Shown here: positions 1 to 64,000 of the stretch, in pieces
Layout: each line of letters begins with the position of its first letter
How positions within the stretch are numbered: position 1 is the stretch's first letter
DNA from: Variibacter gotjawalensis
GTDB taxonomy: Bacteria; Pseudomonadota; Alphaproteobacteria; Rhizobiales; Xanthobacteraceae
DNA length: 64,000 bases
NCBI RefSeq assembly: GCF_002355335.1
Contig: NZ_AP014946.1
Coordinates: 248,001-312,000 of the forward strand
Reading direction: 5' to 3'
Notes under the pieces: model-generated
Database searches by the model: none
What the model was told of the DNA's origin: nothing
The model's input: the letters and a program-made list of their open reading frames with translations, nothing else
Made by a program: the position numbers and the translations under genes

Positions 1-221
1 CGCCGCCGGACCCGACGCAGAAGCTCATCTTCGACTGGATGCCGGTCATCTTCACCTTCATGCTGTCGAGCTTCGCAGCCGGCCTCGTGATATACTGGGC
101 CTGGAACAACCTGCTCTCGGTGCTCCAGCAGGGCGCGATCATGAAAAAGAACGGCGCAAAGATTGAGCTCTTCGACAACATCAAATCGATGTTCGTGAAG
201 GACAAGAAGGCGAGCGGGTAG
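1..221 (+). CDS. yidC: Membrane protein insertase YidC, C-terminal fragment
   Basis: YidC inserts proteins into the inner membrane, alone or with SecYEG. The gene is cut by the window edge. The reading frame enters at base 3 and gives the last 72 residues. They include the hallmark end of the conserved 60KD_IMP domain ([18 protein letters not shown]), a transmembrane segment rich in small residues, the conserved [12 protein letters not shown] stretch and a short basic cytoplasmic tail (MKKNGAK). engB follows in the same direction after a repeat element; yidC-engB-argB is a usual order in Rhizobiales. The identification rests on the well-conserved last membrane segment and is secure. Nothing can be said about the start or the periplasmic domain. 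Confidence 0.95.
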
Positions 222-232
222 TTCCGCGTTAA

Positions 233-324
233 GTCATGGCCCGCTTCATGCGGGCCATCTACGTCTTCCTTGTTGAGCTTCGTAAAAGTAGAACGTGGAT
301 GGCCCGGACAAGCCGGGCCATGAC
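233..324. repeat. Palindromic intergenic repeat, family A, copy 1
   Basis: This is a 92-bp element between yidC and engB with inverted ends: GTCATGGCCCG at the left and CGGGCCATGAC at the right. Each end is a small hairpin (ATGGCCCG..CGGGCCAT), followed inward by ACGTCTT or AACGT. The same ends recur at 49244-49462, where another repeat sits inside. Similar intergenic palindromes are common in Bradyrhizobium-like genomes. Mobility is not shown. Confidence 0.7.
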
Positions 325-341
325 GAAGGTCAACGGACGTC

Positions 342-995
342 ATGGCATCTTCCCCCTACACCACGCGTGAAATCGAAAACGGCCGCCTGCTCTTCAAAGG
401 CGACTGGGATTTCCGCGCGGCCGCGGACGAGATCGGAAGGCTGCCGCGCCCGCAGGGAATCGAGATCGCGCTCGCGGGGCGCTCCAACGTCGGCAAGTCG
501 AGCCTCATCAACGCGCTGACGACGCGCAAAGCCCTCGCGCGCACCTCGCACACGCCAGGCCGCACGCAGGAACTCATCTTCTTCAACAACGGCGAGAAAT
601 CGCCGGTGACCATCGTCGACATGCCGGGCTACGGCTATGCGGAAGCACCGAAGAAGAAGGTCGAGGCCTGGACCGGCCTCATCCACGACTTCCTGCGCGG
701 CCGCGCCAATCTCGCCCGCGTCTACGTGCTGATCGATTCGCGGCATGGCCTGAAGCCGGTCGATACGCCGGTCTTCGACACGCTCGACAAAGCCGCCGTG
801 AGCTACGCGATCGTGCTGACCAAGGCCGACCAGGTAAAGCCGGCCGAACTCGAGCAGCGCATGGAAGAGACCGCCGCCGCGCTCGCCAAGCGCCCGGCCG
901 CCTTCCCGATCATCCTCGCGACCTCGTCACGCGACGGCACCGGCATTCCGGAACTGCGCGCCGCTGTGTCGCGTCTCGTCAGCGAGCGGAAATGA
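342..995 (+). CDS. engB: Ribosome biogenesis GTP-binding protein EngB/YsxC/YihA
   Basis: EngB is a TRAFAC-class GTPase needed for assembly of the large ribosomal subunit. The 217-residue product has the family's usual length with all G motifs: G1 GRSNVGKS (residues 46-53), the G2 threonine region TPGRT (71-75), G3 DMPGYG (93-98), G4 TKAD (160-163) and a G5-like ATSS near residue 195. The ATG start lies just inside the repeat-flanked leader. A short N-terminal extension before the G domain is normal in alphaproteobacteria. Its last four bases form the ATGA overlap with the following DUF423 gene, suggesting coupled translation. Confidence 0.96.
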   Translation: MASSPYTTREIENGRLLFKGDWDFRAAADEIGRLPRPQGIEIALAGRSNVGKSSLINALTTRKALARTSHTPGRTQELIFFNNGEKSPVTIVDMPGYGYAEAPKKKVEAWTGLIHDFLRGRANLARVYVLIDSRHGLKPVDTPVFDTLDKAAVSYAIVLTKADQVKPAELEQRMEETAAALAKRPAAFPIILATSSRDGTGIPELRAAVSRLVSERK

Positions 996-1366
996 TCCGC
1001 TTCCTTCTCATCTTGACCGGCGTGATGGGTGCGAGCGGTGTCGCGCTCGCGGCGGCCGCCGCTCATTACGCGTCAGGCGTCGGCCTCGACTCGGCCGCCT
1101 ATATGCTGCTCTTCCACGCCAGCGCCGTCATCGCGATCATCGTTGCGGCCGAGCGCTCTCTCCTCAGCCGCACGCTCGGGCTCACGGCCGCGCTCGCTCT
1201 CGTCGTCGGCGCGGCGCTTTTCTCGGGCGATCTCGCGGTGCGCGCCTTCATGCAACAGAAGCTATTCCCGATGGCGGCGCCGATCGGCGGCATGCTGCTC
1301 ATTGCCGGCTGGATCGTCGTCGTACCGGCGGCGCTGTTTGCGCGTCACCAGACGCCGAACAGGTAA
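992..1366 (+). CDS. DUF423 family small membrane protein
   Basis: This is a 124-residue hydrophobic protein with four predicted transmembrane segments (roughly residues 1-22, 33-52, 60-80 and 95-116) and a short polar tail. The early ALAAAAAHY stretch and the overall arrangement match the DUF423 family (YgdD/YwdK-like), whose function is unknown. Its ATG overlaps the engB stop (ATGA), so it is probably made from the engB transcript. The 3' end overlaps by 22 bases the 3' end of the convergent sulfatase gene, leaving no room for a separate terminator. Family assignment is good; function is unknown. Confidence 0.85.
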   Translation: MIRFLLILTGVMGASGVALAAAAAHYASGVGLDSAAYMLLFHASAVIAIIVAAERSLLSRTLGLTAALALVVGAALFSGDLAVRAFMQQKLFPMAAPIGGMLLIAGWIVVVPAALFARHQTPNR

Positions 1367-2907
1367 CCGCGCTTCTTTGCCGAACCTGTGCGCCGCTCGA
1401 TCTCCGCATCCGAAATTCCGACGCGCGAGCGCAGCGACCGGAACCACGCGAACAGCCGCTGCTCCATCTCGATCAATACGCTCTCGTGCTTTCCGCCCGG
1501 CACCAGATCGGTGAGCTCCTGCGGATCGGTCACAAGATCGAAAAGCTGCGGCGGATATTCTTCATAGAAGACGTATTTCCACCGCTCGGTGCGAACCATA
1601 TAGGCGCGTGCCTGATCGGGCTGAAGGCCGAGCGTGCGGCGCGCGTGACGCGGCGCGAAATCGCTGTCGCAAAAGGCCGCATCGCGCCACGGAGGCGTTT
1701 CGCCGCGCGCGAGCGGCGCGACCGAGCGGCCTTCGAGGCGATGCGGTTCGGCTTCGCCGCCGGCCCAATCCAAGAATGTCGGTGCAAGATCGATCGCCTC
1801 GACGAGCGCATCGACTTTTGATCCGCGCGTCGCGTTGGCGCTTGGCCGAGGATCGACGACGATCATCGGAATACGAACGATTTCCTCGTGGAAGAGATCT
1901 TTCTCGCCGAGCCAATGATCGCCGAGATAGTCGCCGTGATCGCTCGTCACCACGATGATCGTGTTGTCCGCGATGCCGCGCTTTTCGAGATGCGCGACGA
2001 GCCGCCCGACATGATGATCGAACTGGCTGATCAACCCCATGTAAGCCGGGATCACCAGCTCGCGCACTTCGTCGCGTGAGAAATTGACGCTCTCGTCGTG
2101 CGCCATGAAGGCCGCGACGACGGGATGCGGAGAAGCCTTCTCGGCATCGCTGCGATTCGCCGGGATGACATCGCGCGCCGAATACATGTCGTGATACGGC
2201 GCCGGCGCGACATACGGCCAATGCGGCTTGATGTAGGACACATGCAGGCACCACGGCCCGTCGGCTTCGTCGATGAAGCTGATCGCGCGGTCCGTCATAT
2301 AAGCGGTTTCGGAATGCTCTTCCTTGACGCGCGCCGGACGCCCAACGTTGCGCATCGCCCAGCCTGAGAGCACTTCGCCGTTGTCGCCTTCAACCGAATT
2401 GGCGAAATCGTGCCACGGATTGTCTGAGCGATAGCCGAGCTGTCGCAGCCATTTATTGTAGGCCAGATTCGGATCGACCGATTGATCCGGATGCAGGCCG
2501 TCATCGCGCTCGTAAGGTTCGAAGCCGCATTGCGCGACTTGTACGCCGACATCCGAGTTCGGATCGATGCCGAGCCGCGCCATCCCCTCGTTGTCGACCG
2601 TCATATGCGTCTTGCCGACGAGCGCGACGCGCATGCCGAGCGGCCGCAGATAGTCGCCCATCGTCTTCTCGTCGATGCGCAGCGGGTAGCCGTTGTACCC
2701 CGCGCCGTGGCTCTCCGCGTAACGCCCCGTGTAGAACGACATGCGCGAGCCGCCACAGACCGGCGCTTGAATGAACGTCCGCGTGAAGTTCACGCCGCGC
2801 TTGGCGAGCGCGTCGATCACCGGCGTCTTGATGTGAGGATGTCCGTTACAGCCGAGGTAATCCCAGCGCAGCTGGTCGGCCATGATGAAAAGAATGTTCG
2901 GCTTCAA
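1345..2907 (-). CDS. Sulfatase / phosphonate monoester hydrolase-like protein (alkaline phosphatase superfamily)
   Basis: The product is a 520-residue metal-dependent hydrolase that would cleave sulfate or phosphate/phosphonate esters. The N-terminal metal site is ILFIMADQLRWDYLG. The active-site nucleophile region is APVCGGSRMSFYTGR, where the Cys would be matured to formylglycine. The second metal site is VVTSDHGDYLGDHWLGEKD, and a conserved HVSYIKPHWPY lies between. The usual sulfatase signature is C-x-P-S-R; here it is C-G-G-S-R, so substrate class and efficiency of formylglycine maturation are uncertain. I chose a TTG start (2905-2907) because the family begins directly at MKPNILFIMAD and a GGAG lies about 8 bases upstream. 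No signal peptide is visible, so it is likely cytoplasmic, as in rhizobial phosphonate monoester hydrolases. No formylglycine-generating enzyme lies nearby. Confidence 0.85.
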   Translation of the reverse strand: MKPNILFIMADQLRWDYLGCNGHPHIKTPVIDALAKRGVNFTRTFIQAPVCGGSRMSFYTGRYAESHGAGYNGYPLRIDEKTMGDYLRPLGMRVALVGKTHMTVDNEGMARLGIDPNSDVGVQVAQCGFEPYERDDGLHPDQSVDPNLAYNKWLRQLGYRSDNPWHDFANSVEGDNGEVLSGWAMRNVGRPARVKEEHSETAYMTDRAISFIDEADGPWCLHVSYIKPHWPYVAPAPYHDMYSARDVIPANRSDAEKASPHPVVAAFMAHDESVNFSRDEVRELVIPAYMGLISQFDHHVGRLVAHLEKRGIADNTIIVVTSDHGDYLGDHWLGEKDLFHEEIVRIPMIVVDPRPSANATRGSKVDALVEAIDLAPTFLDWAGGEAEPHRLEGRSVAPLARGETPPWRDAAFCDSDFAPRHARRTLGLQPDQARAYMVRTERWKYVFYEEYPPQLFDLVTDPQELTDLVPGGKHESVLIEMEQRLFAWFRSLRSRVGISDAEIERRTGSAKKRGYLFGVW

Positions 2908-2956
2908 AGTCAGGCTCCGAAAAAGAGCCGCACTCTAGCGTTCCAAACCGAGCAGA

Positions 2957-3009
2957 CAAAATAAAAGCGCCGGACGCCGACAGAGGGGGGAATGTCGGCA
3001 ATCCGGCGC
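2957..3009 (-). terminator. Rho-independent terminator of the 61-residue protein gene
   Basis: Read on the minus strand, a long hairpin has outer arms GCGCCGG/CCGGCGC (2967-2973, 3003-3009) and inner arms CCGACA/TGTCGG (2977-2982, 2993-2998). It is followed by a T-rich tract, TTTTATTTTG. It lies downstream of the gene at 3064-3249 and upstream of the sulfatase start, so it separates the two transcripts. Confidence 0.75.
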
Positions 3010-3063
3010 GCACACGGCTGGCAGAACCGTGCGTTTTAGAATTTTGGGGTTACGCCTTGTCCG

Positions 3064-3249
3064 TTAGGACCAAGCGATGAGGTTGGTCAGAACGTTGCCG
3101 CGTTTCGGCGCTTGGGCGCGAATGCGGCCCGACACTTCACGCAGCGATTTCTCGAGGGCAGTCACGTCGACGCGATCGGCCTTCATGACGGTCATGATCA
3201 GGGGGTCCTTAAGCACTTCGGACAAACTGGGTTCGGCAAAACAAGGCAT
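3064..3249 (-). CDS. Small conserved-looking protein of unknown function, divergent from a TetR gene
   Basis: This is a 61-residue protein with no signal peptide or membrane segment. The N-terminal half (SLSEVLKDPLIMTVMKADRV) and the following amphipathic helix with alternating acidic and basic residues suggest a small, mostly helical protein. I start it at the ATG (3247-3249) because a strong ribosome-binding site, AGGAGA, lies 6-8 bases upstream; the longer open frame has no such site. It has its own terminator. It is divergent from the TetR gene across a 16-base inverted repeat, so it is a likely target of that regulator. I do not recognise the family; the function is unknown. Confidence 0.65.
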   Translation of the reverse strand: MPCFAEPSLSEVLKDPLIMTVMKADRVDVTALEKSLREVSGRIRAQAPKRGNVLTNLIAWS

Positions 3250-3356
3250 TCCAAATCTCCTCTTCTTTGACCGGAACACCTGCAATCCCGAAGGACTTGC
3301 CCTAGTGCCACTTGTAAACGACGCTCTCACAAACCACGTGACAGGCGTACTGAAGC

Positions 3357-3403
3357 GTGTTACCGGTCAGTAACGTGATCAGGAAGGTACTGACCGGTAA
3401 CAC
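3357..3403. promoter_or_regulatory. Operator-like perfect inverted repeat between the 61-residue protein and the TetR gene
   Basis: GTGTTACCGGTCAGTA (3357-3372) and its exact reverse complement (3388-3403) are separated by 15 bases. Each arm also contains the self-complementary core ACCGGT, so two regulator dimers could bind side by side. The position in the divergent promoter region and the adjacent TetR gene make this the natural operator for autoregulation and for control of the small divergent gene. Confidence 0.75.
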
Positions 3404-3429
3404 CTCTGTCAAGCCGAAATTTGAATGCC

Positions 3430-4056
3430 ATGAGCACTGCTGCCAAAATCGTGATCGACCCGGTCACCCCGGACACCGGCGATAAGCCGAAAGTAGCGCC
3501 GCGCGAGCGTATCCTCGCGGCGGCCAGCGACTTGTTCTATCGCCAGGGCATCAAGAGCGTCGGCGTCGACGCCATCGCGGAGGCGGCCGACACCAACAAG
3601 ATGACGCTCTATCGGCATTTCGGCTCGAAGGATGACCTTGTCGCCGCTTGCCTGCACCAGTTTGCCGACGAGGTGGCCCAATGGTGGCAGGAGATCGTCG
3701 ATGCGCATCCGGGCCAGCCGCGCGAGCAGATCAAGGCCTGGCTGTCCGAATGCGGCGAATGCGTTACCGATCCGGAAGACCGGGGTTGCGCGCTGATCAA
3801 CGCCGCTATCGAAATTTCCGATAAGGATCACCCGGCTCGGAAAGTGGTCGAAGACTTCAAACGCCGCGAACACGATCGTTTGACCACGCTTTGCGCGGAC
3901 GCAGGCGCAACCGAGCCCGCTCAGCTCGCGGACGAACTGTTTCTTCTGATGGAAGGCGCCCGCGTCTGCTCGCAGAGCATGGGCCCCGAGGGTCCGAGCC
4001 AGCGCATGTGCCGTATGGGCGAGGTTCTCCTCGACGCAAGGCTGCCTAAGCCCTGA
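3430..4056 (+). CDS. TetR/AcrR family transcriptional regulator
   Basis: The protein of about 208 residues has an N-terminal TetR helix-turn-helix: RERILAAASDLFYRQGIKSVGVDAIAEAA, then the recognition helix TNKMTLYRHFGSKDDLV. The C-terminal ligand domain has a Cys-rich section (CGECVTDPEDRGCALINAA) resembling the C-terminal domain of TetR subgroups that act on fatty-acyl or redox ligands. I use the ATG at 3430; an in-frame TTG at 3421 would add three residues, and neither has a strong Shine-Dalgarno. It lies directly downstream of a perfect inverted repeat, so it very probably represses itself and the divergent small gene. The effector is unknown. Confidence 0.9.
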   Translation: MSTAAKIVIDPVTPDTGDKPKVAPRERILAAASDLFYRQGIKSVGVDAIAEAADTNKMTLYRHFGSKDDLVAACLHQFADEVAQWWQEIVDAHPGQPREQIKAWLSECGECVTDPEDRGCALINAAIEISDKDHPARKVVEDFKRREHDRLTTLCADAGATEPAQLADELFLLMEGARVCSQSMGPEGPSQRMCRMGEVLLDARLPKP

Positions 4057-4145
4057 CGCAAGTCAACTTAGACCCTGACCGCCCTTCCAAGCTCCCGTGT
4101 TGACCGCTACAACGGCGCGCCCGTTCGTCAACACTGGACTTTTCG

Positions 4146-5033
4146 ATGACCGTCGCCTCCCCCGTTGAACAAGCCCGCATCTTGTCCGAAGCGCTGCCGC
4201 ATATGCAGCGCTACGACGAGCAGATCGTCGTGGTGAAATACGGCGGCAACGCCATGGGCGGCGAATCGGCTGCGCGCGATTTCGCCCGCGATATCGTCCT
4301 GCTCGAGCAGACCGCAATCAATCCGGTGGTCGTGCACGGCGGCGGTCCGCAGATCGCCGACATGCTCAAGCGCCTCAATATCAAATCCGAATTCCAGGCC
4401 GGGCTCCGCGTCACCGACAAGGCCGCGATGGAAGTCGTCGAGATGGTGCTCGCCGGCTCCGTCAACAAACAGTTGGTCGCCGAGATCAACGCGGTCGGCG
4501 GCAAGGCCGTCGGCCTATGCGGTAAGGACGGCAGCATGGTGCATGCCCGTAAGGTCACGCGCATGGTGGTCGACTTCGACACCAAGCAGGAGCGCGAAGT
4601 CGACCTTGGCTTTGTCGGCGAGCCCGAGAGTGTCGACACCAAGGTGCTCGACGAGCTGATCGGCAAGGAGCTGATCCCGGTTCTCGCACCGATCGCAACG
4701 TCGAAGAGCGGCGAAACCTACAACGTCAACGCCGACACCTTCGCGGGTGCCATCGCTGGCGCGTTGAAGGCGAAGCGCTTCCTTTTGCTCACCGACGTGC
4801 CGGGCGTGCTCGACAAGAACAAGCAGCTGATCCCCGAACTCTCGGTCGACGAAGCGCGCCGCCTCATCGCCGACGGCACGATTTCGGGCGGCATGATCCC
4901 GAAGGTCGAGACCTGCATGTACGCGCTCGATCAAGGTGTCGAAGGCGTCGTCATTCTCGACGGCAAGGTGCCGCACGCCGTGCTGCTAGAACTCTTTACC
5001 GACCACGGCGCCGGAACGCTTATTCACAAGTGA
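4146..5033 (+). CDS. argB: Acetylglutamate kinase
   Basis: ArgB phosphorylates N-acetyl-L-glutamate with ATP, the second and usually feedback-controlled step of arginine synthesis. The 295-residue product has the amino acid kinase fold: [11 protein letters not shown] (nucleotide-binding lysine, residues 29-39), VVHGGGPQI (about 62-70, acetylglutamate binding), [16 protein letters not shown] and [11 protein letters not shown] (ATP side), and the C-terminal [16 protein letters not shown]. The N-terminal helix before KYGG ([19 protein letters not shown]) is typical of hexameric, arginine-sensitive enzymes. It lies downstream of engB in the order common in Rhizobiales. glnD in the same window would modify the PII protein that binds ArgB in many bacteria. 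Confidence is very high. Confidence 0.97.
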
Positions 5034-5055
5034 GCTGAGTTTTCAGAAACGACAT

Positions 5056-5313
5056 ATGACGCAAGCATTTATTGTTTTCATCGCGATCGTCGGCGCCATT
5101 TCGGGCGTCGTCGTCGCGCAATATCCGGCAACGAGCAATTACGCCCTGTTGTGGATCTTGATCGCGATGGCGGTTTTCGAAGCCATCGTCGGCGCGATGC
5201 GCGGGATCCAACTCGGCACCCTCGTCACCATGCCGCAACGCATGCTCGGTCTCGCCATCGGCGTCGCGTTGCTGATGGTTATCCCGATGCTGATGACGAA
5301 GAGCGCGGCGTAA
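5056..5313 (+). CDS. Small membrane protein of unknown function
   Basis: This is an 85-residue protein with three hydrophobic segments, about residues 3-21, 27-45 and 62-81. The only strongly basic feature is the MRGIQ loop after the second segment. It starts 22 bases after argB and is probably co-transcribed. The last 35 bases overlap the 3' end of the convergent cyclotransferase-like gene. I do not recognise a family with confidence. Codon use resembles the neighbours, and the frame is closed precisely by genes on either side, so it is likely real. Confidence 0.7.
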   Translation: MTQAFIVFIAIVGAISGVVVAQYPATSNYALLWILIAMAVFEAIVGAMRGIQLGTLVTMPQRMLGLAIGVALLMVIPMLMTKSAA

Positions 5314-5719
5314 CGAGGTTTTCCTCCGCGACGTGCCGGAGAAAATCGCCCGACGCGATGCGCGGCAAGCCATCCGCCGCGCGATTGTAGAAATACACCC
5401 ACGCCTGCACGTCATCGTTGTCTAACGTCACTGCGTGCAACCGCCGCGCAAACTCGTACGGCTGCGCGTCGTTCACCCCGCAGCCTTCGTAGTCGTCGAG
5501 TGCGCGCATCAGCGCTTCGTCCGTGACGCGGTAGAGCTCGCCGGCCACGCGATCCTGCGTGTCGTTGGACTCGATGATCCCTGGGTAATGCGCGACGAGA
5601 TAAAGCCGGCCCCGGCAAAACGCCGGCCCAATGAATTCAGCCTCGGCGTGCAGTCGCTGCGCTATCGGATGATCGTAACCGCTCAGTAATGTGCCAAAGA
5701 CAAAGAGAAAATCGGACAT
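5279..5719 (-). CDS. Gamma-glutamylcyclotransferase-like (GGCT/AIG2) protein
   Basis: This 146-residue protein begins FLFVFGTLLSG, the [YF]G[TS]L substrate-binding loop of the gamma-glutamylcyclotransferase fold. It continues with CRGRLYLVAHYPGI and GELYRV, and has the conserved acidic position in ALDDYEGC, the candidate catalytic Glu. Members release 5-oxoproline from gamma-glutamyl amines or peptides, but most bacterial members are uncharacterised. I chose the ATG at 5717-5719 because the glycine-rich loop must be near the N terminus; the longer frame adds residues unlike the family. It is divergent from parDE and shares that promoter region. Confidence 0.82.
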   Translation of the reverse strand: MSDFLFVFGTLLSGYDHPIAQRLHAEAEFIGPAFCRGRLYLVAHYPGIIESNDTQDRVAGELYRVTDEALMRALDDYEGCGVNDAQPYEFARRLHAVTLDNDDVQAWVYFYNRAADGLPRIASGDFLRHVAEENLVTPRSSSSASG

Positions 5720-5732
5720 ACCTATACTCGCA

Positions 5733-5751
5733 ACCAATACGAAATTTTGGT
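5733..5751. promoter_or_regulatory. Possible ParD operator
   Basis: ACCAA (5733-5737) and TTGGT (5747-5751) form an inverted repeat around an A/T-rich centre, 30 bases upstream of the parD start and 14 bases from the divergent cyclotransferase start. ParD antitoxins usually repress their own promoter through such sites. Weak evidence: short arms, no test possible here. Confidence 0.35.
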
Positions 5752-5781
5752 ACCTTCTAACGGTCAGCTCGGAGGTCCTCA

Positions 5782-6033
5782 ATGGGCAAACACACGTCTT
5801 TCAGCCTTGGTGACCATTTCGCCACCTTCATCGACGAGCAAATTGCGCAGGGTCGTTATAGCAACGCGAGCGACGTCGTTCGCGCCGGCCTGCGCCTGTT
5901 GGAAGAGCAAGAAGCAAAACTTGCTAGTCTCCGAAGCGCATTGATCGAAGGCGAGAATAGCGGAGCATCGACACCGTTCGATTTCGACGAATTCATCGCC
6001 GGACAGCGCAAGGGTGAAACGCGCCGCAAATGA
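5782..6033 (+). CDS. parD: Type II toxin-antitoxin system, ParD-like antitoxin
   Basis: This is an 83-residue antitoxin. The N-terminal part (TSFSLGDHFATFIDEQIAQG, then RYSNASDVVRAGLRLLEEQE) is the ribbon-helix-helix DNA-binding domain of the ParD/CopG class. The C-terminal third (PFDFDEFIAGQRKGETRRK) is the flexible toxin-wrapping tail. A strong GGAGG precedes the ATG. The stop overlaps the parE start (ATGA), giving the coupled antitoxin-first order usual for these modules. Chromosomal parDE pairs are common in this order and often act as stability or stress modules. Confidence 0.93.
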   Translation: MGKHTSFSLGDHFATFIDEQIAQGRYSNASDVVRAGLRLLEEQEAKLASLRSALIEGENSGASTPFDFDEFIAGQRKGETRRK

Positions 6034-6320
6034 AACTGTACGTTTTATCGCCGCGAGCACGCGACGATTTGCGAGCGATTTGGAAATTTACAGCCGAGCG
6101 ATGGAGCGTCGATCAAGCCGAGCGCTACACGCGACAGATTCAACAAGCGATTGAAACAGTCTCCGCAGACCCGGCTGCAGGCCGTTCATGCGACCTCATT
6201 CGGGCCGGCTACCGAAAATTTCCGGCTGGATCTAACGTGATCTTCTTTCGCGAGACGCCCGATGCGATCGACATCGTACGCATACTGCACGCACGGATGG
6301 ATTTCGAACGTCATCTTTGA
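6030..6320 (+). CDS. parE: Type II toxin-antitoxin system, ParE-like toxin
   Basis: This is a 96-residue RelE/ParE-superfamily toxin with LSPRARDDLRAIWKFTAERW, AERYTRQIQQAIETVSADP, the conserved GRSCDLIRAGYRKFPAGSNVIFF core strand region, and a C-terminal VRILHARMDFERHL. ParE toxins poison DNA gyrase; this is inferred from the family. All conserved positions I can check are present and the frame is intact, so the toxin is probably functional. It is translationally coupled to parD. Confidence 0.93.
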   Translation: MKLYVLSPRARDDLRAIWKFTAERWSVDQAERYTRQIQQAIETVSADPAAGRSCDLIRAGYRKFPAGSNVIFFRETPDAIDIVRILHARMDFERHL

Positions 6321-6325
6321 GCGCA

Positions 6326-8740
6326 TCAGCGCGAGCCGAACAACTTGTCGATGAACGAGCGTTCTTCCGACGCACCGGAATTTGCCGGCGGGCGATACTG
6401 CGCGCCTTGCTGCGGCACCGAACCGGTCACGCCCGGAATGCCGCCCGGCGGCCGCGGACCGCCACCTGACGGGATTGCACCTGGCGGCACCGGACGCGAG
6501 GGCTGCGCCTGTTGCGGCTGCTGCATCGGATAACGCGGTTGCACGGCCGATGGATGACCGCCGGACGGATACGCCGCCGGCACGGCCGCGGGTGCTCCCG
6601 GCGGCGGCAGCGGCGTGCCTTGATACGGCTGCTGCGGATAGCCCGCCATCGGCGGCTGCGGTGCGAAGCGCATGCCGACACCTGGCAGCTCGACTGGTTG
6701 CGCATTCTGGTGCGCAACCTTCATGAAGCGGCTCCAGATGTCGACCGCGAGGCCGCCGCCCGACGCTTTTTCGGTCGGCGAGGAATCATCGTTGCCGAGC
6801 CAGACACCGGTGACGAGATTGCCCGTGTAGCCGATGAACCAGGCGTCGCGGAAATCCTGCGACGTGCCGGTCTTGCCGGCGGCCTGCCAACCCGGCAAGT
6901 CGGCTTTCTTGGCGGTGCCGGACGTCACCGTCTCGGCCATCATCTGATTCATCATGCCGACGTAGCGCGCTTCGATGATGCGGCCGAGCGAAGCCTGATC
7001 GCGGCGATAGAGAATCTTGGCATTCGCGCCCTTGATGCGCGTGACCACATGCGGCGTCATCATGATCCCGCCGTTGGCGAACGGGACGAACGCCGACGTC
7101 ATCTCGAGCACCGAGACTTCCGACGTGCCGAGTGCGATCGATGCGTTGGGCTCGATCTTCGACGAGATGCCAAGGCGATGCGCGGTCTGCGCAACCGCCT
7201 TCGGGCCGACTTCCATCGTCAAACGCACCGCGACCGTATTGAGCGAAGTCGCCAGCGCGCGCTGCAGCGTTACGGGCCCCGCGTATTGCCGCGTGTAGTT
7301 TTTCGGCTGCCAGCCCTTGATATTCACCGGACTGTCTTCGCGGATCGAGTCGGGCGTCAGGCCGGCTTTTTCGAGTGCGGTAAGATAGACAAACGTCTTG
7401 AACGACGAACCTGGCTGACGGCGCGCCGCCACCGCGCGATTGAACTGGCTCTCCGCGTAATTCTTGCCGCCGACGAGTGCGCGCACAGCACCCTGCGGCG
7501 TGATCGCAACGACAGCGCCTTGCTCGACATCGAGCTTCGCGCCCTTGGCGTTGAGTTCGTCGGCGAGCGCCTTCTCGGCGGCGGCCTGCATCACGGGATC
7601 GATCGTAGTTTCGACCACGATGTCCTGCTCGAAGCGGCCGATGAGATCGTCGAGAACGTCCATCACCCAATCGGCGACGTAGCCGGCAGACCCGCTGCCG
7701 ACAACCGCTTTCGCGACCTTGGCCGGATTGGCCTGCACGGTCTTCGACATCTTCTCGTCGATGAAGCCGGCGTCCTGCATCGCGGCGACGACGAGCAACG
7801 CGCGCTTCGCGGCGCCTTCCGGATTACGCGTCGGCGCGAGGCGCGACGGCGACTGCACCAGACCGGCGAGCATCGCGGCTTCCGCGACCGTAACCTGCCG
7901 CGCGGACTTGCCGAAGTAGCGCTGCGACGCAGCCTCCACACCATAAGCGCCGGAACCAAAATAAACGCGGTTGAGATAGAGATCGAGGAGCTGGTCCTTG
8001 GTGAACTTCCGCTCCAGCCACAGCGCGAGGACGAACTCCTGCGCCTTGCGCTTGAGCGTCCGCTCCTGGGTGAGGAAGAGGTTTTTCGCAAGCTGCTGCG
8101 TCAGCGTCGACGCGCCTTCGCGCATCCGGCCGCGCGTCACGTTCGACACCATCGCGCGCGCGACGCCGATCGGGTCAAGACCGAAGTGGCTATAGAAACG
8201 CCGATCCTCGATCGCGATGAAAGCTTTCGGCAGATAGCCGGGCAGTTCCTTCAGCGGCACCGCAGCGCCGCCCATCTCGCCGCGCGTCGCGAGCGTCGAT
8301 CCGTCGATACCGACGATCTGCACGCTCGGCGGACGCGGCGGAACTTCCAGCGATTGGATCGGCGGCAGATGCGCGAACACCCAGATCAGCATGCCGCCGC
8401 CGGCAAGACCGACCCACAGCATCAACACGGCAGCCCAGTAGAACAGGCGCTTCAGCGGCCCACGGCCGCCACCCGACCCGCCACGGCTCGCTTTGCCGCG
8501 ACCGCTTTTGGTAGCGCGCGCGGAACCACGTGAATCGTCGTTGGCGGCTTTCGGGCTGCGGGAACGGGCAGCGCGCGGCGCTTCGATGTCAGATTCGGAA
8601 GCCGCGCCTTTGGAAGCTTTGCGTTCGGGGGCACCGCCGACGCGGTCTTCGGCATTCAGCCGCAGCTGCATACCGGGCGTCGGCGTCGCGTCGAACAACG
8701 GTTCGCGCCGCTCACCTTTTCGCCGACCAGAGGCCGCCAT
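6326..8740 (-). CDS. Class A penicillin-binding protein (PBP1-type transglycosylase/transpeptidase)
   Basis: This bifunctional peptidoglycan synthase of about 804 residues polymerises glycan strands and cross-links peptides in the periplasm. In order: a basic, disordered cytoplasmic region (residues 1-95); one membrane anchor (FYWAAVLMLWVGLAGGGML); the GT51 transglycosylase with AIEDRRFYSHFG and GASTLTQQLAKNLFL; and the transpeptidase with the SxxK nucleophile in RQPGSSFKT, SxN as TSLNT and KTG as AAGKTGTSQDF. The tail of about 120 residues is rich in Pro, Gln and Gly and ends in ERSFIDKLFG. The ATG at 8738-8740 gives MAASGRRKGERREP; an upstream in-frame start would add 15 residues. It is convergent with parE, five bases apart. 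Confidence 0.95.
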   Translation of the reverse strand: MAASGRRKGERREPLFDATPTPGMQLRLNAEDRVGGAPERKASKGAASESDIEAPRAARSRSPKAANDDSRGSARATKSGRGKASRGGSGGGRGPLKRLFYWAAVLMLWVGLAGGGMLIWVFAHLPPIQSLEVPPRPPSVQIVGIDGSTLATRGEMGGAAVPLKELPGYLPKAFIAIEDRRFYSHFGLDPIGVARAMVSNVTRGRMREGASTLTQQLAKNLFLTQERTLKRKAQEFVLALWLERKFTKDQLLDLYLNRVYFGSGAYGVEAASQRYFGKSARQVTVAEAAMLAGLVQSPSRLAPTRNPEGAAKRALLVVAAMQDAGFIDEKMSKTVQANPAKVAKAVVGSGSAGYVADWVMDVLDDLIGRFEQDIVVETTIDPVMQAAAEKALADELNAKGAKLDVEQGAVVAITPQGAVRALVGGKNYAESQFNRAVAARRQPGSSFKTFVYLTALEKAGLTPDSIREDSPVNIKGWQPKNYTRQYAGPVTLQRALATSLNTVAVRLTMEVGPKAVAQTAHRLGISSKIEPNASIALGTSEVSVLEMTSAFVPFANGGIMMTPHVVTRIKGANAKILYRRDQASLGRIIEARYVGMMNQMMAETVTSGTAKKADLPGWQAAGKTGTSQDFRDAWFIGYTGNLVTGVWLGNDDSSPTEKASGGGLAVDIWSRFMKVAHQNAQPVELPGVGMRFAPQPPMAGYPQQPYQGTPLPPPGAPAAVPAAYPSGGHPSAVQPRYPMQQPQQAQPSRPVPPGAIPSGGGPRPPGGIPGVTGSVPQQGAQYRPPANSGASEERSFIDKLFGSR

Positions 8741-8880
8741 CACTCGAACCCGCCGCAATACATCGCCCGCCCAGAGCGAGCGCAATCAGCAAGCTAAATG
8801 CGGCGGTTTAAGGGGTGGTTAAGTAAAGCAGACTTGGCGGTCCACACACGTAAAGATTGCTGTGAATGAGTCATAGCTAA

Positions 8881-8896
8881 CGATCGTTAACGATCG
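8881..8896. repeat. 16-bp perfect palindrome at the 3' end of the CHMI-family gene
   Basis: CGATCGTTAACGATCG is its own reverse complement and overlaps the stop codon region of the gene on the minus strand. No T-run follows, so it is not an obvious intrinsic terminator. The palindrome may be chance in GC-rich DNA or a protein-binding site. Confidence 0.3.
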
Positions 8897-9285
8897 GCTT
8901 TAGGACGCCGCAGCCGGTCATGCATGACATTGCGCTTCCAGCTGAAATCCGGATCGATCTCGCGGATCTCAAGCGTTAACGCGAAATGTGGCGACGCGAA
9001 CAGCGGCGCGCACAGCGTCGACACCGCCGCGAAGATCGATTCGCCGAGCCGCTGCCGGGCTTCGCGCGGCCGCCCCGCCTCCATCCGGAGCGTCAGATCG
9101 ATGATCGCGTTGTCGGGATGATCGTCCGCGATCGCGAACGTATCGAGCCGGATTGCGCGAACTTTCAGCGCGCCTTCGCGAAACAGTCCCGATGCCAGCG
9201 CCGCGAGTCGCACCGCATTGCAGAGAGCCTTGAGATCGATTCGGCCTTCAACATTCGCCGAGTACTCAAAAATAAGATGCGGCAT
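8887..9285 (-). CDS. 5-carboxymethyl-2-hydroxymuconate delta-isomerase family protein
   Basis: This 132-residue protein belongs to the CHMI branch of the tautomerase superfamily, whose founding member (HpaF) isomerises a homoprotocatechuate ring-cleavage product. It starts MPHLIFEYSAN, so Pro2 would be the catalytic base after removal of Met, followed by the family's H-x-x-x-E-Y-S pattern. The ATG has GGGGTGG upstream. No other homoprotocatechuate pathway genes are nearby, so the substrate is uncertain and the protein may be a stand-alone tautomerase. It lies upstream of the PBP gene and downstream of glnD on the same strand. Confidence 0.85.
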   Translation of the reverse strand: MPHLIFEYSANVEGRIDLKALCNAVRLAALASGLFREGALKVRAIRLDTFAIADDHPDNAIIDLTLRMEAGRPREARQRLGESIFAAVSTLCAPLFASPHFALTLEIREIDPDFSWKRNVMHDRLRRPKADR

Positions 9286-9335
9286 TGCACCACCCCGGAA
9301 TAATGCCCGGAGACTAACACAACCATTCCGCGAAG

Positions 9336-12098
9336 TTAGTCTGCTTTTCGTTCGAAGAGGTGCAGCAGCGCCCGCTTGATAGCCGCTTGCCGCTGCGGCG
9401 CGGCGATCTTCGCGCCCATCAAATCGGTCACGTAGAACACGTCGACGGCGCGCTCGCCGAACGTCGCGACATGCGCCGACGCGATGTTGAGGTTGAGCTT
9501 CGAGAGCGTCGCGGTGAGTTCGTAGAGCAGGCCCGGCCGGTCGAGGCCGGTGACCTCGATCACCGTGTAGCGGTTCGACCAGGAATTCTGGATCAGCACC
9601 GTGGGCTCCAACGCGAAGGCCCGGATGCGCCCACGGCCGGCGGCACGCTTGGCAACGACTTCCGGCAGCCGCATCTCGCCCGCGAGCGCCTTCTCGATCG
9701 TGTCGGCGATGCGCGTCGCGCGGCGTTCCTCGTCGTGATCTTCCGGGAACTCGCGCGTGATCGTGATGGTGTCGAGCGCAAGCCCGTCGGTCGTCGTGTA
9801 GATCTGCGCGTCGACAATGTTGGCACCGCCCGCCGCGCAGGCACCCGCGATGATCGAGAGCAGGCGCGGATGGTCGGGCGCAAGCACGATCAGCTCGGTG
9901 ACGCCGCGTGATTTATCAATCGCGACGCGTGTCGCGAGCTTCTTCTGCGCAACGTCGGCGGCTCGCATGAACCGCGCATGCGCGATCTTGGCTTCGAGGT
10001 CGACCTTGAGCCAGTAGGCCGGATATTGCCGCACGATATAGGCTTCGACGGCTTCGCTCGGCCAATCCTTCAGATTGATGCGGAACTCCTGCTGGGAAGC
10101 ATCGACGCGTTGCTGGCGATTGACCTCGGAGAAGCCGCCGGTGAGCACCGGTTCGGTCTCGTAGTAGAGCGTGCGCAAAAGCTGCGCCTTCCAAGAATTC
10201 CACACGCCCGGGCCTACCGCGCGAATGTCGGCCGTCGTCAGGATGGTGAGCAATTTCAGACGCTCGAGCGACTGCACGACAGCCGCGAAATTCTCGATCG
10301 TCTTGCGATCCGACAAATCGCGCGACTGCGCGATCGTCGACATCGTCAAATGCTCTTGGATCAGCCACGCGAGGAGATCCGTCGCGCCCGCGTTGAGACC
10401 GAAGCGTGGCCCAAGCCTGCGCGCGACTTTCGCGCCCGCGATCGAATGATCCTCCGGCCGCCCCTTAGCGATATCGTGCAGGAACAGCGCGACGAACAGC
10501 ACGCGGCGATGCTCCGGCTGGATCGATTTTACGAGCTCGTTGGCGAGCCCAAGCTCCGGCTGATCGCCGCGCTCCATCGCGGCCAGAATTCCGATGCAGC
10601 GCAGGAGATGCTCATCGACCGTGTAGTGATGATACATATTGAACTGCATCATCGCGACGACGCGTCCGAAATCCGGAATGAATTTTCCGAGCACGCCGCC
10701 TTCGTTCATGCGGCGCAGAACAATCTCGGCTTCTTCCGACGTCAGGATTTCGACGAACAATTTATTGGCTTCGACGCTATCGCGCAGATCGCTGTCGATC
10801 AGCTTAAGCGACCGCGTGATGAGCCGCATCGTGTCCGGATGGAAAGCGAGGTTATGTTTCTGCGCCAAGCGGAACATGCGGATCAGATTGACGGGATCGC
10901 GCTGAAACACATCGGCGTGTGCCGCCATGATGCGATTCTTGTCGACGACGAAATCGTCGCTCTCGCGCAGCGTCCTGATCGCGCGCGGGCGGATGCGCGC
11001 AACGAGCCGGTTGAGCATCGGCTGCGGTTTTGCCTGACGATCTTCCAGATGCGCGCACAGGATCGCGGTCAAATCGCCGACGTCCTTCGCCATCAGGAAG
11101 TAGTGCTTCATGAAGCGCTCGACGTCCTGCTGGCCCGGATGCTCCGTGTAGCCGAGCCGCACCGCGATCTCGCGCTGGATGTCGAACGACAGCCGCTCTT
11201 CCGCACGGCCCGCGACGAAATGGATGTGGCAGCGCACCGACCAGAGGAAATCTTCGCAGCGGCGGAAGATGCGGTATTCGGTGCGATCGAACACACCCTT
11301 CTGCACGAGCTGCTCGGTCTCGCCGACCTGGTAGACGTATTTCGCGATCCAGAACAGCGCATGCAGATCGCGGAGGCCACCCTTGCCTTCCTTGACGTTC
11401 GGCTCGACCAGATAGCGTGATTGACCACCGCGGCGGTGCCGCTCTTCGCGCTCCTGCAGCTTCGCCTCGACGAAGTCGGGGCCAGTGCCCTGCACGACGT
11501 CTTTCTGGAAGCGCGTTTGCAATTCGTCGAACAGCGTCTTGTTGCCGAGGATGTAGCGCGCTTCGAGGAGACCAGTGCGGATCGTCATGTCGGCTTTCGC
11601 CTGCCGCACGCATTCGTCGATCGAACGCGTCGCGTGACCGACCGTCAGCCCCATGTCCCACAGGCAATAGAGAATGCTCTCTGCGATCTGCTCGCCCCAC
11701 GCGGTCTGCTTGTACGGAAGCAGAAACAACAGATCGATGTCGGAGAACGGCGCCATCAACCCGCGACCGTAACCGCCGGTCGCGACGATCGCCATGCGCT
11801 CGGCGTCCGACTGATTTTCCGACGGATAGAGATGCTCCCGCGTAAAATCGTAGACGGCGCGGATGATAGCATCGTGCATCTCGCACAGCCGCTCAGCGCA
11901 GCCACGCCCGTGGCGATCCTGCAGGAGCAGCCGCTCGGCTTCCTTTTTCGCCGCGATCAGACGCGCTTTGAGATGCTGCGATACCGCCGTGCGCAGTTCG
12001 GAATCGCGATGCTTGCGGGCAAGCTCGGCAAGCTCGGACGCGAGTTGAGCGGGGTCGAGCAATTCTGGTTCAGGCGTTTTTAGTGCGGCGACCGACAT
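9336..12098 (-). CDS. glnD: Bifunctional uridylyltransferase/uridylyl-removing enzyme (PII modification)
   Basis: GlnD senses glutamine and adds or removes UMP on PII proteins, the first switch of nitrogen control. The protein is about 920 residues. It has the nucleotidyltransferase motif GGYGRGLMAPFSDIDLLFL near residue 105, a linker containing YLVEPNVKEGKGGLRDLH, the HD-domain hydrolase site with FLHDIAKGRPEDHS near residue 500, and two C-terminal ACT domains (VLAPDHPRLLSIIAGACAA and VTGLDRPGLLYELTATLS). I prefer the ATG at 12096-12098, which has GGAAG six bases upstream; the longer frame would add 12 residues. gltBD in the same window is a likely downstream beneficiary of this regulation. 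Confidence 0.97.
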   Translation of the reverse strand: MSVAALKTPEPELLDPAQLASELAELARKHRDSELRTAVSQHLKARLIAAKKEAERLLLQDRHGRGCAERLCEMHDAIIRAVYDFTREHLYPSENQSDAERMAIVATGGYGRGLMAPFSDIDLLFLLPYKQTAWGEQIAESILYCLWDMGLTVGHATRSIDECVRQAKADMTIRTGLLEARYILGNKTLFDELQTRFQKDVVQGTGPDFVEAKLQEREERHRRGGQSRYLVEPNVKEGKGGLRDLHALFWIAKYVYQVGETEQLVQKGVFDRTEYRIFRRCEDFLWSVRCHIHFVAGRAEERLSFDIQREIAVRLGYTEHPGQQDVERFMKHYFLMAKDVGDLTAILCAHLEDRQAKPQPMLNRLVARIRPRAIRTLRESDDFVVDKNRIMAAHADVFQRDPVNLIRMFRLAQKHNLAFHPDTMRLITRSLKLIDSDLRDSVEANKLFVEILTSEEAEIVLRRMNEGGVLGKFIPDFGRVVAMMQFNMYHHYTVDEHLLRCIGILAAMERGDQPELGLANELVKSIQPEHRRVLFVALFLHDIAKGRPEDHSIAGAKVARRLGPRFGLNAGATDLLAWLIQEHLTMSTIAQSRDLSDRKTIENFAAVVQSLERLKLLTILTTADIRAVGPGVWNSWKAQLLRTLYYETEPVLTGGFSEVNRQQRVDASQQEFRINLKDWPSEAVEAYIVRQYPAYWLKVDLEAKIAHARFMRAADVAQKKLATRVAIDKSRGVTELIVLAPDHPRLLSIIAGACAAGGANIVDAQIYTTTDGLALDTITITREFPEDHDEERRATRIADTIEKALAGEMRLPEVVAKRAAGRGRIRAFALEPTVLIQNSWSNRYTVIEVTGLDRPGLLYELTATLSKLNLNIASAHVATFGERAVDVFYVTDLMGAKIAAPQRQAAIKRALLHLFERKAD

Positions 12099-12337
12099 GG
12101 AGTCTTCCGTACCGAAGCCGCGACCACCTGTCATGCCGGATGATTGTGCGAACGCTTCGCCATCAAACGATTTCTGACACCAGCCACGGTGAGGACCGTT
12201 CGGAGTACAGAACTAATTCGAGCCCCGACGCCTCAGTTGGAGAATATTCTTCTACAACCGGGATGCGAGAGAGAAACGCTCTCGCGCTCTGTCGAACCGG
12301 TTTGACGACCGCCCGAAAAGCTCATAAATGACTGAAC

Positions 12338-12390
12338 AGCGCCGATTTGAGCGACAGCTTGCGGGCGCTTAACAAATGCAGCTAAAGCGG
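12338..12390 (+). promoter_or_regulatory. SAM-II riboswitch (metA/alpha-type SAM aptamer)
   Basis: The segment matches the SAM-II aptamer nearly throughout. P1 is AGCGCC (12338-12343) paired with GGCGCT (12364-12369). Just after the 5' arm comes GATTTGA, the counterpart of the conserved GAUUUAA. The TTGC in the loop (12359-12362) can pair with GCAG (12379-12382) to form the pseudoknot helix P2. The 3' strand carries the invariant AAATGCAGCTAAA (12374-12386), followed by GCGG. Relative to the well-known environmental SAM-II sequence, P1 and P2 differ by changes that keep pairing. It lies 105 bases upstream of the ABC substrate-binding protein start. Binding of S-adenosylmethionine would be expected to lower expression of the transporter. 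Confidence 0.85.
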
Positions 12391-12495
12391 CTGGGGTGCC
12401 CGGACGCGACGCTGAGTTGGCGGGCAACCCCCGCCTCCCATCCTGGGTTTCGTTCTTCAAAAGAAACGAACGCCCAAACGATTAGGAGGTCTTCG
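12391..12495 (+). promoter_or_regulatory. Leader between the SAM-II aptamer and the transporter start, with two hairpins
   Basis: Hairpin 1 is GGCGGG (12419-12424) with CCCGCC (12430-12435). Hairpin 2 is TTCGTT-CTT (12449-12457) with AAG-A-AACGAA (12461-12470), with one bulged A. Neither is followed by a U-run, so simple intrinsic termination is not evident. The Shine-Dalgarno AGGAGG follows at 12484-12489. SAM-II aptamers often sit directly against the Shine-Dalgarno; here about 95 bases intervene, so the expression platform must work differently or include these hairpins. The stretch 12099-12337 between the glnD start and the aptamer has no gene I can support. Confidence 0.5.
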
Positions 12496-13464
12496 ATGAC
12501 CCTGTTTTCGCGCCGTTCTCTCCTCGCCTCCGCTTTCGCAGTCGGCCTGCTACCGTCGAGCGTGCTGTTTGCCGCCGACAAGCCGAAGGAAATCCGCATC
12601 GATTGGGCAACCTACAATCCGATCTCGATCGTGTTGAAGGACCGCGGCCTGCTCGAAAAGGAATTCGCCAAGGACGGCATCACGATCCGCTGGGTCCAGT
12701 CGGCCGGCTCCAACAAGGCGCTCGAATTCCTCAACGCCTCCTCGATCGACTTCGGCTCGACCGCAGGCTCGGCGGCCCTCGTCGCCCGCATCAACGGCAA
12801 CCCGATCAAATCGATCTACGTCTATTCGCGTCCCGAATGGACCGCGCTGGTCACCGCGAAGGGCTCGCCGATCACCAAGATCGAGGACCTGAAGGGTAAG
12901 CGCGTCGCCGTCACGCGCGGCACCGACCCGCACATCTTCCTGGTCCGCGCGCTCGCCAGCGTCGGCCTCTCCGAAAAGGACATCACGCCGGTGCTGCTGC
13001 AGCACGCCGACGGTAAGACTGCGCTGATCCGCGGCGACGTCGCGGCCTGGGCCGGCCTCGATCCGATGATGGCGCAGGCCGAAGTCGAGGACGGTGCGCA
13101 GCTGTTCTACCGCAACGCCGCCGCCAACACCTGGGGCATCCTCAACGTGCGCGAAGCGTTCCTCAAGGATCATCCGGAACTCGTCGCCCGAGTGCTGAAA
13201 GTCTACGAGGAAGCCCGCAAGTCGGCGAGCTACGACGACGTGAAGAAGGCCTTCATCGCCGTCACAAAGCTGCCGGAAGCCGTCGTGGACAAGCAGCTCA
13301 AAGAGCGCACCGAGCTGACCCATTCGAAGATCGGCGCGCCGCAGAAGGAGACCATCCTCGCGGCTGGCCTCGCGCTGCAGCAGGCCGGCGTCATCGACGC
13401 CAAGGTCGACGTGAAGGCAACCGTCGACGCGCTGATCGACGAGAATGTTCCGCTGACGAATTAA
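12496..13464 (+). CDS. ABC transporter substrate-binding protein, SsuA/TauA (NitT/TauT) type, SAM-riboswitch controlled
   Basis: This is a 322-residue periplasmic binding protein. The N terminus FSRRSLLASAFAVGLLPSS fits a twin-arginine-like signal peptide, with cleavage probably after VLFAA. The mature part opens with KEIRIDWATYNPISIVLKDRGLLEKEF and has the family's SAGSNKALEFLNASSIDFGST and DLKGKRVAVTRGTDPHIFL, as in aliphatic sulfonate and taurine binders. The ATG at 12496 follows AGGAGG; longer frames upstream run through the riboswitch and are not translated. Its permease and ATPase follow after a 220-base gap holding a repeat. Control by a SAM-II riboswitch points to an organosulfur or methionine-related substrate rather than nitrate or a thiamine precursor; this is inference. 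Confidence 0.92.
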   Translation: MTLFSRRSLLASAFAVGLLPSSVLFAADKPKEIRIDWATYNPISIVLKDRGLLEKEFAKDGITIRWVQSAGSNKALEFLNASSIDFGSTAGSAALVARINGNPIKSIYVYSRPEWTALVTAKGSPITKIEDLKGKRVAVTRGTDPHIFLVRALASVGLSEKDITPVLLQHADGKTALIRGDVAAWAGLDPMMAQAEVEDGAQLFYRNAAANTWGILNVREAFLKDHPELVARVLKVYEEARKSASYDDVKKAFIAVTKLPEAVVDKQLKERTELTHSKIGAPQKETILAAGLALQQAGVIDAKVDVKATVDALIDENVPLTN

Positions 13465-13494
13465 GTAACGCTATCGGTTTGCTTGGGGCACGAT

Positions 13495-13626
13495 CCCTCT
13501 CCCGTTCACGGGAGAGGGTGGTTTGCGGCGCGCAAAGCGCGCTACGCAAACCGGGTGAGGGGAATTCTTGAGCTCTGGGTTTGCGGCCTGCCCTCACCCC
13601 AACCCTCTCCCGCAAGCGGGAGAGGG
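13495..13626. repeat. Composite palindromic repeat (CCCTCTCCCG family)
   Basis: The space between the binding-protein and permease genes contains nested inverted repeats. CCCTCTCCCG-ttca-CGGGAGAGGG (13495-13518) and CCCTCTCCCGC-aa-GCGGGAGAGGG (13603-13626) lie at the ends. GGTTTGCG..CGCAAACC and GGGTGAGGGG..CCCTCACC lie between. Similar units are common between genes in Rhizobiales. The first hairpin may partly terminate or protect the transcript, which would favour high levels of the binding protein over the membrane parts. Confidence 0.8.
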
Positions 13627-13683
13627 AGCGCCGACGCCCTACATCCATGACGACCTAGTCCATTTGCAATTTCGGCCTTCCCC

Positions 13684-14523
13684 ATGTCTTTAGCCGCCAT
13701 GACCGTCACGGCCGAACGCCAAGCAGCAACCAGCGGCGCCACCGCGCGCGGATTGTCGACCGCGTCGAAGTGGCTCCTCGGTCTTGTCCTGCCGGTCGGC
13801 CTTGGCCTCATCTGGGAACTCTGCGTCCGCTCCGGCCTCTCCAACGGCCGCCTCGTGCCGCCGCCGTCGGTGATCTTCGCGACGCTTTCCGAGCTTGCGC
13901 GCACCGGCGAACTCTGGCGCCACGCCTCGGCAACCATCTGGCGCGTCGCGCTCGGCTTCATCCTTGGCACCGTCGCCGGCACGTTGCTCGGCGCGCTCAC
14001 GGGCTATTCCACATTCGCCAACCGCCTGCTCGATCCGACGCTGCAGGCACTCCGCGCCATCCCGTCGATCGCCTGGGTGCCGCTCTTCATTCTCTGGCTC
14101 GGCATCTTCGAGGAATCGAAGATCACGCTCATCGCGGTCGGCGTCTTTTTCCCGGTCTATCTCGGTGTGATGGGTGCGATCCTCTCGGTCGATCGCAAGA
14201 TCGTCGAAGTCGGCCGCATCTTCCGCCTCTCCGGCCCCGCGCTGGTGCGCCGCATCCTGCTGCCCGCCGTGCTGCCGTCCTACATCGTATCGCTACGTTC
14301 CGGCCTCGGCCTCGGTTGGATGTTCGTCGTCGCCGCCGAATTCATGGGTGCGTCGGAAGGCCTCGGCTTCCTCCTGATCGACGGCCAGCAGCTCGGCAAA
14401 CCGGCGCAGATCGTCGCTGCCATCATTGCCTTCGCGGTGCTCGGCAAGGCAACCGACACGCTGCTGGCGCTCGGCTCTGCACCCTTCCTGCGCTGGCAGG
14501 ACGCTTACGGAGCGCGCGGCTGA
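13684..14523 (+). CDS. ABC transporter permease, SsuC/TauC type
   Basis: This is a 279-residue inner-membrane permease with about six transmembrane segments. After a polar N terminus comes the first segment (LLGLVLPVGLGLIWELCV). The conserved BPD_transp_1 region includes TLQALRAIPSIAWVPLFILWLGIFEESKI and the EAA-like coupling loop VDRKIVEVGRIFRLSGPALVRRILLPAVLP, which docks on the ATPase. The C-terminal ALGSAPFLRWQD is typical of SsuC. Its stop codon TGA overlaps the start of the ATPase gene (TGATG). It belongs with the binding protein at 12496 and so to the SAM-II controlled unit unless the repeat upstream contains a promoter. Confidence 0.92.
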   Translation: MSLAAMTVTAERQAATSGATARGLSTASKWLLGLVLPVGLGLIWELCVRSGLSNGRLVPPPSVIFATLSELARTGELWRHASATIWRVALGFILGTVAGTLLGALTGYSTFANRLLDPTLQALRAIPSIAWVPLFILWLGIFEESKITLIAVGVFFPVYLGVMGAILSVDRKIVEVGRIFRLSGPALVRRILLPAVLPSYIVSLRSGLGLGWMFVVAAEFMGASEGLGFLLIDGQQLGKPAQIVAAIIAFAVLGKATDTLLALGSAPFLRWQDAYGARG

Positions 14524-15311
14524 TGCTCGCCATCGATCACGTCGGGAAGACCTACGCCAACGGCGTCAATGCGCTGGAGCGTTTCACGCTCGACGTAACG
14601 CCGGGCGAAATCGTCGCAGTCGTCGGCGGCTCCGGCTGCGGAAAATCCACGCTGCTGCGACTCATCTCCGGCCTCGACACGCCGACCCACGGCAACGTCG
14701 CGCTCGACAACACACGCATCTCGTCCCCGCACGAAAAGATCGGCATCATCTTTCAGGAGCCGCGCCTGCTCCCGTGGCTTACCGTCGCCGACAATGTCGG
14801 CTTCGGCCTCGCGCATTTGCCGAAACGCGAACGCGATCAGCGCGTGACACAGGCACTCGCCCGCGTCGGCCTCTCCGACAAGGCGAAGGTTTGGCCGCGC
14901 GAACTCTCCGGCGGCCAGGCGCAACGCGTCGCGATTGCCCGCGCGCTCGTGCCACGACCAGAGGTGTTGCTGCTCGACGAGCCCTTCTCGGCGCTCGACG
15001 CCTTCACCCGCGCGGACCTGCAGGACCATCTGCTCGGCCTCTGGGCGGAGCTGAAACCGACGCTCGTCATCGTTACGCATGACGTCGAGGAAGCCGTCGT
15101 TCTGGCGGATCGCATCATCGTGATGCGCCCGCATCCGGGCCGCTTCTTCGAAGAGATCCAGACTGCGGACCTGCCGCGGCCGCGCGAGCGCCAGTCCGCC
15201 GCTTTCGAGTTCGCGAAACGCCGCGTGCTCGCCTCCCTCGACCGTTCGCTCGATCGGTCGAAGATCACCAACGACCTCGAAACCGCGGCGCCGTCCGGCG
15301 GCTGGTGGTAG
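14523..15311 (+). CDS. ABC transporter ATP-binding protein, SsuB/TauB type
   Basis: This 262-residue ATPase energises the importer. It has Walker A VVGGSGCGKST (residues 33-43), the Q-loop FQEPRLLPWLTV typical of SsuB/TauB/NrtD (the LLPW signature), the ABC signature LSGGQAQRVAIARAL, Walker B VLLLDEPFSALD and the H-loop VTHDVEEAV. The start ATG overlaps the permease stop. The tail after PHPGR is variable and Ser/Asp-rich. The three transporter proteins together form a complete importer, which I leave without gene symbols because the substrate is not certain. Confidence 0.94.
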   Translation: MLAIDHVGKTYANGVNALERFTLDVTPGEIVAVVGGSGCGKSTLLRLISGLDTPTHGNVALDNTRISSPHEKIGIIFQEPRLLPWLTVADNVGFGLAHLPKRERDQRVTQALARVGLSDKAKVWPRELSGGQAQRVAIARALVPRPEVLLLDEPFSALDAFTRADLQDHLLGLWAELKPTLVIVTHDVEEAVVLADRIIVMRPHPGRFFEEIQTADLPRPRERQSAAFEFAKRRVLASLDRSLDRSKITNDLETAAPSGGWW

Positions 15312-15415
15312 GCGACGCGCGCGCGATGCGCGCCAGCGCCGCACCGATTGCACTTGTGTAACGTTGCAACGCCTGGCTAGTCTCTCGCCCGCAAAAAGAA
15401 TGCGGGAGAGAAACT

Positions 15416-16477
15416 ATGCTGAGTTACGACGTCTGCGAATGCTCCGCGCCGCTGCAGCGGATGGAGCGTCCGACGCCGAAGCCGAAGGGCACGGAAGTTC
15501 TGCTGGAAGTTCTCGCAGCGGGCGTCTGCCACTCCGATCTTCACATCTGGGACGGTTATTACGACATCGGCGCCGGCAAGGTGCTCAAGCTCGCCGATCG
15601 CGGCATCAAGCTGCCGCTGACGATGGGCCATGAGAATGTCGGCCGCGTCGTTGCGGTCGGCCCGCAGGCGAAGGGCGTTAAGGTCGGCGATGTCCGCCTG
15701 GCGCATCCCTGGATGGGCTGCGGCAAATGCGCGGTCTGCAAGCGCGGCGACGAAAACCTCTGCCTGAAATCCGGCAACCTCGGCGTCCAGCGCCAAGGCG
15801 GTTACTCGACGCATCTGATGATCCCGCACCCGCGCTATCTGTTCAAAATCGGCAAGCTCACGCCGGAAGTCGCGGCTCCGCTCGCCTGCTCGGGCATCAC
15901 GGCCTTCAGCGCGCTCAAGAAGTTCGATCCGAAAGTGCTCAAAGACGAGCCAGTCGTCATCATCGGTGCCGGTGGCGTCGGCCTGATGGGCGTGACGCTG
16001 GCGAAGAAGATGGGCGCCAAGACCATCGTGGTCGATATTGATCCGGTCAAGCGCGCGGCCGCCAAGAAAGCCGGCGCCTCGAAGGTGATCGACGGTTCGG
16101 CGGCTGATGCGGTCGCGCAGATCCAGAAGGCAACCGGCGGCGGCGCTTGGTCGGTGATCGACTTCGTCGGCTCGTCCGCCACCGTGAAGCTCGCGGTCGA
16201 CAGCATCATCAAGGGCGGCAGCGTCGTCGTCGTCGGCCTGTTCGGCGGCGACATCACGGTGCCGACGCCATATCTGCCCATGCGCGCCATGACGCTTCGC
16301 GGCTCCTATGTCGGCAGCCTTTCGGAGATGAAGGAGCTGCTGGCGCTCGTGTCCAAAAAGGGCGCACCGCCAGTGCCGATCAAGACCCGCAAACTCGCCG
16401 ACGTGAACCAGACCCTCAACGACCTCCGCGAAGGCAAGATCGTCGGCCGCGTCGTTCTGGAGCCGGCCGCGGCTTAA
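15416..16477 (+). CDS. Zinc-dependent alcohol dehydrogenase (medium-chain)
   Basis: This is a 353-residue MDR-family dehydrogenase. Catalytic zinc ligands are visible: Cys38 in AAGVCHSDLH and His72-Glu73 in MGHENVG. Structural zinc is held by Cys102, Cys105, Cys108 and Cys116 (CGKCAVCKRGDENLC). The NAD(P)-binding Rossmann loop is VVIIGAGGVGLMG, with an acidic VVVDID at the end of the second strand, which favours NAD. The insertion DGYYDIGAGKVLKLADRGIKLP before the His is longer than in classical ADHs and is seen in members acting on cyclic or aromatic alcohols. A GGGAGAG precedes the ATG. The true substrate cannot be told from sequence. The three genes that follow run in the same direction. 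Confidence 0.9.
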   Translation: MLSYDVCECSAPLQRMERPTPKPKGTEVLLEVLAAGVCHSDLHIWDGYYDIGAGKVLKLADRGIKLPLTMGHENVGRVVAVGPQAKGVKVGDVRLAHPWMGCGKCAVCKRGDENLCLKSGNLGVQRQGGYSTHLMIPHPRYLFKIGKLTPEVAAPLACSGITAFSALKKFDPKVLKDEPVVIIGAGGVGLMGVTLAKKMGAKTIVVDIDPVKRAAAKKAGASKVIDGSAADAVAQIQKATGGGAWSVIDFVGSSATVKLAVDSIIKGGSVVVVGLFGGDITVPTPYLPMRAMTLRGSYVGSLSEMKELLALVSKKGAPPVPIKTRKLADVNQTLNDLREGKIVGRVVLEPAAA

Positions 16478-16547
16478 AGGCGCCTTTCGACGGAACACCC
16501 TGGTGCGGCCGCGGGTTGAGCCCGCGGCCCTCATAGGAGCTCCGCCG

Positions 16548-16958
16548 ATGCAGAAATCCGACTGGTTCACCCGCTTTTCGTCCGCAATCGCGACTTACGC
16601 GGGACGCCCGATCACCTTCGCGATGGCGGTGGCGACTGTTCTCATCTGGGCGGTCGCCGGCCCCTTCGCCGGGTTCTCGGATGTCTGGCAGCTCACCATC
16701 AACACCGGGACGACGATCATCACCTTCCTGATGGTCTTCATCATCCAGAACACGCAGAACCGGGACACGGCAGCCCTCCATATCAAGATCGACGAGCTGA
16801 TCCGCGCCAGCGACAAGGCGCACAATTCGCTGCTTGACCTGGAGGAACTGACGGAAGAAGAACTGTGCGAATTCCGCGAAAAGTATGAGGCGTTGGCCCG
16901 CCGCTCACGCGAGACCGGCAAGGCCAAAGTGCCGCTCGAAGTCGATGGAGACACATGA
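16548..16958 (+). CDS. Low-affinity iron permease family (PF04120) membrane protein
   Basis: This is a 136-residue protein with two close transmembrane segments (ITFAMAVATVLIWAVAGPF and TIITFLMVFIIQ), followed by the family's characteristic NTQNRDTAALHIKIDELIRA and an acidic coiled-coil-like tail. The family was named from a fungal iron permease, but the bacterial short members have no proven iron role. The ATG at 16548 has AGGAG nine bases upstream. The stop overlaps the osmC start. The charged cytoplasmic helix suggests a regulatory or scaffold role; this is inference. Confidence 0.88.
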   Translation: MQKSDWFTRFSSAIATYAGRPITFAMAVATVLIWAVAGPFAGFSDVWQLTINTGTTIITFLMVFIIQNTQNRDTAALHIKIDELIRASDKAHNSLLDLEELTEEELCEFREKYEALARRSRETGKAKVPLEVDGDT

Positions 16959-17473
16959 TGGACGCCGCCGCCCTCCGCGCCATGCAGGCGCCGATCAAGG
17001 ACAAGTACAAGACCGATCCCGGCGCCGCCATGATCACGCTCAAGGCGAAGGGCACGCTCGACGATCAGAACATCTCCTGCAAGGTCGAGACTGGCCGCGC
17101 CATTCAGGCCGCCGGCCTACACCCGAAGTCGGGCGGCTCGGGCCTCGAACTCTGCTCCGGCGACATGCTGCTTGAAGCGCTGGTCGCCTGCGCCGGCGTG
17201 ACTCTGAAGGCGGTCTCGACTGCGCTCGAAATTCCGCTACGCGCCGGTCACGTGACGGCGGAAGGCGATCTCGATTTCCGCGGCACGCTCGGCGTTGCGA
17301 AAGACGCGGCCGTCGGCTTCGAGGAAATCCGCCTCCGCTTCGATGTCGATACCGACGCGCCGCAGGAAAAGCTCGACCAGCTCCTCAAGCTCACCGAGCG
17401 CTATTGCGTCGTCTACCAGACGATCCGCAACGGCCCAAAGGTCAGCGTCACGATGGCGCGAGCAGGGCAGTAG
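16955..17473 (+). CDS. OsmC/Ohr family protein
   Basis: This 172-residue protein belongs to the OsmC fold, thiol-dependent peroxidases that reduce organic hydroperoxides. The first catalytic Cys lies at the start of the central helix in ACAGVTLKAVSTAL and the second in the C-terminal TERYCVVYQTI; both are present. The ligand-side helix begins CSGDMLLEALVACAG. ATGATG gives two possible starts three bases apart. The gene is translationally coupled to the PF04120 gene. The grouping with a dehydrogenase and a small membrane protein suggests a shared stress or detoxification transcript; this is inference. Confidence 0.88.
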   Translation: MMDAAALRAMQAPIKDKYKTDPGAAMITLKAKGTLDDQNISCKVETGRAIQAAGLHPKSGGSGLELCSGDMLLEALVACAGVTLKAVSTALEIPLRAGHVTAEGDLDFRGTLGVAKDAAVGFEEIRLRFDVDTDAPQEKLDQLLKLTERYCVVYQTIRNGPKVSVTMARAGQ

Positions 17474-17482
17474 GACTTCGGC

Positions 17483-17515
17483 AGTGGGCAATCGCTCGAC
17501 TGCCGACTGCCCACT
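17483..17515. repeat. Inverted repeat between osmC and the membrane protein gene
   Basis: AGTGGGCA (17483-17490) and TGCCCACT (17508-17515) form a hairpin with a 17-base loop, which itself contains TCG..CGA. No T-run follows. It could act as a weak transcription pause or processing site in the operon. Confidence 0.4.
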
Positions 17516-17527
17516 CCCTATTGCCTG

Positions 17528-18307
17528 ATGTTCTGGATCTCTCTCCTCGCCAAAATGGCGATCACGGCGACCTTCGTCGTGTCGGTCTCCTTCATGGCGC
17601 AGCGCGTCGGCCCACTCATCGCCGGCCTCGTCGCAGCGTTGCCCATCTCGGCTGGCCCCGCTTACGTCTTCCTCGCGCTCGATCACGACGCGGCGTTCAT
17701 TTCGCAAAGCGCGCTCACCAGCATGGTGACGAACGTCATCACGGCGGTCTTCGCGCTGACTTACGCAGCGCTCGCGCAGAAGCGTGGCGTCGTCGAAAGT
17801 TATCTCAGCGCCATCCTCGTTTGGGCCGTGCTCGGCTGGCTGCTGCAGCAAGTGTCGTGGACCGTGACGCTCGCCTTCATCGCCACCGCGGCCGTGTATG
17901 TGCCGTGCATCGTGTTGTCGCGGCGCTATCGCGCGGTGCCGATGCCGCCGTCGCAGCGTCGCTGGTTCGATCTTCCGCTGCGCGCCGCGATGGTCTCGGC
18001 GCTCGTCTTCGTGCTGGTGATGTCCAGCCCATACGTCGGACCGGTCGGCTCCGGCATGATCGCGGTGTTTCCGATCGTGCTCTCGAGCCTGATCATCATC
18101 CTACACCCGCGCGTCGGCCCGCTGCCGACCGCGTCCGTCATCGCCAACACGATTCCGGGTTTGCTTGGCTTCGCAATCGCGTTGGCCTTCCTGCACATGA
18201 CCGCCGAGCCGCTCGGAGTCTGGCTCGCAATGACGATCGGCTGCGCGATCTGCATTCTGTGGAGCTACGGCGCTTACGCGTTGCGCCAGCGCGGTTTCCA
18301 GATCTAA
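17528..18307 (+). CDS. Polytopic membrane protein of unknown function
   Basis: The 259-residue protein has about eight hydrophobic segments covering nearly the whole chain and only short loops. Early residues [46 protein letters not shown] contain a G-P-L-I-A-G-L..P-I-S-A-G-P pattern, which looks like a substrate or ion path. A similar pattern, [23 protein letters not shown], recurs in the second half. That suggests an internal duplication of two four-helix units, a common transporter design. I do not recognise a named family. The stop overlaps the convergent mutS stop by four bases. Confidence 0.75.
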
Positions 18308-21021
18308 TTTTTCGCTGCTTTTGCCTTCAGCTGATACAGCGCTTCGAGCGCCTCGCGCGGCGATAGATCGTCCGGATTGATCGTCGCAAGCGCCGCCGCA
18401 ATCTCCGCTGCCGCAGGGTCGGCGGAAGCCGTCTTCTCAGTAGGCTTCACCGCAGCGAACAACGGCAGATCGTCGATCAGCCGCCTTGCCGGCGACATGC
18501 GATCTTCCGCTTCGAGTTGCGCCAGCACGACCTTCGCTTTCTCGATCACCGGCATCGGCAATCCGGCGAGCTTCGCGACTTGAATGCCGTAAGAGCGATC
18601 CGCCGCGCCGGCGACGACCTCATGCAGGAACACGACATCGCCCTGCCATTCCTTCACGCGCACCGTAGCGTTGTGCAGCCGCGACAGCCGCGCCGCGAGC
18701 GCCGTCAGTTCGTGATAGTGCGTCGCAAACAATGCGCGGCTGCGATTGACCTCATGCAGATGCTCGATCGCGGCCCACGCGATCGAGAGGCCGTCGAAGG
18801 TCGCGGTGCCGCGCCCGATCTCGTCGAGGATGACGAGCGAGCGCTCGGTTGCCTGATTGAGAATTGCGGCGGTCTCGACCATCTCGACCATAAAGGTCGA
18901 GCGCCCGCGCGCGAGATCGTCCGCCGCGCCGACGCGCGAGAACAGGCGATCGATCACACCGATCGTCGCGGACGTCGCGGGCACGAAGCTGCCCATCTGC
19001 GCCAGCACGGCGATCAACGCGTTCTGCCGCAGGAACGTCGATTTACCGGCCATGTTCGGGCCGGTCAGCAGCCAGATGCGCCCTGGCCCTTTATCGCGCG
19101 GCGGTGACAGATCGCAATCGTTGGCGACGAACGGCCCGCTGTCTTTCAGCAATGCTTGCTCGACCACCGGATGACGTCCGCCCGCAATCGCGAACGACAG
19201 ATCGTCCGAAATCGTCGGCCGCACATAACGCTGCTCGACACTGAGTTCGGCCAGCGCCGACGCGACATCGAGTGCGGCGAGCGCCTGCGCGGCCGCCTTG
19301 ATCACATCGATTTCGAGCATCACGCGCGACGAGAGTTCCTCGAACAGTTCGAGTTCGATCGCGAGCGCGCGGTCACCGGCCGTCGATATCTTGGCTTCGA
19401 GTTCGCCGAGCGTCGTCGTCGTGAAACGCACCTGCCCGGCGAGCGTCTGGCGATGGATGAAGGTCTGATTGAGCGGCGCCGTCAGCAGCTTGTCGGCGTG
19501 CTGCGCGGTCACCTCGACGAAATAGCCCAGCACATTGTTGTGCCGGATCTTCAGCGCTTTGACACCGGTCTCCTCCGCATACTGCGCCTGCAGCTGCGCG
19601 ATCACGCGCCGCGATTCATCGCGCAGCGCACGCAATTCGTCGAGCGGCGCCGCATAGGCCGCGCGGATGAATCCGCCATCGCGCTTGAGCAGCGGCAGAT
19701 CGTCGTTGAGCGCGCGCGTCAGTTCCGCCGCGCCGTCGCGATTGATCGCCGCCAACGCTTCGATATGCGCGGATATCTCGGCAGTCCGCTCCGGCCAAAC
19801 GCCAAGCGCATCGCCTATCGCCGACGCCGTCGTCAAACCATCGCGGATCGCCGCGAGATCGCGCGGCCCGCCGCGTCCCACAACGAGCCGCGACAGCGAA
19901 CGCGCAAAGTCCGGACAGCCGCGCAGCGTATCGCGCAAATTCCACCGCGTGCTGCGATGCGTGGCAAAAGCCTCGACCGCATCGTGCCGCGCGACGATCA
20001 TCGCGACATCCGTCAGCGGCGCAGATAACCGCTGCACCAACAGACGCGATCCGGCCGACGTCACGGTGCGATCGATCGTCGCCAAGAGCGAACCCTGCCG
20101 GTCACCGCTCAGCGTCACGACGAGTTCGAGATTGGCGCGCGTCGCCGCATCGATCGACAGCACAGCACCGGCGCTCTCGCGCGACGGCGGCGACAACGGC
20201 AGACGTTTGCCGAGCTGCGTGCGCTCGACATAAGTGACGCAAGCCGCAGCCGCGGTGAGTTCCGGCCGCGACATCGGACCGAACCCCGCCGTCGTCGCAA
20301 CGTGGAAGAAATCGGAGAGCCGGCGTTCCGCCGTCGCGCCGTCGAACACATCGCGGCCGAGCGGCGTCACATGGCGGAATTCGCGCCAATACGGCACCCA
20401 GTCGGTTTCGCCATAGAGCGCGTCCGAGACGATGATCTCGCCGGGCGCGAGCCGCGCGACCTCCGCCTGCAGCCCGATCCGGTCGCGCTCCGCAACGCCG
20501 AACTCGCCGGTCGAAATATCGATCCAGGCGATCGCGTAGCTGTCGTCGCTCGAGCCGCGCGCCCGCGCGATGGCCGCGAGGTAGTTGTTGCGCCGCGCAT
20601 CGAGCAGCGTGTCTTCGGTCAGCGTGCCCGGCGTCACCAGCCGCGTGACGTCGCGCCGCACGACGCTCTTCGGCCCGCGCTTCCTCGCCTCCGCCGGATC
20701 CTCGATCTGCTCGCAGACCGCAACGCGGTGGCCAAGCGCGATCAAGCGATGCAGATATTCGTCGGCCCGCTCGACCGGCACGCCGCACATCGGGATGTCT
20801 TCGCCGAGATGTTTGCCGCGCTTGGTGAGCACGATCCCGAGCGCGCGGCTCGCGATCTCGGCGTCCTGAAAGAACAGCTCGTAGAAATCGCCCATCCGGT
20901 AGAACAGCAGCGAATCCGGATTGGCGGCTTTGATCTCGACATACTGCTCCATCATCGGCGTCACGCGCGTCGATGCGTCGCGCGCGGGGTCCTGCCGTGG
21001 AGAGTCTGAAACAGCGTCCAT
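18304..21021 (-). CDS. mutS: DNA mismatch repair protein MutS
   Basis: MutS recognises mismatches and small loops and starts repair with MutL. The 905-residue product has the N-terminal mismatch-reading motif in [17 protein letters not shown] (the Phe-x-Glu wedge), connector, lever and clamp regions, and the ABC-type ATPase with Walker [14 protein letters not shown], Walker [18 protein letters not shown] and the dimer-interface [11 protein letters not shown]. The C-terminal tail ends [17 protein letters not shown], the usual tetramerisation segment. Start ATG at 21019-21021. It is a housekeeping gene with normal length and no lost motif. Confidence 0.98.
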
Positions 21022-21206
21022 TTTTATGATTTAGCAGAGCCCAAGAGCCAAATCAGCGCTTTCCAGCCGCGCGTACACAGCATCGCGGTATGCGCGTGAT
21101 CTGCTTTCACCCACGGTACAAATCAGCTAGCTTGCAACTTGCGGCAGTATTCCGGTGGGCCCAGGCCAAAAAGCCCCCGTAATGCTGCGTCACGGACGGA
21201 GATACT

Positions 21207-22100
21207 ATGACCCAACAACGCCTCCGCGGCGTCATCGCCGCGATTGCGACCGCATGCGATGATCGATACGACATCGATCTCTCGCGCTCGCTCAAATTGG
21301 CGCGTTTCCTGTTGGAGAACGGCTGCGACGGCCTGAACGTGCTCGGCACGACGGGTGAGGCGACGTCATTTTCCTTGTCGCAACGTCAGCGCCTGATGAG
21401 CGCCTATAAGAGCGACGGCATGCCGCTGAACCGCCTGATGGTGGGCACTGGCGCCGCCTCGGTATCGGATGCGATTTCGCTGACCCAGCACGCCGCCGAT
21501 CTCGGCTTTGCGGGAGCTCTCGTGCTTCCGCCGTTCTACTACAAGGGCGTGCCGGACGAAGGCCTCGAGGCCTATATCGCGGCGATCGTCGGCGCGACGT
21601 CGGATCGCCCGATCCCGATCTATCTCTACCATTTCCCCGGAATGTCGGCCGTGCCGTGGAAGCTGGAGCTGATTCAGAAGCTCCGCGCCTCTCATGGCGC
21701 CCGCATAGCGGGCCTGAAAGACTCCTCCGGCGACATGCCGTATGCGCGCGCCGCCACCGGCATCGAGGATTTCGACGTGTTCCCGTCGAACGAGGCCGTG
21801 CTGATCGAGGCTCGCAACGGCGCTTTCGCGGGCTGCATCTCGGCAACGGCTCAGCTCAGCCCCGATCTCTGCGGCCGGGCCTGGCAGACCGGCGATCAGG
21901 ACGCGCTCGACAAGGCCGTCACGATCCGCAAGCTTTTCGACGGCAAACCGCTGGTTTCCGGCATCAAATCGCTGCTCGCGCACATCCACGGCGACCCCGC
22001 TTGGGCGCAGCCGATGCCGCCGCTCGGGCTTTATCCGGCGCACGACCGCACGCTCGCGGCCGCCGGCCATGACGCGGTCCGGTCGGCCAAAGTCGCCTAA
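21207..22100 (+). CDS. Dihydrodipicolinate synthase/N-acetylneuraminate lyase family protein
   Basis: This is a 297-residue class I aldolase. It has GLNVLGTTGEATSFS (the carboxylate-binding G-T-T-G-E), the catalytic Tyr in PIYLYHFPG, and the Schiff-base Lys in IAGLKDSSGD. The family includes DapA, neuraminate lyase and hydratase-aldolases. In true DapA the sequence around the lysine is usually VGIKEATG; here it is IAGLKDSSG, more like the 4-hydroxy-2-oxoglutarate, KDG or sugar-acid lyases. The role is probably catabolic rather than lysine synthesis. It stands alone between mutS and rpsT, with its own 185-base upstream region. Confidence 0.88.
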   Translation: MTQQRLRGVIAAIATACDDRYDIDLSRSLKLARFLLENGCDGLNVLGTTGEATSFSLSQRQRLMSAYKSDGMPLNRLMVGTGAASVSDAISLTQHAADLGFAGALVLPPFYYKGVPDEGLEAYIAAIVGATSDRPIPIYLYHFPGMSAVPWKLELIQKLRASHGARIAGLKDSSGDMPYARAATGIEDFDVFPSNEAVLIEARNGAFAGCISATAQLSPDLCGRAWQTGDQDALDKAVTIRKLFDGKPLVSGIKSLLAHIHGDPAWAQPMPPLGLYPAHDRTLAAAGHDAVRSAKVA

Positions 22101-22264
22101 CCGGAACGCTCGAAAAGAGCCGTCAAAATAAGCCGAGATTCTTGCATCTAGGTGTTTGACGGCTCCAAGACGCATCACTATAAGCACGCCTTGATCAAGA
22201 ACCTGCGGCCCTATGGGGCGCGGTTCGGAGCGCGTTCACCGCGCAGGTATTCGACAGGACAACA

Positions 22265-22531
22265 ATGGCTAATACGACCTCTGCCAAAAAGGCCGTGCGC
22301 AAGATCGCGCGGCGCACCGAAGTCAACAAGGCCCGCCGCACACGCATGCGCAGCATGGTCCGCAAGGTCGAAGAGGCGATTGCCTCGGGCGACAAGGCAG
22401 CGGCTGAAACGGCGTTGAAGGCTGCCGAACCGACGATGATGCGGGCTGCCCAAAAGGGCGTCGCGCACAAGAACACGGCAAGCCGCAAGGTCTCGCGCCT
22501 GGCGCACAGCATCGCCAAGCTCGGCAAGTAA
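22265..22531 (+). CDS. rpsT: 30S ribosomal protein S20
   Basis: S20 binds 16S rRNA early in small-subunit assembly. The 88-residue basic protein begins [22 protein letters not shown], the classical S20 N terminus, and contains the [41 protein letters not shown] helical C terminus. It lies upstream of dnaA, the usual rpsT-dnaA order in many alphaproteobacteria. A strong terminator follows within 30 bases. Confidence 0.98.
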
Positions 22532-22558
22532 CCCTTCCATTCTCGTGCTAGAATGACA

Positions 22559-22587
22559 GCTCGTGGCCTCCCGGCCGCGGGCTTTTT
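22559..22587 (+). terminator. Rho-independent terminator of rpsT
   Basis: A ten-pair stem GCTCGTGGCC (22559-22568) with GGCCGCGGGC (22573-22582), including two G-T pairs, has loop TCCC and is followed by TTTTT. It ends the rpsT transcript and isolates the dnaA upstream region. Confidence 0.85.
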
Positions 22588-23435
22588 GCGTTGCATATGT
22601 ACAACTGTGACGTGTCACCGATGCATCACACGGTAGTCACAGGGTTTTTTGCCCCTGTCACGTGCGGGCCAAAAGGGCTCCGGCTACCCTCTCCGGCCGG
22701 TCAGAAAAAAGTTACTAAAATCATAACGTTATCTTGGATGGTGAAAGCACCACCTCGAATTTGACGATCACGTGACCGTTTGCCGACAGAAGATTTTCGG
22801 CAGCAACCAAAAAACCACACCTGCTACCGCGGCGCGAGCCCGCCGATTCCCGCCAACGATTCAAGCAGTTGTCCACAGCCCCCTCGCCGCGGCCCGGGTC
22901 AACTGCTCAGACCGGCTGTCCAACGACAAAAGTTCCCGATTGATTCGGTTGCTGCAGGGGGTCACCCCGTGTATCGTCTCTTCATCAAGACGCGCCCACG
23001 AGGTGTTAGTTTTGAGTAAACGAAAATGCCAAGACAGGTTTTGTTGACACCTTTTCGGTGGCGAGGAAGCATTCGTGCCCAATCGGCTTCGAGATTAACT
23101 ACAACAATACTTGGATTTACTGCGGCGGCGTATCGTCTACCACTGCGATAAAAGAATGCGGTAACAGGAATACTTGATCCACGACCGTGGCGGCGGACGG
23201 AGGATCATGAAGGGGGCCAAAATGACCAGATCAAAGCAACGCTCAGCGATCCCAGCGTGTTGGCACGCTGTCTGTGACGCGGCTTGTATCCGTGCCTTGT
23301 GTTAGTGGCCGGTTTTAGCGTTCCCAACCAGTAGCGTTCCCAATCAGTAGCGTTTTTGCGCTGGACCAGCGATCGAGGCCGCATGCCCCGACGCGCGCGT
23401 CCGCACCCTTAAACTTGCCTCAACGGAGAAGACGT
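22588..23435. other. Long non-coding region upstream of dnaA; possible replication control region
   Basis: This is an 848-base gap without a supportable gene, more A/T-rich than its surroundings in parts (for example 22705-22735). It contains one good DnaA-box match, TTGTCCACA (22869-22877, one difference from TTATCCACA); an inverted repeat ACAGGG..CCCTGT with a TTTTTTGC loop (about 22636-22656); and 16-bp tandem repeats near dnaA. A single convincing DnaA box is too few to claim an origin. In several Rhizobiales the origin lies elsewhere, next to hemE. It at least holds the dnaA promoter and leader. Confidence 0.4.
23316..23360 (+). repeat. 16-bp tandem repeats upstream of dnaA
   Basis: TAGCGTTCCCAACCAG (23316-23331) is followed at once by TAGCGTTCCCAATCAG (23332-23347), one base different, and then by a partial third unit, TAGCGTTTTTGCG. 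They lie 75-120 bases before the dnaA start. Such iterated sites can bind a regulator of dnaA expression or be remnants of slippage. Confidence 0.75.
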
Positions 23436-24914
23436 GTGTTCAAAGCACCTGAACCCGGCAGCGATTTCACCTCCAACCTCATTCCTCAGGCCGAGGTTAC
23501 GGCCCCTGCCGGAGCTTCCGTGGCGGACGGCCGCTGGCTGCGCGTAAAGCAGCGCCTGCGCGCCGAACTCGGCGAAGACATCTTTGCGAGCTGGTTTGCA
23601 CGTTTGGACCTCGATTCCATAACGCTCGGCACCGTCCGCATGTCGGTCCCGACCCGCTTCCTCAAAAGCTGGCTGCAGTCTCATTATGCCGAGCGCGTTC
23701 TCGCGACCTGGCAAAGCGAAGACGAGACCATCAAACAGATCGATATCGTCGTCCGCTCGCCTGTCATCCGTCCGGCGATCGCAAAGGCCCGCGTGGCCGA
23801 ACAACCGGCCGCCACGGGTGAGCGCCGCAGCGCGACCACAACAGCGCCGACCGCAGCATCCGGCGATGCACCGACCGGATCGCCGCTCGACCCGCGCTTT
23901 GTTTTCGAGAACTTCCTCGTCGGCCGCGCCAACACGCTGGCCCACGCTGCCGCGAAGCAGGTCGCGCAAGCGCGCCGTCAGGACGCCGTTCTCTTCAATC
24001 CGCTCTACATCCATTCGGGTGTCGGCCTCGGCAAGACGCATCTGCTGCAAGCCATCGCTTGGGCGATCAGCGCGCAGGACCGCAAGGTGCTTTATCTCAC
24101 CGCCGAGAAGTTCATGTACGGCTTCGTCTCTGCGTTGAAGACGCAGACAGCACTCGCCTTCAAGGAAGCGCTGCGCGGCATCGATGTCCTCATCATCGAC
24201 GACCTGCAGTTCCTTCAGGGCAAGTCTACGCAGGTCGAATTCGGCCACACGCTCAATGCGCTGGTCGACTCCGGCCGCCAGGTCATCGTTGCGGCGGACC
24301 GTCCGCCGTCCGACCTCGAGAGCCTCGACGATCGTCTGCGCTCGCGTCTTGCCGGCGGCCTTGTTGTCGAGATGGGGGCGCTCAGCGAAGAGATTCGCCT
24401 CGAGATTTTGAAGAACCGCGTCAATCTCGCGCGTACGCATCACCCGGGCTTCGACGTCCCGGCGCCGATCTTGACCTTCATCGCCGAGACCGTGACGCAC
24501 AACGGCCGCGACCTCGACGGCGCGCTCAACCGCTTGCTCGCGCATAGCAAATTGACCGGCGGGCCGGTCACCATGGATATCGCGGAACTCGCGGTGCGCG
24601 ACCTTATCCGCCCGCAGGATATGAAGCGGGTCAAGATCGAGGACATTCAGCGCACCGTCGCGCGGCACTTCAACGTCAGCCGCTCGGACATGCTCTCGTC
24701 GCGCCGCACCGCCAACGTCGTGCGCCCGCGCCAGATCGCGATGTATCTCGCTAAGACCTTGACGCTGCGCTCACTTCCGGAAATCGGCCGCCGCTTCGGC
24801 GGGCGCGATCACACCACGGTGCTGCACGCGGTGCGCAAGATCGAGTCGCTCGCCGACCGCGATCGCACGCTCGCCGAGGAGATCGAAATCCTCAAGCGCA
24901 TGCTGGTGGAGTAG
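23436..24914 (+). CDS. dnaA: Chromosomal replication initiator protein DnaA
   Basis: DnaA binds DnaA boxes and opens the origin. The product is 492 residues from the GTG at 23436. Domain I includes [24 protein letters not shown], and domain II is a low-complexity linker. The AAA+ domain has Walker [15 protein letters not shown], Walker [14 protein letters not shown] and sensor [13 protein letters not shown]. Domain IV carries the DnaA signature [16 protein letters not shown]. The GTG is preceded by GGAGAAG at good spacing; an in-frame TTG at 23415 would add seven Arg-rich residues and has no ribosome-binding site. dnaN and recF, usually next, lie 28.5 kb away. Confidence 0.97.
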
Positions 24915-25022
24915 CTAAACCGAAACGCAACACCGATCTGACATGTTCGTGGGCGAGGCTCCCCTTCGTGGTGCGGGCCTCGCCTGCGTGTTAGTCTTTG
25001 TTGGTTCACGGTGCGTGTCGGT

Positions 25023-26567
25023 ATGCCGTTACAGAGACGTCCAGCGTTGAAACGGGAAGTGCGGCGTCGCGGCCTTGGTCGCTTCGTCGCTGCGGGTTTT
25101 CGTGTGCCTGCGCTCGTTCTGATCGCCTTCGCGGCGGTTGGCGTCTTCGCGCTGCTGGAATTCGGCGTCCGCCCGGCTTCCGCGCAGTTCTTTGGCTTGT
25201 TCGAGCAGCAGCGTCCACGCCGTCAGGCCCCGCCGCAGCAGCGGCAGCAATTCTTCCCCTTCCCGTTCTTCGGCGGCAACACGCCGAGCTATCAGCAGCC
25301 GTGGGACGATCGGCCGACGCAGCGCGCAAGGCCGCAGCAGCAGCGCAATGACGCGCGCGCTCCCGCGCATAAACGCCCCGAAGTCGAGCCGGCCAAGAAC
25401 GTTCTCGTCTTCGGTGACTCGATGGCGGACTGGCTCTCCTACGGTCTCGAAGAAGCTTTCGCGGAAACCAACGAGCTCGGCGTGACGCGCAAGGTCCGGC
25501 AAGGCGCCGGCCTCATCCGCAACGAACAGCGCGATTACGATTGGGCGCAGGCCATCAAGGAGGCGACCGAGCGCGCCGACTTCGTGGTCATCATGACGGG
25601 CCTCAGCGATCGCAAGCCGATCCGCGAACGCGTCGACGCGAAACCGAACCCGAAAGATCGTCGCGCCAAGCCGGGCGAAAAGCCGAACGAGCGCGATGCC
25701 GATCCGGAAGCGACCACCATCATTGCCGAACCCGAGCGTGGCGCGAATGCCAGCGGCTCGCACGAATTCCGCTCCGAGAAGTGGAGCGAGCTTTACGGCA
25801 AGCGCATCGACGAGGTGATCGAAGCCGCGAAGGCAAAGCGCGTTCCAGTGATCTGGGTCGGGCTGCCGCCGGTGCGCGGACCACGCGCGCGCAGCGAAGT
25901 GCCGGTCCTCAACGACATCTACAAACTCAGCGCCGAGAAAAATGGCGTTACTTACGTGGATGTCTGGGAAGGCTTCGCGGGTGACGACGGCGATTTTACG
26001 CTGACTGGTCCCGACGTTATCGGTCAGGTGCGCCGCTTGCGCTCTCCCGACGGTGTCCACTTCACGCCGGCCGGTGCGCGCAAGCTCGCCCACTATGTCG
26101 ACCGCGAGATCAAACGCATGATGTCGCGCGAGTTGCCATTGGCTTTGCCGATTCCGTCCGAGCCGCAGCGCGGCGAACCACAACCTGCAGGGCCGGCCGC
26201 GCGTCCGCTCGCGGGTCCCGTCATCGCACTCACGGGCGGTACCGCGCCGCGCGAGGAAGCGCTTGTCGGCGCAACGCGTGAAGCGCGCGCAGAAGATCCG
26301 CTCGCCGTCAGCGTGATGGTGCGTGGTGAAGCTTTGCCGGGTCTACCGGGCCGTGCCGATTATTTTGCCTGGCCGAGCCCATACACGGTCGCCGACAACG
26401 ATGTAGCCGAACCGCCCGCACTGCCGGCCGCCGCCGTCGCGGCACGCCCGCAACCGGCCCGTCAAGCCGAGCCGGCTGCCAGCGCGAGCAATACGGGCAA
26501 TCGCGGAACGCGCCCGAGCGCGGCATCCGCCGTCGGTCCGACGCCGCGTTCGCGCGCTGTGCGGTAA
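25023..26567 (+). CDS. DUF459 (SGNH-hydrolase-like) exported or membrane-anchored protein
   Basis: This protein of about 514 residues has a basic N terminus, one membrane or signal segment (VPALVLIAFAAVGVFALLEFG) and a Gln/Pro-rich stretch. The DUF459 domain starts at NVLVFGDSMADWLSYGLEEAF, where GDS supplies the nucleophilic Ser of the SGNH fold. It ends with SPDGVHFTPAGARKLAHYVDREI, holding the Asp-x-x-His pair. A region rich in charged residues (residues about 200-240) interrupts the domain. The C-terminal 130 residues are Ala/Pro-rich. Likely periplasmic, possibly acting on cell-envelope acyl groups; the substrate is unknown. ATG at 25023 or GTG at 25011 are both possible. Confidence 0.85.
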   Translation: MPLQRRPALKREVRRRGLGRFVAAGFRVPALVLIAFAAVGVFALLEFGVRPASAQFFGLFEQQRPRRQAPPQQRQQFFPFPFFGGNTPSYQQPWDDRPTQRARPQQQRNDARAPAHKRPEVEPAKNVLVFGDSMADWLSYGLEEAFAETNELGVTRKVRQGAGLIRNEQRDYDWAQAIKEATERADFVVIMTGLSDRKPIRERVDAKPNPKDRRAKPGEKPNERDADPEATTIIAEPERGANASGSHEFRSEKWSELYGKRIDEVIEAAKAKRVPVIWVGLPPVRGPRARSEVPVLNDIYKLSAEKNGVTYVDVWEGFAGDDGDFTLTGPDVIGQVRRLRSPDGVHFTPAGARKLAHYVDREIKRMMSRELPLALPIPSEPQRGEPQPAGPAARPLAGPVIALTGGTAPREEALVGATREARAEDPLAVSVMVRGEALPGLPGRADYFAWPSPYTVADNDVAEPPALPAAAVAARPQPARQAEPAASASNTGNRGTRPSAASAVGPTPRSRAVR

Positions 26568-26591
26568 CGGCCTTACGAGACCCCCACGCGC

Positions 26592-26730
26592 TGGTCGTTC
26601 CCGGTCGAGTGCCTTGGCGAAGCCAGGCGCGAGGGCCGGGATCCATACGCCCAGTGTCTATCGTGACCTCGGAAGATTATGGATTCCGGGCTCGCTAGCT
26701 TGCTGCGCAAGCTGCGCCCCGGAATGACCA
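26592..26730. repeat. Palindromic intergenic repeat, family D
   Basis: A 139-base element has imperfect inverted ends, TGGTCGTTCCCGG and CCGGAATGACCA, and an inner copy GGATTCCGGGCTC..GCCCCGGAATGACC with AGCTTG..CAAGCT pairing in the loop. It fills the gap between the convergent DUF459 and gltD genes. The CCGGAATGAC end is a familiar intergenic sequence in Bradyrhizobium-type genomes. Confidence 0.6.
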
Positions 26731-26756
26731 GCAATTCTGCTGGGTCGCCTAGAGAA

Positions 26757-28175
26757 TTACCGCGGCAGGTTCGTCGATCCCATCAGAAACTTATCGACCG
26801 CATGCGCGGCCTGACGTCCTTCGCGGATCGCCCACACGACGAGCGACTGACCGCGCCGCATGTCACCGGCCGCGAACACCTTATCGACCGACGACTTGTA
26901 GGCCCGCGTATCCGCCGCGACGTTGCCGCGCGGATCGAGCGAGACGCCGAGCGCTTTCAACATCCCCTCCTGCACCGGCGAGACGAAGCCCATCGCGAGC
27001 AGCACGAGATCGGCACGCAGCGTGAACTCCGACCCCGGCACAGCCTTGAACTTCTCGTCGACACGCACGCACTTGAGACCACGCACCTGACCGTTGGCGC
27101 CGGTGAACTCCTGCGTCAGCACGGCGAATTCGCGCGACGCACCTTCCTCGTGCGACGACGAGGTGCGCAGCTTCAGCGGCCAGTTCGGCCACGTCATGTC
27201 CTTGTTCTCTTTGATCGGCGGCTCCGGCATGATTTCGAGCTGCGTCACCGAGAGGGCGCCCTGGCGCACCGACGTGCCGATGCAGTCCGAACCCGTGTCG
27301 CCGCCGCCGATGACGATGACATGCTTGCCACCCGCGAGGATCGGCGCAACGTTGCCGATCGGCTCGTCCGAAACGCGGCGGTTCTGCTGCGGCAGAAATT
27401 CCATCGCGAAGTGAATGCCCGAAAGATCGCGGCCCGGCACCGGGAGATCGCGGCCCTTCTCGGCGCCGCCCGTCAGGATGACGGCATCGTGCCCGTCGAC
27501 GACGACTTCGATCGGGAGATTCTCGCCGACGTGCTGGCCGTAATGGAAGGTGACGCCTTCGCCTTCCATCTGCTTCACGCGGCGATCGATCAGGTGCTTC
27601 TCCATCTTGAAGTCCGGAATGCCGTAGCGGAGCAAACCGCCGGCCTTCTGGAACTTCTCGTAGAGATGCACGTCGTGACCTGCGCGCGCGAGCTGCTGCG
27701 CGGCCGCGAGACCGGCCGGTCCGCCGCCGATCACCGCAACCTTCTTGCCGGTCTTCACCTTCGGCGGCTCAGACTTGATCCAGCCTTCCTTGAAGCCGCG
27801 ATCCGCGATTGCGCATTCGATCGTCTTGATCGTGACCGGCGTGTCTTCGAGATTCAGCGTGCAGGATGCTTCGCACGGCGCCGGACAAACGCGTCCGGTG
27901 AACTCCGGAAAATTGTTCGTCGTGTGCAGATTGCGCGAGGCTTCTTCCCAGTCGCCGCGATAGACGAGATCGTTCCAGTCCGGGATCTGGTTGTTCACCG
28001 GACAGCCGTTGTGACAGTACGGAATGCCGCAATTCATGCAGCGCGCGGCCTGATCGCGGTTCGCTTCTTCCGACAGCGGAATGACGAATTCGCGGTAGTG
28101 CCGCACGCGATCGCCGGCCGGGCCGTAGCGCCGGTCGCGACGATCGATTTCGAGGAAGCCTGTTACCTTACCCAC
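26757..28175 (-). CDS. gltD: Glutamate synthase (NADPH) small subunit
   Basis: GltD passes electrons from NADPH through FAD to the large subunit for conversion of glutamine plus 2-oxoglutarate into two glutamates. The 472-residue product has the N-terminal Cys clusters for 4Fe-4S centres ([20 protein letters not shown] and CPAPCEASC), the FAD loop [21 protein letters not shown] and the NADPH loop [20 protein letters not shown]. The C-terminal [22 protein letters not shown] is typical. It starts with GTG (28173-28175). The gene lies ten bases after a 51-residue coupled membrane-protein gene, so gltB, the small gene and gltD form one operon. Confidence 0.97.
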
Positions 28176-28184
28176 GGACGTCTC

Positions 28185-28336
28185 TCACAAGATAAAATTC
28201 CAGAACGCAACGGCGAGCACGATGCCGAGCACGAAGATCGTTCCCGACACGGTGCCGTTCACCAGATAGACGGCGAGCGGCACCGCAAGAGCAATTCCGA
28301 CAGTCATCGCAATCAAACCAATTGCGAATTTCTGCC

Positions 28337-28340
<4 letters not shown>
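28185..28340 (-). CDS. 51-residue two-helix membrane protein encoded between gltB and gltD
   Basis: This short gene starts with an ATG that overlaps the gltB stop (ATGA, 28337-28340) and ends ten bases before the gltD start. It encodes a 51-residue protein: [20 protein letters not shown], then a [13 protein letters not shown] turn, then a second helix [17 protein letters not shown]. Two transmembrane helices joined by a short Asn-Gly turn fill almost the whole chain. The tight coupling to gltB implies synthesis in fixed proportion to glutamate synthase. Neither partner is a membrane protein, so the role may be to tether or modulate the enzyme or an unrelated membrane function. I know no named family. 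Confidence 0.75.
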
Positions 28341-33049
<4,709 letters not shown>

Positions 33050-33458
33050 TCGCGTGTCCCCTGTTAGGGCTGGTCGGTCGTCTGGCGTTTCCCGGGTTTG
33101 CTGACACACTTCGGGCGTCAGGCGAGCCTGGGTCTTTTTTTTCTTTAGCGGCTGAATGGGGCCGCCTCGGAGAGAAATTTTGCGCCGTTAGGCGCGCCGC
33201 GCTGCCCCTATTAGGGCAACAAAACCAAGGTGTTAATTCAACACCGTTTTGCGTTTCGGTTTTCGGCGCACGGGCGATACTCTCTCACGAAGGCGAATGC
33301 AGGACAGCAATGCTGTCCTAATTGCCCCATCAATGCCAAACTTTGACGTGTGGCACAAGCGTAGAGTTATTCCAGACCACGCTCGATACCAAACTTTTTC
33401 TCACGCGTTGCCGCCCCGCCTCTCCCATTCCGTGTGTCCCGGCGCTACGGGTCAATGC
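33050..33458. other. gltB-threonine aldolase divergent intergenic region with two palindromes
   Basis: This is 409 bases with no gene I can support; open frames through it lack ribosome-binding sites. Two inverted repeats stand out: GGTGTT-aattc-AACACC (33229-33245), and AGGACAGC-aat-GCTGTCCT (33301-33319), an eight-pair hairpin without a U-tract. Both are placed to act as operators or leader structures for gltB (leftward) or the aldolase (rightward). There is no match to the sigma-54 promoter pattern GG-N10-GC that I would trust. Confidence 0.4.
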
Positions 33459-34517
33459 ATGAACTTTGCCAGCGACAACACGGCGGGCATTCCCGCCCCG
33501 ATCCTCGACGCGATCACGGCCGCCAACGAGGGCTATTCCTTAGGCTACGGAAACGACGATTGGACGAAGCGCGTCGAGGCCAGACTCTCGGAATTGTTCG
33601 AGCGCGAGGTGGCTGCCTTCTTGGTGCCGACCGGCACGGTCGCGAACTCGCTTGCCCTCGCGCATCTCTCGCCGCCCTGGGGCGCAGTGCTTTGCCATGT
33701 GGATTCCCACGTCAACGACGATGAATCCGGCGCGCCCGAGTTCTTCGGCGGCGGCCTGAAGCTGCTGGAACTGCCCGGCCAGAACGCGAAGATCGACCCT
33801 GCGGTGCTCACCGAGCGGCTGTCCCGCCTGCGCGGCGCGCCGCATAGCGTGCTGCCGTCTGTCGTCTCGATCACCCAATCGACCGAGCTCGGCACCGTCT
33901 ACAGCCTGTCGGAAATTGCGGCCCTCGCCGAAATCGCGCGCAGCCGTAGCCTCAAACTGCACATGGACGGTGCACGCTTCGGCAACGCGATTGCCTCGCT
34001 CGGCTGCGCGCCGGCGGAAGCGACCTGGAAAACCGGCGTCGATGCCCTCTCGTTCGGCGCGACCAAGGGCGGCGCCCTCGCGGCCGAAGCCATCGTTTTC
34101 TTCAATCCGGCCGATGCGGCCGGCATGTCCTCACGCCGCAAGCGCGGCGGCGCGCTGATTTCAAAACACCGCTTCATCGCGGCGCAGTTCGAGGCGTATC
34201 TCAAGGACGATCTGTGGCTGAAGCTCGCGCGCCACGCTAACGCGATGGCGAAGCGTCTGTCGGACGGCCTGTCAGCCGCCGGCGAGCCGCCGATGTGGCC
34301 GGTCGAAGCCAACGAGGTTTTCGCAATTCTGTCGAACGACGCCGATGCGCGGCTGAGGAAAGCCGGCGCAGCGTATTACCCGTGGCAGGCCGTGGCGCTG
34401 CCGGAAGGCCGCAAAGTCCCGCAGGGTCACGGACTTTTCCGCCTCGTCACATCCTTCGCGACGAGAGCCGACGATGTCGATGCCTTCTTACGCATCGCAC
34501 ACCCTACCAAACCGTAA
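33459..34517 (+). CDS. ltaE: Low-specificity L-threonine aldolase
   Basis: This 352-residue PLP enzyme cleaves threonine or allo-threonine to glycine and acetaldehyde. It begins MNFASDNTAGIPAPILDAI, the family N terminus, and contains FLVPTGTVANSLALAH (PLP phosphate grip), KLHMDGARFGNAIAS (Asp contacting the PLP ring) and LSFGATKGGALAAEAIVFF with the PLP-binding Lys. The ATG at 33459 is chosen because the upstream in-frame residues are unlike the family. The gene is divergent from gltB. It would supply glycine or one-carbon units. Confidence 0.9.
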   Translation: MNFASDNTAGIPAPILDAITAANEGYSLGYGNDDWTKRVEARLSELFEREVAAFLVPTGTVANSLALAHLSPPWGAVLCHVDSHVNDDESGAPEFFGGGLKLLELPGQNAKIDPAVLTERLSRLRGAPHSVLPSVVSITQSTELGTVYSLSEIAALAEIARSRSLKLHMDGARFGNAIASLGCAPAEATWKTGVDALSFGATKGGALAAEAIVFFNPADAAGMSSRRKRGGALISKHRFIAAQFEAYLKDDLWLKLARHANAMAKRLSDGLSAAGEPPMWPVEANEVFAILSNDADARLRKAGAAYYPWQAVALPEGRKVPQGHGLFRLVTSFATRADDVDAFLRIAHPTKP

Positions 34518-34654
34518 TGCGTTTGCCGCAGAGGCGCCCCATTCCATCGTGATGGTGTTAACGAAGCCGGCCTGCGGGTGCAGCAAGGACTGGCAAGGGG
34601 TGCGTCGAGTGTGAGGCCGTCAGGCTCATGCTCATTGGGATCAGGAGTTTGCAC

Positions 34655-35521
34655 GTGAAATTGCGTGTCGTGACGTTGGCCGCGCTAGCAAGCGTTGGCG
34701 CAGCAACTTCCGCTATGGCTCAGCCGCGCTGGGCTTACGATTATCCTTCGTATTACGGTGGCCCATATGGCGGGCCGCGTTATGACTACGGCGAACGCGA
34801 TTACTATCGCGATCGAGGACCGTCCGAATTCGAAGGTCTCCGCCTCGGCGAGATCCACGGCATTCTTCGCTCGCGCGGTTTGCGCGCGATGGCGCAGCCG
34901 ATGCGGCGCGGCGATCGTTATGTCGTCATCGCTCAGGACTCTTACGGACGCTCGCAGCGCGTCGTGATTGATGCCGAAACCGGCTCGATCCTCCGCGTCG
35001 TCGCCGCACGTCCGAACGTCGACGATCCTTCCGTCCGCTCGCCTGAGGCAGGCGGCGCGCCGCCGTTGCCGCCGCTCAATCGTCCGCAGGCGAATGCGGC
35101 GCCGACACACGGCCCCGAGGCTGCGCGCCCGCCGGCCGCGACACCGAAGGCCGCGAAGCCCGCACAGCCGCCGCAGCAAACCGCGAAGGCCTCGCCCGAT
35201 GCTCCGCCGATGCCGCGCGCACGCCCGGGCGATGCGCCGACCACCGGCAAGCCGAACGACAAGCCCGCGCGCGTGATCCTGCCGGGCGGCCCGGTGCCGA
35301 AGCAGGATCGCACGGCCGGTCGTTCTTACGTTCCGCCGCCGGCTCCCGCAGCAGCGCCGGCTGAATCGCCGGTCGAGACGCCGCCGGCCGCAGCACCTCC
35401 GCCGCCCGCAACAACGCCGCCGCCGGAAGCCGCCCCGCCGGCCCCGACGGAGGCCGCACCGGCCGCGCCCGCATCCCCGGGCCAGCCCGATCCTTCGATC
35501 CCGCCCGCTCAATCCTTCTGA
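34655..35521 (+). CDS. Exported Pro/Ala-rich protein with a PepSY-like N-terminal region
   Basis: The 288-residue protein starts at a GTG (34655) with AGGAG at 34643-34647; the signal peptide KLRVVTLAALASVGAATSAMA is clear. A Tyr/Gly-rich segment (residues about 25-50) is followed by a compact region, LRLGEIHGILRSRGLRAM then RYVVIAQDSYGRSQRVVIDAETGSIL. Its helix plus strands ending in D-x-x-T-G resemble a PepSY domain. The remaining 160 residues are low-complexity Pro/Ala with few charges, as in envelope proteins that span the periplasm. An upstream ATG at 34628 would spoil the signal peptide. Function unknown. Confidence 0.78.
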   Translation: MKLRVVTLAALASVGAATSAMAQPRWAYDYPSYYGGPYGGPRYDYGERDYYRDRGPSEFEGLRLGEIHGILRSRGLRAMAQPMRRGDRYVVIAQDSYGRSQRVVIDAETGSILRVVAARPNVDDPSVRSPEAGGAPPLPPLNRPQANAAPTHGPEAARPPAATPKAAKPAQPPQQTAKASPDAPPMPRARPGDAPTTGKPNDKPARVILPGGPVPKQDRTAGRSYVPPPAPAAAPAESPVETPPAAAPPPPATTPPPEAAPPAPTEAAPAAPASPGQPDPSIPPAQSF

Positions 35522-35538
35522 GCCGCGCGCAAAACAAA

Positions 35539-35563
35539 ACGCCCCGGATCATCTCCGGGGCGT
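35539..35563. terminator. Bidirectional Rho-independent terminator
   Basis: Stem ACGCCCCGGA (35539-35548) with TCCGGGGCGT (35554-35563), loop of five bases, flanked by AAAAC on the left and TTTCG on the right. It lies between two convergent genes (Pro-rich protein, hsp20) and can serve both. Confidence 0.8.
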
Positions 35564-35592
35564 TTCGCGTTGAGGCTCAAGCTATCGCGACG

Positions 35593-36054
35593 TTACGCGG
35601 CTTGCTTGGTCTCGATGACCTTCGGCGAGCTGCCGTTGATCGCGATCTGGCGCGGCTTCTTCGCTTCGGGGATCTCGCGCTCGAGATCGACATGCAGCAG
35701 GCCGTTTTCGAGGCTTGCGCCGCGAACCTGCACATAGTCGGCGAGCTGGAAGCGGCGCTCGAAAGCGCGGCCCGCGATACCCTGATGCAGAACCTCGACG
35801 CCATCCTGCGCGGCCTTCGCCTGCTTCTCGCCGCGGATCGTCAAGGCGTTTTCCTTGCTCTCGATCGCGAGATCAGCCTCGCCAAAGCCGGCGACCGCGA
35901 CCGTGATGCGGTAGGCATTCTCGCCGGTGCGTTCGATGTTGTACGGGGGATAGGAGTTCGTCGTGTCGAGACCATTCACCTGATCGAGCAGGGAGAAAAG
36001 ACGGTCGAAGCCGACGGTCGAACGATAGAGCGGTGCAAAGTCGTAAGTACGCAT
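35593..36054 (-). CDS. hsp20: Small heat shock protein, Hsp20/IbpA class A
   Basis: The 153-residue chaperone holds unfolding proteins during heat stress. It begins MRTYDFAPLYRSTVGFDRLFSLLDQ, the hallmark N terminus of rhizobial class A small heat shock proteins. The alpha-crystallin domain runs from YNIERTGENAYRITVAVAGF to the A-x-L-x-x-G-L-L motif ASLENGLLHVDLEREIPE, and the C-terminal extension carries the I-x-I-like RQIAIN. The start at 36052-36054 follows a very strong AAGGAGG, which is also the target of an upstream ROSE-like hairpin. Expression is expected to be low at normal temperature and to rise on heating. Confidence 0.95.
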   Translation of the reverse strand: MRTYDFAPLYRSTVGFDRLFSLLDQVNGLDTTNSYPPYNIERTGENAYRITVAVAGFGEADLAIESKENALTIRGEKQAKAAQDGVEVLHQGIAGRAFERRFQLADYVQVRGASLENGLLHVDLEREIPEAKKPRQIAINGSSPKVIETKQAA

Positions 36055-36145
36055 GGATTGTCCTCCTTCAGAGCGACGGTTTGCGTAACGCCCGCCCGCC
36101 AAAAGGGCCGGGCGTCGGGGAAAGCGCAGCCGAATGGCCTACGCT
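36055..36145 (-). promoter_or_regulatory. ROSE-like RNA thermometer in the hsp20 leader
   Basis: On the minus strand, the last part of the leader reads UCGCUCUGAAGGAGGA (36061-36076), which folds so that CGCUCU pairs with GGAGG and leaves a bulged G. This is the U(U/C)GCU anti-Shine-Dalgarno signature of ROSE elements that control small heat shock genes in rhizobia. A GC-rich hairpin just upstream (ACGCCC..GGGCGT, about 36084-36116) resembles the supporting helices. The leader length of about 90 bases from the predicted heat-shock promoter also fits. Confidence 0.65.
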
Positions 36146-36151
36146 CCCAAT

Positions 36152-36180
36152 GATTTAGGATTGCGCGCTATGCTTTCAAG
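36152..36180 (-). promoter_or_regulatory. Candidate sigma-32 (RpoH) promoter of hsp20
   Basis: CTTGAAA at 36174-36180 (minus strand) matches the RpoH -35 element. The -10 candidate CCTAAATC (36152-36159) is 14 bases further. The spacing is right, and the predicted transcript begins about 90 bases before the hsp20 start, which includes the ROSE-like hairpin. The -10 match is only moderate. Confidence 0.5.
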
Positions 36181-36219
36181 AGGCGGCTGATATAAGCGAT
36201 TTTGGGCCTGGGGAGCTGA

Positions 36220-37200
36220 ATGCTGGACGTCGTTTCGCAAGGTAAATCTGTAGCGTCCCAAAACGACGTTTTGACTCTGCGCGATTTTCCGCCGCCCGAC
36301 GGCGCCGTCGCGGGCCGCTTCAAAACACGCGACGGCGTGACGCTCCGTTACGTGCGCTGGTCGCGGCCGCGCGGCCGCCTCGGCACCGTTTGCCTCTTCC
36401 AAGGCCGCGCCGAATTCGTCGAGAAATATTTCGAAGTCGTGCGCGAACTTCTGCAGCGCGGCTTCTCGGTCGCGACCTTCGATTGGCGCGGCCAAGGCCT
36501 CTCCGAACGCCCCCTCCGCGATCCGCGCAAAGGCCATGTCGGCGACTTCCCCGAATACGACAACGACGTCGAAGCCTTCATGCGCGAAGTCGCGCTGCCG
36601 GACTGCCCGCCGCCTTACTACGCGCTCGGCCATTCGATGGCGGGCGCGACATTGCTGCGCATGGCCGAACAGCGCCGCTATTGGTTCGAGCGCACGGTTC
36701 TCTCCGCGCCGATGATCGGCCTTGCCGGCGGCGGCGGATCGCCGAGCGCGAAGAGCGCCGCGCATTGGCTGCGCCGCTTCGGTCTCGGCAAGCGCTACAT
36801 TCCGGGCGGCGGCGCGACTGCGATCAATACGCTGCCGTTCAAAGACAACGCGCTCACCTCCGATCCCGATCGCTACCAGCGCACGACGGAATTGATCGGC
36901 GCTTTCCCCCAGCTCGCGCTCGGCTCGCCGACCGTCGCCTGGCTCGAAAGTGCGTATCGGCAAATGGCGGAGTTTGCCTCGCCGTCATTCTCGCGCGGAA
37001 TTCAACAGCCGATCCTGATCGTCGGCGCCGGCAACGATCGCGTCGTCTCGACGCCGATCATGGAGACGTTCGCGCAAGGCCTGCCGACCGGCTCGCGCGT
37101 CGTGATCGCCGGCGCCAAGCACGAAATCCTGATGGAGCAAGATCGCTTCCGCGCCCAGTTCTGGGCCGCTTTCGACGCGTTCGTTCCGCCGAAGAGGTGA
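36220..37200 (+). CDS. Alpha/beta hydrolase, lysophospholipase L2 / monoacylglycerol lipase-like
   Basis: This 326-residue serine hydrolase has the oxyanion-hole region TVCLFQGRAEFVEKYFEVV, then FDWRGQGLSERP, the nucleophile elbow ALGHSMAGATLL, an acid residue in ILIVGAGNDRVVS and the His in GAKHEILMEQD. The Hydrolase_4 pattern (G-R-[AS]-E-[FY]-x-E-K-Y) is that of PldB. It has no signal peptide, so it is probably cytoplasmic and turns over lysophospholipids or monoacylglycerols. GGGGAG precedes the ATG. It is divergent from hsp20, whose heat-shock promoter lies in the shared region. Confidence 0.9.
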   Translation: MLDVVSQGKSVASQNDVLTLRDFPPPDGAVAGRFKTRDGVTLRYVRWSRPRGRLGTVCLFQGRAEFVEKYFEVVRELLQRGFSVATFDWRGQGLSERPLRDPRKGHVGDFPEYDNDVEAFMREVALPDCPPPYYALGHSMAGATLLRMAEQRRYWFERTVLSAPMIGLAGGGGSPSAKSAAHWLRRFGLGKRYIPGGGATAINTLPFKDNALTSDPDRYQRTTELIGAFPQLALGSPTVAWLESAYRQMAEFASPSFSRGIQQPILIVGAGNDRVVSTPIMETFAQGLPTGSRVVIAGAKHEILMEQDRFRAQFWAAFDAFVPPKR

Positions 37201-37213
37201 GTGGAGGCACCAT

Positions 37214-37338
37214 GTAGCCTGGATGGAATGAGGCTACGCGCGGGAGCGCGAGCCGAATGAAATCCAGGGTCAACCTCGCGGCAAATCCGCATCCCGGATT
37301 GCGCGAGGCGCTTCGCGCCATCGCTCCATCCAGGCTAC
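37214..37338. repeat. Palindromic intergenic repeat, family B, copy 1
   Basis: A 125-base element with inverted ends: GTAGCCTGGATG at the left and CATCCAGGCTAC at the right. Inside, AATCCAGG and CCCGGATT mark the centre. Related elements occur at 46513-46634 and 49292-49417. It lies between convergent genes. Confidence 0.8.
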
Positions 37339-37346
37339 AGAAGAAC

Positions 37347-38126
37347 TTACGCCCGCAACATCTTCATCGCGGCTTCATGCACGCGCTTGTCGCCGGCCGC
37401 GATGATGCGGCCACCCTGCTCGGCCAGGCCGCCGTCCCAACTCGTGATGATGCCGCCGGCGCCGCGCACGATCGGGATCAGCGCCATGATGTCGTAAGCA
37501 TTGAGCCCCGACTCGATGACGAGATCGAGCTGCCCGGCCGCCAGCATGCAATACGCGTAGCAATCGCCGCCGTAGCGCGAGAGCTTCACGACATTCTCGA
37601 CCGTGACGAATTTCGCGCGGTCTTCGGCGCTCATCAGCAGCGGGCTCGTCGTGAACAGCACCGCATCTTCGAGCGTCGCGCAGTGGCGCACATGCAGATT
37701 GCGCTCGCCGGACGGCCCGCGATAGCGCGCCATGTTGCCGTCGCCCGTGAAGCGCTCGCCCACATACGGCTGATGCATCATGCCGTAGACCGGCGTGCCG
37801 CCGCGCGTCAACGCGATCAGCGACCCCCAGGCCAGCATGCCGGAGATGAAGGATTTCGTGCCGTCGATCGGGTCGAGCACCCAGACATATTCGGCGTCGG
37901 TGCGCTCGTCGTCGAACTCCTCGCCGATGATCCCGTGCGTCGGGAAAGTCTGCTTGATCATCGTCCGGATGGTAACTTCGGCCGCGCGATCGGCCGCCGT
38001 CACCGGGTCGAAGCCCTGCTCGGCTTTGTTTTCGACGCCCAGCGAAGTGCGGAAGAAGGGGAGAATCGCTTTGCCGGAGGCGGATGCCAGACCATCGACG
38101 AAATTCGCAAAATCGACCGCGGTCAT
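37347..38126 (-). CDS. hisN: Histidinol-phosphatase, inositol monophosphatase family
   Basis: The 259-residue Mg-dependent phosphatase has GIIGEEFDDE (metal-binding Glu), DPIDGTKSFISG (the D-P-I-D-G-T signature) and the C-terminal GLNAYDIMALIPIVRGAGG (W/Y-D-x-x-A motif). The K-S-F-I-S-G version and the GGDCYAYCMLAAGQLDLV stretch are those of HisN rather than of true inositol phosphatases (SuhB). HisN performs the penultimate step of histidine synthesis in alphaproteobacteria lacking HisB-type phosphatase. The ATG at 38126 has AGGTG upstream; a TTG two codons earlier is less likely. An mmgR-like sRNA follows upstream on the other strand. Confidence 0.9.
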   Translation of the reverse strand: MTAVDFANFVDGLASASGKAILPFFRTSLGVENKAEQGFDPVTAADRAAEVTIRTMIKQTFPTHGIIGEEFDDERTDAEYVWVLDPIDGTKSFISGMLAWGSLIALTRGGTPVYGMMHQPYVGERFTGDGNMARYRGPSGERNLHVRHCATLEDAVLFTTSPLLMSAEDRAKFVTVENVVKLSRYGGDCYAYCMLAAGQLDLVIESGLNAYDIMALIPIVRGAGGIITSWDGGLAEQGGRIIAAGDKRVHEAAMKMLRA

Positions 38127-38466
38127 TGGCAATCACCTGTGAAAAGCAAAGCCAGCGGCGTGTAGCGCAATCATTGTAGTGCGGCAACCAGGCCTGAGAG
38201 CCTATTCGCCCTCCATCCCGCACGCATTTTGGAAGAACCTGTTCGCCGGGCGGTTCATAGTATGAATTAAGATTCCAATACTACGGAAAACACTGTGCTA
38301 TTTTTGGCACTTGCCTGCCCGGACGATCTTCCTTATATCGCTGAAGACGCCGCGCAAACTGGCAAAAAGTAAAATTAAATCAGTATCTTAAACGCGCCGC
38401 TCAGCACTAAACAAAAAACTTCTGATTGGGCTTGCGTTTTGTGCGGCGCACGGGCATATTATTGCG

Positions 38467-38561
38467 GTGCGGCAACGTTGACTTTGTCCGTTGTCGTACT
38501 GCCCTCCTTGGGCGTTTCCTCCCTAGACTTGGGCCGCTCCACAAGAGCGGCCCCTTTTTTT
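38467..38561 (+). ncRNA. mmgR: mmgR/suhB-type alphaproteobacterial small RNA
   Basis: Three hairpins flank exposed pyrimidine-rich stretches. H1 is GTGCGGCAACG (38467-38477) with CGTTGTCGTAC (38489-38499). H2 is GCCC-tcctt-GGGC (38501-38513). Then comes single-stranded GTTTCCTCCCTAGACTT, and finally a terminator GGGCCGCTC-cacaa-GAGCGGCCC plus seven T (38531-38561). CCTCC motifs in H2's loop and the linker can pair with Shine-Dalgarno sequences. The arrangement and the TTTCCTCCCT core match the RNA known as suhB or mmgR, which limits polyhydroxybutyrate granules in Sinorhizobium. Its place beside an inositol-phosphatase-family gene also fits. A promoter-like TTGCGT-N17-CATATT lies at 38432-38460. 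The 5' end is approximate. Confidence 0.75.
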
Positions 38562-38601
38562 GCCCTCACGCCAGCCGACGAAATTTCGCACTGCGGTAGC
38601 G

Positions 38602-39492
38602 CTATTCGGCGGCCGTCCGGAAGGGCAACAGCTCGTCGAGGGAAATGCGCGCCAGAATGCCGATGACGCTGTCGATATCCTGCCGCACGCGGTCGAAAGT
38701 TGGGCTACGTTCGAACCGCCGTTCATCCATATACAGCGCGCGGTTGAGTTCGATCTGCACCGCATGCAGCCCGCTTGACGGGTTGCCGTAGTGCTCCGTG
38801 ATGAAGCCGCCCGCATATGGCTTGTTGCGGTTGACCGTGTAGCCAAGTGATTCGAAGGCGGCCTCGAGCGCCAGCGTGATCGCCGGCGCGCAGCTGGTGC
38901 CGTAGCGGTCGCCGATAACGATATCGGCGCGCGGACGCTCATCCTTCACGTGGCTCGACGACGGCATCGAATGGCAGTCGACCAACACGGCGGTTCCGAA
39001 GGCGCGCTGCGTGCGCAGCATCAGCTTTCTTAAGCCCCGGTGATACGGCTTGTAGAGCACGTCGATCCGCCGCATCGCTTCGGCGACAGGTAAGCGCTCC
39101 TGATAAATCTCCTGCGCATCGCCGACGACGCGCGCCACGGTGCCAAGCCCGCCCGCCACGCGCATCGAACGCGTATTGGCAAAGGACGGCAGCCGCCCCT
39201 CGAACATGCGCGGGTCGAGCTCGTAAGGCTCGCGATTGAGATCGACATAGCAGCGCGGGAAATGCGCGCGCATCAGCGGAAAGCCGCGCCGCACAGCCGT
39301 TTCGAACAATTCGTCGACGAAGGTGTCTTCCGAGCGCCGCAGCGCATTCATCTCGAGGCGCGACTGGCGCAGGAACGCGGCCGGATACGTGCGCCCGCTA
39401 TGCGGCGAGTTGAAAACGAGCGGCCCGAGCCAATCGTTTGGCTCCAGGGTCTCGAACGGTGGGTCGAGCTCGGCTTCGCCGCGGTCACTCAT
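38602..39492 (-). CDS. N-formylglutamate amidohydrolase family protein
   Basis: This 296-residue protein belongs to the FGase family (PF05013), which releases formate and glutamate in histidine degradation, or acts on related N-formyl amino acids. Features are LVFNSPHSGRTYP, DTFVDELFETAVRRGFPLMRAHFPRCYVDLNREPYELD (metal- and substrate-binding region), VLVDCHSMPSSS and a conserved C-terminal HAVQIELNRALYMDE. It lies next to cpdR and the mmgR-like RNA and is not in a hut operon, so a role outside histidine degradation is possible. Start ATG at 39490-39492. Confidence 0.9.
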   Translation of the reverse strand: MSDRGEAELDPPFETLEPNDWLGPLVFNSPHSGRTYPAAFLRQSRLEMNALRRSEDTFVDELFETAVRRGFPLMRAHFPRCYVDLNREPYELDPRMFEGRLPSFANTRSMRVAGGLGTVARVVGDAQEIYQERLPVAEAMRRIDVLYKPYHRGLRKLMLRTQRAFGTAVLVDCHSMPSSSHVKDERPRADIVIGDRYGTSCAPAITLALEAAFESLGYTVNRNKPYAGGFITEHYGNPSSGLHAVQIELNRALYMDERRFERSPTFDRVRQDIDSVIGILARISLDELLPFRTAAE

Positions 39493-39653
39493 ACTGTCTC
39501 GTCTCGACTCAAATCTCCGCCCCTACGGCTCATATTGTCTCTCCGAGAGAAGTTGCGCGCAAGCATCATCGAAGATCGTTCTTTTTCACCCGTTATTTAC
39601 CCGACGCAGTGCTTATGACATCTATGACCCAAGCACCCGTGCAAACCGCCCAA

Positions 39654-40013
39654 ATGCAAAAGATCCTTCTGGCCGAAGACGACAACGACATGCGTCGCTT
39701 CCTGGTGAAAGCCCTGGAGGCCGCCGGCTATGAAGTCATCTCCTTCGACAACGGCCTGTCCGCTTACAATCGTTTGCGCGAAGAACCGTTCGAGCTCCTG
39801 CTCACCGATATCGTGATGCCGGAAATGGACGGAATCGAGTTGGCGCGCCGCGCCTCCGAACTCGACCCCGATATCAAGATCATGTTCATCACGGGTTTTG
39901 CGGCTGTCGCCTTGAACCCGGATTCGCAGGCGCCGCGTAACGCCAAGGTGCTCTCGAAGCCCTTCCATCTGCGCGATCTCGTCAACGAAGTTTCCAAGGT
40001 TCTCGCGGCCTGA
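39654..40013 (+). CDS. cpdR: Single-domain response regulator CpdR
   Basis: CpdR is the receiver-only protein that, when unphosphorylated, brings ClpXP to the cell pole to degrade cell-cycle proteins; phosphorylation through CckA-ChpT blocks this. The 119-residue form starts MQKILLAEDDND. The phosphate acceptor is Asp52 in LLTDIVMPEMDG, and the conserved Thr and Lys are in MFITGFAAVAL and KVLSKPFHL. The sequence is close to rhizobial CpdR1 throughout. Two upstream in-frame ATGs (39615, 39624) would add 13 or 10 non-conserved residues, and no start has a strong Shine-Dalgarno. Confidence 0.93.
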   Translation: MQKILLAEDDNDMRRFLVKALEAAGYEVISFDNGLSAYNRLREEPFELLLTDIVMPEMDGIELARRASELDPDIKIMFITGFAAVALNPDSQAPRNAKVLSKPFHLRDLVNEVSKVLAA

Positions 40014-40116
40014 ATCGTCCTTGCTTGGCAGAGCGCGAGCCGATATAGGAAGCGCGCTCGCGGGCAATTCTTGAGCAATCGCAAACAGCGGCTCGGAATT
40101 GCGTGATCGACGGAAT

Positions 40117-40191
40117 GGGCGCGTAGCTCAGCGGGAGAGCACTACCTTGACATGGTAGGGGTCACAGGTTCAATCCCTGTCGCGCCCACCA
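40117..40191 (+). tRNA. tRNA-Val (anticodon GAC)
   Basis: The acceptor arms GGGCGCG and CGCGCCC pair fully. The D arm is GCTC-agcgg-GAGC. The anticodon stem is CTACC/GGTAG with loop TTGACAT, so the anticodon is GAC (valine). The T arm is ACAGG-TTCAATC-CCTGT. The discriminator A and a genomically encoded CCA follow. Gene length 75. Confidence 0.97.
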
Positions 40192-40201
40192 TTCCGTCTC
40201 C

Positions 40202-40300
40202 AGAGCCGACCGGCTTTGATGAATCAAAGCGGACGGCTCTTCCCTTCATGAAGACGCATTTTCTTGACGTGAACCGGTCTCCACTTCACTTGAAAATGCT
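40202..40300 (-). repeat. Composite repeat, family E, copy 1 (hairpin plus 45-base core)
   Basis: Read on the minus strand, a 45-base core (40256-40300) starts AGCATTTTCAAGTGAAGTGG and ends CAAGAAAATGC. After a short spacer comes a hairpin, AGAGCCG-t-CCG-CTTTGAT..ATCAAAG-(C)CGG-t-CGGCTCT (40202-40240). The core matches 43 of 45 bases of the copy at 56627-56671. It lies directly downstream of tRNA-Val, where the hairpin could also help end the tRNA transcript. The core itself is an imperfect inverted repeat (GCATTTTC..GAAAATGC). Confidence 0.8.
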
Positions 40301-40352
40301 TCAACTCGCGGTCTTTCCTGACGAAAATCGCGATACGCCGCTTGGAAACACC

Positions 40353-40676
40353 ATGGCCTGGATCCTCCTGTTCATTGCCGGATTGCTCGAAGTCGCTTGG
40401 GCCATCGGGATGAAATACACCGAGGGCTTCACCAAGCTGTGGCCGAGCGTGTGGACCATCACCACGATGACGCTGAGCGCCGTCTTTCTCGGCCTCGCGC
40501 TCCGCTACCTGCCTGTCGGCACGGGTTATGCGGTTTGGGTCGGCATCGGCGCGGTCGGCACCGCGATTCTCGGCATCTACCTGTTCGGCGAATCACGCGA
40601 ACCAGCGCGGCTTTTCTGCCTCGGCCTCATCGTCGCAGGCGTCATCGGCCTCAAGATCGTCACGCCCGACCCGTGA
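40353..40676 (+). CDS. sugE: Small multidrug resistance family protein, SugE/Gdx type guanidinium exporter
   Basis: This 107-residue four-helix inner-membrane protein works as an antiparallel dimer. The N terminus [26 protein letters not shown] carries the essential membrane Glu (residue 13) and the W-A-x-x-M-K-x-x-x-G-F pattern typical of the SugE/Gdx branch rather than EmrE-like drug exporters. Later segments include [19 protein letters not shown] and [23 protein letters not shown]. By family knowledge the branch exports guanidinium with proton exchange. I found no convincing guanidine riboswitch upstream; a family E repeat occupies part of the leader. GGAAA precedes the ATG. Confidence 0.93.
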
Positions 40677-40683
40677 GATTTGG

Positions 40684-41202
40684 CTAGCGCCAGGAAGATT
40701 GGTCGCGTGGTAGTCGAAAACGCGGGTCGATGACCCTGACCTGGCGCGGCAAGGCCGGTCCCCACATCCAGAGCACGAGATTGACGTCATTGGCGTCGGC
40801 TCCAGGCGCGAAACTTGGCACGCGAATTCCAGCAACTCCCTGTGCAACGAGCTGGTCGTGAATAGACCAAGAAGCCGGACGCTTGCCCTCGGCAAGCTCG
40901 GCAGCCCAGGCACATTTCATATCGTTGGCTTCGACGCCGTAGAGCGCTCGCTGCTCCTCGGCTGTTAGGTCAGCGATGGGATCGCAGTCGACTTCGTAAG
41001 CGCACAGCGTCAGCGGATCGATGCGGTGTGCCAACCCCTGGCTCGCTTCCTTCACCGCCGTGACTATGTTCAGCGCCAGATAGAGTGCGGGCACTCCTTT
41101 GGGATTGAAGCGCGCGCCCCTGATTGCGGCTCCGGATCCAGAAGTCGGGCTGAATGCCCATCGAGGATCGTGCGCTCGGTAGCAAACGCCGACGAACCTC
41201 AA
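40684..41202 (-). CDS. RES-domain toxin of a RES-Xre toxin-antitoxin pair
   Basis: This 172-residue protein is of the RES family, NAD-degrading toxins structurally related to ADP-ribosyltransferases. Expected residues are visible: Arg in CYRAHDPRWAFSPTSG, the second Arg in RGARFNPKGVPALYLA with its Tyr, the Glu in AVKEASQGL and a Ser in FAPGAD-NDVNLVLW context. I start it at a TTG (41200-41202) that overlaps the antitoxin stop as TTGA; this makes the protein begin at RFVGVCYRAHD, as in the family. No ATG is available at a sensible place. The coupled order (antitoxin first) fits RES-Xre modules. Confidence 0.88.
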   Translation of the reverse strand: MRFVGVCYRAHDPRWAFSPTSGSGAAIRGARFNPKGVPALYLALNIVTAVKEASQGLAHRIDPLTLCAYEVDCDPIADLTAEEQRALYGVEANDMKCAWAAELAEGKRPASWSIHDQLVAQGVAGIRVPSFAPGADANDVNLVLWMWGPALPRQVRVIDPRFRLPRDQSSWR

Positions 41203-41609
41203 GCAAACCCGCCGAGAGCCATATGATCTAAATAGTCTCGGACGGCTGACGCCTTGCCCTCTTTGACGACCGCCGCCGCCGTACGCTCGCCGAAAGCCGG
41301 GATCGGCTGAGCGCGATACCAAGCCAAGGCTTGTTGCGGCCCGCCTGCCCACTCAGACACAAGCGAAAGAATCTCCAGCACTTCGCGCAAGCGCGCCTGC
41401 GCTTTGGTCGCGCCACTGCGCTCGGCCCGGTAAAGCGTCTCCCGCGGCAAGCCGATCGTTTCAGCCAGTTGCGTCTTGGAGATGCCGAAGCGGTCAACGA
41501 CGCGGGTAGCGGCGATTTGCCCGCTGCTGTCCATCATCGACGCGACAAGCGGAGTCGCGATCGCAGCCATCGCTTTGGACTTCAGTGATGACCTAACAAC
41601 GTTCGCCAT
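41199..41609 (-). CDS. Xre/MbcA/ParS-type antitoxin (DUF2384)
   Basis: The 136-residue antitoxin has an N-terminal helical Xre-like DNA-binding part (RFGISKTQLAETIGLPRETLYRAE, a helix-turn-helix) and the C-terminal DUF2384 domain that caps the toxin (VLEILSLVSEWAGGPQQALAWYRAQPIPAF, then the KEGKASAVRDYLDHMALGGF end). Inverted repeats around the start codon suggest autoregulation. The RES toxin follows with a TTGA overlap. The pair is intact and so is probably active. Confidence 0.9.
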   Translation of the reverse strand: MANVVRSSLKSKAMAAIATPLVASMMDSSGQIAATRVVDRFGISKTQLAETIGLPRETLYRAERSGATKAQARLREVLEILSLVSEWAGGPQQALAWYRAQPIPAFGERTAAAVVKEGKASAVRDYLDHMALGGFA

Positions 41610-41642
41610 AACGCCTCATAAAACGCCACATAACTATGGCGA
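41602..41642. promoter_or_regulatory. Possible operator of the RES-Xre operon
   Basis: TTCGCCAT (41602-41609) and ATGGCGAA (41635-41642) are exact inverted copies 25 bases apart. The first overlaps the antitoxin start codon and the second lies in the promoter region. Such paired sites are usual for Xre-type antitoxins that repress their own operon. Confidence 0.5.
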
Positions 41643-41784
41643 AATATATGGCAAAGACATAGACCTTTCAACCGCAAACGTTGACAGGTCGGTCTCCGAC
41701 CTTTAGAAACCGCCGCAATCATGATCAATCGGTCGCGTGGGCGGCCCTGAAACAGTAACCGCACCGGCGGTTTGGTAGGATAAG

Positions 41785-41910
41785 ATGAAAGTTCGTAACT
41801 CGTTGAAATCGCTGCGCGGTCGTCACCGCGACAACCGCCTGGTCCGCCGCAAGGGCCGCGTCTACGTCATCAACAAGACGCAGAAGCGCTTCAAGGCGCG
41901 CCAAGGCTAA
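41785..41910 (+). CDS. rpmJ: 50S ribosomal protein L36
   Basis: This is a 41-residue, very basic protein: [17 protein letters not shown], then [20 protein letters not shown]. It matches L36 of the C-minus (zinc-free) type: where classical L36 has a Cys/His zinc site, here there is none, and the C-terminal KARQG extends beyond the usual end. Alphaproteobacteria normally have this version. It was too short for simple length filters. GGTAGGAT lies before the ATG. It appears to be transcribed alone. Confidence 0.93.
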
Positions 41911-42018
41911 TCGGCGGGGCGCATCAGCCCGCCTGACACACGCTGAGTTGAAATTTGAAGGCCTGCGCCACCCGCGCGGGCCTTTGCGCTTGCGTGCGCG
42001 ACGCGTTAGATTTTGCGC

Positions 42019-42645
42019 ATGAAGATACTGACGGTCTCTGTCGTCGCCCTTTTCATCGCCGCGTCTCCGGCCTTCGCACAAAGCTCGCGGCCGCAGATCG
42101 AACCGCGCACCAAGCAGGCAGAGCCTCGCGCCAAGCCTGCGCCGCGCCCCAACAAGCCGGATCGCAGCCGCGACCTCAACTTCCTGTTCGGTGCGCTGAA
42201 AGCGGCGCCCGACGCCGAAGCCGCAAAGTCGGTCGAAGTCCGCATCACGTCGCTGCTGGCGAATTCGGGTAGCGACACCACGGACCTGCTGATGCAGCGC
42301 GCCAAACGCGCGCTCGACGCCAAGGACAATGACCTCAGCCTGCAGCTGCTCGACGCTGTGGTCGATATCCGCCCGGAATTTGCCGAGGGCTGGAATCGCC
42401 GCGCAACGCTGCACTTCCTCAATAAGAACTACGTCGCGGCGATTGCGGATATCCGCCACGTGCTCGCGATCGAGCCGCGCCACTTCGGCGCGATGGTCGG
42501 CTTCGGCATGATCCTGCACGAACTCGACGAAGATGCGCTCGCGCTGAAGGTGCTGCGCAAGGCGCTCGAAGTGCACCCCTATCTCGAGCGCATCGATGAG
42601 CTTGTGAAGACGCTCTCGGAAAAAGTCGAAGGCCGCGAGATTTAA
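42019..42645 (+). CDS. Exported TPR-repeat protein
   Basis: The 208-residue protein has a signal peptide (MKILTVSVVALFIAASPAFA), a basic Pro-rich linker and about three tetratricopeptide-like helix pairs. These start at LNFLFGALKAAPDAEAAKSVE, then LLMQRAKRALDAKDNDLSLQLLDAVVDIRPEFAEGWNRRA, then FLNKNYVAAIADIRHVLAIEPRHFGAMVGFG. It is probably a periplasmic scaffold for protein contacts. I prefer the ATG at 42019; a TTG two codons upstream is also in frame. It is not linked by operon to its neighbours. The partner is unknown. Confidence 0.85.
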   Translation: MKILTVSVVALFIAASPAFAQSSRPQIEPRTKQAEPRAKPAPRPNKPDRSRDLNFLFGALKAAPDAEAAKSVEVRITSLLANSGSDTTDLLMQRAKRALDAKDNDLSLQLLDAVVDIRPEFAEGWNRRATLHFLNKNYVAAIADIRHVLAIEPRHFGAMVGFGMILHELDEDALALKVLRKALEVHPYLERIDELVKTLSEKVEGREI

Positions 42646-42648
42646 CCG

Positions 42649-42780
42649 CTTCGTCATTGCGAGAAGCGGCGAAGCCGCGACGAAGCAATCCAGGAATCAA
42701 ATCGTTAGCGCCCGTTGCCTTGCTCTGGATTGCCACGTCGCGCCAGCGCTGCGCGCATGTCGCTCCTCGCAATGACGAAG
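42649..42780. repeat. Palindromic intergenic repeat, family C
   Basis: A 132-base element with perfect 15-base terminal inverted repeats: CTTCGTCATTGCGAG at the left and CTCGCAATGACGAAG at the right. Inside are AGCAATCCAGG and CTGGATTGC, a second inverted pair. Only one copy is seen in this window. It fills the space between the convergent TPR and pyk genes, eight bases from the pyk stop. Confidence 0.8.
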
Positions 42781-42788
42781 AGGTTTGG

Positions 42789-44225
42789 CTACTCTTTCGC
42801 GGCGTCGCTGCCGACGAATGCGATGCGCACCATGTTGGTCGCGCCTGGCGTTCCGAGCGGAACGCCCGCCACGATGATGATGCGCTGACCGGCGCGCACG
42901 AACGCATCCTTGTAGGCGAGCTGGCACGCGCGATCGACCATGTCGTCCTGATCGTGCGCATCTTCGGCGACGACGCAGTGCACACCCCACGCGACCGACA
43001 AGCGGCGGCCGGTCGAGAGATTCGGTGAGATCGCGATGATCGGCGTATTCGGCCGCTCGCGCGCAACGCGCAACGCCGTTGCGCCGGACGATGTCCAACA
43101 CACCAGCGCGCCGAGATCGAGGGTCTCGGCGATCTGCCGCGACGCTGCCGCGATGGCGTCGGCGCCGGTCGCTTCCGGATCGGAGCGCTGCGCATTGATG
43201 ATCGAGCGGAAGTTCGTGTCTTTCTCGACCTCCTCGATGATGCGACTCATCGTGCCGACGGCCTCTGCCGGATATTGTCCGGCAGCGGATTCGGCCGAGA
43301 GCATCACGGCATCGACGCCTTCGTAAATCGCGGTCGCGACGTCCGACACTTCGGCGCGGGTCGGCACCGGTGACGAGATCATCGACTCCAACATCTGCGT
43401 TGCAACGACGACGGGCTTGCCGGCGCGGCGCGCAGCGCGCGTGAGTTGTTTCTGAATCGCAGGCAGTTTCTCGAGCGGCATCTCGACGCCGAGATCGCCG
43501 CGCGCCACCATGATGGCGTCGGAGAGTTCGAGAATATCCGCGATATGCGCGACGGCCTGCGGCTTCTCGATCTTCGACATGATCGAGGCGCGGCCGCGTG
43601 TGATCTTCTTGGCTTCCGCGACGTCGTCGGCGCGCTGGATGAACGAGAGCGCGATCCAATCGACGCCGACATTGAGTGCCGCGTCCAGATCGGAGCGATC
43701 CTTGTCGGTCAGCGCCGAGAACGGAATCAGCGTATCCGGCAGGCTGACGCCCTTGCGGTTCGACAGCTTGCCGCCGACTTCGACGCGCGTGACCGCGCGC
43801 GTCGGCGATGTCTCGACCGCACGAAGACGCACCTTGCCGTCATCGATCAGCAGCGTGTGTCCGGGCTCCAGCGCGGCGAGAATTTCCGGATGCGGAAGAT
43901 GCACGCGGGTGACGTCGCCCGGCGTCGTGTCGTTGTCGAGGATAAACTGCGCGCCGTTCTCGACCATCACGGCCGTATCGTTCGCGAACGCGCCGAGTCG
44001 CAGCTTCGGTCCCTGCAGATCGATCAGCACGCCGATCGGGCGGCCGTAATCTTTCTCGAGCCCGCGGATCGTCGCCACCATCGCGGCCATGCGATCGTGC
44101 GGCGTGTGACTCATGTTGATGCGGAAGATGTCGGCGCCGGCTTCGAACAGCTTGGCGATCATCGGACGCTCGCTCGAGGCCGGCCCCAACGTGGCCAGCA
44201 CTTTCGCTCGTCGCAAACGTCTCAT
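42789..44225 (-). CDS. pyk: Pyruvate kinase
   Basis: Pyk converts phosphoenolpyruvate and ADP into pyruvate and ATP. The 478-residue protein has the barrel start AKVLATLGPASSERPMIAKLFEAGADIFRINMSH, the metal- and substrate-binding stretch LIDLQGPKLR, the catalytic Lys region in SIMSKIEKPQAV, MVARGDLGVEMPLEKL, KPVVVATQMLESM and the C-terminal regulatory domain with LVCWTSSGATALRVARERP. All active-site residues are present. Its ATG overlaps the stop of the upstream DUF1036 gene by four bases, so the two are co-translated. Confidence 0.97.
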   Translation of the reverse strand: MRRLRRAKVLATLGPASSERPMIAKLFEAGADIFRINMSHTPHDRMAAMVATIRGLEKDYGRPIGVLIDLQGPKLRLGAFANDTAVMVENGAQFILDNDTTPGDVTRVHLPHPEILAALEPGHTLLIDDGKVRLRAVETSPTRAVTRVEVGGKLSNRKGVSLPDTLIPFSALTDKDRSDLDAALNVGVDWIALSFIQRADDVAEAKKITRGRASIMSKIEKPQAVAHIADILELSDAIMVARGDLGVEMPLEKLPAIQKQLTRAARRAGKPVVVATQMLESMISSPVPTRAEVSDVATAIYEGVDAVMLSAESAAGQYPAEAVGTMSRIIEEVEKDTNFRSIINAQRSDPEATGADAIAAASRQIAETLDLGALVCWTSSGATALRVARERPNTPIIAISPNLSTGRRLSVAWGVHCVVAEDAHDQDDMVDRACQLAYKDAFVRAGQRIIIVAGVPLGTPGATNMVRIAFVGSDAAKE

Positions 44226-44731
44226 TGTGTCACTTCCCGCGGCTGTCCAGAGGCGCGCGGCGGAGAGGATGAAGAGCCCGGCGGCAGCGGCCGCGTCGGC
44301 GCCTGTTCGGATGATTCAGTCAGTTGGACGGTCCAAGAAGGCTGCGACGTGGTGTCGACCTCGAAGAAACCGGTCTTCTCAAAACCACGTGCCAAACAAT
44401 CCTCCACACCGCGGATCGTGAACTCTTTGTCCCGCGTGCACATGAAGGCTTTGCCGGACCACTCACCGCCGCGATCATAATCTATCGCATAGATGTAATA
44501 GAACTGCGACGACAGCGTTCCGCGCAAGAGCGTCTCGCAGCTGCGAGACGACAGATTCCACCAGCCCTCGGTGGTCCAGGCTTCGCCCTCTTTGTAGCCA
44601 ATCGCGATGCCGACGCGGCTGCCGGTGTTGTTGCACAGCCGGAAGTCGGCGCGCGCGGCCTCACTCGTGATGCACCAGAACGTCAATGCGAGTAATCCGG
44701 CGCTAAAAAGTGAAGTTCGGGCAAGCCGCAT
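44222..44731 (-). CDS. DUF1036 exported protein
   Basis: The 169-residue protein has a signal peptide (MRLARTSLFSAGLLALTFWC..ARA). The DUF1036 domain begins FRLCNNTGSRVGIAIGYK and includes GWWNLSSRSCETLLRG and FMCTRDKEFTIRGVEDCLARGFEKTGFFEVDT, with four spaced Cys that could form two disulfides. The tail is Ser/Pro-rich. The family is widespread in Rhizobiales, often next to pyk, with unknown function. The stop overlaps the pyk start, an unusual and conserved-looking link between an exported protein and a glycolytic enzyme. Confidence 0.9.
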   Translation of the reverse strand: MRLARTSLFSAGLLALTFWCITSEAARADFRLCNNTGSRVGIAIGYKEGEAWTTEGWWNLSSRSCETLLRGTLSSQFYYIYAIDYDRGGEWSGKAFMCTRDKEFTIRGVEDCLARGFEKTGFFEVDTTSQPSWTVQLTESSEQAPTRPLPPGSSSSPPRASGQPREVTQ

Positions 44732-44746
44732 TGTGCTTCGATTCTC

Positions 44747-46045
44747 TCAGACTGATTCGCATGGGTTGACTAAAATCGCCCGGAAATCGTTGACGTTCGT
44801 ATAAGTGGGGCCCGGCGTGAGCAAGCCGCCCGTTCTGGCGAAGAAACCCGTGGAGTCGTTTTCGGCGAGAAACTGGGCCGGATCGAGGCCGAGCGAGGCC
44901 GCTTTTGCTGCCGTTTCGCCGTCCGCATAGGCCCCGGCCGGGCTATCCGCGTCGCCGCCGCCGCCATCCGTCCCGTCCGTGTCGCCAGCCAGCACCGCTA
45001 TGCCTTTCGTGCCTGCCAGCAGCGCGGTGGCCGCAAGGGCGTATTCCTGGTTCGGGCCGCCCTTGCCCTGCCCGCGGATCGTCACCGTGAGCTCGCCGCC
45101 CGAGAGCAGCACGGCGCGCTTGCCGGCCGCCTGCAGCTCTTTGGCGAGCCGCATATGCTCGGCGGCCGTATCGCGCGCCTCACCCTCGAGGCGGTCGCCG
45201 AGGAACACCGGTTCGTAGCCGGCCGCGCGGATCTTCGCCTGCACCGCATCGAACGCATCCATCGGCTTGGCGACGAGGCGATACTCCGTATTCGCGAAGA
45301 TCGCATCGCCCGGCTTCGGGCTCTCGTTGGCGGGATCCTTCAGCGCATTCGCAATCGACGGCGGCAGCGTGACGTTGAACTTCTTCACCACCGCCAACGC
45401 ATCGGCGAGCGTCTTCGTATCCGGCACCGTCGGGCCGGAGCCGATAACGTCCGGATCGTCGCCCGGGACATCCGACACTGCGAGCGTCAGCACGCGCGCC
45501 GGCGCGGCGCGCGCCGCGAGCCGTCCGCCCTTGATGCGCGAGAGATGCTTCCGCAGCGTGTTGATCTCGCCGATATTCGCGCCGCTGCGCAGCAGCGCGC
45601 GCGTCAGCGCCTGCTTCTCGGCGAGCGTGATGCCGGCCGCCGGCGCGATCCAGTTGGCCGACGCGCCGCCCGACATCAGCACCAGCACGAGGTCGTCCGC
45701 CGTTGCCGTATCGGCGAGTTGCAGCGTGCGCTCGGTCGCATCGATGCCGGCCTGATCCGGTACCGGATGCCCGGCCTCGATCATCGGGATCTGCCGCGTC
45801 GGCCGGCCATAGCCGTGTCGCGTCACCGCGATGCCGTCGAGCCGCTTCGGATCGATCTTGGCGTCGTCGAGATAGAAGCGCTCCGCGACCTCCGCCATTG
45901 AGCCGCCGGCCTTGCCGGACGCGAACAATATCAGTCGCCCCTTCGCGGGCGGCGCAGGCAGATGGCGCGGCAGAAACGTCGATGGATGCGCCGCCGCGAC
46001 AGCGGTCTCGAACAACTCATTCAGGAACTCTCGCGGCGAAGTCAC
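44747..46045 (-). CDS. Glycerate 2-kinase, MOFRL/DUF4147 family (GckA/TtuD-like)
   Basis: The protein of about 432 residues phosphorylates glycerate at C2 and feeds lower glycolysis, matching the pyk gene downstream. It has GRLILFASGKAGGSMAEVAERFY (N-terminal nucleotide fold), VLMSGGASANWIAPA, HLSRIKGGRLAARAAPARVLTLAVSDVPGDDPDVIGSGPTVPD and the MOFRL end ELTVTIRGQGKGGPNQEYALA..LAGDTDGTDGGGG. I chose a GTG start (46043-46045) with GAGGA nine bases before it; the longer frame upstream adds an Arg-rich stretch unlike the family. Confidence 0.92.
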   Translation of the reverse strand: MTSPREFLNELFETAVAAAHPSTFLPRHLPAPPAKGRLILFASGKAGGSMAEVAERFYLDDAKIDPKRLDGIAVTRHGYGRPTRQIPMIEAGHPVPDQAGIDATERTLQLADTATADDLVLVLMSGGASANWIAPAAGITLAEKQALTRALLRSGANIGEINTLRKHLSRIKGGRLAARAAPARVLTLAVSDVPGDDPDVIGSGPTVPDTKTLADALAVVKKFNVTLPPSIANALKDPANESPKPGDAIFANTEYRLVAKPMDAFDAVQAKIRAAGYEPVFLGDRLEGEARDTAAEHMRLAKELQAAGKRAVLLSGGELTVTIRGQGKGGPNQEYALAATALLAGTKGIAVLAGDTDGTDGGGGDADSPAGAYADGETAAKAASLGLDPAQFLAENDSTGFFARTGGLLTPGPTYTNVNDFRAILVNPCESV

Positions 46046-46208
46046 TGGGCGTCGTCCTCGGGTATTTCGGCGCCTATCCGCGCCTTGTTGTGCCAGAGGC
46101 TTAGCAACCCTCGCCGCGCTTGTAACCTCCCGATCGTACCCCCGCGCCCTGGCGACCAAGCCGCGAGACCACTATGTTCCGGTGACGCTGGAAGACGAGG
46201 CTTGAGAG

Positions 46209-46505
46209 ATGGACGAGAAAACACAAACCGAACTCGAAGCCGCGGCGTTTCGCCGTCTGCTCTCGCATTTGCGCGAGCGCACCGACGTGCAGAACATCGA
46301 TCTGATGAATCTCGCCGGCTTCTGCCGCAACTGCCTCTCCAATTGGATGAAGGATGCGGCGGACGCGCAAGGCGTCGCGATGAGCAAGGACGAGAGCCGC
46401 ACGCACGTCTACGGCATGCCGTACGACGAATGGCGAAAGCTGCATCAGAAGGAAGCGTCGGCCGACCAGAAGGCCGCTTTCGAGAAATCACAGCCGAATC
46501 ATTGA
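46209..46505 (+). CDS. DUF1244 family protein
   Basis: This 98-residue soluble helical protein has LSHLRERTDVQNIDLMNLAGFCRNCLSNWMKDAA, holding the conserved N-x-x-L-M-N-L-A-G-F-C-R-N-C-L pattern with two Cys, and then MSKDESRTHVYGMPYDEWRKLHQ. The family is common in alphaproteobacteria and has no known function. The paired Cys and neighbouring His may bind a metal; this is inference. It is divergent from the glycerate kinase. Confidence 0.9.
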   Translation: MDEKTQTELEAAAFRRLLSHLRERTDVQNIDLMNLAGFCRNCLSNWMKDAADAQGVAMSKDESRTHVYGMPYDEWRKLHQKEASADQKAAFEKSQPNH

Positions 46506-46512
46506 GCTCTCC

Positions 46513-46634
46513 GTAGCCCGGATGAAGCGGCGCGCAGCGCCAAGCGAAATCCGGGAGCAGAGCCTGCGGCAAGTCTTATGAGGCAATTCCGGCCCCGGAT
46601 TTTGCTCGGCTTTGCCTCGCTTCATCCGGGCTAC
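46513..46634. repeat. Palindromic intergenic repeat, family B, copy 2
   Basis: A 122-base element with GTAGCCCGGATGAAGC at the left and its counterpart GCTTCATCCGGGCTAC at the right. The inner motifs AATCCGGG and CCCCGGAT face each other. It starts eight bases after the DUF1244 stop and would fold into a long cruciform or mRNA hairpin. Confidence 0.85.
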
Positions 46635-46762
46635 GAAGTTGGCCACGCTGTGGATAGTGGGCACGACGCTTGACTGCGCGCCCTCCTTTGCCGAAAGCCG
46701 TGCACGGAAATGCTAGGGCGAACATCCGTGTCGTCCAGCGTCGTGTTTGATCGAGGAACAGT

Positions 46763-47008
46763 ATGTCGTCGTCTCCCAATGTTGCGCGGGATCAGCTCAA
46801 AGCGTTCGTCGAACGCATCGAGCGTCTCGAAGAAGAAAAGAAAACCATCTCCGACGATCTGAAAGACGTTTACGCCGAAGCGAAAGCGAATGGCTACGAC
46901 ACCAAGGCGCTGCGCACCGTTGTGCGTCTACGCAAGCAGGACAAGGACGAGCGCGCCGAGCAGGAAGCGATCCTCGATACCTACCTCGCCGCACTCGGCA
47001 TGATCTGA
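46763..47008 (+). CDS. gapR: GapR-family nucleoid-associated protein (DUF2312)
   Basis: The 81-residue protein matches GapR of Caulobacter: [51 protein letters not shown], then an acidic [17 protein letters not shown] end. The first half is a long coiled-coil helix and the RLRKQ segment contacts DNA. GapR tetramers encircle overtwisted DNA ahead of moving polymerases and stimulate type II topoisomerases; this is known for the Caulobacter protein and inferred here. A DnaA-box-like TGTGGATAG lies upstream (46649-46657). It ends at a strong shared terminator. Confidence 0.92.
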
Positions 47009-47030
47009 TCGTTAGTTCTCCCAAAACAAA

Positions 47031-47055
47031 AAGCCCGGCTGCATGAGCCGGGCTT
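47031..47055. terminator. Bidirectional Rho-independent terminator between gapR and the DUF882 gene
   Basis: AAGCCCGGCT (47031-47040) pairs with AGCCGGGCTT (47046-47055) over a five-base loop. It is followed by TTTG on the plus strand and, read the other way, by TTTTTGTTTTGG. Confidence 0.9.
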
Positions 47056-47079
47056 TTTGTTTGTTGTCTTGCGGAAGCG

Positions 47080-48747
47080 CTAGTTCAAACTCGCGGTCGT
47101 GTTGCCAAGCATCACGGTCGTCGGGAACACGACGGCATTGCCGCTGAAGCCGGCTGCCGAGAGACCGAAGTCCGGCTCGTCGTTGAAGCTGTTGGCAACG
47201 ACCGTGCGCGGCTTGCGCATCATGGTCGCGATTTCGCGGGTGTTGAGCGTGCCGTAGATGGTGACGTCCATCGCCGCATAGAGGCTCGGCGCCAGCATCA
47301 CGCCACGCAGCCACGGATTTTCACCAAGGCGTGCAACCGGCATCGGCTGACTGGATTTTGTCGCAACCGGCGGCGTCGACGGAACGGCGGCCTTTGCGGG
47401 GCGGATCACGCCGGCACCCATCGGAGCTGCCTGACGCACGGCCGGCTTGTTGACTGCAGCCGGAGCCGAAGCGCTCGGTGCGTAAGCCATCACCAACTCG
47501 GCCGGCTTCTCGTCACGCAGGCCATTCGGCCACGGAACAGAGGCTGTCTCGGCGCTGGCAAGAACCATGTCCGGACGCGGACGCGGCGCCGGTGTCTTCT
47601 TCTGCACGGCCGTTGCCGAACCCGTTGTCACAGGCTGCGCACCGGTCTGCCAAACCATGCGCGGCTGGCCGTCATTCTGTTGCTGCTGCTGTTGCGGCTC
47701 GTTGGTCGCCATGTCGGCGCCGGTCCAGAAGCCGCGCGAAGCGACGACCTGAGCGGGCGACGGGCGGGCAACTGCGGCCGCGACGAGACCAGTCTCGAGC
47801 GCGCGGTTCGGACGCGAACGCGGCATCGGCACCGGAGCCGCAGAAGCGAGCTGTGCCGGCTGTGCGGCTTGAGCCTTATCGAACTGCGGAGCGCCTGGCG
47901 GCGGCAGAGCGGCGACGCGCGACTCTGCAGTCACACGACCGCGTGCCGGAGCAGCGTTCGTCTCTTCCTCGTCGTCTTCGCCGCCACGGCTGAACATGCG
48001 GGCGAAGAAGCTACGCTTGCCGGTCGAAGTCGTCGTCGTGTCGATGCCCGCGCTACGTGCTGCGAAGACCGACGTCGCCGACGGGCTTGCGCCGCGCTTG
48101 GCGACATCCGCCAGTGCGAGCTGGTAGCCACGCAGCGGGCGGCCATCCGACGGAACGTGCACGGTGCGCCCATCCGGGAACACGCGGGCGAGCTGTTCCG
48201 AGTTCATGCGCGGCCACATGCGGATCGAGCCGACATCGAGATGGACGAAGTTGGAGCCCGGATAGAAGCCGACACCGCCGCGCTGCAAGCGCAGGCCGGA
48301 AGCGCGCAGACGATCGAGCGAAACGCCCGGGATGTTGAAGTCCATCGCCTTGCCGAGCATGTGCTGGCTGTGCTTGGCGACGCCGCGGCTACGCGCGCGG
48401 AGCATCGAATTGGTGGCCGGCGAGCGATACGCCGAGATGATCTGGATCGGCTGCGTTCCGCCGGCGTCCTGATAAGCTTCCCACACGACGTCGAACAGTC
48501 GCGGGTCCATCTTGATCTGATCGTGATTGCGCCAATCGCGCAGGAAGTAATTGATCTTCGCGAGGCCCTGATCGTCGTAGCGCCCGTTGCGCTTGAAGAC
48601 GACAGTGATGTTTTCCTTCGAATGCGTGTGATGCATCGTCAGGGTACGGACTTCGCTGTCCGCGGTGGCATCGATGGCGAAGAGGCAAGCTAGGGCCGCG
48701 AGAACAGCGCCGCGCGTCAAGCGCAACGACTTTCTCTGCAGCGGCAT
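47080..48747 (-). CDS. DUF882 (YcbK/peptidase M15-like) exported protein with long disordered tail
   Basis: The protein of about 555 residues starts with a signal peptide (SLRLTRGAVLAALACLFAIDATA). The M15-type domain (residues about 30-205) has IISAYRSPATNSMLR, the metal-site stretch HSQHMLGKAMDFNIPG (H-x6-D spacing) and the last ligand in NFVHLDVG. The remaining 350 residues are Pro/Ala-rich with Arg-Pro-Arg-Pro repeats and end in a small conserved block, YGTLNTREIATMMRKPR..TVMLGNTTAS. The family acts on peptidoglycan peptides or is a structural relative. I use the ATG at 48745-48747; the longer frame would bury the signal peptide. Confidence 0.85.
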   Translation of the reverse strand: MPLQRKSLRLTRGAVLAALACLFAIDATADSEVRTLTMHHTHSKENITVVFKRNGRYDDQGLAKINYFLRDWRNHDQIKMDPRLFDVVWEAYQDAGGTQPIQIISAYRSPATNSMLRARSRGVAKHSQHMLGKAMDFNIPGVSLDRLRASGLRLQRGGVGFYPGSNFVHLDVGSIRMWPRMNSEQLARVFPDGRTVHVPSDGRPLRGYQLALADVAKRGASPSATSVFAARSAGIDTTTTSTGKRSFFARMFSRGGEDDEEETNAAPARGRVTAESRVAALPPPGAPQFDKAQAAQPAQLASAAPVPMPRSRPNRALETGLVAAAVARPSPAQVVASRGFWTGADMATNEPQQQQQQNDGQPRMVWQTGAQPVTTGSATAVQKKTPAPRPRPDMVLASAETASVPWPNGLRDEKPAELVMAYAPSASAPAAVNKPAVRQAAPMGAGVIRPAKAAVPSTPPVATKSSQPMPVARLGENPWLRGVMLAPSLYAAMDVTIYGTLNTREIATMMRKPRTVVANSFNDEPDFGLSAAGFSGNAVVFPTTVMLGNTTASLN

Positions 48748-49243
48748 ACGGCGCGCGGTACTAAATGGCACTGGATCTTTCCGTCCGACGTCGCGAGGCT
48801 GACCACACATTCGGTGAAGAACCGAAAGGTTGCATGGCCAGTAAGTCTTGCCGGGAACGGTTAATGCGACCTTAGCGCCCACATCGCCGATCCCCCCATC
48901 ACCTGCTTGGCTAAGGGGCAAGTATGGCAAAACCTAGCCCGGGCGGGCACTTAAATCGTCCGAGTGGCTAACGGAAGTTGTGAAAATCGGCCCCAAACAG
49001 CCGAAAAACACGCTGCTTTGCCGAGATCGCAGAAAGCCGGGAATACGGCGTAACGGACTGTTTTGACTAACGATTTGTAGCTCGTTTTGGCACGCCGTCA
49101 ATTTCAGGCGGTAACGAGATGGCGACAACTCGGCAGCGCGCAAATTGTGGCAGACGCCGCCACAATTCGGGGCCGAACTTTATTTTCGCGCTTAATGCGC
49201 TGCTCTGCGACCCAAACGGGCTCATGCCCCGGAATAGGTCTCC

Positions 49244-49462
49244 GTCATGGCCCGGCTTGTCCGGGCCATCCACGTCTTCCTTCCTTCACTTGTAGCCGGG
49301 ATGAAGCGAGGCGGCGCGCCTCTCGCGCGCACGTCGAGCAAAATCCAGGAACTGCAGAACCGCTGTCGCTATCCCCGGATTTCGCGCGCGGCTTCGCCAC
49401 CGCTCCATCCGAGCTACGTCTTAAACAAAGACGTGGATGGCCCGCATGAAGCGGGCCATGAC
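49244..49462. repeat. Palindromic repeat family A, copy 2, interrupted by a family B element
   Basis: The outer ends repeat those at 233-324: GTCATGGCCCGGCTTGTCC at the left and GCGGGCCATGAC at the right, each with an inner ACGTCTT or AGACGT. Between them lies a complete family B element (49292-49417), so one repeat appears to have landed inside the other. From 48748 to 49243 there is no gene I can support; a T-rich stretch there contains only short unmatched frames. Confidence 0.75.
49292..49417. repeat. Palindromic intergenic repeat, family B, copy 3 (nested)
   Basis: A 126-base element with ends GTAGCCGGGATGAAGC and CTCCATCCGAGCTAC. Inner motifs AATCCAGG and CCCCGGATT are as in copies at 37214 and 46513. 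It sits between the halves of a family A repeat. Confidence 0.8.
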
Positions 49463-49488
49463 GTTGAGTGTTATCGGAGCGTGAAACG

Positions 49489-51426
49489 TTACCGGAAGAA
49501 CGGGAACAAGAAGAAGCCGTCGCCACCGGCACGGCGCGGCGGACCGGCCGGGTCGCGCTGGTCGGCCATACGCTTCTGCTGGAAGTTGCGCTTCGCCTGA
49601 CTGGACGAACCCGGCGTCACCTTCTGGCTGCGCTCGGCGACGGCCATGTACTTCCCGTTCAGCGCTGACTGCGTGCGCTTATCCCAACCGTAGACGTCGT
49701 CACGCACGACCAGCTTCCCGTGGTCGTCGACATACGCATTCATGTAGACGATGTGCACCGGGATGGTCTTCGGGAACTTCAGCGTGACTTCGTTGCGGCC
49801 GTACATGCTGGTCAGCTTCTGCGCCGTATAGCCGTCGCGCGGCATCGCCACCGACAACAACGCCTCACCGAACTTCTCTGGGTTCTGCACGCGCATGCAG
49901 CCATGGCTGAAGGCGCGGCGATCCTGCGCGAAGAGCGGCTTCGTCGGCGTATCGTGCAGATACACCTGGTAGGCGTTCGGGAAATTGAACTTCAGACGGC
50001 CGAGCGCATTTCGCTCACCCGGCGGCTGACGGATCGCCATCGTGCCATCGCGGCGATACGAAACCTCGTAACCGCGCGCCGCCAGAGCTTCCGGGCTCAT
50101 GCTGCCGTATTCGCCGTAGACGATCGACTCCGGCACGTGCCAGCTCGGATTGACGACGATGTTCTCGATCTCGTCGGAGAAAACCGGGCTCGGCGTATTC
50201 GCCTTGCCGACGATGATGCGGGTCGTGAAGATCTGATTGCCGCGATCGACCATCTTCAAGGTGAAGTCCGGAACGTTCACCATCACGTAGGTCTGGCCAA
50301 GGTTGCGCGGCAGCCAGCGCCAACGCTCCATATTGGCGACCACGGTGTCGATCTGCTTTGTCTTGCTGCGCCCGTTGAGCGCGTCGATCACGGCTGTCGT
50401 GACCTGACCGTTCACGGTGAGACCGCGCTCGCGCTGGAACGCCTTGACGGCCTCGACCAAAGCCGCGTCGTAAGTGGTGTTTTCCGGATCGCCTTCGATG
50501 TGGAGGCGCTGACGCAGCACGGGAACGCGCGCGTCCTTCTTGCCCGAGCGAATGACCGGACCGCCCGGAACCTCGATCGTCTGCTCTTCCGGCGCGCCGC
50601 GCAGTTCGGCGAGCTTCGCCTTGAGCCGCTTGAAGCCCTCGTGCGGCGGATTGAAGCCTTCCAGCGCGACGGTCATATCGGACGCATCGCTGACCGTCTT
50701 CAGAACCAGTCCGGCATCCGGCACCGGCGGCGTCACGTCGATATTCGGGGTGAGGCGCGACGGCATCGTACGGCCGGCCTGCGCCTGCTTGGCAAATTCG
50801 AGAACCGTTGCGGTCAGGCGAAGCTCGGCCTGCGCGGTCGCATCCGCGTCTGCGCCGGCGGCAAGGTCCGGCAGCGTGAAGGCGGTCGCGTCGAGGCCGT
50901 CGGTGTCTGCCGCCTTAATGCGAGCGATGGCAACCTTGGCGCGCGGGGTCGCCTCGCCGTTGGAAAACCAGACCGGCGCATAGTTGCGGGTCTTGTAGAA
51001 GTCTTCGGCCGCCGTGCGGTCCTTCTTGTCGGCGAACAACCGGTCTGACCGGGTCGTGACCGCATCGCGAATTTTGTCGGCCAATGCCTGGTCAATCGCT
51101 GCGCCATTGGCTGCGACATTCGATGGCGGATTTGCCGGCGCTGCCGCTGCGGGCGCAACCGGAGCGGGTGCTGCGGCCGGTGCCGCAGGCGCGGGAGACG
51201 GCGTCGCGGCGGGTGCCGGACCGATGTCGTTCAGGCTGGGCGGCGGCACATCGGCGGGCTCGGGCATCGGCACGCCGGTATCGACGGACGCAACCGCCTG
51301 CGCGAATGCACCTGTCGGCAGCGAGATAATCGCGGTGGAGATAGCCAGCGAGGCAATGAGGCCGCGAAGGACCGCAGCGCCCCGTAGGACATTTCCGCCC
51401 AAGCTATCGTGTCGCGCAGCACGCAT
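49489..51426 (-). CDS. L,D-transpeptidase, YcbB/LdtD type
   Basis: The 645-residue periplasmic enzyme forms 3-3 cross-links in peptidoglycan. The signal peptide is GLIASLAISTAIISLPTGAFA, followed by a Pro/Ala linker (residues 50-110). A scaffold domain with YAPVWFSNGEATPRAK and GLDATAFTLPD and a peptidoglycan-binding domain (VPVLRQRLHIEG, AVKAFQRERGLTVNG) precede the YkuD catalytic domain. That domain has VYLHDTPTKPLF and RAFSHGCMRVQNPEKFGEAL, with the nucleophile Cys. This is the LdtD domain order. GGAGAA precedes the ATG. The C-terminal 30 residues are Arg/Gln-rich. Confidence 0.93.
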   Translation of the reverse strand: MRAARHDSLGGNVLRGAAVLRGLIASLAISTAIISLPTGAFAQAVASVDTGVPMPEPADVPPPSLNDIGPAPAATPSPAPAAPAAAPAPVAPAAAAPANPPSNVAANGAAIDQALADKIRDAVTTRSDRLFADKKDRTAAEDFYKTRNYAPVWFSNGEATPRAKVAIARIKAADTDGLDATAFTLPDLAAGADADATAQAELRLTATVLEFAKQAQAGRTMPSRLTPNIDVTPPVPDAGLVLKTVSDASDMTVALEGFNPPHEGFKRLKAKLAELRGAPEEQTIEVPGGPVIRSGKKDARVPVLRQRLHIEGDPENTTYDAALVEAVKAFQRERGLTVNGQVTTAVIDALNGRSKTKQIDTVVANMERWRWLPRNLGQTYVMVNVPDFTLKMVDRGNQIFTTRIIVGKANTPSPVFSDEIENIVVNPSWHVPESIVYGEYGSMSPEALAARGYEVSYRRDGTMAIRQPPGERNALGRLKFNFPNAYQVYLHDTPTKPLFAQDRRAFSHGCMRVQNPEKFGEALLSVAMPRDGYTAQKLTSMYGRNEVTLKFPKTIPVHIVYMNAYVDDHGKLVVRDDVYGWDKRTQSALNGKYMAVAERSQKVTPGSSSQAKRNFQQKRMADQRDPAGPPRRAGGDGFFLFPFFR

Positions 51427-51569
51427 GCGTGATTCTCCGATCCCGGCACACCACTAACGTCCAAGACGCGCGGCGGGTCCACGCATCTCGGTTTCGGCCG
51501 GACCGTGACCATAAAATGCGGCGGAATCAACACACAGGCGTGTGCAAACGCGTTAAATTGGCGACAGTG

Positions 51570-53111
51570 TCACCGCGTCGCAACGACCTCGGGCTTGGCC
51601 GGGGCGTCTTCTGCAAGACCGAGACTCTCCAGCTTGCGGTAGAGCGTCGAGCGGCCGATCTGCAGCCGGCGAGCGACCTCCGACATCTGCCCACGGTAAT
51701 GCGTGAGGGCGAACCGTATCGCGTCGGCCTCGATGGCTTCGAGCGGGCGGGCCTCTCCGGTCGGATCGAGCAGCTGCACGCTCGGACCGTTATCGACCTG
51801 ACGCGGACGCGGCGGAATCGCCACACCGATCATCGGATCGAACATCATCGGCGTGGCTTCGTCCGACGCAACCGGAGCGAGAGGCGCTGACGCGGATTCG
51901 CCGAGGCTCATCGGCTCGGCGGCACGCTCGTGCTGCTGGGCGAGGATCTGCGGGAATTCCGCAACGCCAATTTCGTCGGTCTCGGCGAGCACCACCGCAC
52001 GGAACACGGAGTTTTCGAGCTGGCGCACGTTGCCGGGCCACGGATAGTTGCGCAGCATCGCCAGCGCATCACCCGAAATCGCGCGGATACGGCGGCCTTC
52101 TTCGGCGCCGAAGCGCGCGAGGAAGTGGCGAACGAGACCCGCAACGTCCTCACGGCGCTCGCGCAGCGGCGGTACCGTCAGCGGATAGACGTGAAGGCGG
52201 TAGAAAAGATCCTCACGGAAGCGCCCACTCTTCGCGTCTTTCGTGAGATCGCGGTTGGTCGCCGACACGATGCGAACGTCGACCTTCACAGGTTTACGCG
52301 CGCCGACAGGTTCGACTTCGCCTTCCTGAATTGCACGCAGAAGTTTTACCTGCGCGGACAGCGGGAGCTCGCCGACTTCGTCGAGGAACAGAGTTCCACC
52401 AGAAGCTTCCACGAACTTGCCCGTATGCCGCTCGGTCGCACCCGTAAAAGCGCCCTTCTCGTGACCAAACAAGATCGACTCGACGAGATTATCCGGGATC
52501 GCGCCGCAGTTGACGGCGACAAACGGCTTCGCCTTGCGATCGCTGGTGCCGTGAATGGCGCGCGCGATCAATTCCTTGCCGACGCCGGACTCGCCTTCGA
52601 TCAATACCGGGATCGTCGAACTCGCGGCTTTCTCGGCCATACGCAATACGCCAAGCATATTGGTGCTGCGCGTAACGATGTCTTTGAAGGTCAGCACGCC
52701 GGCGCGGCTGCGCTTGATGAGTTTGAGTTCGCTTTCGAGCGCGCCGGTCGCCAACGCGTTGCGCAGCGACACCTGCAGACGCTCTGCGCCGACCGGCTTG
52801 ACGACGAAGTCGCTGGCACCCGCGCGCATTGCCGCAACGACGTTGTCGATACCGCCGTGCGCGGTCTGCACGATGACGGGAAGCGAGATGCCGCCTTCGC
52901 GCATACGCGACAGAACGCCGAGACCGTCGACACCCGGCATCATGAGATCGAGAACGACGGCATCGAAGCGCGCGCCGTCGTCGGTCAGCGCCGCAATACC
53001 GGCCGCACCGCCATCGGCGGTGACCGCCTCATAGCCGAACCGGCCGACCATGGCTTCGATGAGCCGGCGGCTGACGGGATCATCGTCGACGATGAGAATA
53101 CGTTCGGCCAT
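51570..53111 (-). CDS. Sigma-54-dependent response regulator, NtrC family
   Basis: This 513-residue activator has three parts. The receiver domain includes [11 protein letters not shown] and the phosphate-accepting Asp55 in [12 protein letters not shown]. The AAA+ domain (about residues 140-370) has Walker [17 protein letters not shown], the sigma-54 loop [19 protein letters not shown] (Walker B) and the R-finger region FREDLFYRL. The C-terminal Fis-type helix-turn-helix includes [28 protein letters not shown]. No histidine kinase gene is adjacent, so it is an orphan regulator here. Its gene is divergent from dnaN. An insert rich in Pro and Ala lies before the DNA-binding part. Confidence 0.95.
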
Positions 53112-53170
53112 AACTGCTTCCCTGTGTTTGTCCCGATTTGACCCATCAGCCGCTAAAGTCCGATAAAAAT

Positions 53171-53192
53171 GATCGCTAAAATTTTAGCGATC
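53171..53192. promoter_or_regulatory. 22-bp perfect palindrome between the sigma-54 activator and dnaN
   Basis: GATCGCTAAAA followed directly by its reverse complement forms a perfect 22-base palindrome with an A/T centre, about 60 bases upstream of the activator start and 180 before dnaN. A protein-binding site (for example the activator itself) or a short cruciform is possible. The rest of the 262-base gap holds no gene I can support. Confidence 0.5.
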
Positions 53193-53373
53193 TCGATCGC
53201 CTGAAAATCGTGCAGATAAACGCGGTTAAGGCCGTCAAGACCGTTGAAAACACGTTGAAACGCTTGCGTTAGACGCTGCGGCACGGCACCTTCCCGGTCC
53301 GGATCGTGGCTTCGCCGCGCCGTCCGGCGCTGTTGAGATGCGCCACGTGGCGCCAAGTTAGGGTGCTGAAGCT

Positions 53374-54483
53374 ATGAAAGTGACCGTAGAGCGCGCGGAA
53401 CTGCTCAAGTCGCTCGGCCATGTCCATCGTGTCGTGGAGCGGCGCAACACGATCCCGATCCTCGCCAACGTGCTGCTCCGGGCAGCCAACGGGAAGCTCA
53501 ACCTCAAGGCGACCGACCTCGACCTCGAAATCATCGAGCCGATCGGAGCCGACATCGGCGCGCCCGGCGCGACGACGGTTCCGGCGCACATGTTTTACGA
53601 GATCGTCCGCAAGTTGCCGGACGGTTCGCAGGTGCAGCTGGAATCGCTGGCCGATCGATCGAGCCTCGCCATCAAAGCCGGGCGGTCACGTTTCACGCTG
53701 CAGACGCTGCCCGAATCCGACTTCCCGGATCTCGCTGCCGCCGACATGACGCACAAATTTTCTGTCGGCGCCGCCGACCTCAAGCGCATGATCGACAAGA
53801 CGCAGTTCGCGATTTCGACCGAAGAGACGCGCTACTATCTCAACGGCATGTACCTGCACGTGCCGACCGACAAGACGCTACGCGCGGTTGCGACAGACGG
53901 TCACCGCCTCGCGCAGTTCGATCTTCCGGCGCCGAGTGGCGCAGCCGGCATGCCGGGCGTTATCGTTCCCCGCAAGACGGTCGGCGAGTTGCAGCGCTTG
54001 ATCGAAGGCGGCGACACCGAAATCGGTATCGAACTGTCATCCGCAAAAATCCGCTTCACGCTCGGCGACGTCATTCTCACGTCTAAGTTGATCGACGGCA
54101 CCTTCCCGGATTACACGCGCGTCATCCCGCAAGGGAACGACAAGCAACTCAAAGTTGATAAGCCGGACTTCGAAGCGGCCGTTGATCGTGTCTCGACCGT
54201 GTCGAGCGAACGCGGCCGCGCCGTGAAGCTTTCGATCTCCGGCTCACGCCTGCTGCTTTCCGTCACCAACCCGGATTCCGGCAGCGCGACTGAGGAGATC
54301 GAGGTCGATTACGACGGCGACCCGCTCGATATCGGCTTCAACTCGCGCTACCTGCTCGACATCGCGTCGCAGATCGACAGCGAGCAGGCGATCTTCAAGC
54401 TGGCAGACCCAGGTTCGCCGACGTTGATCCAGGACGGCACCGGCGGCCACGCCGTCTACGTGCTGATGCCGATGCGTGTGTGA
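53374..54483 (+). CDS. dnaN: DNA polymerase III beta subunit (sliding clamp)
   Basis: DnaN forms the ring that tethers DNA polymerase III to DNA. The 369-residue product begins MKVTVERAELLKSLGHVHRVVERRNTIPILANVLL and has three clamp-fold repeats. Recognisable parts are DKTQFAISTEETRYYLNGMYLHV, ATDGHRLAQFDLP, DGTFPDYTRVIPQ and the C-terminal YVLMPMRV that lines the partner-binding pocket. The length is normal for alphaproteobacteria. recF follows 66 bases later. The usual neighbour dnaA is not here but 28.5 kb upstream. Confidence 0.98.
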   Translation: MKVTVERAELLKSLGHVHRVVERRNTIPILANVLLRAANGKLNLKATDLDLEIIEPIGADIGAPGATTVPAHMFYEIVRKLPDGSQVQLESLADRSSLAIKAGRSRFTLQTLPESDFPDLAAADMTHKFSVGAADLKRMIDKTQFAISTEETRYYLNGMYLHVPTDKTLRAVATDGHRLAQFDLPAPSGAAGMPGVIVPRKTVGELQRLIEGGDTEIGIELSSAKIRFTLGDVILTSKLIDGTFPDYTRVIPQGNDKQLKVDKPDFEAAVDRVSTVSSERGRAVKLSISGSRLLLSVTNPDSGSATEEIEVDYDGDPLDIGFNSRYLLDIASQIDSEQAIFKLADPGSPTLIQDGTGGHAVYVLMPMRV

Positions 54484-54549
54484 CGATGCTGACGCGGGTG
54501 TCAGCGTTCCGCTTGCACCCGCCGCAGTCTTCGTGAAACACAAGGGCCG

Positions 54550-55686
54550 ATGACCGCGGCCCGGATTCGACGCCTGACGCTGAACAACTTCCGCAGTTAT
54601 CGCGCGCAGCAGCTCGCGATAACGCAGCGGCTAGTTGTGCTTACGGGGCCAAACGGCGCCGGCAAGACTAACCTCATCGAAGCAATTTCCTATCTCAGCC
54701 CCGGCCGTGGCCTTCGCCGCGCGACGCTGAGCGAAGCCGCGTTCACGGAAGGCGACGGCTCGTGGGCGGTCTCGGTTCAACTCGAAGGTGCGCTCGGTCT
54801 CGCAACGCTCGGCACCGGCATCGAGCCGCCCGGCACGATGCCGACCGAGACCCGGAAATGCCGCATCGACGGCGAGGCGGTCGGTTCGGCCGCAGCATTC
54901 ACGGACCACCTCAGCGTTATCTGGCTGACGCCGACGATGGACCAACTCTTCATGGGCCCGGCGTCCGAACGGCGGCGGTTCCTCGACCGCTTCGCACTCG
55001 CCATCGACGCCAGCCACAACGCACGCGTGAGTGCGCTCGAGCGCTCGTTGCGTGCACGCAACCGCTTGCTCGAAGATCCGCGGCCGGATCAAAAATGGCT
55101 CGATGCCGCCGAGCACGAGACCGCAGAACTCGCGGTGGCGGTCGCGGCGGGCCGATCCGAAACCGTGCGCCAGTTGTCTGCTGCACTTGCCCGCCGTCAC
55201 GACGACAGCCACTTCCCGGCCGCGCGCATCGCGCTTGAAGGCGCACTCGAAGCCGGCATTTCGTCACGCCCTGCTGCCGAGATCGAGGACGACTATCGCG
55301 CCGTGCTCAAAGCCAATCGCGCGCGCGATGCGGCAGCCGGCCGCACGTTGGAAGGTCCGCACCTTTCCGACCTTAAGGTCTTCTATGCGGCGAAAGGCAT
55401 TGCGGCGTCCGACGGCTCGACCGGCGAGCAGAAGGCTTTGTTGATCGGCCTCATCCTCGCGCATGCGCAGCTGATAGCCGACATGACCGGCCAAGCGCCG
55501 ATCCTGTTGCTCGACGAAGTCGTCGCGCATCTCGATCCGTCGCGCCGCCGCGCGCTCTACGATCAGCTTGACCGGCTGGGCGCTCAGGTCTGGATGACCG
55601 GCGCCGATCCGGCGGCTTTCGCGGACGTTTCGGCGCGCGCCGACGTCATCGACGTTTCGCCCGGGCGGGCTCAACGCGCCGCCTGA
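54550..55686 (+). CDS. recF: DNA replication and repair protein RecF
   Basis: RecF loads RecA at gapped DNA together with RecO and RecR. The 378-residue SMC-like ATPase has RIRRLTLNNFRSYRAQQLA at the N terminus, Walker A VLTGPNGAGKTNLIEAISYLSPGRGLR, the conserved MDQLFMGPASERRRFLDRFAL, the signature-like DGSTGEQKALLIGLILAHA and Walker B ILLLDEVVAHLDPSRR. All motifs are in place. It lies downstream of dnaN; the usual next gene gyrB is absent from this window. Confidence 0.97.
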   Translation: MTAARIRRLTLNNFRSYRAQQLAITQRLVVLTGPNGAGKTNLIEAISYLSPGRGLRRATLSEAAFTEGDGSWAVSVQLEGALGLATLGTGIEPPGTMPTETRKCRIDGEAVGSAAAFTDHLSVIWLTPTMDQLFMGPASERRRFLDRFALAIDASHNARVSALERSLRARNRLLEDPRPDQKWLDAAEHETAELAVAVAAGRSETVRQLSAALARRHDDSHFPAARIALEGALEAGISSRPAAEIEDDYRAVLKANRARDAAAGRTLEGPHLSDLKVFYAAKGIAASDGSTGEQKALLIGLILAHAQLIADMTGQAPILLLDEVVAHLDPSRRRALYDQLDRLGAQVWMTGADPAAFADVSARADVIDVSPGRAQRAA

Positions 55687-55705
55687 GGCGTGCTAGGGTC
55701 CGGCG

Positions 55706-56626
55706 ATGAGCAGCAACATTGTCGCCGCAATCGGCGAAGTCATGATCGAGTTGGCGCGCGGTCCCGACGGCCGCTTCAGCCTCAACTTCGGCGGCGACAC
55801 GTTCAACACGTCGGTCTACCTCGCGCGCGCAGGCATCAAGGTGTCGTATGCGACCGCGATGGGCGATGATCCCTACTCCGCCAGCCTCATCGATCTCGCC
55901 ACCGCCGAAGGTATTGGCACCGATCTCATCACGCGTGTGCCGGGCCGCATGCCCGGACTGCATCTGATCGAAACCGATGCGGCGGGCGAGCGGAAATTCT
56001 ACTACTGGCGCGACACCTCGCCGGCGCGCGATCTCTTCGAACTACCGAATTGGAGCGCGACGGCCGACGCGATCCTTAACGCCCGCGTCATTTACTTCTC
56101 CGGCATCACGCTCTCGCTTTATTCGAACGCGGGTCTCGGCCGTTTCCTCGCGCTGCTCGAACTCGCTCGCCAGCGCGGCGCCATTGTCGCATTCGATTCC
56201 AACTACCGGCCGCGCGGCTGGAAAGGCGACGCCGCGCGTGCCCGCACCGTGTATGGCGAAGCGCTCAAACGCGTCGACATCGCGCTTCCGAGTTTCGACG
56301 ACGAAGCCGCATTGTGGAGCGACTCTAGCCCGGACGGCACCGTGCAGCGGCTGCAGGCGTTCGGTGTCTCGGAGGTCGTCGTGAAGAACGGCACGAGCGA
56401 CGCACTCGTCGTTTCGAAGGATGTCAGCCAGCGCGTACCGGTCCCCCAGGTAACTCAAGCCGTCGACACTACGGCCGCGGGCGACAGCTTTTGCGCCGGC
56501 TATCTTGCGGCACGCTTGAAGGGTGAAGAACCCGCCGCTGCGGTCAGCGCCGCGCACAAGATCGCGGGTGAGGTCGTGCAGCATCGCGGCGCGATCATTC
56601 CGCGCACGCAAGACGCCGTGCATTAG
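55706..56626 (+). CDS. kdgK: PfkB-family sugar kinase, probable 2-keto-3-deoxygluconate kinase
   Basis: The 306-residue ribokinase-fold enzyme has the N-terminal motif LNFGGDTFNTSVYLARAG, a middle section with VAFDSNYRPRGW, and the C-terminal signature VDTTAAGDSFCAGYLAARLKG with the catalytic Asp in AAGDSF. The GGDTFNTSVYLAR variant and R-P-R-G-W are those of KDG kinases. The KDPG aldolase gene (eda) lies 1.1 kb away on the opposite strand; the two would complete the route from KDG to pyruvate and glyceraldehyde 3-phosphate. The stop is followed directly by a family E repeat. Confidence 0.88.
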   Translation: MSSNIVAAIGEVMIELARGPDGRFSLNFGGDTFNTSVYLARAGIKVSYATAMGDDPYSASLIDLATAEGIGTDLITRVPGRMPGLHLIETDAAGERKFYYWRDTSPARDLFELPNWSATADAILNARVIYFSGITLSLYSNAGLGRFLALLELARQRGAIVAFDSNYRPRGWKGDAARARTVYGEALKRVDIALPSFDDEAALWSDSSPDGTVQRLQAFGVSEVVVKNGTSDALVVSKDVSQRVPVPQVTQAVDTTAAGDSFCAGYLAARLKGEEPAAAVSAAHKIAGEVVQHRGAIIPRTQDAVH

Positions 56627-56730
56627 AGCATTTTCAAGTGAAGTGGATGCCGGTTCACGTCAAGAAAATGCGACCACTCAAGAAACTTAGAGGTTATCTG
56701 CTTTGACCATCAAAGCAGATAACCTCTAAG
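56627..56730 (+). repeat. Composite repeat, family E, copy 2
   Basis: The 45-base core (56627-56671) begins one base after the kdgK stop codon. It is followed by a perfect 21-pair hairpin: CTTAGAGGTTATCTG-CTTTGA (56686-56706) pairs with its complement at 56710-56730 over a CCA loop. The inner CTTTGA..TCAAAG is shared with copy 1, while the outer stem has a different sequence that still pairs. The right arm overlaps the end of the permease gene on the other strand. It probably serves as a terminator-like barrier between convergent genes. Confidence 0.8.
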
Positions 56731-57220
56731 GCTTGCCGACCAGCATCGCCATGTAAGCCGCAATGAATGGCAGCGGGACAGATGCCGTCATCCGCAGCCA
56801 GACGATCCGCGCCGGCATCAGCGGGATTTCGTAGAGCAACGCGCGATGCAGCGCGAACAGCGCCCACGCGGTCGAATACGCGACGACTTGCGGCGACGCC
56901 GCACCCGCTTTCAGCGCCGCAATGCCGACCGCGAAGCCGATCATCGGACCACCCGGCGTCAACCCGCCTGCGAGCGTGGCTATCGCAATTCCGGCAAGCC
57001 CGGACTCCGGGCCGAGCCACGTCGCGACCCATTTCTCCGGCATGATCTCGGCGATGAACCCGGAACCGAGCACGCCGATCGCGATGCGCGGGATGAGGCG
57101 CATGAATTCGACGAGCCCGCCTTTGATCGCGCCCTTCAGCACGGATCGCCCTTGCCGAGCCGCAACCGCAGCGAGCACCGCGACCAGAAGCCAGAGGAAT
57201 CCGATGACGAAGATGGTCAT
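56726..57220 (-). CDS. Half-size permease-like membrane protein (COG0701-like), second of a pair
   Basis: The 164-residue protein has about four to five hydrophobic segments. The centre contains GLAGIAIATLAGGLTPGGPMIGFAVGIAALKAGA, with a T-P-G-G-P motif at a helix break as in the predicted permease family COG0701 (ArsP/YraQ-like), then VVAYSTAWALFALHRALLYEIPLMPARIVWLR. The full-size family has two such repeats in about 300-350 residues; this gene holds one. The upstream gene encodes the other, and the two overlap by four bases, so they probably form one heterodimeric transporter. Substrate unknown; the Cys-Ser-Cys motif of YraQ is absent. Confidence 0.6.
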   Translation of the reverse strand: MTIFVIGFLWLLVAVLAAVAARQGRSVLKGAIKGGLVEFMRLIPRIAIGVLGSGFIAEIMPEKWVATWLGPESGLAGIAIATLAGGLTPGGPMIGFAVGIAALKAGAASPQVVAYSTAWALFALHRALLYEIPLMPARIVWLRMTASVPLPFIAAYMAMLVGKP

Positions 57221-57762
57221 CGGAATCTCTTCGCTAAAAGATTAGCGAGAGGCCGCACCATGAGGCCGGCGAGAATAGGCAGCGGCAACGACAGCAGAAT
57301 GCGCCAGCCGACGAAGTGGACACCGAAAAACGGCAGTTCCCACACGAGCGCGCGCGAATATCCGAGCAGCGACCATGACGTGATGAAGGCTACGATCGCG
57401 CCGATGTCGGCACCCATCACGGCAAGCGTTGCGGCAACCGGATAGATCGTGAAGGGACCGCCCGGCAGGATCACGCCGGCCGCCGCGCCGATGAAGATAC
57501 CGGTGATGCCCGACTCGGCGCCGATCCAGCGCCGCACCGTCTCGCGCGGAAGTAGCAAAGCCACAAAGGCGGCCAGCAGACAGCCCGCGAGCAGGCTGGG
57601 CATGATGCCGACGAACAGCAGGAAATCGTGGCCGAGAATTTCGAGCACGCGCGGCCAGCCGTCGCGCAGATACACCGTGGTGCCGGACACGAGCACGAGC
57701 ACCGCGATGAAAGCGGTTGTCCAATCGAACGTGGCGGCTTTGCGTGGCGGCGGTGTCGACAC
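57217..57762 (-). CDS. Half-size permease-like membrane protein (COG0701-like), first of a pair
   Basis: The protein of about 181 residues has five likely membrane segments, from WTTAFIAVLVLVSGTTVYL to LLSLPLPILAGLMVRPLANLLAKRF. The motif GIFIGAAAGVILPGGPFTIYPVAATLAVMGADIGAIVAFITSWSLLGYSRALVWELPFFG aligns in plan with the partner gene (P-G-G-P, then a helix, then S-W/AW-x-L-x-x-x-x-R-A-L-x-x-E-x-P). I prefer the GTG start at 57760-57762, just after the eda stop; an ATG 30 bases upstream would overlap eda. It is in an operon with eda. Confidence 0.6.
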   Translation of the reverse strand: MSTPPPRKAATFDWTTAFIAVLVLVSGTTVYLRDGWPRVLEILGHDFLLFVGIMPSLLAGCLLAAFVALLLPRETVRRWIGAESGITGIFIGAAAGVILPGGPFTIYPVAATLAVMGADIGAIVAFITSWSLLGYSRALVWELPFFGVHFVGWRILLSLPLPILAGLMVRPLANLLAKRFR

Positions 57763-57764
57763 GC

Positions 57765-58394
57765 TCAGACCTTGAGTGCTGCGGCTTCCCACGACAGCGC
57801 CGTCACGCGCGCGAAATCACCGGCCGCGACCGCATCCTTCGGCGCAACCCAGGAACCACCAACCGCGACGACATTCGGCAGCGCAAGATAAGCCGCTGCG
57901 TTCTTCGTATCGATCCCGCCGGTCGGGCAAAATTTTAAAGCCGCGAGTGGTGCCGCGACAGATTTCAGCCAGTTCATACCGCCGGACGCCTCGGCCGGGA
58001 AGAATTTCAGCACCGAGAAGCCGAGTGCCGACAGCGCCATCGCCTCGGTCACGGTCGCGCAGCCCGGGAAAACCGGGATGGGCGCATCGGCAAGGTGCTC
58101 GGCAAGCCACCCCGGCGTTCCGGGGCTGACGATGAAACGCGCGCCGGCGTCGAATGCACTGGCGACATGCCAGGTCTTCGTCACCGTCCCGACGCCGACG
58201 ACAGCGTCCGGCACGTCGCGGGCGATAGCTTCGATCGCTTTCAGCCCGCTTTCGGTCCGCAATGTCACCTCAAGAGCCTTGAGGCCACCTGCAACCAGCG
58301 CGCGCGCGAGCGGCACAGCATCTTCGACGCGCTCGATCGTGAGAACCGGAATGACGGGCGCGAGCGCCACGATGGGCGAAGGGTCTAGCGGCAT
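57765..58394 (-). CDS. eda: 2-dehydro-3-deoxy-phosphogluconate aldolase (KDPG aldolase)
   Basis: Eda splits KDPG into pyruvate and glyceraldehyde 3-phosphate, the last step of the Entner-Doudoroff route. The 209-residue protein has ALEVTLRTESGLKAIEAIARDVPDAVVGVGTVT (with the catalytic Glu in E-V-T-L-R-T), then FIVSPGTPGWLAEHL, the Schiff-base Lys in LGFSVLKFFPAEASGG, and LKFCPTGGID. The order is textbook. AAGGTGATCC precedes the ATG. It is followed by the two half-size permease genes; kdgK lies beyond them on the other strand. Confidence 0.95.
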   Translation of the reverse strand: MPLDPSPIVALAPVIPVLTIERVEDAVPLARALVAGGLKALEVTLRTESGLKAIEAIARDVPDAVVGVGTVTKTWHVASAFDAGARFIVSPGTPGWLAEHLADAPIPVFPGCATVTEAMALSALGFSVLKFFPAEASGGMNWLKSVAAPLAALKFCPTGGIDTKNAAAYLALPNVVAVGGSWVAPKDAVAAGDFARVTALSWEAAALKV

Positions 58395-58478
58395 GGATCA
58401 CCTTGAGTTGCGGTGAAAGACCATGAGGCTAGGGCGATACGCAAGTCTCCATCCGCCACGTCATGCGTGGCATGCCGA

Positions 58479-58739
58479 TCAGGCGAAGCGGACCTGCACG
58501 CTTCGCCGTTCGGCCGAGACAAGCTGACACGACCGCGACCGCGCTTCGCCGCGGATCGTCAGGCGGAACGCGGACGGCAACTGTCGCGGCCGATCGAGCC
58601 TCAACTCAGCCGCGGTAGCAGACATCCGCAGGACGTTGCATGGCACCGTTGCGAATTCCCCCGGTACCGACAGTGAGCCGGCATGGTTGACCGCCACGAG
58701 CGGCGGCGCCTTGTCTTTCTTGCGCGTGAACATATTCAT
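58479..58739 (-). CDS. Small PilZ-like domain protein
   Basis: This 86-residue protein contains a basic N terminus (MFTRKKDKAPPL), a beta-rich body with NVLRMSATAAELRLDRPRQLPSAFRLTI and a C-terminal SRSCQLVSAERRSVQVRFA. That order of strands is typical for PilZ domains. The classic c-di-GMP motifs R-x-x-x-R and D/N-x-S-x-x-G are only partly present (ARSRSCQ at the end is unusual), so binding of c-di-GMP is doubtful. Related short proteins are very common in Bradyrhizobium. Medium confidence in family, low in function. Confidence 0.6.
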   Translation of the reverse strand: MNMFTRKKDKAPPLVAVNHAGSLSVPGEFATVPCNVLRMSATAAELRLDRPRQLPSAFRLTIRGEARSRSCQLVSAERRSVQVRFA

Positions 58740-58804
58740 TCAACGGCTCTGAGGCGGACTTAGTTTCAGAACCGGCGCATTTGCATCAAACGCGAATGGA
58801 AACA

Positions 58805-58866
58805 GGCGGAGAGGATACGCGAAACGAGTTCCTCTCCGCCCGGCCCTCTCTCGGCAGAAGAGAGGG
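58805..58866. repeat. Two adjacent palindromes between the PilZ-like gene and the RND operon
   Basis: GGCGGAGAGGA (58805-58815) with TCCTCTCCGCC (58830-58840), then CCCTCTCT (58844-58851) with AGAGAGGG (58859-58866). The pyrimidine-rich arms resemble those at 13495-13626, so this may be a worn member of the same family. It lies downstream of the RND permease gene (minus strand) and could help to end that transcript. Confidence 0.6.
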
Positions 58867-58939
58867 CAGTGAGGCATGATCGCGGAGAAAGAGGGGACTC
58901 CATCCTCCGATCGATCACGCAACTCCGTGCGGCGATCAC

Positions 58940-61900
58940 CTACTCGGCCGGCGTTGCCATCGCCTGCTTCATCGCCCGGCGCTCCGCGCGCCGCGCCATG
59001 AAACGGATACGGCGTTGCGCGAGGTTATCGATCGCCATCAGAGCCGCCGGCGTAACGATTAGCGTGAGGATCGTCGCAAAGCCGAGACCGAAGACGATCG
59101 CGGTCGACAGCGATATCCACCACTGCGTCGCGGGCGCACCGATCGTGAGCTCGCGGTGCAGAAACTCAATGTTCATGCCGAACGCGATCGGCAGCACGCC
59201 GAGAATAGCCGTGACCGCCGTGAGCACCACGGGACGCGCACGTTCGCGGCACGTCTCCATAATCGCGTCGTAGGCCGCGACGCCTTCGCGGCGCAGCCGG
59301 TCATACGTGTCGATCAACACGATGTTGTTGTTCACGATGACACCCGCATTCGCGATGATGCCGATGCCGGTCATCACGACGCCGAACGGCTGCCCCATGA
59401 TCATCGCGCCGAGCAGCACGCCGATGGTCGAGAGCACCACTGCCGTGAGCACAAGCCCGACCGACGTCAACTTGTTGAACTGCGCCAGCAGGATCGCGAA
59501 GATCAAGAAGATCGCTGCGCCAAACGCCTTCATCAGGAACGCGCCGGCTTTCTCACGCTCTTCGTCCTCGCCCTTCAGCTTCCAGAAGACACCCGACCCG
59601 AGCACGCCCTTCGACAGCTCCGCCGCGATCTCTTGCTGGATCACCGCGGTCTGCACGCCTTCCGGCACGTTGGCCTGCAGCGTCATCACGCGATTGCCGC
59701 CGACGCGATTGATATAGCCGATGCGCGGCACAGCAGTGCGCTGCACGAAATTGCCGATCGGCACGTGGCCGGCGCTCGTCTGCACACGCAGCTCGTCGAT
59801 CTGATCGAGACTCCGGCGGTTTTCCGGAAAGCGGACGATGATGTCGACTTCCTTGTCGTTGTCGGACGGACGGAATTCCGTGATCTTCGTGCCGTTGGTG
59901 ACAAGCTGCACGACGTTGCCGACCGTCGTTACGCCGGCGCCGTATTTCGCAGCCTCGGCCTTGTCGACCGAGAGCTTCCAGTCGATGCCCGGCAGCGGCA
60001 AACCGTCATCCAAGTCGCGGATGTCGCTGCGCGCGCGCAGCATGTCGGCCACCTTCTTCGCGGCTGCCGGAAGCGCATCCGGATCGATGGCGGAGAGCTG
60101 CACCTGCACGGGCTTGCCGGTCGGCGGACCCGCGCGCGGCGCCGTCACTTCGACTTCGATGCCGGCGATATGCGCCGTTTTCTGGCGCAGCTCATCCATG
60201 ATCACATGCGCGGCGGGGCGCTGCTTCCAATCGACGAACTCATACTGGATGACGCCGATCGTATCTTCCGAGATTTCCTGCGAGCCGCGCGGCTGCTCGC
60301 CGACGCGCGTGTAGACAGTCTCGAGGCCCGGCATCTTCAGCACTTCAGCCTCGACCGCGCGGATCGCCCGATCCTTTTCGGCGATCGAGAGATTGCCGCG
60401 GCCGTGGATGACGACGAGGCCGTAGTCCGGCTCGACCTTCGGGAAGAACTCGACGCCGTTGCCGTATTTTCCGTACGCGAACTGGACGCTCACGAGCAGC
60501 AGCACAGCCAATGACAGCGTCGCCCACGGATGCTTCACGGCAAGCTTCACGGTCCGCATATACGGGCCAGTGTCTTTCGCGCGCTCGTCGTGCGGCACGA
60601 CGGACGCACGGCCGAGCAGCGCGCCGAGCGTCGGCGTGAAGATCAGCGCCACGACCAGCGACGCGGACAGCGTCGCGATCAGTGTGATCGGCAGATACTT
60701 CATGAATTGCCCGACGATGCCGGGCCAGAACAGGAGCGGCGAGAACGCCGCAACGCGCGTCGCCGTCGCCGCGATGACCGGACCCGCCATGCGATAGGCC
60801 GCGAGCGAATACGCCTCCTTCGGCGGCATGCCCTCAGCCATGCGCCGCTCGGCGTATTCGGAGACGATGATCGCGTCGTCGACCAGCATGCCGACCGCCA
60901 GGATGAGCGAGAACAGCACGACGATGTTGACGGTCAGACCCGCGAGCTGCAGCCCCAGCACGCCGGCGAGGAACGAGGCCGGAATCGCGATGCCGATGAA
61001 GAGCGACGCGCGGAACCCGAGCGCAAACAGCATGATCACGATGACGAGCAGCACGCCGGTAGCGACCGAGTTCTGCAGATCGGCCAACATCTGACGGATC
61101 AGCTTTGACTTATCCTGCGTGTAAGAAACTTGAACGGCCTCGGGCCACGTTTTCTTCAGCTGCTCGACGACCTTCTTCACACCGTCGACGGTTTCGATGA
61201 GGTTCGCGCCGGTGCGCTTCGACACTTCAATCGTCATGGCGGGGCGGCCGTTGACACGCGTGATCGACGTTGCGTCCTTAAACGTCGGGCGCACCTGCGC
61301 GACGTCACCGAGCGTGACGACAGCACCGGCCGTCGCAGCGACTGGGATTTTCAGTACATCTTCCGGACGCTCAATCAGCGCCGGGACCTTTACGGCAAAA
61401 CGCCCGCTCGAACCTTCCAGCGCACCGGCCGCGACAAGGCTATTCGACTGCGTGGTTGCCTGAATGAGCTGTTCGAGCGAGACGCCGTAGCTCTTCATAA
61501 GCATCGGCTCGGCGATGATTTCGACCACCTCATCGCGCCCGCCGCGCATCTCTGCCTGCAGCACGCCCGGCGCCTGCTCGATCGCATTCTTGGCGATGCG
61601 CGCGATGCGCAGCAGCGTTCGCTCCGGCAACTCGCCGGCCAGCGCGATAACAAGGACCGGATAGAGCGAGAGATTGACCTCCTGCACCACCGGCTCGTCG
61701 GCCTCGCGTGGCAGATCGCGTTTGGCCTCGTCAACCTTCGCACGCACGTCGGCGAGCGCGGACTTGGAGTCGAAGCCGGCTTCGAATTCGAGCAGCACGT
61801 AACCGCCGCCCTCGAAGGCGGTTGAGCGCATTTCCTTCACGTTGCCGACCGATTTGAGCTTGGTCTCGATCGGGCGAAGCAAAAGGCGCTCGGAATCTTC

Positions 61901-62071
61901 CGGGCTGATGCCGCGCTGCGTAATCTGCGTGTAGATGATCGGGACTTTGACGTCCGGCTCGGCTTCCTTCGGGATCGTGCGATAGGCGACGAAGCCCGCC
62001 AGCAGCAGGAAGATCAAAGTCGCGATCGTGAGCCGCGCGTGGCTGATCGCGTAGTTGATGATCGCTTGCAT
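58940..62071 (-). CDS. RND-family efflux transporter permease
   Basis: The 1043-residue inner-membrane pump has the twelve-helix plan with two large periplasmic loops. The first helix is AIINYAISHARLTIATLIFLLLAGFVAY. The proton-relay helix holds two Asp in LAVGMLVDDAIIVSEYAERRMAEG, and the mirror helix in the second half contains IANAGVIVNNNIVLIDTYDRLRREG. The sequence is closer to uncharacterised RND exporters with a periplasmic adaptor than to AcrB, so substrate range is unknown. It is co-transcribed with the adaptor gene, three bases away. No outer-membrane channel gene is in the window. Confidence 0.95.
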   Translation of the reverse strand: MQAIINYAISHARLTIATLIFLLLAGFVAYRTIPKEAEPDVKVPIIYTQITQRGISPEDSERLLLRPIETKLKSVGNVKEMRSTAFEGGGYVLLEFEAGFDSKSALADVRAKVDEAKRDLPREADEPVVQEVNLSLYPVLVIALAGELPERTLLRIARIAKNAIEQAPGVLQAEMRGGRDEVVEIIAEPMLMKSYGVSLEQLIQATTQSNSLVAAGALEGSSGRFAVKVPALIERPEDVLKIPVAATAGAVVTLGDVAQVRPTFKDATSITRVNGRPAMTIEVSKRTGANLIETVDGVKKVVEQLKKTWPEAVQVSYTQDKSKLIRQMLADLQNSVATGVLLVIVIMLFALGFRASLFIGIAIPASFLAGVLGLQLAGLTVNIVVLFSLILAVGMLVDDAIIVSEYAERRMAEGMPPKEAYSLAAYRMAGPVIAATATRVAAFSPLLFWPGIVGQFMKYLPITLIATLSASLVVALIFTPTLGALLGRASVVPHDERAKDTGPYMRTVKLAVKHPWATLSLAVLLLVSVQFAYGKYGNGVEFFPKVEPDYGLVVIHGRGNLSIAEKDRAIRAVEAEVLKMPGLETVYTRVGEQPRGSQEISEDTIGVIQYEFVDWKQRPAAHVIMDELRQKTAHIAGIEVEVTAPRAGPPTGKPVQVQLSAIDPDALPAAAKKVADMLRARSDIRDLDDGLPLPGIDWKLSVDKAEAAKYGAGVTTVGNVVQLVTNGTKITEFRPSDNDKEVDIIVRFPENRRSLDQIDELRVQTSAGHVPIGNFVQRTAVPRIGYINRVGGNRVMTLQANVPEGVQTAVIQQEIAAELSKGVLGSGVFWKLKGEDEEREKAGAFLMKAFGAAIFLIFAILLAQFNKLTSVGLVLTAVVLSTIGVLLGAMIMGQPFGVVMTGIGIIANAGVIVNNNIVLIDTYDRLRREGVAAYDAIMETCRERARPVVLTAVTAILGVLPIAFGMNIEFLHRELTIGAPATQWWISLSTAIVFGLGFATILTLIVTPAALMAIDNLAQRRIRFMARRAERRAMKQAMATPAE

Positions 62072-62074
62072 AAC

Positions 62075-63166
62075 TTAGTTCGCCGCGGTTTTCTGCGGCG
62101 CGACCGGCACCGCGTCGACCTTCTGGCCTTCGCGGACGAAGTCTTGACCCTCGACGATCACGCTCGCGCCATCCGGAATACCCGCAACCCACATGAAAGC
62201 CTGATCGTCTTCGACGACCGCCACCGGCGCGAACGCAACAACACTCTCCGCGTTGACGAAACGCAGACCGAGATCGCCGTTCGACGCAAACACGAGAGCG
62301 GAGCGCGGCACGCGCGTCGCCTCATTGGCAGCAAGCCGGATCGACACCTCGGCCGTGACGCCGTCCGCAATCGCACCATCCGCATTCGGGATTTCGATTT
62401 CGACGCGGTACGTGCGCGTCGTCTGGCTCGCGCTACGGGATACGAAGCGCACCTTGCCTTTCGCGGTTTGCCCGGTGACGAGACGGATTTCGGCTTCGTC
62501 TCCAGGCTTGATGCCGCCAATCTTGCGCTCGGCGACCTCGACAACCGCAAGCATTGGGTCGAGCGAGACGATCTGCGCCAGCTCCTTGCCGGAGAACGAA
62601 AAGGCGGCTTGACCGACCTCGACCGAAACATCGTTGATGATGCCGGACCACGGCGCGCGCACGACACCGCGCTCGCGCTCGGCTTCCGCCGCGGCAAGCT
62701 GCGCTTCCGCAATTTTCAGCTGGGCTTCGAGATTGCCGGCCTCGAGCTTCGGCATATTGCCTTGCTGGATCAGGCGGCTCTTCGCCTCGAACTCCGCACG
62801 CTTCTGCACCGCAACCGCGCGCGCCTGGATTACCTGCGACTCGCGCGCCTCGTCGGAAAGGATCGCGATGATGTCGCCTTCCTTCACGACTGTGCCGCGC
62901 TTGACGCGCAAATCGGTCAGCACGCCGCCCGTCCGCGCCGTGATCATGACGCGTTTGTCAGCCTCGGTGCGCCCCGAAATCGTCAGCTTCTGGCGATGCG
63001 AGACACGTTCCGTCTTCAAAATGCCGACGCGGAACACCTTGGCGGCTTTCTCGTTCGGCCGCACGGCGGCTTGGCTCTTGCTATCGTTCGAGCCGAGATG
63101 GCCTGACGCGATCCAGCCGGCCGCGGCCAACACCAAAACGACGGCGGTAATCCGCGCGCCTTTCAT
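62075..63166 (-). CDS. RND efflux periplasmic adaptor (membrane fusion protein)
   Basis: This 363-residue adaptor has an N-terminal membrane anchor (ITAVVLVLAAAGWIASG), then a lipoyl-like half (VMITARTGGVLTDLRVKRGTVVKEGDIIAILSD). An alpha-helical hairpin (about residues 110-165), the other lipoyl half RGVVRAPWSGIINDVSVEVGQ, and a beta-barrel and membrane-proximal region with IKPGDEAEIRLVTGQ follow. It links the RND pump with an outer-membrane channel. The ATG overlaps the stop of the TetR gene by four bases (63163-63166). Confidence 0.94.
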   Translation of the reverse strand: MKGARITAVVLVLAAAGWIASGHLGSNDSKSQAAVRPNEKAAKVFRVGILKTERVSHRQKLTISGRTEADKRVMITARTGGVLTDLRVKRGTVVKEGDIIAILSDEARESQVIQARAVAVQKRAEFEAKSRLIQQGNMPKLEAGNLEAQLKIAEAQLAAAEAERERGVVRAPWSGIINDVSVEVGQAAFSFSGKELAQIVSLDPMLAVVEVAERKIGGIKPGDEAEIRLVTGQTAKGKVRFVSRSASQTTRTYRVEIEIPNADGAIADGVTAEVSIRLAANEATRVPRSALVFASNGDLGLRFVNAESVVAFAPVAVVEDDQAFMWVAGIPDGASVIVEGQDFVREGQKVDAVPVAPQKTAAN

Positions 63167-63795
63167 TTCTCGTCTCCGTTATTCGACCTGCTTTGCGCCG
63201 AAAGCGGCGTCGTCAGCAGGCTGTGCACCATGCGCAGAACCGACGGCAGCGCCGTCTCTGCGTTGAAGTCTGGGTCGACGGCGCGACGCCAGGTCAGGCC
63301 GTCGGCAAGCGCCATCATGGCGGCGACGACGCCCGGGTAATCGAGGTCGGTCGCGATTTCTCCGCGCGCGCCGGCATGCTTGAGCATGTCGGTCATGCGC
63401 GCCGTGATATCCGCGTCGCCTTCCTTCATCAGCGCCGAGATCTCGGGATTGCGCCGGCTCTCGGCCATGATCTCGGTCCAGAGCGCGACCTCCTCGGCGG
63501 GACGCTCGACGAGGTAGTGCCGTGCCAAGCCTTCGAGGCCCTTGAAGAAGTCCGGCGCCGTATCGAGCGCCGCGAAATCGCGCGCTGCGTCACGCCGATC
63601 GCGTTCGCAGATGCCGGCAATGATCGCTTCCTTGGAGGGGAAGTAGCGGTAGAGATTGCCGGGGCTCATGCGCGCCTCGGCACAGATTTCCTGCATCGAC
63701 GATTGATGAAAACCGGAGCGCGCAAAGCATCGCTGCGCGGCTTCGAGGATCGCCGTCCGGCGATCGAGCTGCAGCTGAGCGTTGGCGCGGCGCAT
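63163..63795 (-). CDS. TetR family regulator of the RND efflux operon
   Basis: The 210-residue regulator has the N-terminal helix-turn-helix region RTAILEAAQRCFARSGFHQSSMQEICAEARMSPGNLYRYFPSKEAIIAGI and a C-terminal helical effector domain. Being first in the operon with the pump genes, it is expected to repress them until a substrate binds. A candidate site, GGACC..GGTCC (63826-63842), lies upstream. The coupled overlap with the adaptor gene means that pump production and repressor are linked. Confidence 0.93.
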   Translation of the reverse strand: MRRANAQLQLDRRTAILEAAQRCFARSGFHQSSMQEICAEARMSPGNLYRYFPSKEAIIAGICERDRRDAARDFAALDTAPDFFKGLEGLARHYLVERPAEEVALWTEIMAESRRNPEISALMKEGDADITARMTDMLKHAGARGEIATDLDYPGVVAAMMALADGLTWRRAVDPDFNAETALPSVLRMVHSLLTTPLSAQSRSNNGDEK

Positions 63796-63946
63796 TCCTG
63801 AAAAATCACCCGAATCGACGCTACCGGACCACCTATCGGTCCACCAGCACGCGAAAGTTGTCGTTTAATGAAACAATCGACTCACAGATACGTGAAAGAG
63901 CGAACATTCATTCTCATTATGCGAGCACCAAGTCAAGCTGCGAGCG
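63796..63946. other. Promoter region of the RND operon
   Basis: This is 151 bases between the regulator start and the next frame. It contains the short inverted repeat GGACC-acctatc-GGTCC (63826-63842) and an A/T-rich part (63857-63920) with TTGTC..GACAA-like symmetry and TTCATTCTCATTATG. A repressor site is likely but cannot be fixed from one copy. Confidence 0.3.
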
Positions 63947-64000
63947 TTAAAGATGCCCGGCCAGAAACGAAATGACGGCGAGGCCACCAAGCGCTGCGCG
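63947..64000 (-). CDS. Possible C-terminal fragment of a membrane protein (cut by window edge)
   Basis: A minus-strand frame open to the window edge gives only 17 residues, ending ALGGLAVISFLAGHL with a TAA stop. The hydrophobic end could be the last helix of a transporter or integral membrane protein. The evidence is thin; it may also be a chance frame. Confidence 0.25.
   Translation of the reverse strand, partial: RAALGGLAVISFLAGHL

Follow-up and report, generated by a model that had tools for sequence, protein, structure and literature searches.

A SAM-II aptamer precedes an importer operon of Variibacter gotjawalensis and, by sequence comparison, represents a divergent subtype of its class that, within its order, was found in a single alphaproteobacterial family. 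We consider it fairly probable that this leader is a working, family-specific SAM-II riboswitch that turns an SsuABC-like importer off with SAM, that the importer carries a sulfur compound other than a sulfonate, and that control is exerted at translation. Within this explanation, SAM as the ligand, the direction of regulation, the translational mechanism, and the identity of the cargo are the parts that we infer.

The aptamer lies in the window (the whole stretch of DNA analyzed, 64,000 nucleotides) between the divergent glnD gene and an operon encoding a binding protein, a permease, and an ATPase (Table 1). The original prediction placed a SAM-II aptamer at the head of an SsuABC-type importer, and both parts of that claim hold. 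A cmscan search of the 64-kb window returned a match to RF00521, the Rfam family for SAM-II (also called SAM_alpha or metA-type), at 41.8 bits (E = 5e-6), above the gathering score of 36 bits, and a search of the whole genome for SAM-II recovered the same match. The next gene matches TIGR01728 at 221.8 bits and is followed by the permease and ATPase genes. P1 is present, and the pocket strands GAUUUGA, GCUUGC, and AAAUGCAGCUAAA are ordered as in the SAM-II class. By model score, P1, and pocket nucleotides, the element is a SAM-II aptamer, with partial support for the pseudoknot.

TABLE 1 Coordinates of the aptamer, its leader, and the neighboring genes in the window
Feature	Position	Strand	Basis or remark
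glnD	9336..12134	-	NF003467, 1442 bits; divergent neighbor and synteny anchor, outside the switch
Probable promoter: TTGACG (12302-12307) and A+T-rich -10 region (~12324-12330)	12302..12330	+	Conservation
SAM-II (SAM_alpha) aptamer, RF00521	12329..12406	+	cmscan, 41.8 bits (cut-off, 36); whole-genome search
P1 helix, AGCGCC (12338-12343)/GGCGCT (12364-12369)	12338..12369	+	Sequence; alignments of 32 and 34 orthologues
L1 pocket strand, GATTTGA	12344-12350	+	Sequence
GCTTGC strand	12357-12362	+	Sequence
AAATGCAGCTAAA strand	12374-12386	+	Sequence
L3, GCUAAA and pseudoknot 3' strand	12374..12395	+	Near-invariant up to GCG in 34 orthologues; P2b pairing above permuted controls
Proposed anti-aptamer hairpin	12379..12414	+	RNAalifold consensus, 32 orthologues
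Pairs of the proposed anti-aptamer hairpin	CAGC 12379-12382/GCTG 12411-12414; GCG 12387-12389/CGC 12405-12407; CTGGG 12391-12395/CCCGG 12399-12403
Hairpin P4, GGCGGG/CCCGCC, then CCTCC complementary to the Shine-Dalgarno	12419..12435	+	Sequence; nearly all orthologues have a counterpart at the equivalent position
Candidate anti-Shine-Dalgarno GCCTCC, pairing with GGAGGT (12485-12490)	12433..12438	+	Predicted pairing; covariation not significant
Shine-Dalgarno AGGAGG	12484..12489	+	Sequence; 6 nt 5' of start codon 12496
Periplasmic substrate-binding protein, SsuA family (TIGR01728, NMT1/THI5 fold)	12496..13464	+	Profile match and orthologue alignment
ABC permease, nearest SsuC, score under equivalog cut-off	13684..14523	+	Profile matches
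ABC ATPase, nearest SsuB, scores under equivalog cut-offs	14523..15311	+	Profile matches

The aptamer and the importer are conserved as a unit. The aptamer pattern occurs in 31 of the 392 genomes of the family, representing 12 of its 47 genera, and among 397 genomes sampled from the order, none outside the family matched. In all 30 of the pattern matches that were fetched (the window itself being one of the 30), the next gene encodes the orthologous binding protein, a coincidence that far exceeds chance, and the binding proteins behind the aptamer are 68 to 85% identical to that of the window. When 80 orthologous binding-protein loci of other species were searched separately, 14 had the same aptamer, located 84 to 125 bases 5' of the start codon. 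Comparison of orthologous loci thus bears out the predicted association, with aptamer and target kept together across 12 genera.

The orthologous operons of Bradyrhizobium, Rhodopseudomonas, and Afipia, as well as three orthologous loci of Pseudolabrys, are present without a detectable aptamer, indicating that SAM control is inessential to the role of the transporter. Gene order (glnD, the three transporter genes, osmC, and mutS) is alike in nearly all sufficiently long loci, including those of Bradyrhizobium. On the glnD tree, loci with the aptamer fall within one large clade, with losses inside Pseudolabrys, and their distribution requires 3 changes, as opposed to 10.8 with shuffled labels. 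A single gain followed by losses fits this distribution; alternatively, the aptamer may be older and have been lost from the branch leading to Bradyrhizobium.

Immediately 3' of the operon, the window contains genes for an alcohol dehydrogenase, a low-affinity iron permease-like protein, and OsmC (15416-17473); osmC is retained in nearly all orthologous loci, including those lacking the aptamer, and the alcohol dehydrogenase gene is retained in most loci with it. Where the aptamer is absent, Bradyrhizobium leaders (L013, L028, L064, and others) contain a conserved block like TTTTCTCGTTGACCTCTAGATATAACTCATTGAAAAACAATGAA approximately 20 to 90 bases 5' of the binding-protein gene, which may be a promoter with its own regulator site. 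One orthologous leader (L100:1354-1396, minus strand) contains an inserted palindromic stretch with a weak likeness to the Brucella sRNA CI408 (27.9 bits, far under the family cut-off); despite this insert, which leaves 238 bases between the aptamer AUG and the start codon, the leader retains both the aptamer and the Shine-Dalgarno. Elsewhere in the window, positions 38494-38568 (plus strand) match the suhB/mmgR small RNA (RF00519) at 78.8 bits.

Relative to 40 canonical SAM-II copies from the same family, the subtype displays fixed differences at about 14 aligned positions, some of them in P1, L3, and the P2 5' strand. Its P1 reads AGCGCC/GGCGCU in place of the canonical CGUGG/CCACG and pairs equally well, so that the pairing is retained through compensatory change, and the original claim of substitutions that preserve pairing applies to this helix. 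P1 is invariant inside the subtype; the canonical copies of the family are equally invariant, and we dropped P1 invariance as a peculiarity of the subtype. The subtype has a longer L3 than canonical SAM-II (UGCAGCUAAA in place of UCGCUAAA), together with a shorter, weaker P2b and a different pseudoknot strand. In contrast, GAUUUGA, GCUUGC, and GCUAAA are invariant in 34 orthologous leaders and common to nearly all of the 40 canonical copies. Among 20 orthologues, 11 score at or above the RF00521 cut-off and 9 fall under it (30.7 to 35.8 bits), so annotation at the Rfam cut-off misses about half of the copies of this subtype, and surveys conducted at that cut-off have under-counted it. These modest scores may reflect a shift in ligand affinity or specificity.

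The moderate score, together with the absence of the aptamer from many syntenic operons, could be taken to mean that the element is nonfunctional, either a degenerate aptamer or a fortuitous resemblance, but this reading is already contradicted by conservation: of about 50 aptamer positions, 38 do not vary across the 34 leaders, which come from about 12 genera, whereas the downstream spacer diverges freely. We therefore regard it as very improbable. That the subtype is a SAM-II fold with a changed ligand, such as another SAM-related or sulfonium compound carried by the importer, would be in keeping with the fixed differences in P1, L3, and the P2 5' strand, the weaker P2b, and the scores near the Rfam cut-off. 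However, the three single-stranded blocks are unaltered, and the differences reside mostly in helices and a linker, making a change of ligand unlikely. Recognition of SAM by a divergent SAM-II aptamer is the reading that we retain.

The claimed pseudoknot helix stands in part. The pairing CAGCU:GGCUG can be drawn in the window, but orthologues do not preserve that register. They preserve an alternative one, with 114 standard pairs versus 101.9 +/- 4.5 when loops are permuted among sequences (P = 0.002, or P = 0.04 on unique combinations, both values optimistic due to the kinship of the sequences, as are the others derived from orthologues). The P2b helix is short, and the window sequence has just 2 of the 5 pairs of the orthologue register; it can make another short helix in its place. 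In SAM-II, the P2 pseudoknot is required for the response to SAM (PMC1273637).

The whole genome (4.59 Mb, one contig) contains three SAM-II matches, scoring 82.9, 70.5, and 41.8 bits. The highest-scoring copy is located 5' of metA (NF047918, 464 bits) and the second 5' of metZ (NF005696, 703 bits). These two resemble the window copy, and the copies of their kind in the family do likewise, in the pocket strands, P1 hairpin, and putative pseudoknot. They differ from it in their biosynthetic targets, as opposed to a transporter, and in that each is followed directly by a terminator-like hairpin with a T-run, which the window copy does not have. Published SAM-II targets are methionine biosynthesis genes, plus bhmT in Pelagibacter. 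A survey of the SAM_alpha regulon names metY as its core and hom, metA, metX, metC, and metW as other members (metY and metZ being listed together) and includes no transporter (PMC4239095), such that an importer falls outside the published list, just as the original prediction had contrasted it with the usual biosynthetic targets. Searches of the open-access literature turned up no SAM-II riboswitch described in front of an importer of this kind. Sulfur transporters of Firmicutes under SAM-I (S-box) likewise have a SAM-responsive leader 5' of transport genes, and transport targets have been suggested for SAM-I (PMC3766115), but the aptamer class and the lineage are unrelated.

A TTGAC-type -35 element occurs about 30 nt 5' of P1 in nearly all of the 34 orthologous leaders, placing the probable start of the RNA at about P1, as is general for SAM-II (PMC1273637); a strict promoter scan of the window alone found none. 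Downstream, about 88 bases extend from the end of the pseudoknot strand (~12395) to the Shine-Dalgarno. The original description of this spacer, about 95 bases with two hairpins, was correct as to its being long, but three hairpins are predicted (12391-12403, 12419-12435, and ~12445-12475). In nearly all 34 leaders, the spacer has the same order of parts: a G-rich hairpin, P3, immediately 3' of the aptamer, then GCUG, P4 (with arms GGCGGG/CCCGCC in most leaders), CCUCC, a stretch of variable sequence able to form the third hairpin, and the Shine-Dalgarno.

In the RNAalifold consensus, the CAGC of the L3 strand pairs with GCUG in 30 to 32 of 32 orthologues. The resulting hairpin is incompatible with the ligand-bound pseudoknot, which would make it a natural anti-aptamer. 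All of its pairs are invariant and show zero covariation, so covariation cannot probe them; its predicted probability is about 0 in the window sequence and about 0.9 to 1.0 in about nine orthologues. Over the 34 leaders, the predicted cost of opening the Shine-Dalgarno is 5.4 kcal/mol for native sequences, 6.1 kcal/mol when the aptamer is shuffled, and 6.8 kcal/mol when it is masked as occupied (masked versus native, P = 0.001; masked versus shuffled, P = 0.0004). Such a polarity is what SAM-mediated repression would be expected to give. For the leader of the window itself, prediction yields the reverse order, at 7.5 for the native sequence versus 6.6 with SAM-like masking. Covariation between the anti-Shine-Dalgarno and the Shine-Dalgarno among orthologues was no better than for control pairings (partner swapping, P = 0.10). 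Pairing of the P3 3' arm with the P4 5' arm, considered as an alternative platform, showed no covariation in the same test (P = 0.40) and was rejected, and covariation values for the arms of P3 and P4 themselves are circular, these arms having been picked as the best hairpin, and are excluded as evidence. The spacer has conserved hairpins, a strand that can pair with the aptamer, and a normal Shine-Dalgarno, and it lacks a terminator; together these features point to translational control, which is most likely the regulated step, although the window's own predicted folding does not show it.

A long spacer was originally taken to imply a new expression platform, which does not follow, as the SAM-II aptamer of Sinorhizobium meliloti metA already controls translation at a distance (PMC9373788). 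The aptamer lies far from the used start codon in both leaders, with translational control as the likely mode in the window, which has an in-frame AUG near the aptamer. In S. meliloti metA, however, the Shine-Dalgarno is part of the riboswitch itself, on the strand that SAM binding sequesters, with a terminator in between (PMC9373788), unlike in the window, with its normal Shine-Dalgarno and no terminator. The AUG at 12376 was rejected as a start: it has no Shine-Dalgarno and, again unlike S. meliloti metA, just 4 of the 27 testable orthologues have it both in frame and open. Distance alone is not new (PMC9373788).

The binding protein scores above the TIGR01728 (SsuA_fam) cut-off of 163.5 bits, but the importer falls well under narrower cut-offs: 184.6 versus 347 bits for SsuC, 229.8 versus 395 for SsuB, and 118.9 versus 299 for PRK11553 (SsuA). 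The genome encodes two MetQ-type lipoproteins elsewhere, and a separate ssu operon with ssuD at about 4.556-4.559 Mb, indicating that the window operon is not the sole route for methionine or sulfonates. The SsuABC/SsuD system belongs to the same transporter family, and its binding protein is 30% identical to that of the window, which differs in having a SAM-II leader, no accompanying monooxygenase, and replaced sulfonate-coordinating side chains. In Xanthomonas citri SsuA, contacts to the sulfonate come from two side chains, those of Gln36 and Ser141, and from the backbone amides of Gly68, Gly86, and Ser141 (PMC3839906). In an alignment of about 30% identity or less, Gln36, Ser141, Gly68, and Gly86 correspond to Ala38, Asp144, Ser72, and Ala90 of the window protein, all four of which are near-invariant among orthologues; the ssuD-linked SsuA of the same genome retains Gln at the Gln36 position. 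Asp144 would be expected to repel a sulfonate. An AlphaFold model of the binding protein (12 other rows) had a pLDDT of 48, and both the model and the fold search were dropped. Beside the ssu operon, a second SsuA-type binding protein (L134:6675-7617; genome about 4,558,692-4,559,532, minus strand) is interrupted, its two parts lying in neighboring open frames (model positions 1-112 and 113-285), which suggests either a disrupted gene or an error in sequencing.

Two alternatives concern what is regulated and how. A true SAM-II aptamer might control an ordinary importer of sulfonates or oxidized sulfur, with SAM as a general signal of sulfur sufficiency and an unremarkable cargo. The TIGR01728 score is near that of the genome's own SsuA (225.5 bits), and sulfonates are a usual sulfur source in soil (PMC3839906); however, TIGR01728 is only a broad subfamily model of the aliphatic sulfonate family, no desulfonating monooxygenase is among the genes of the window operon, and a complete ssu operon with ssuD exists elsewhere. 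Moreover, Gln36 and Ser141 align with Ala and Asp, and TauA without its equivalent Gln30 binds taurine at 3.5 μM rather than 1.6 nM, a more than thousandfold loss (PMC6906117). A sulfonate importer is on this evidence doubtful. Given the lack of a monooxygenase, the separate ssu operon, and the replaced side chains, the transported compound is unlikely to be a simple sulfonate; by the criteria applied, the transporter belongs to the SsuA superfamily yet appears to fall outside its sulfonate importers. Both the regulation and the Asp would fit a methionine-related compound, which may have an amino or sulfonium group.

The regulated step could instead be premature transcription termination, either Rho-dependent or at GC-rich hairpins. 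SAM-II in alphaproteobacteria is most often tied to terminators (PMC2258182), the metA and metZ copies of this genome have them, and the leader contains strong GC hairpins, but no T-run follows any hairpin of the window leader, in which no terminator-like site was found, and none was seen behind P3 or P4 on inspection of orthologous leaders. Termination is possible but rather unlikely, and we continue to favor control at translation.

Transcription would then begin just 5' of P1. When SAM is scarce, a hairpin with the downstream GCUG would capture strands of the aptamer, and the importer would be made alongside MetA and MetZ, whose genes are under the other two SAM-II copies. When SAM is abundant, the aptamer would lock into its pseudoknot and the GCUG hairpin would be blocked; the Shine-Dalgarno would be paired more tightly, probably with the CCUCC behind P4, and expression of the importer would drop. 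The cargo would be a sulfur compound that feeds methionine or SAM and is not bound as a sulfonate, such as an amino-acid-like or sulfonium organosulfur compound. A bolder proposal, that a separate SAM-II subtype arose together with, and exclusively for, an SsuABC-like importer of a methionine-related sulfur compound unfamiliar in this transporter family, as a multi-hairpin translational switch rather than a terminator, is one that we advance tentatively and think somewhat improbable in full.

With a conserved transporter as target, the SAM-II regulon would reach beyond biosynthesis to uptake, and the SAM-II leader gives a clue from physiology to what is carried by a transporter that would be annotated as a sulfonate importer. 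Taken at the level of sequence, the association suggests that the aptamer-bearing members of this family halt the uptake of a sulfur compound when SAM is abundant.
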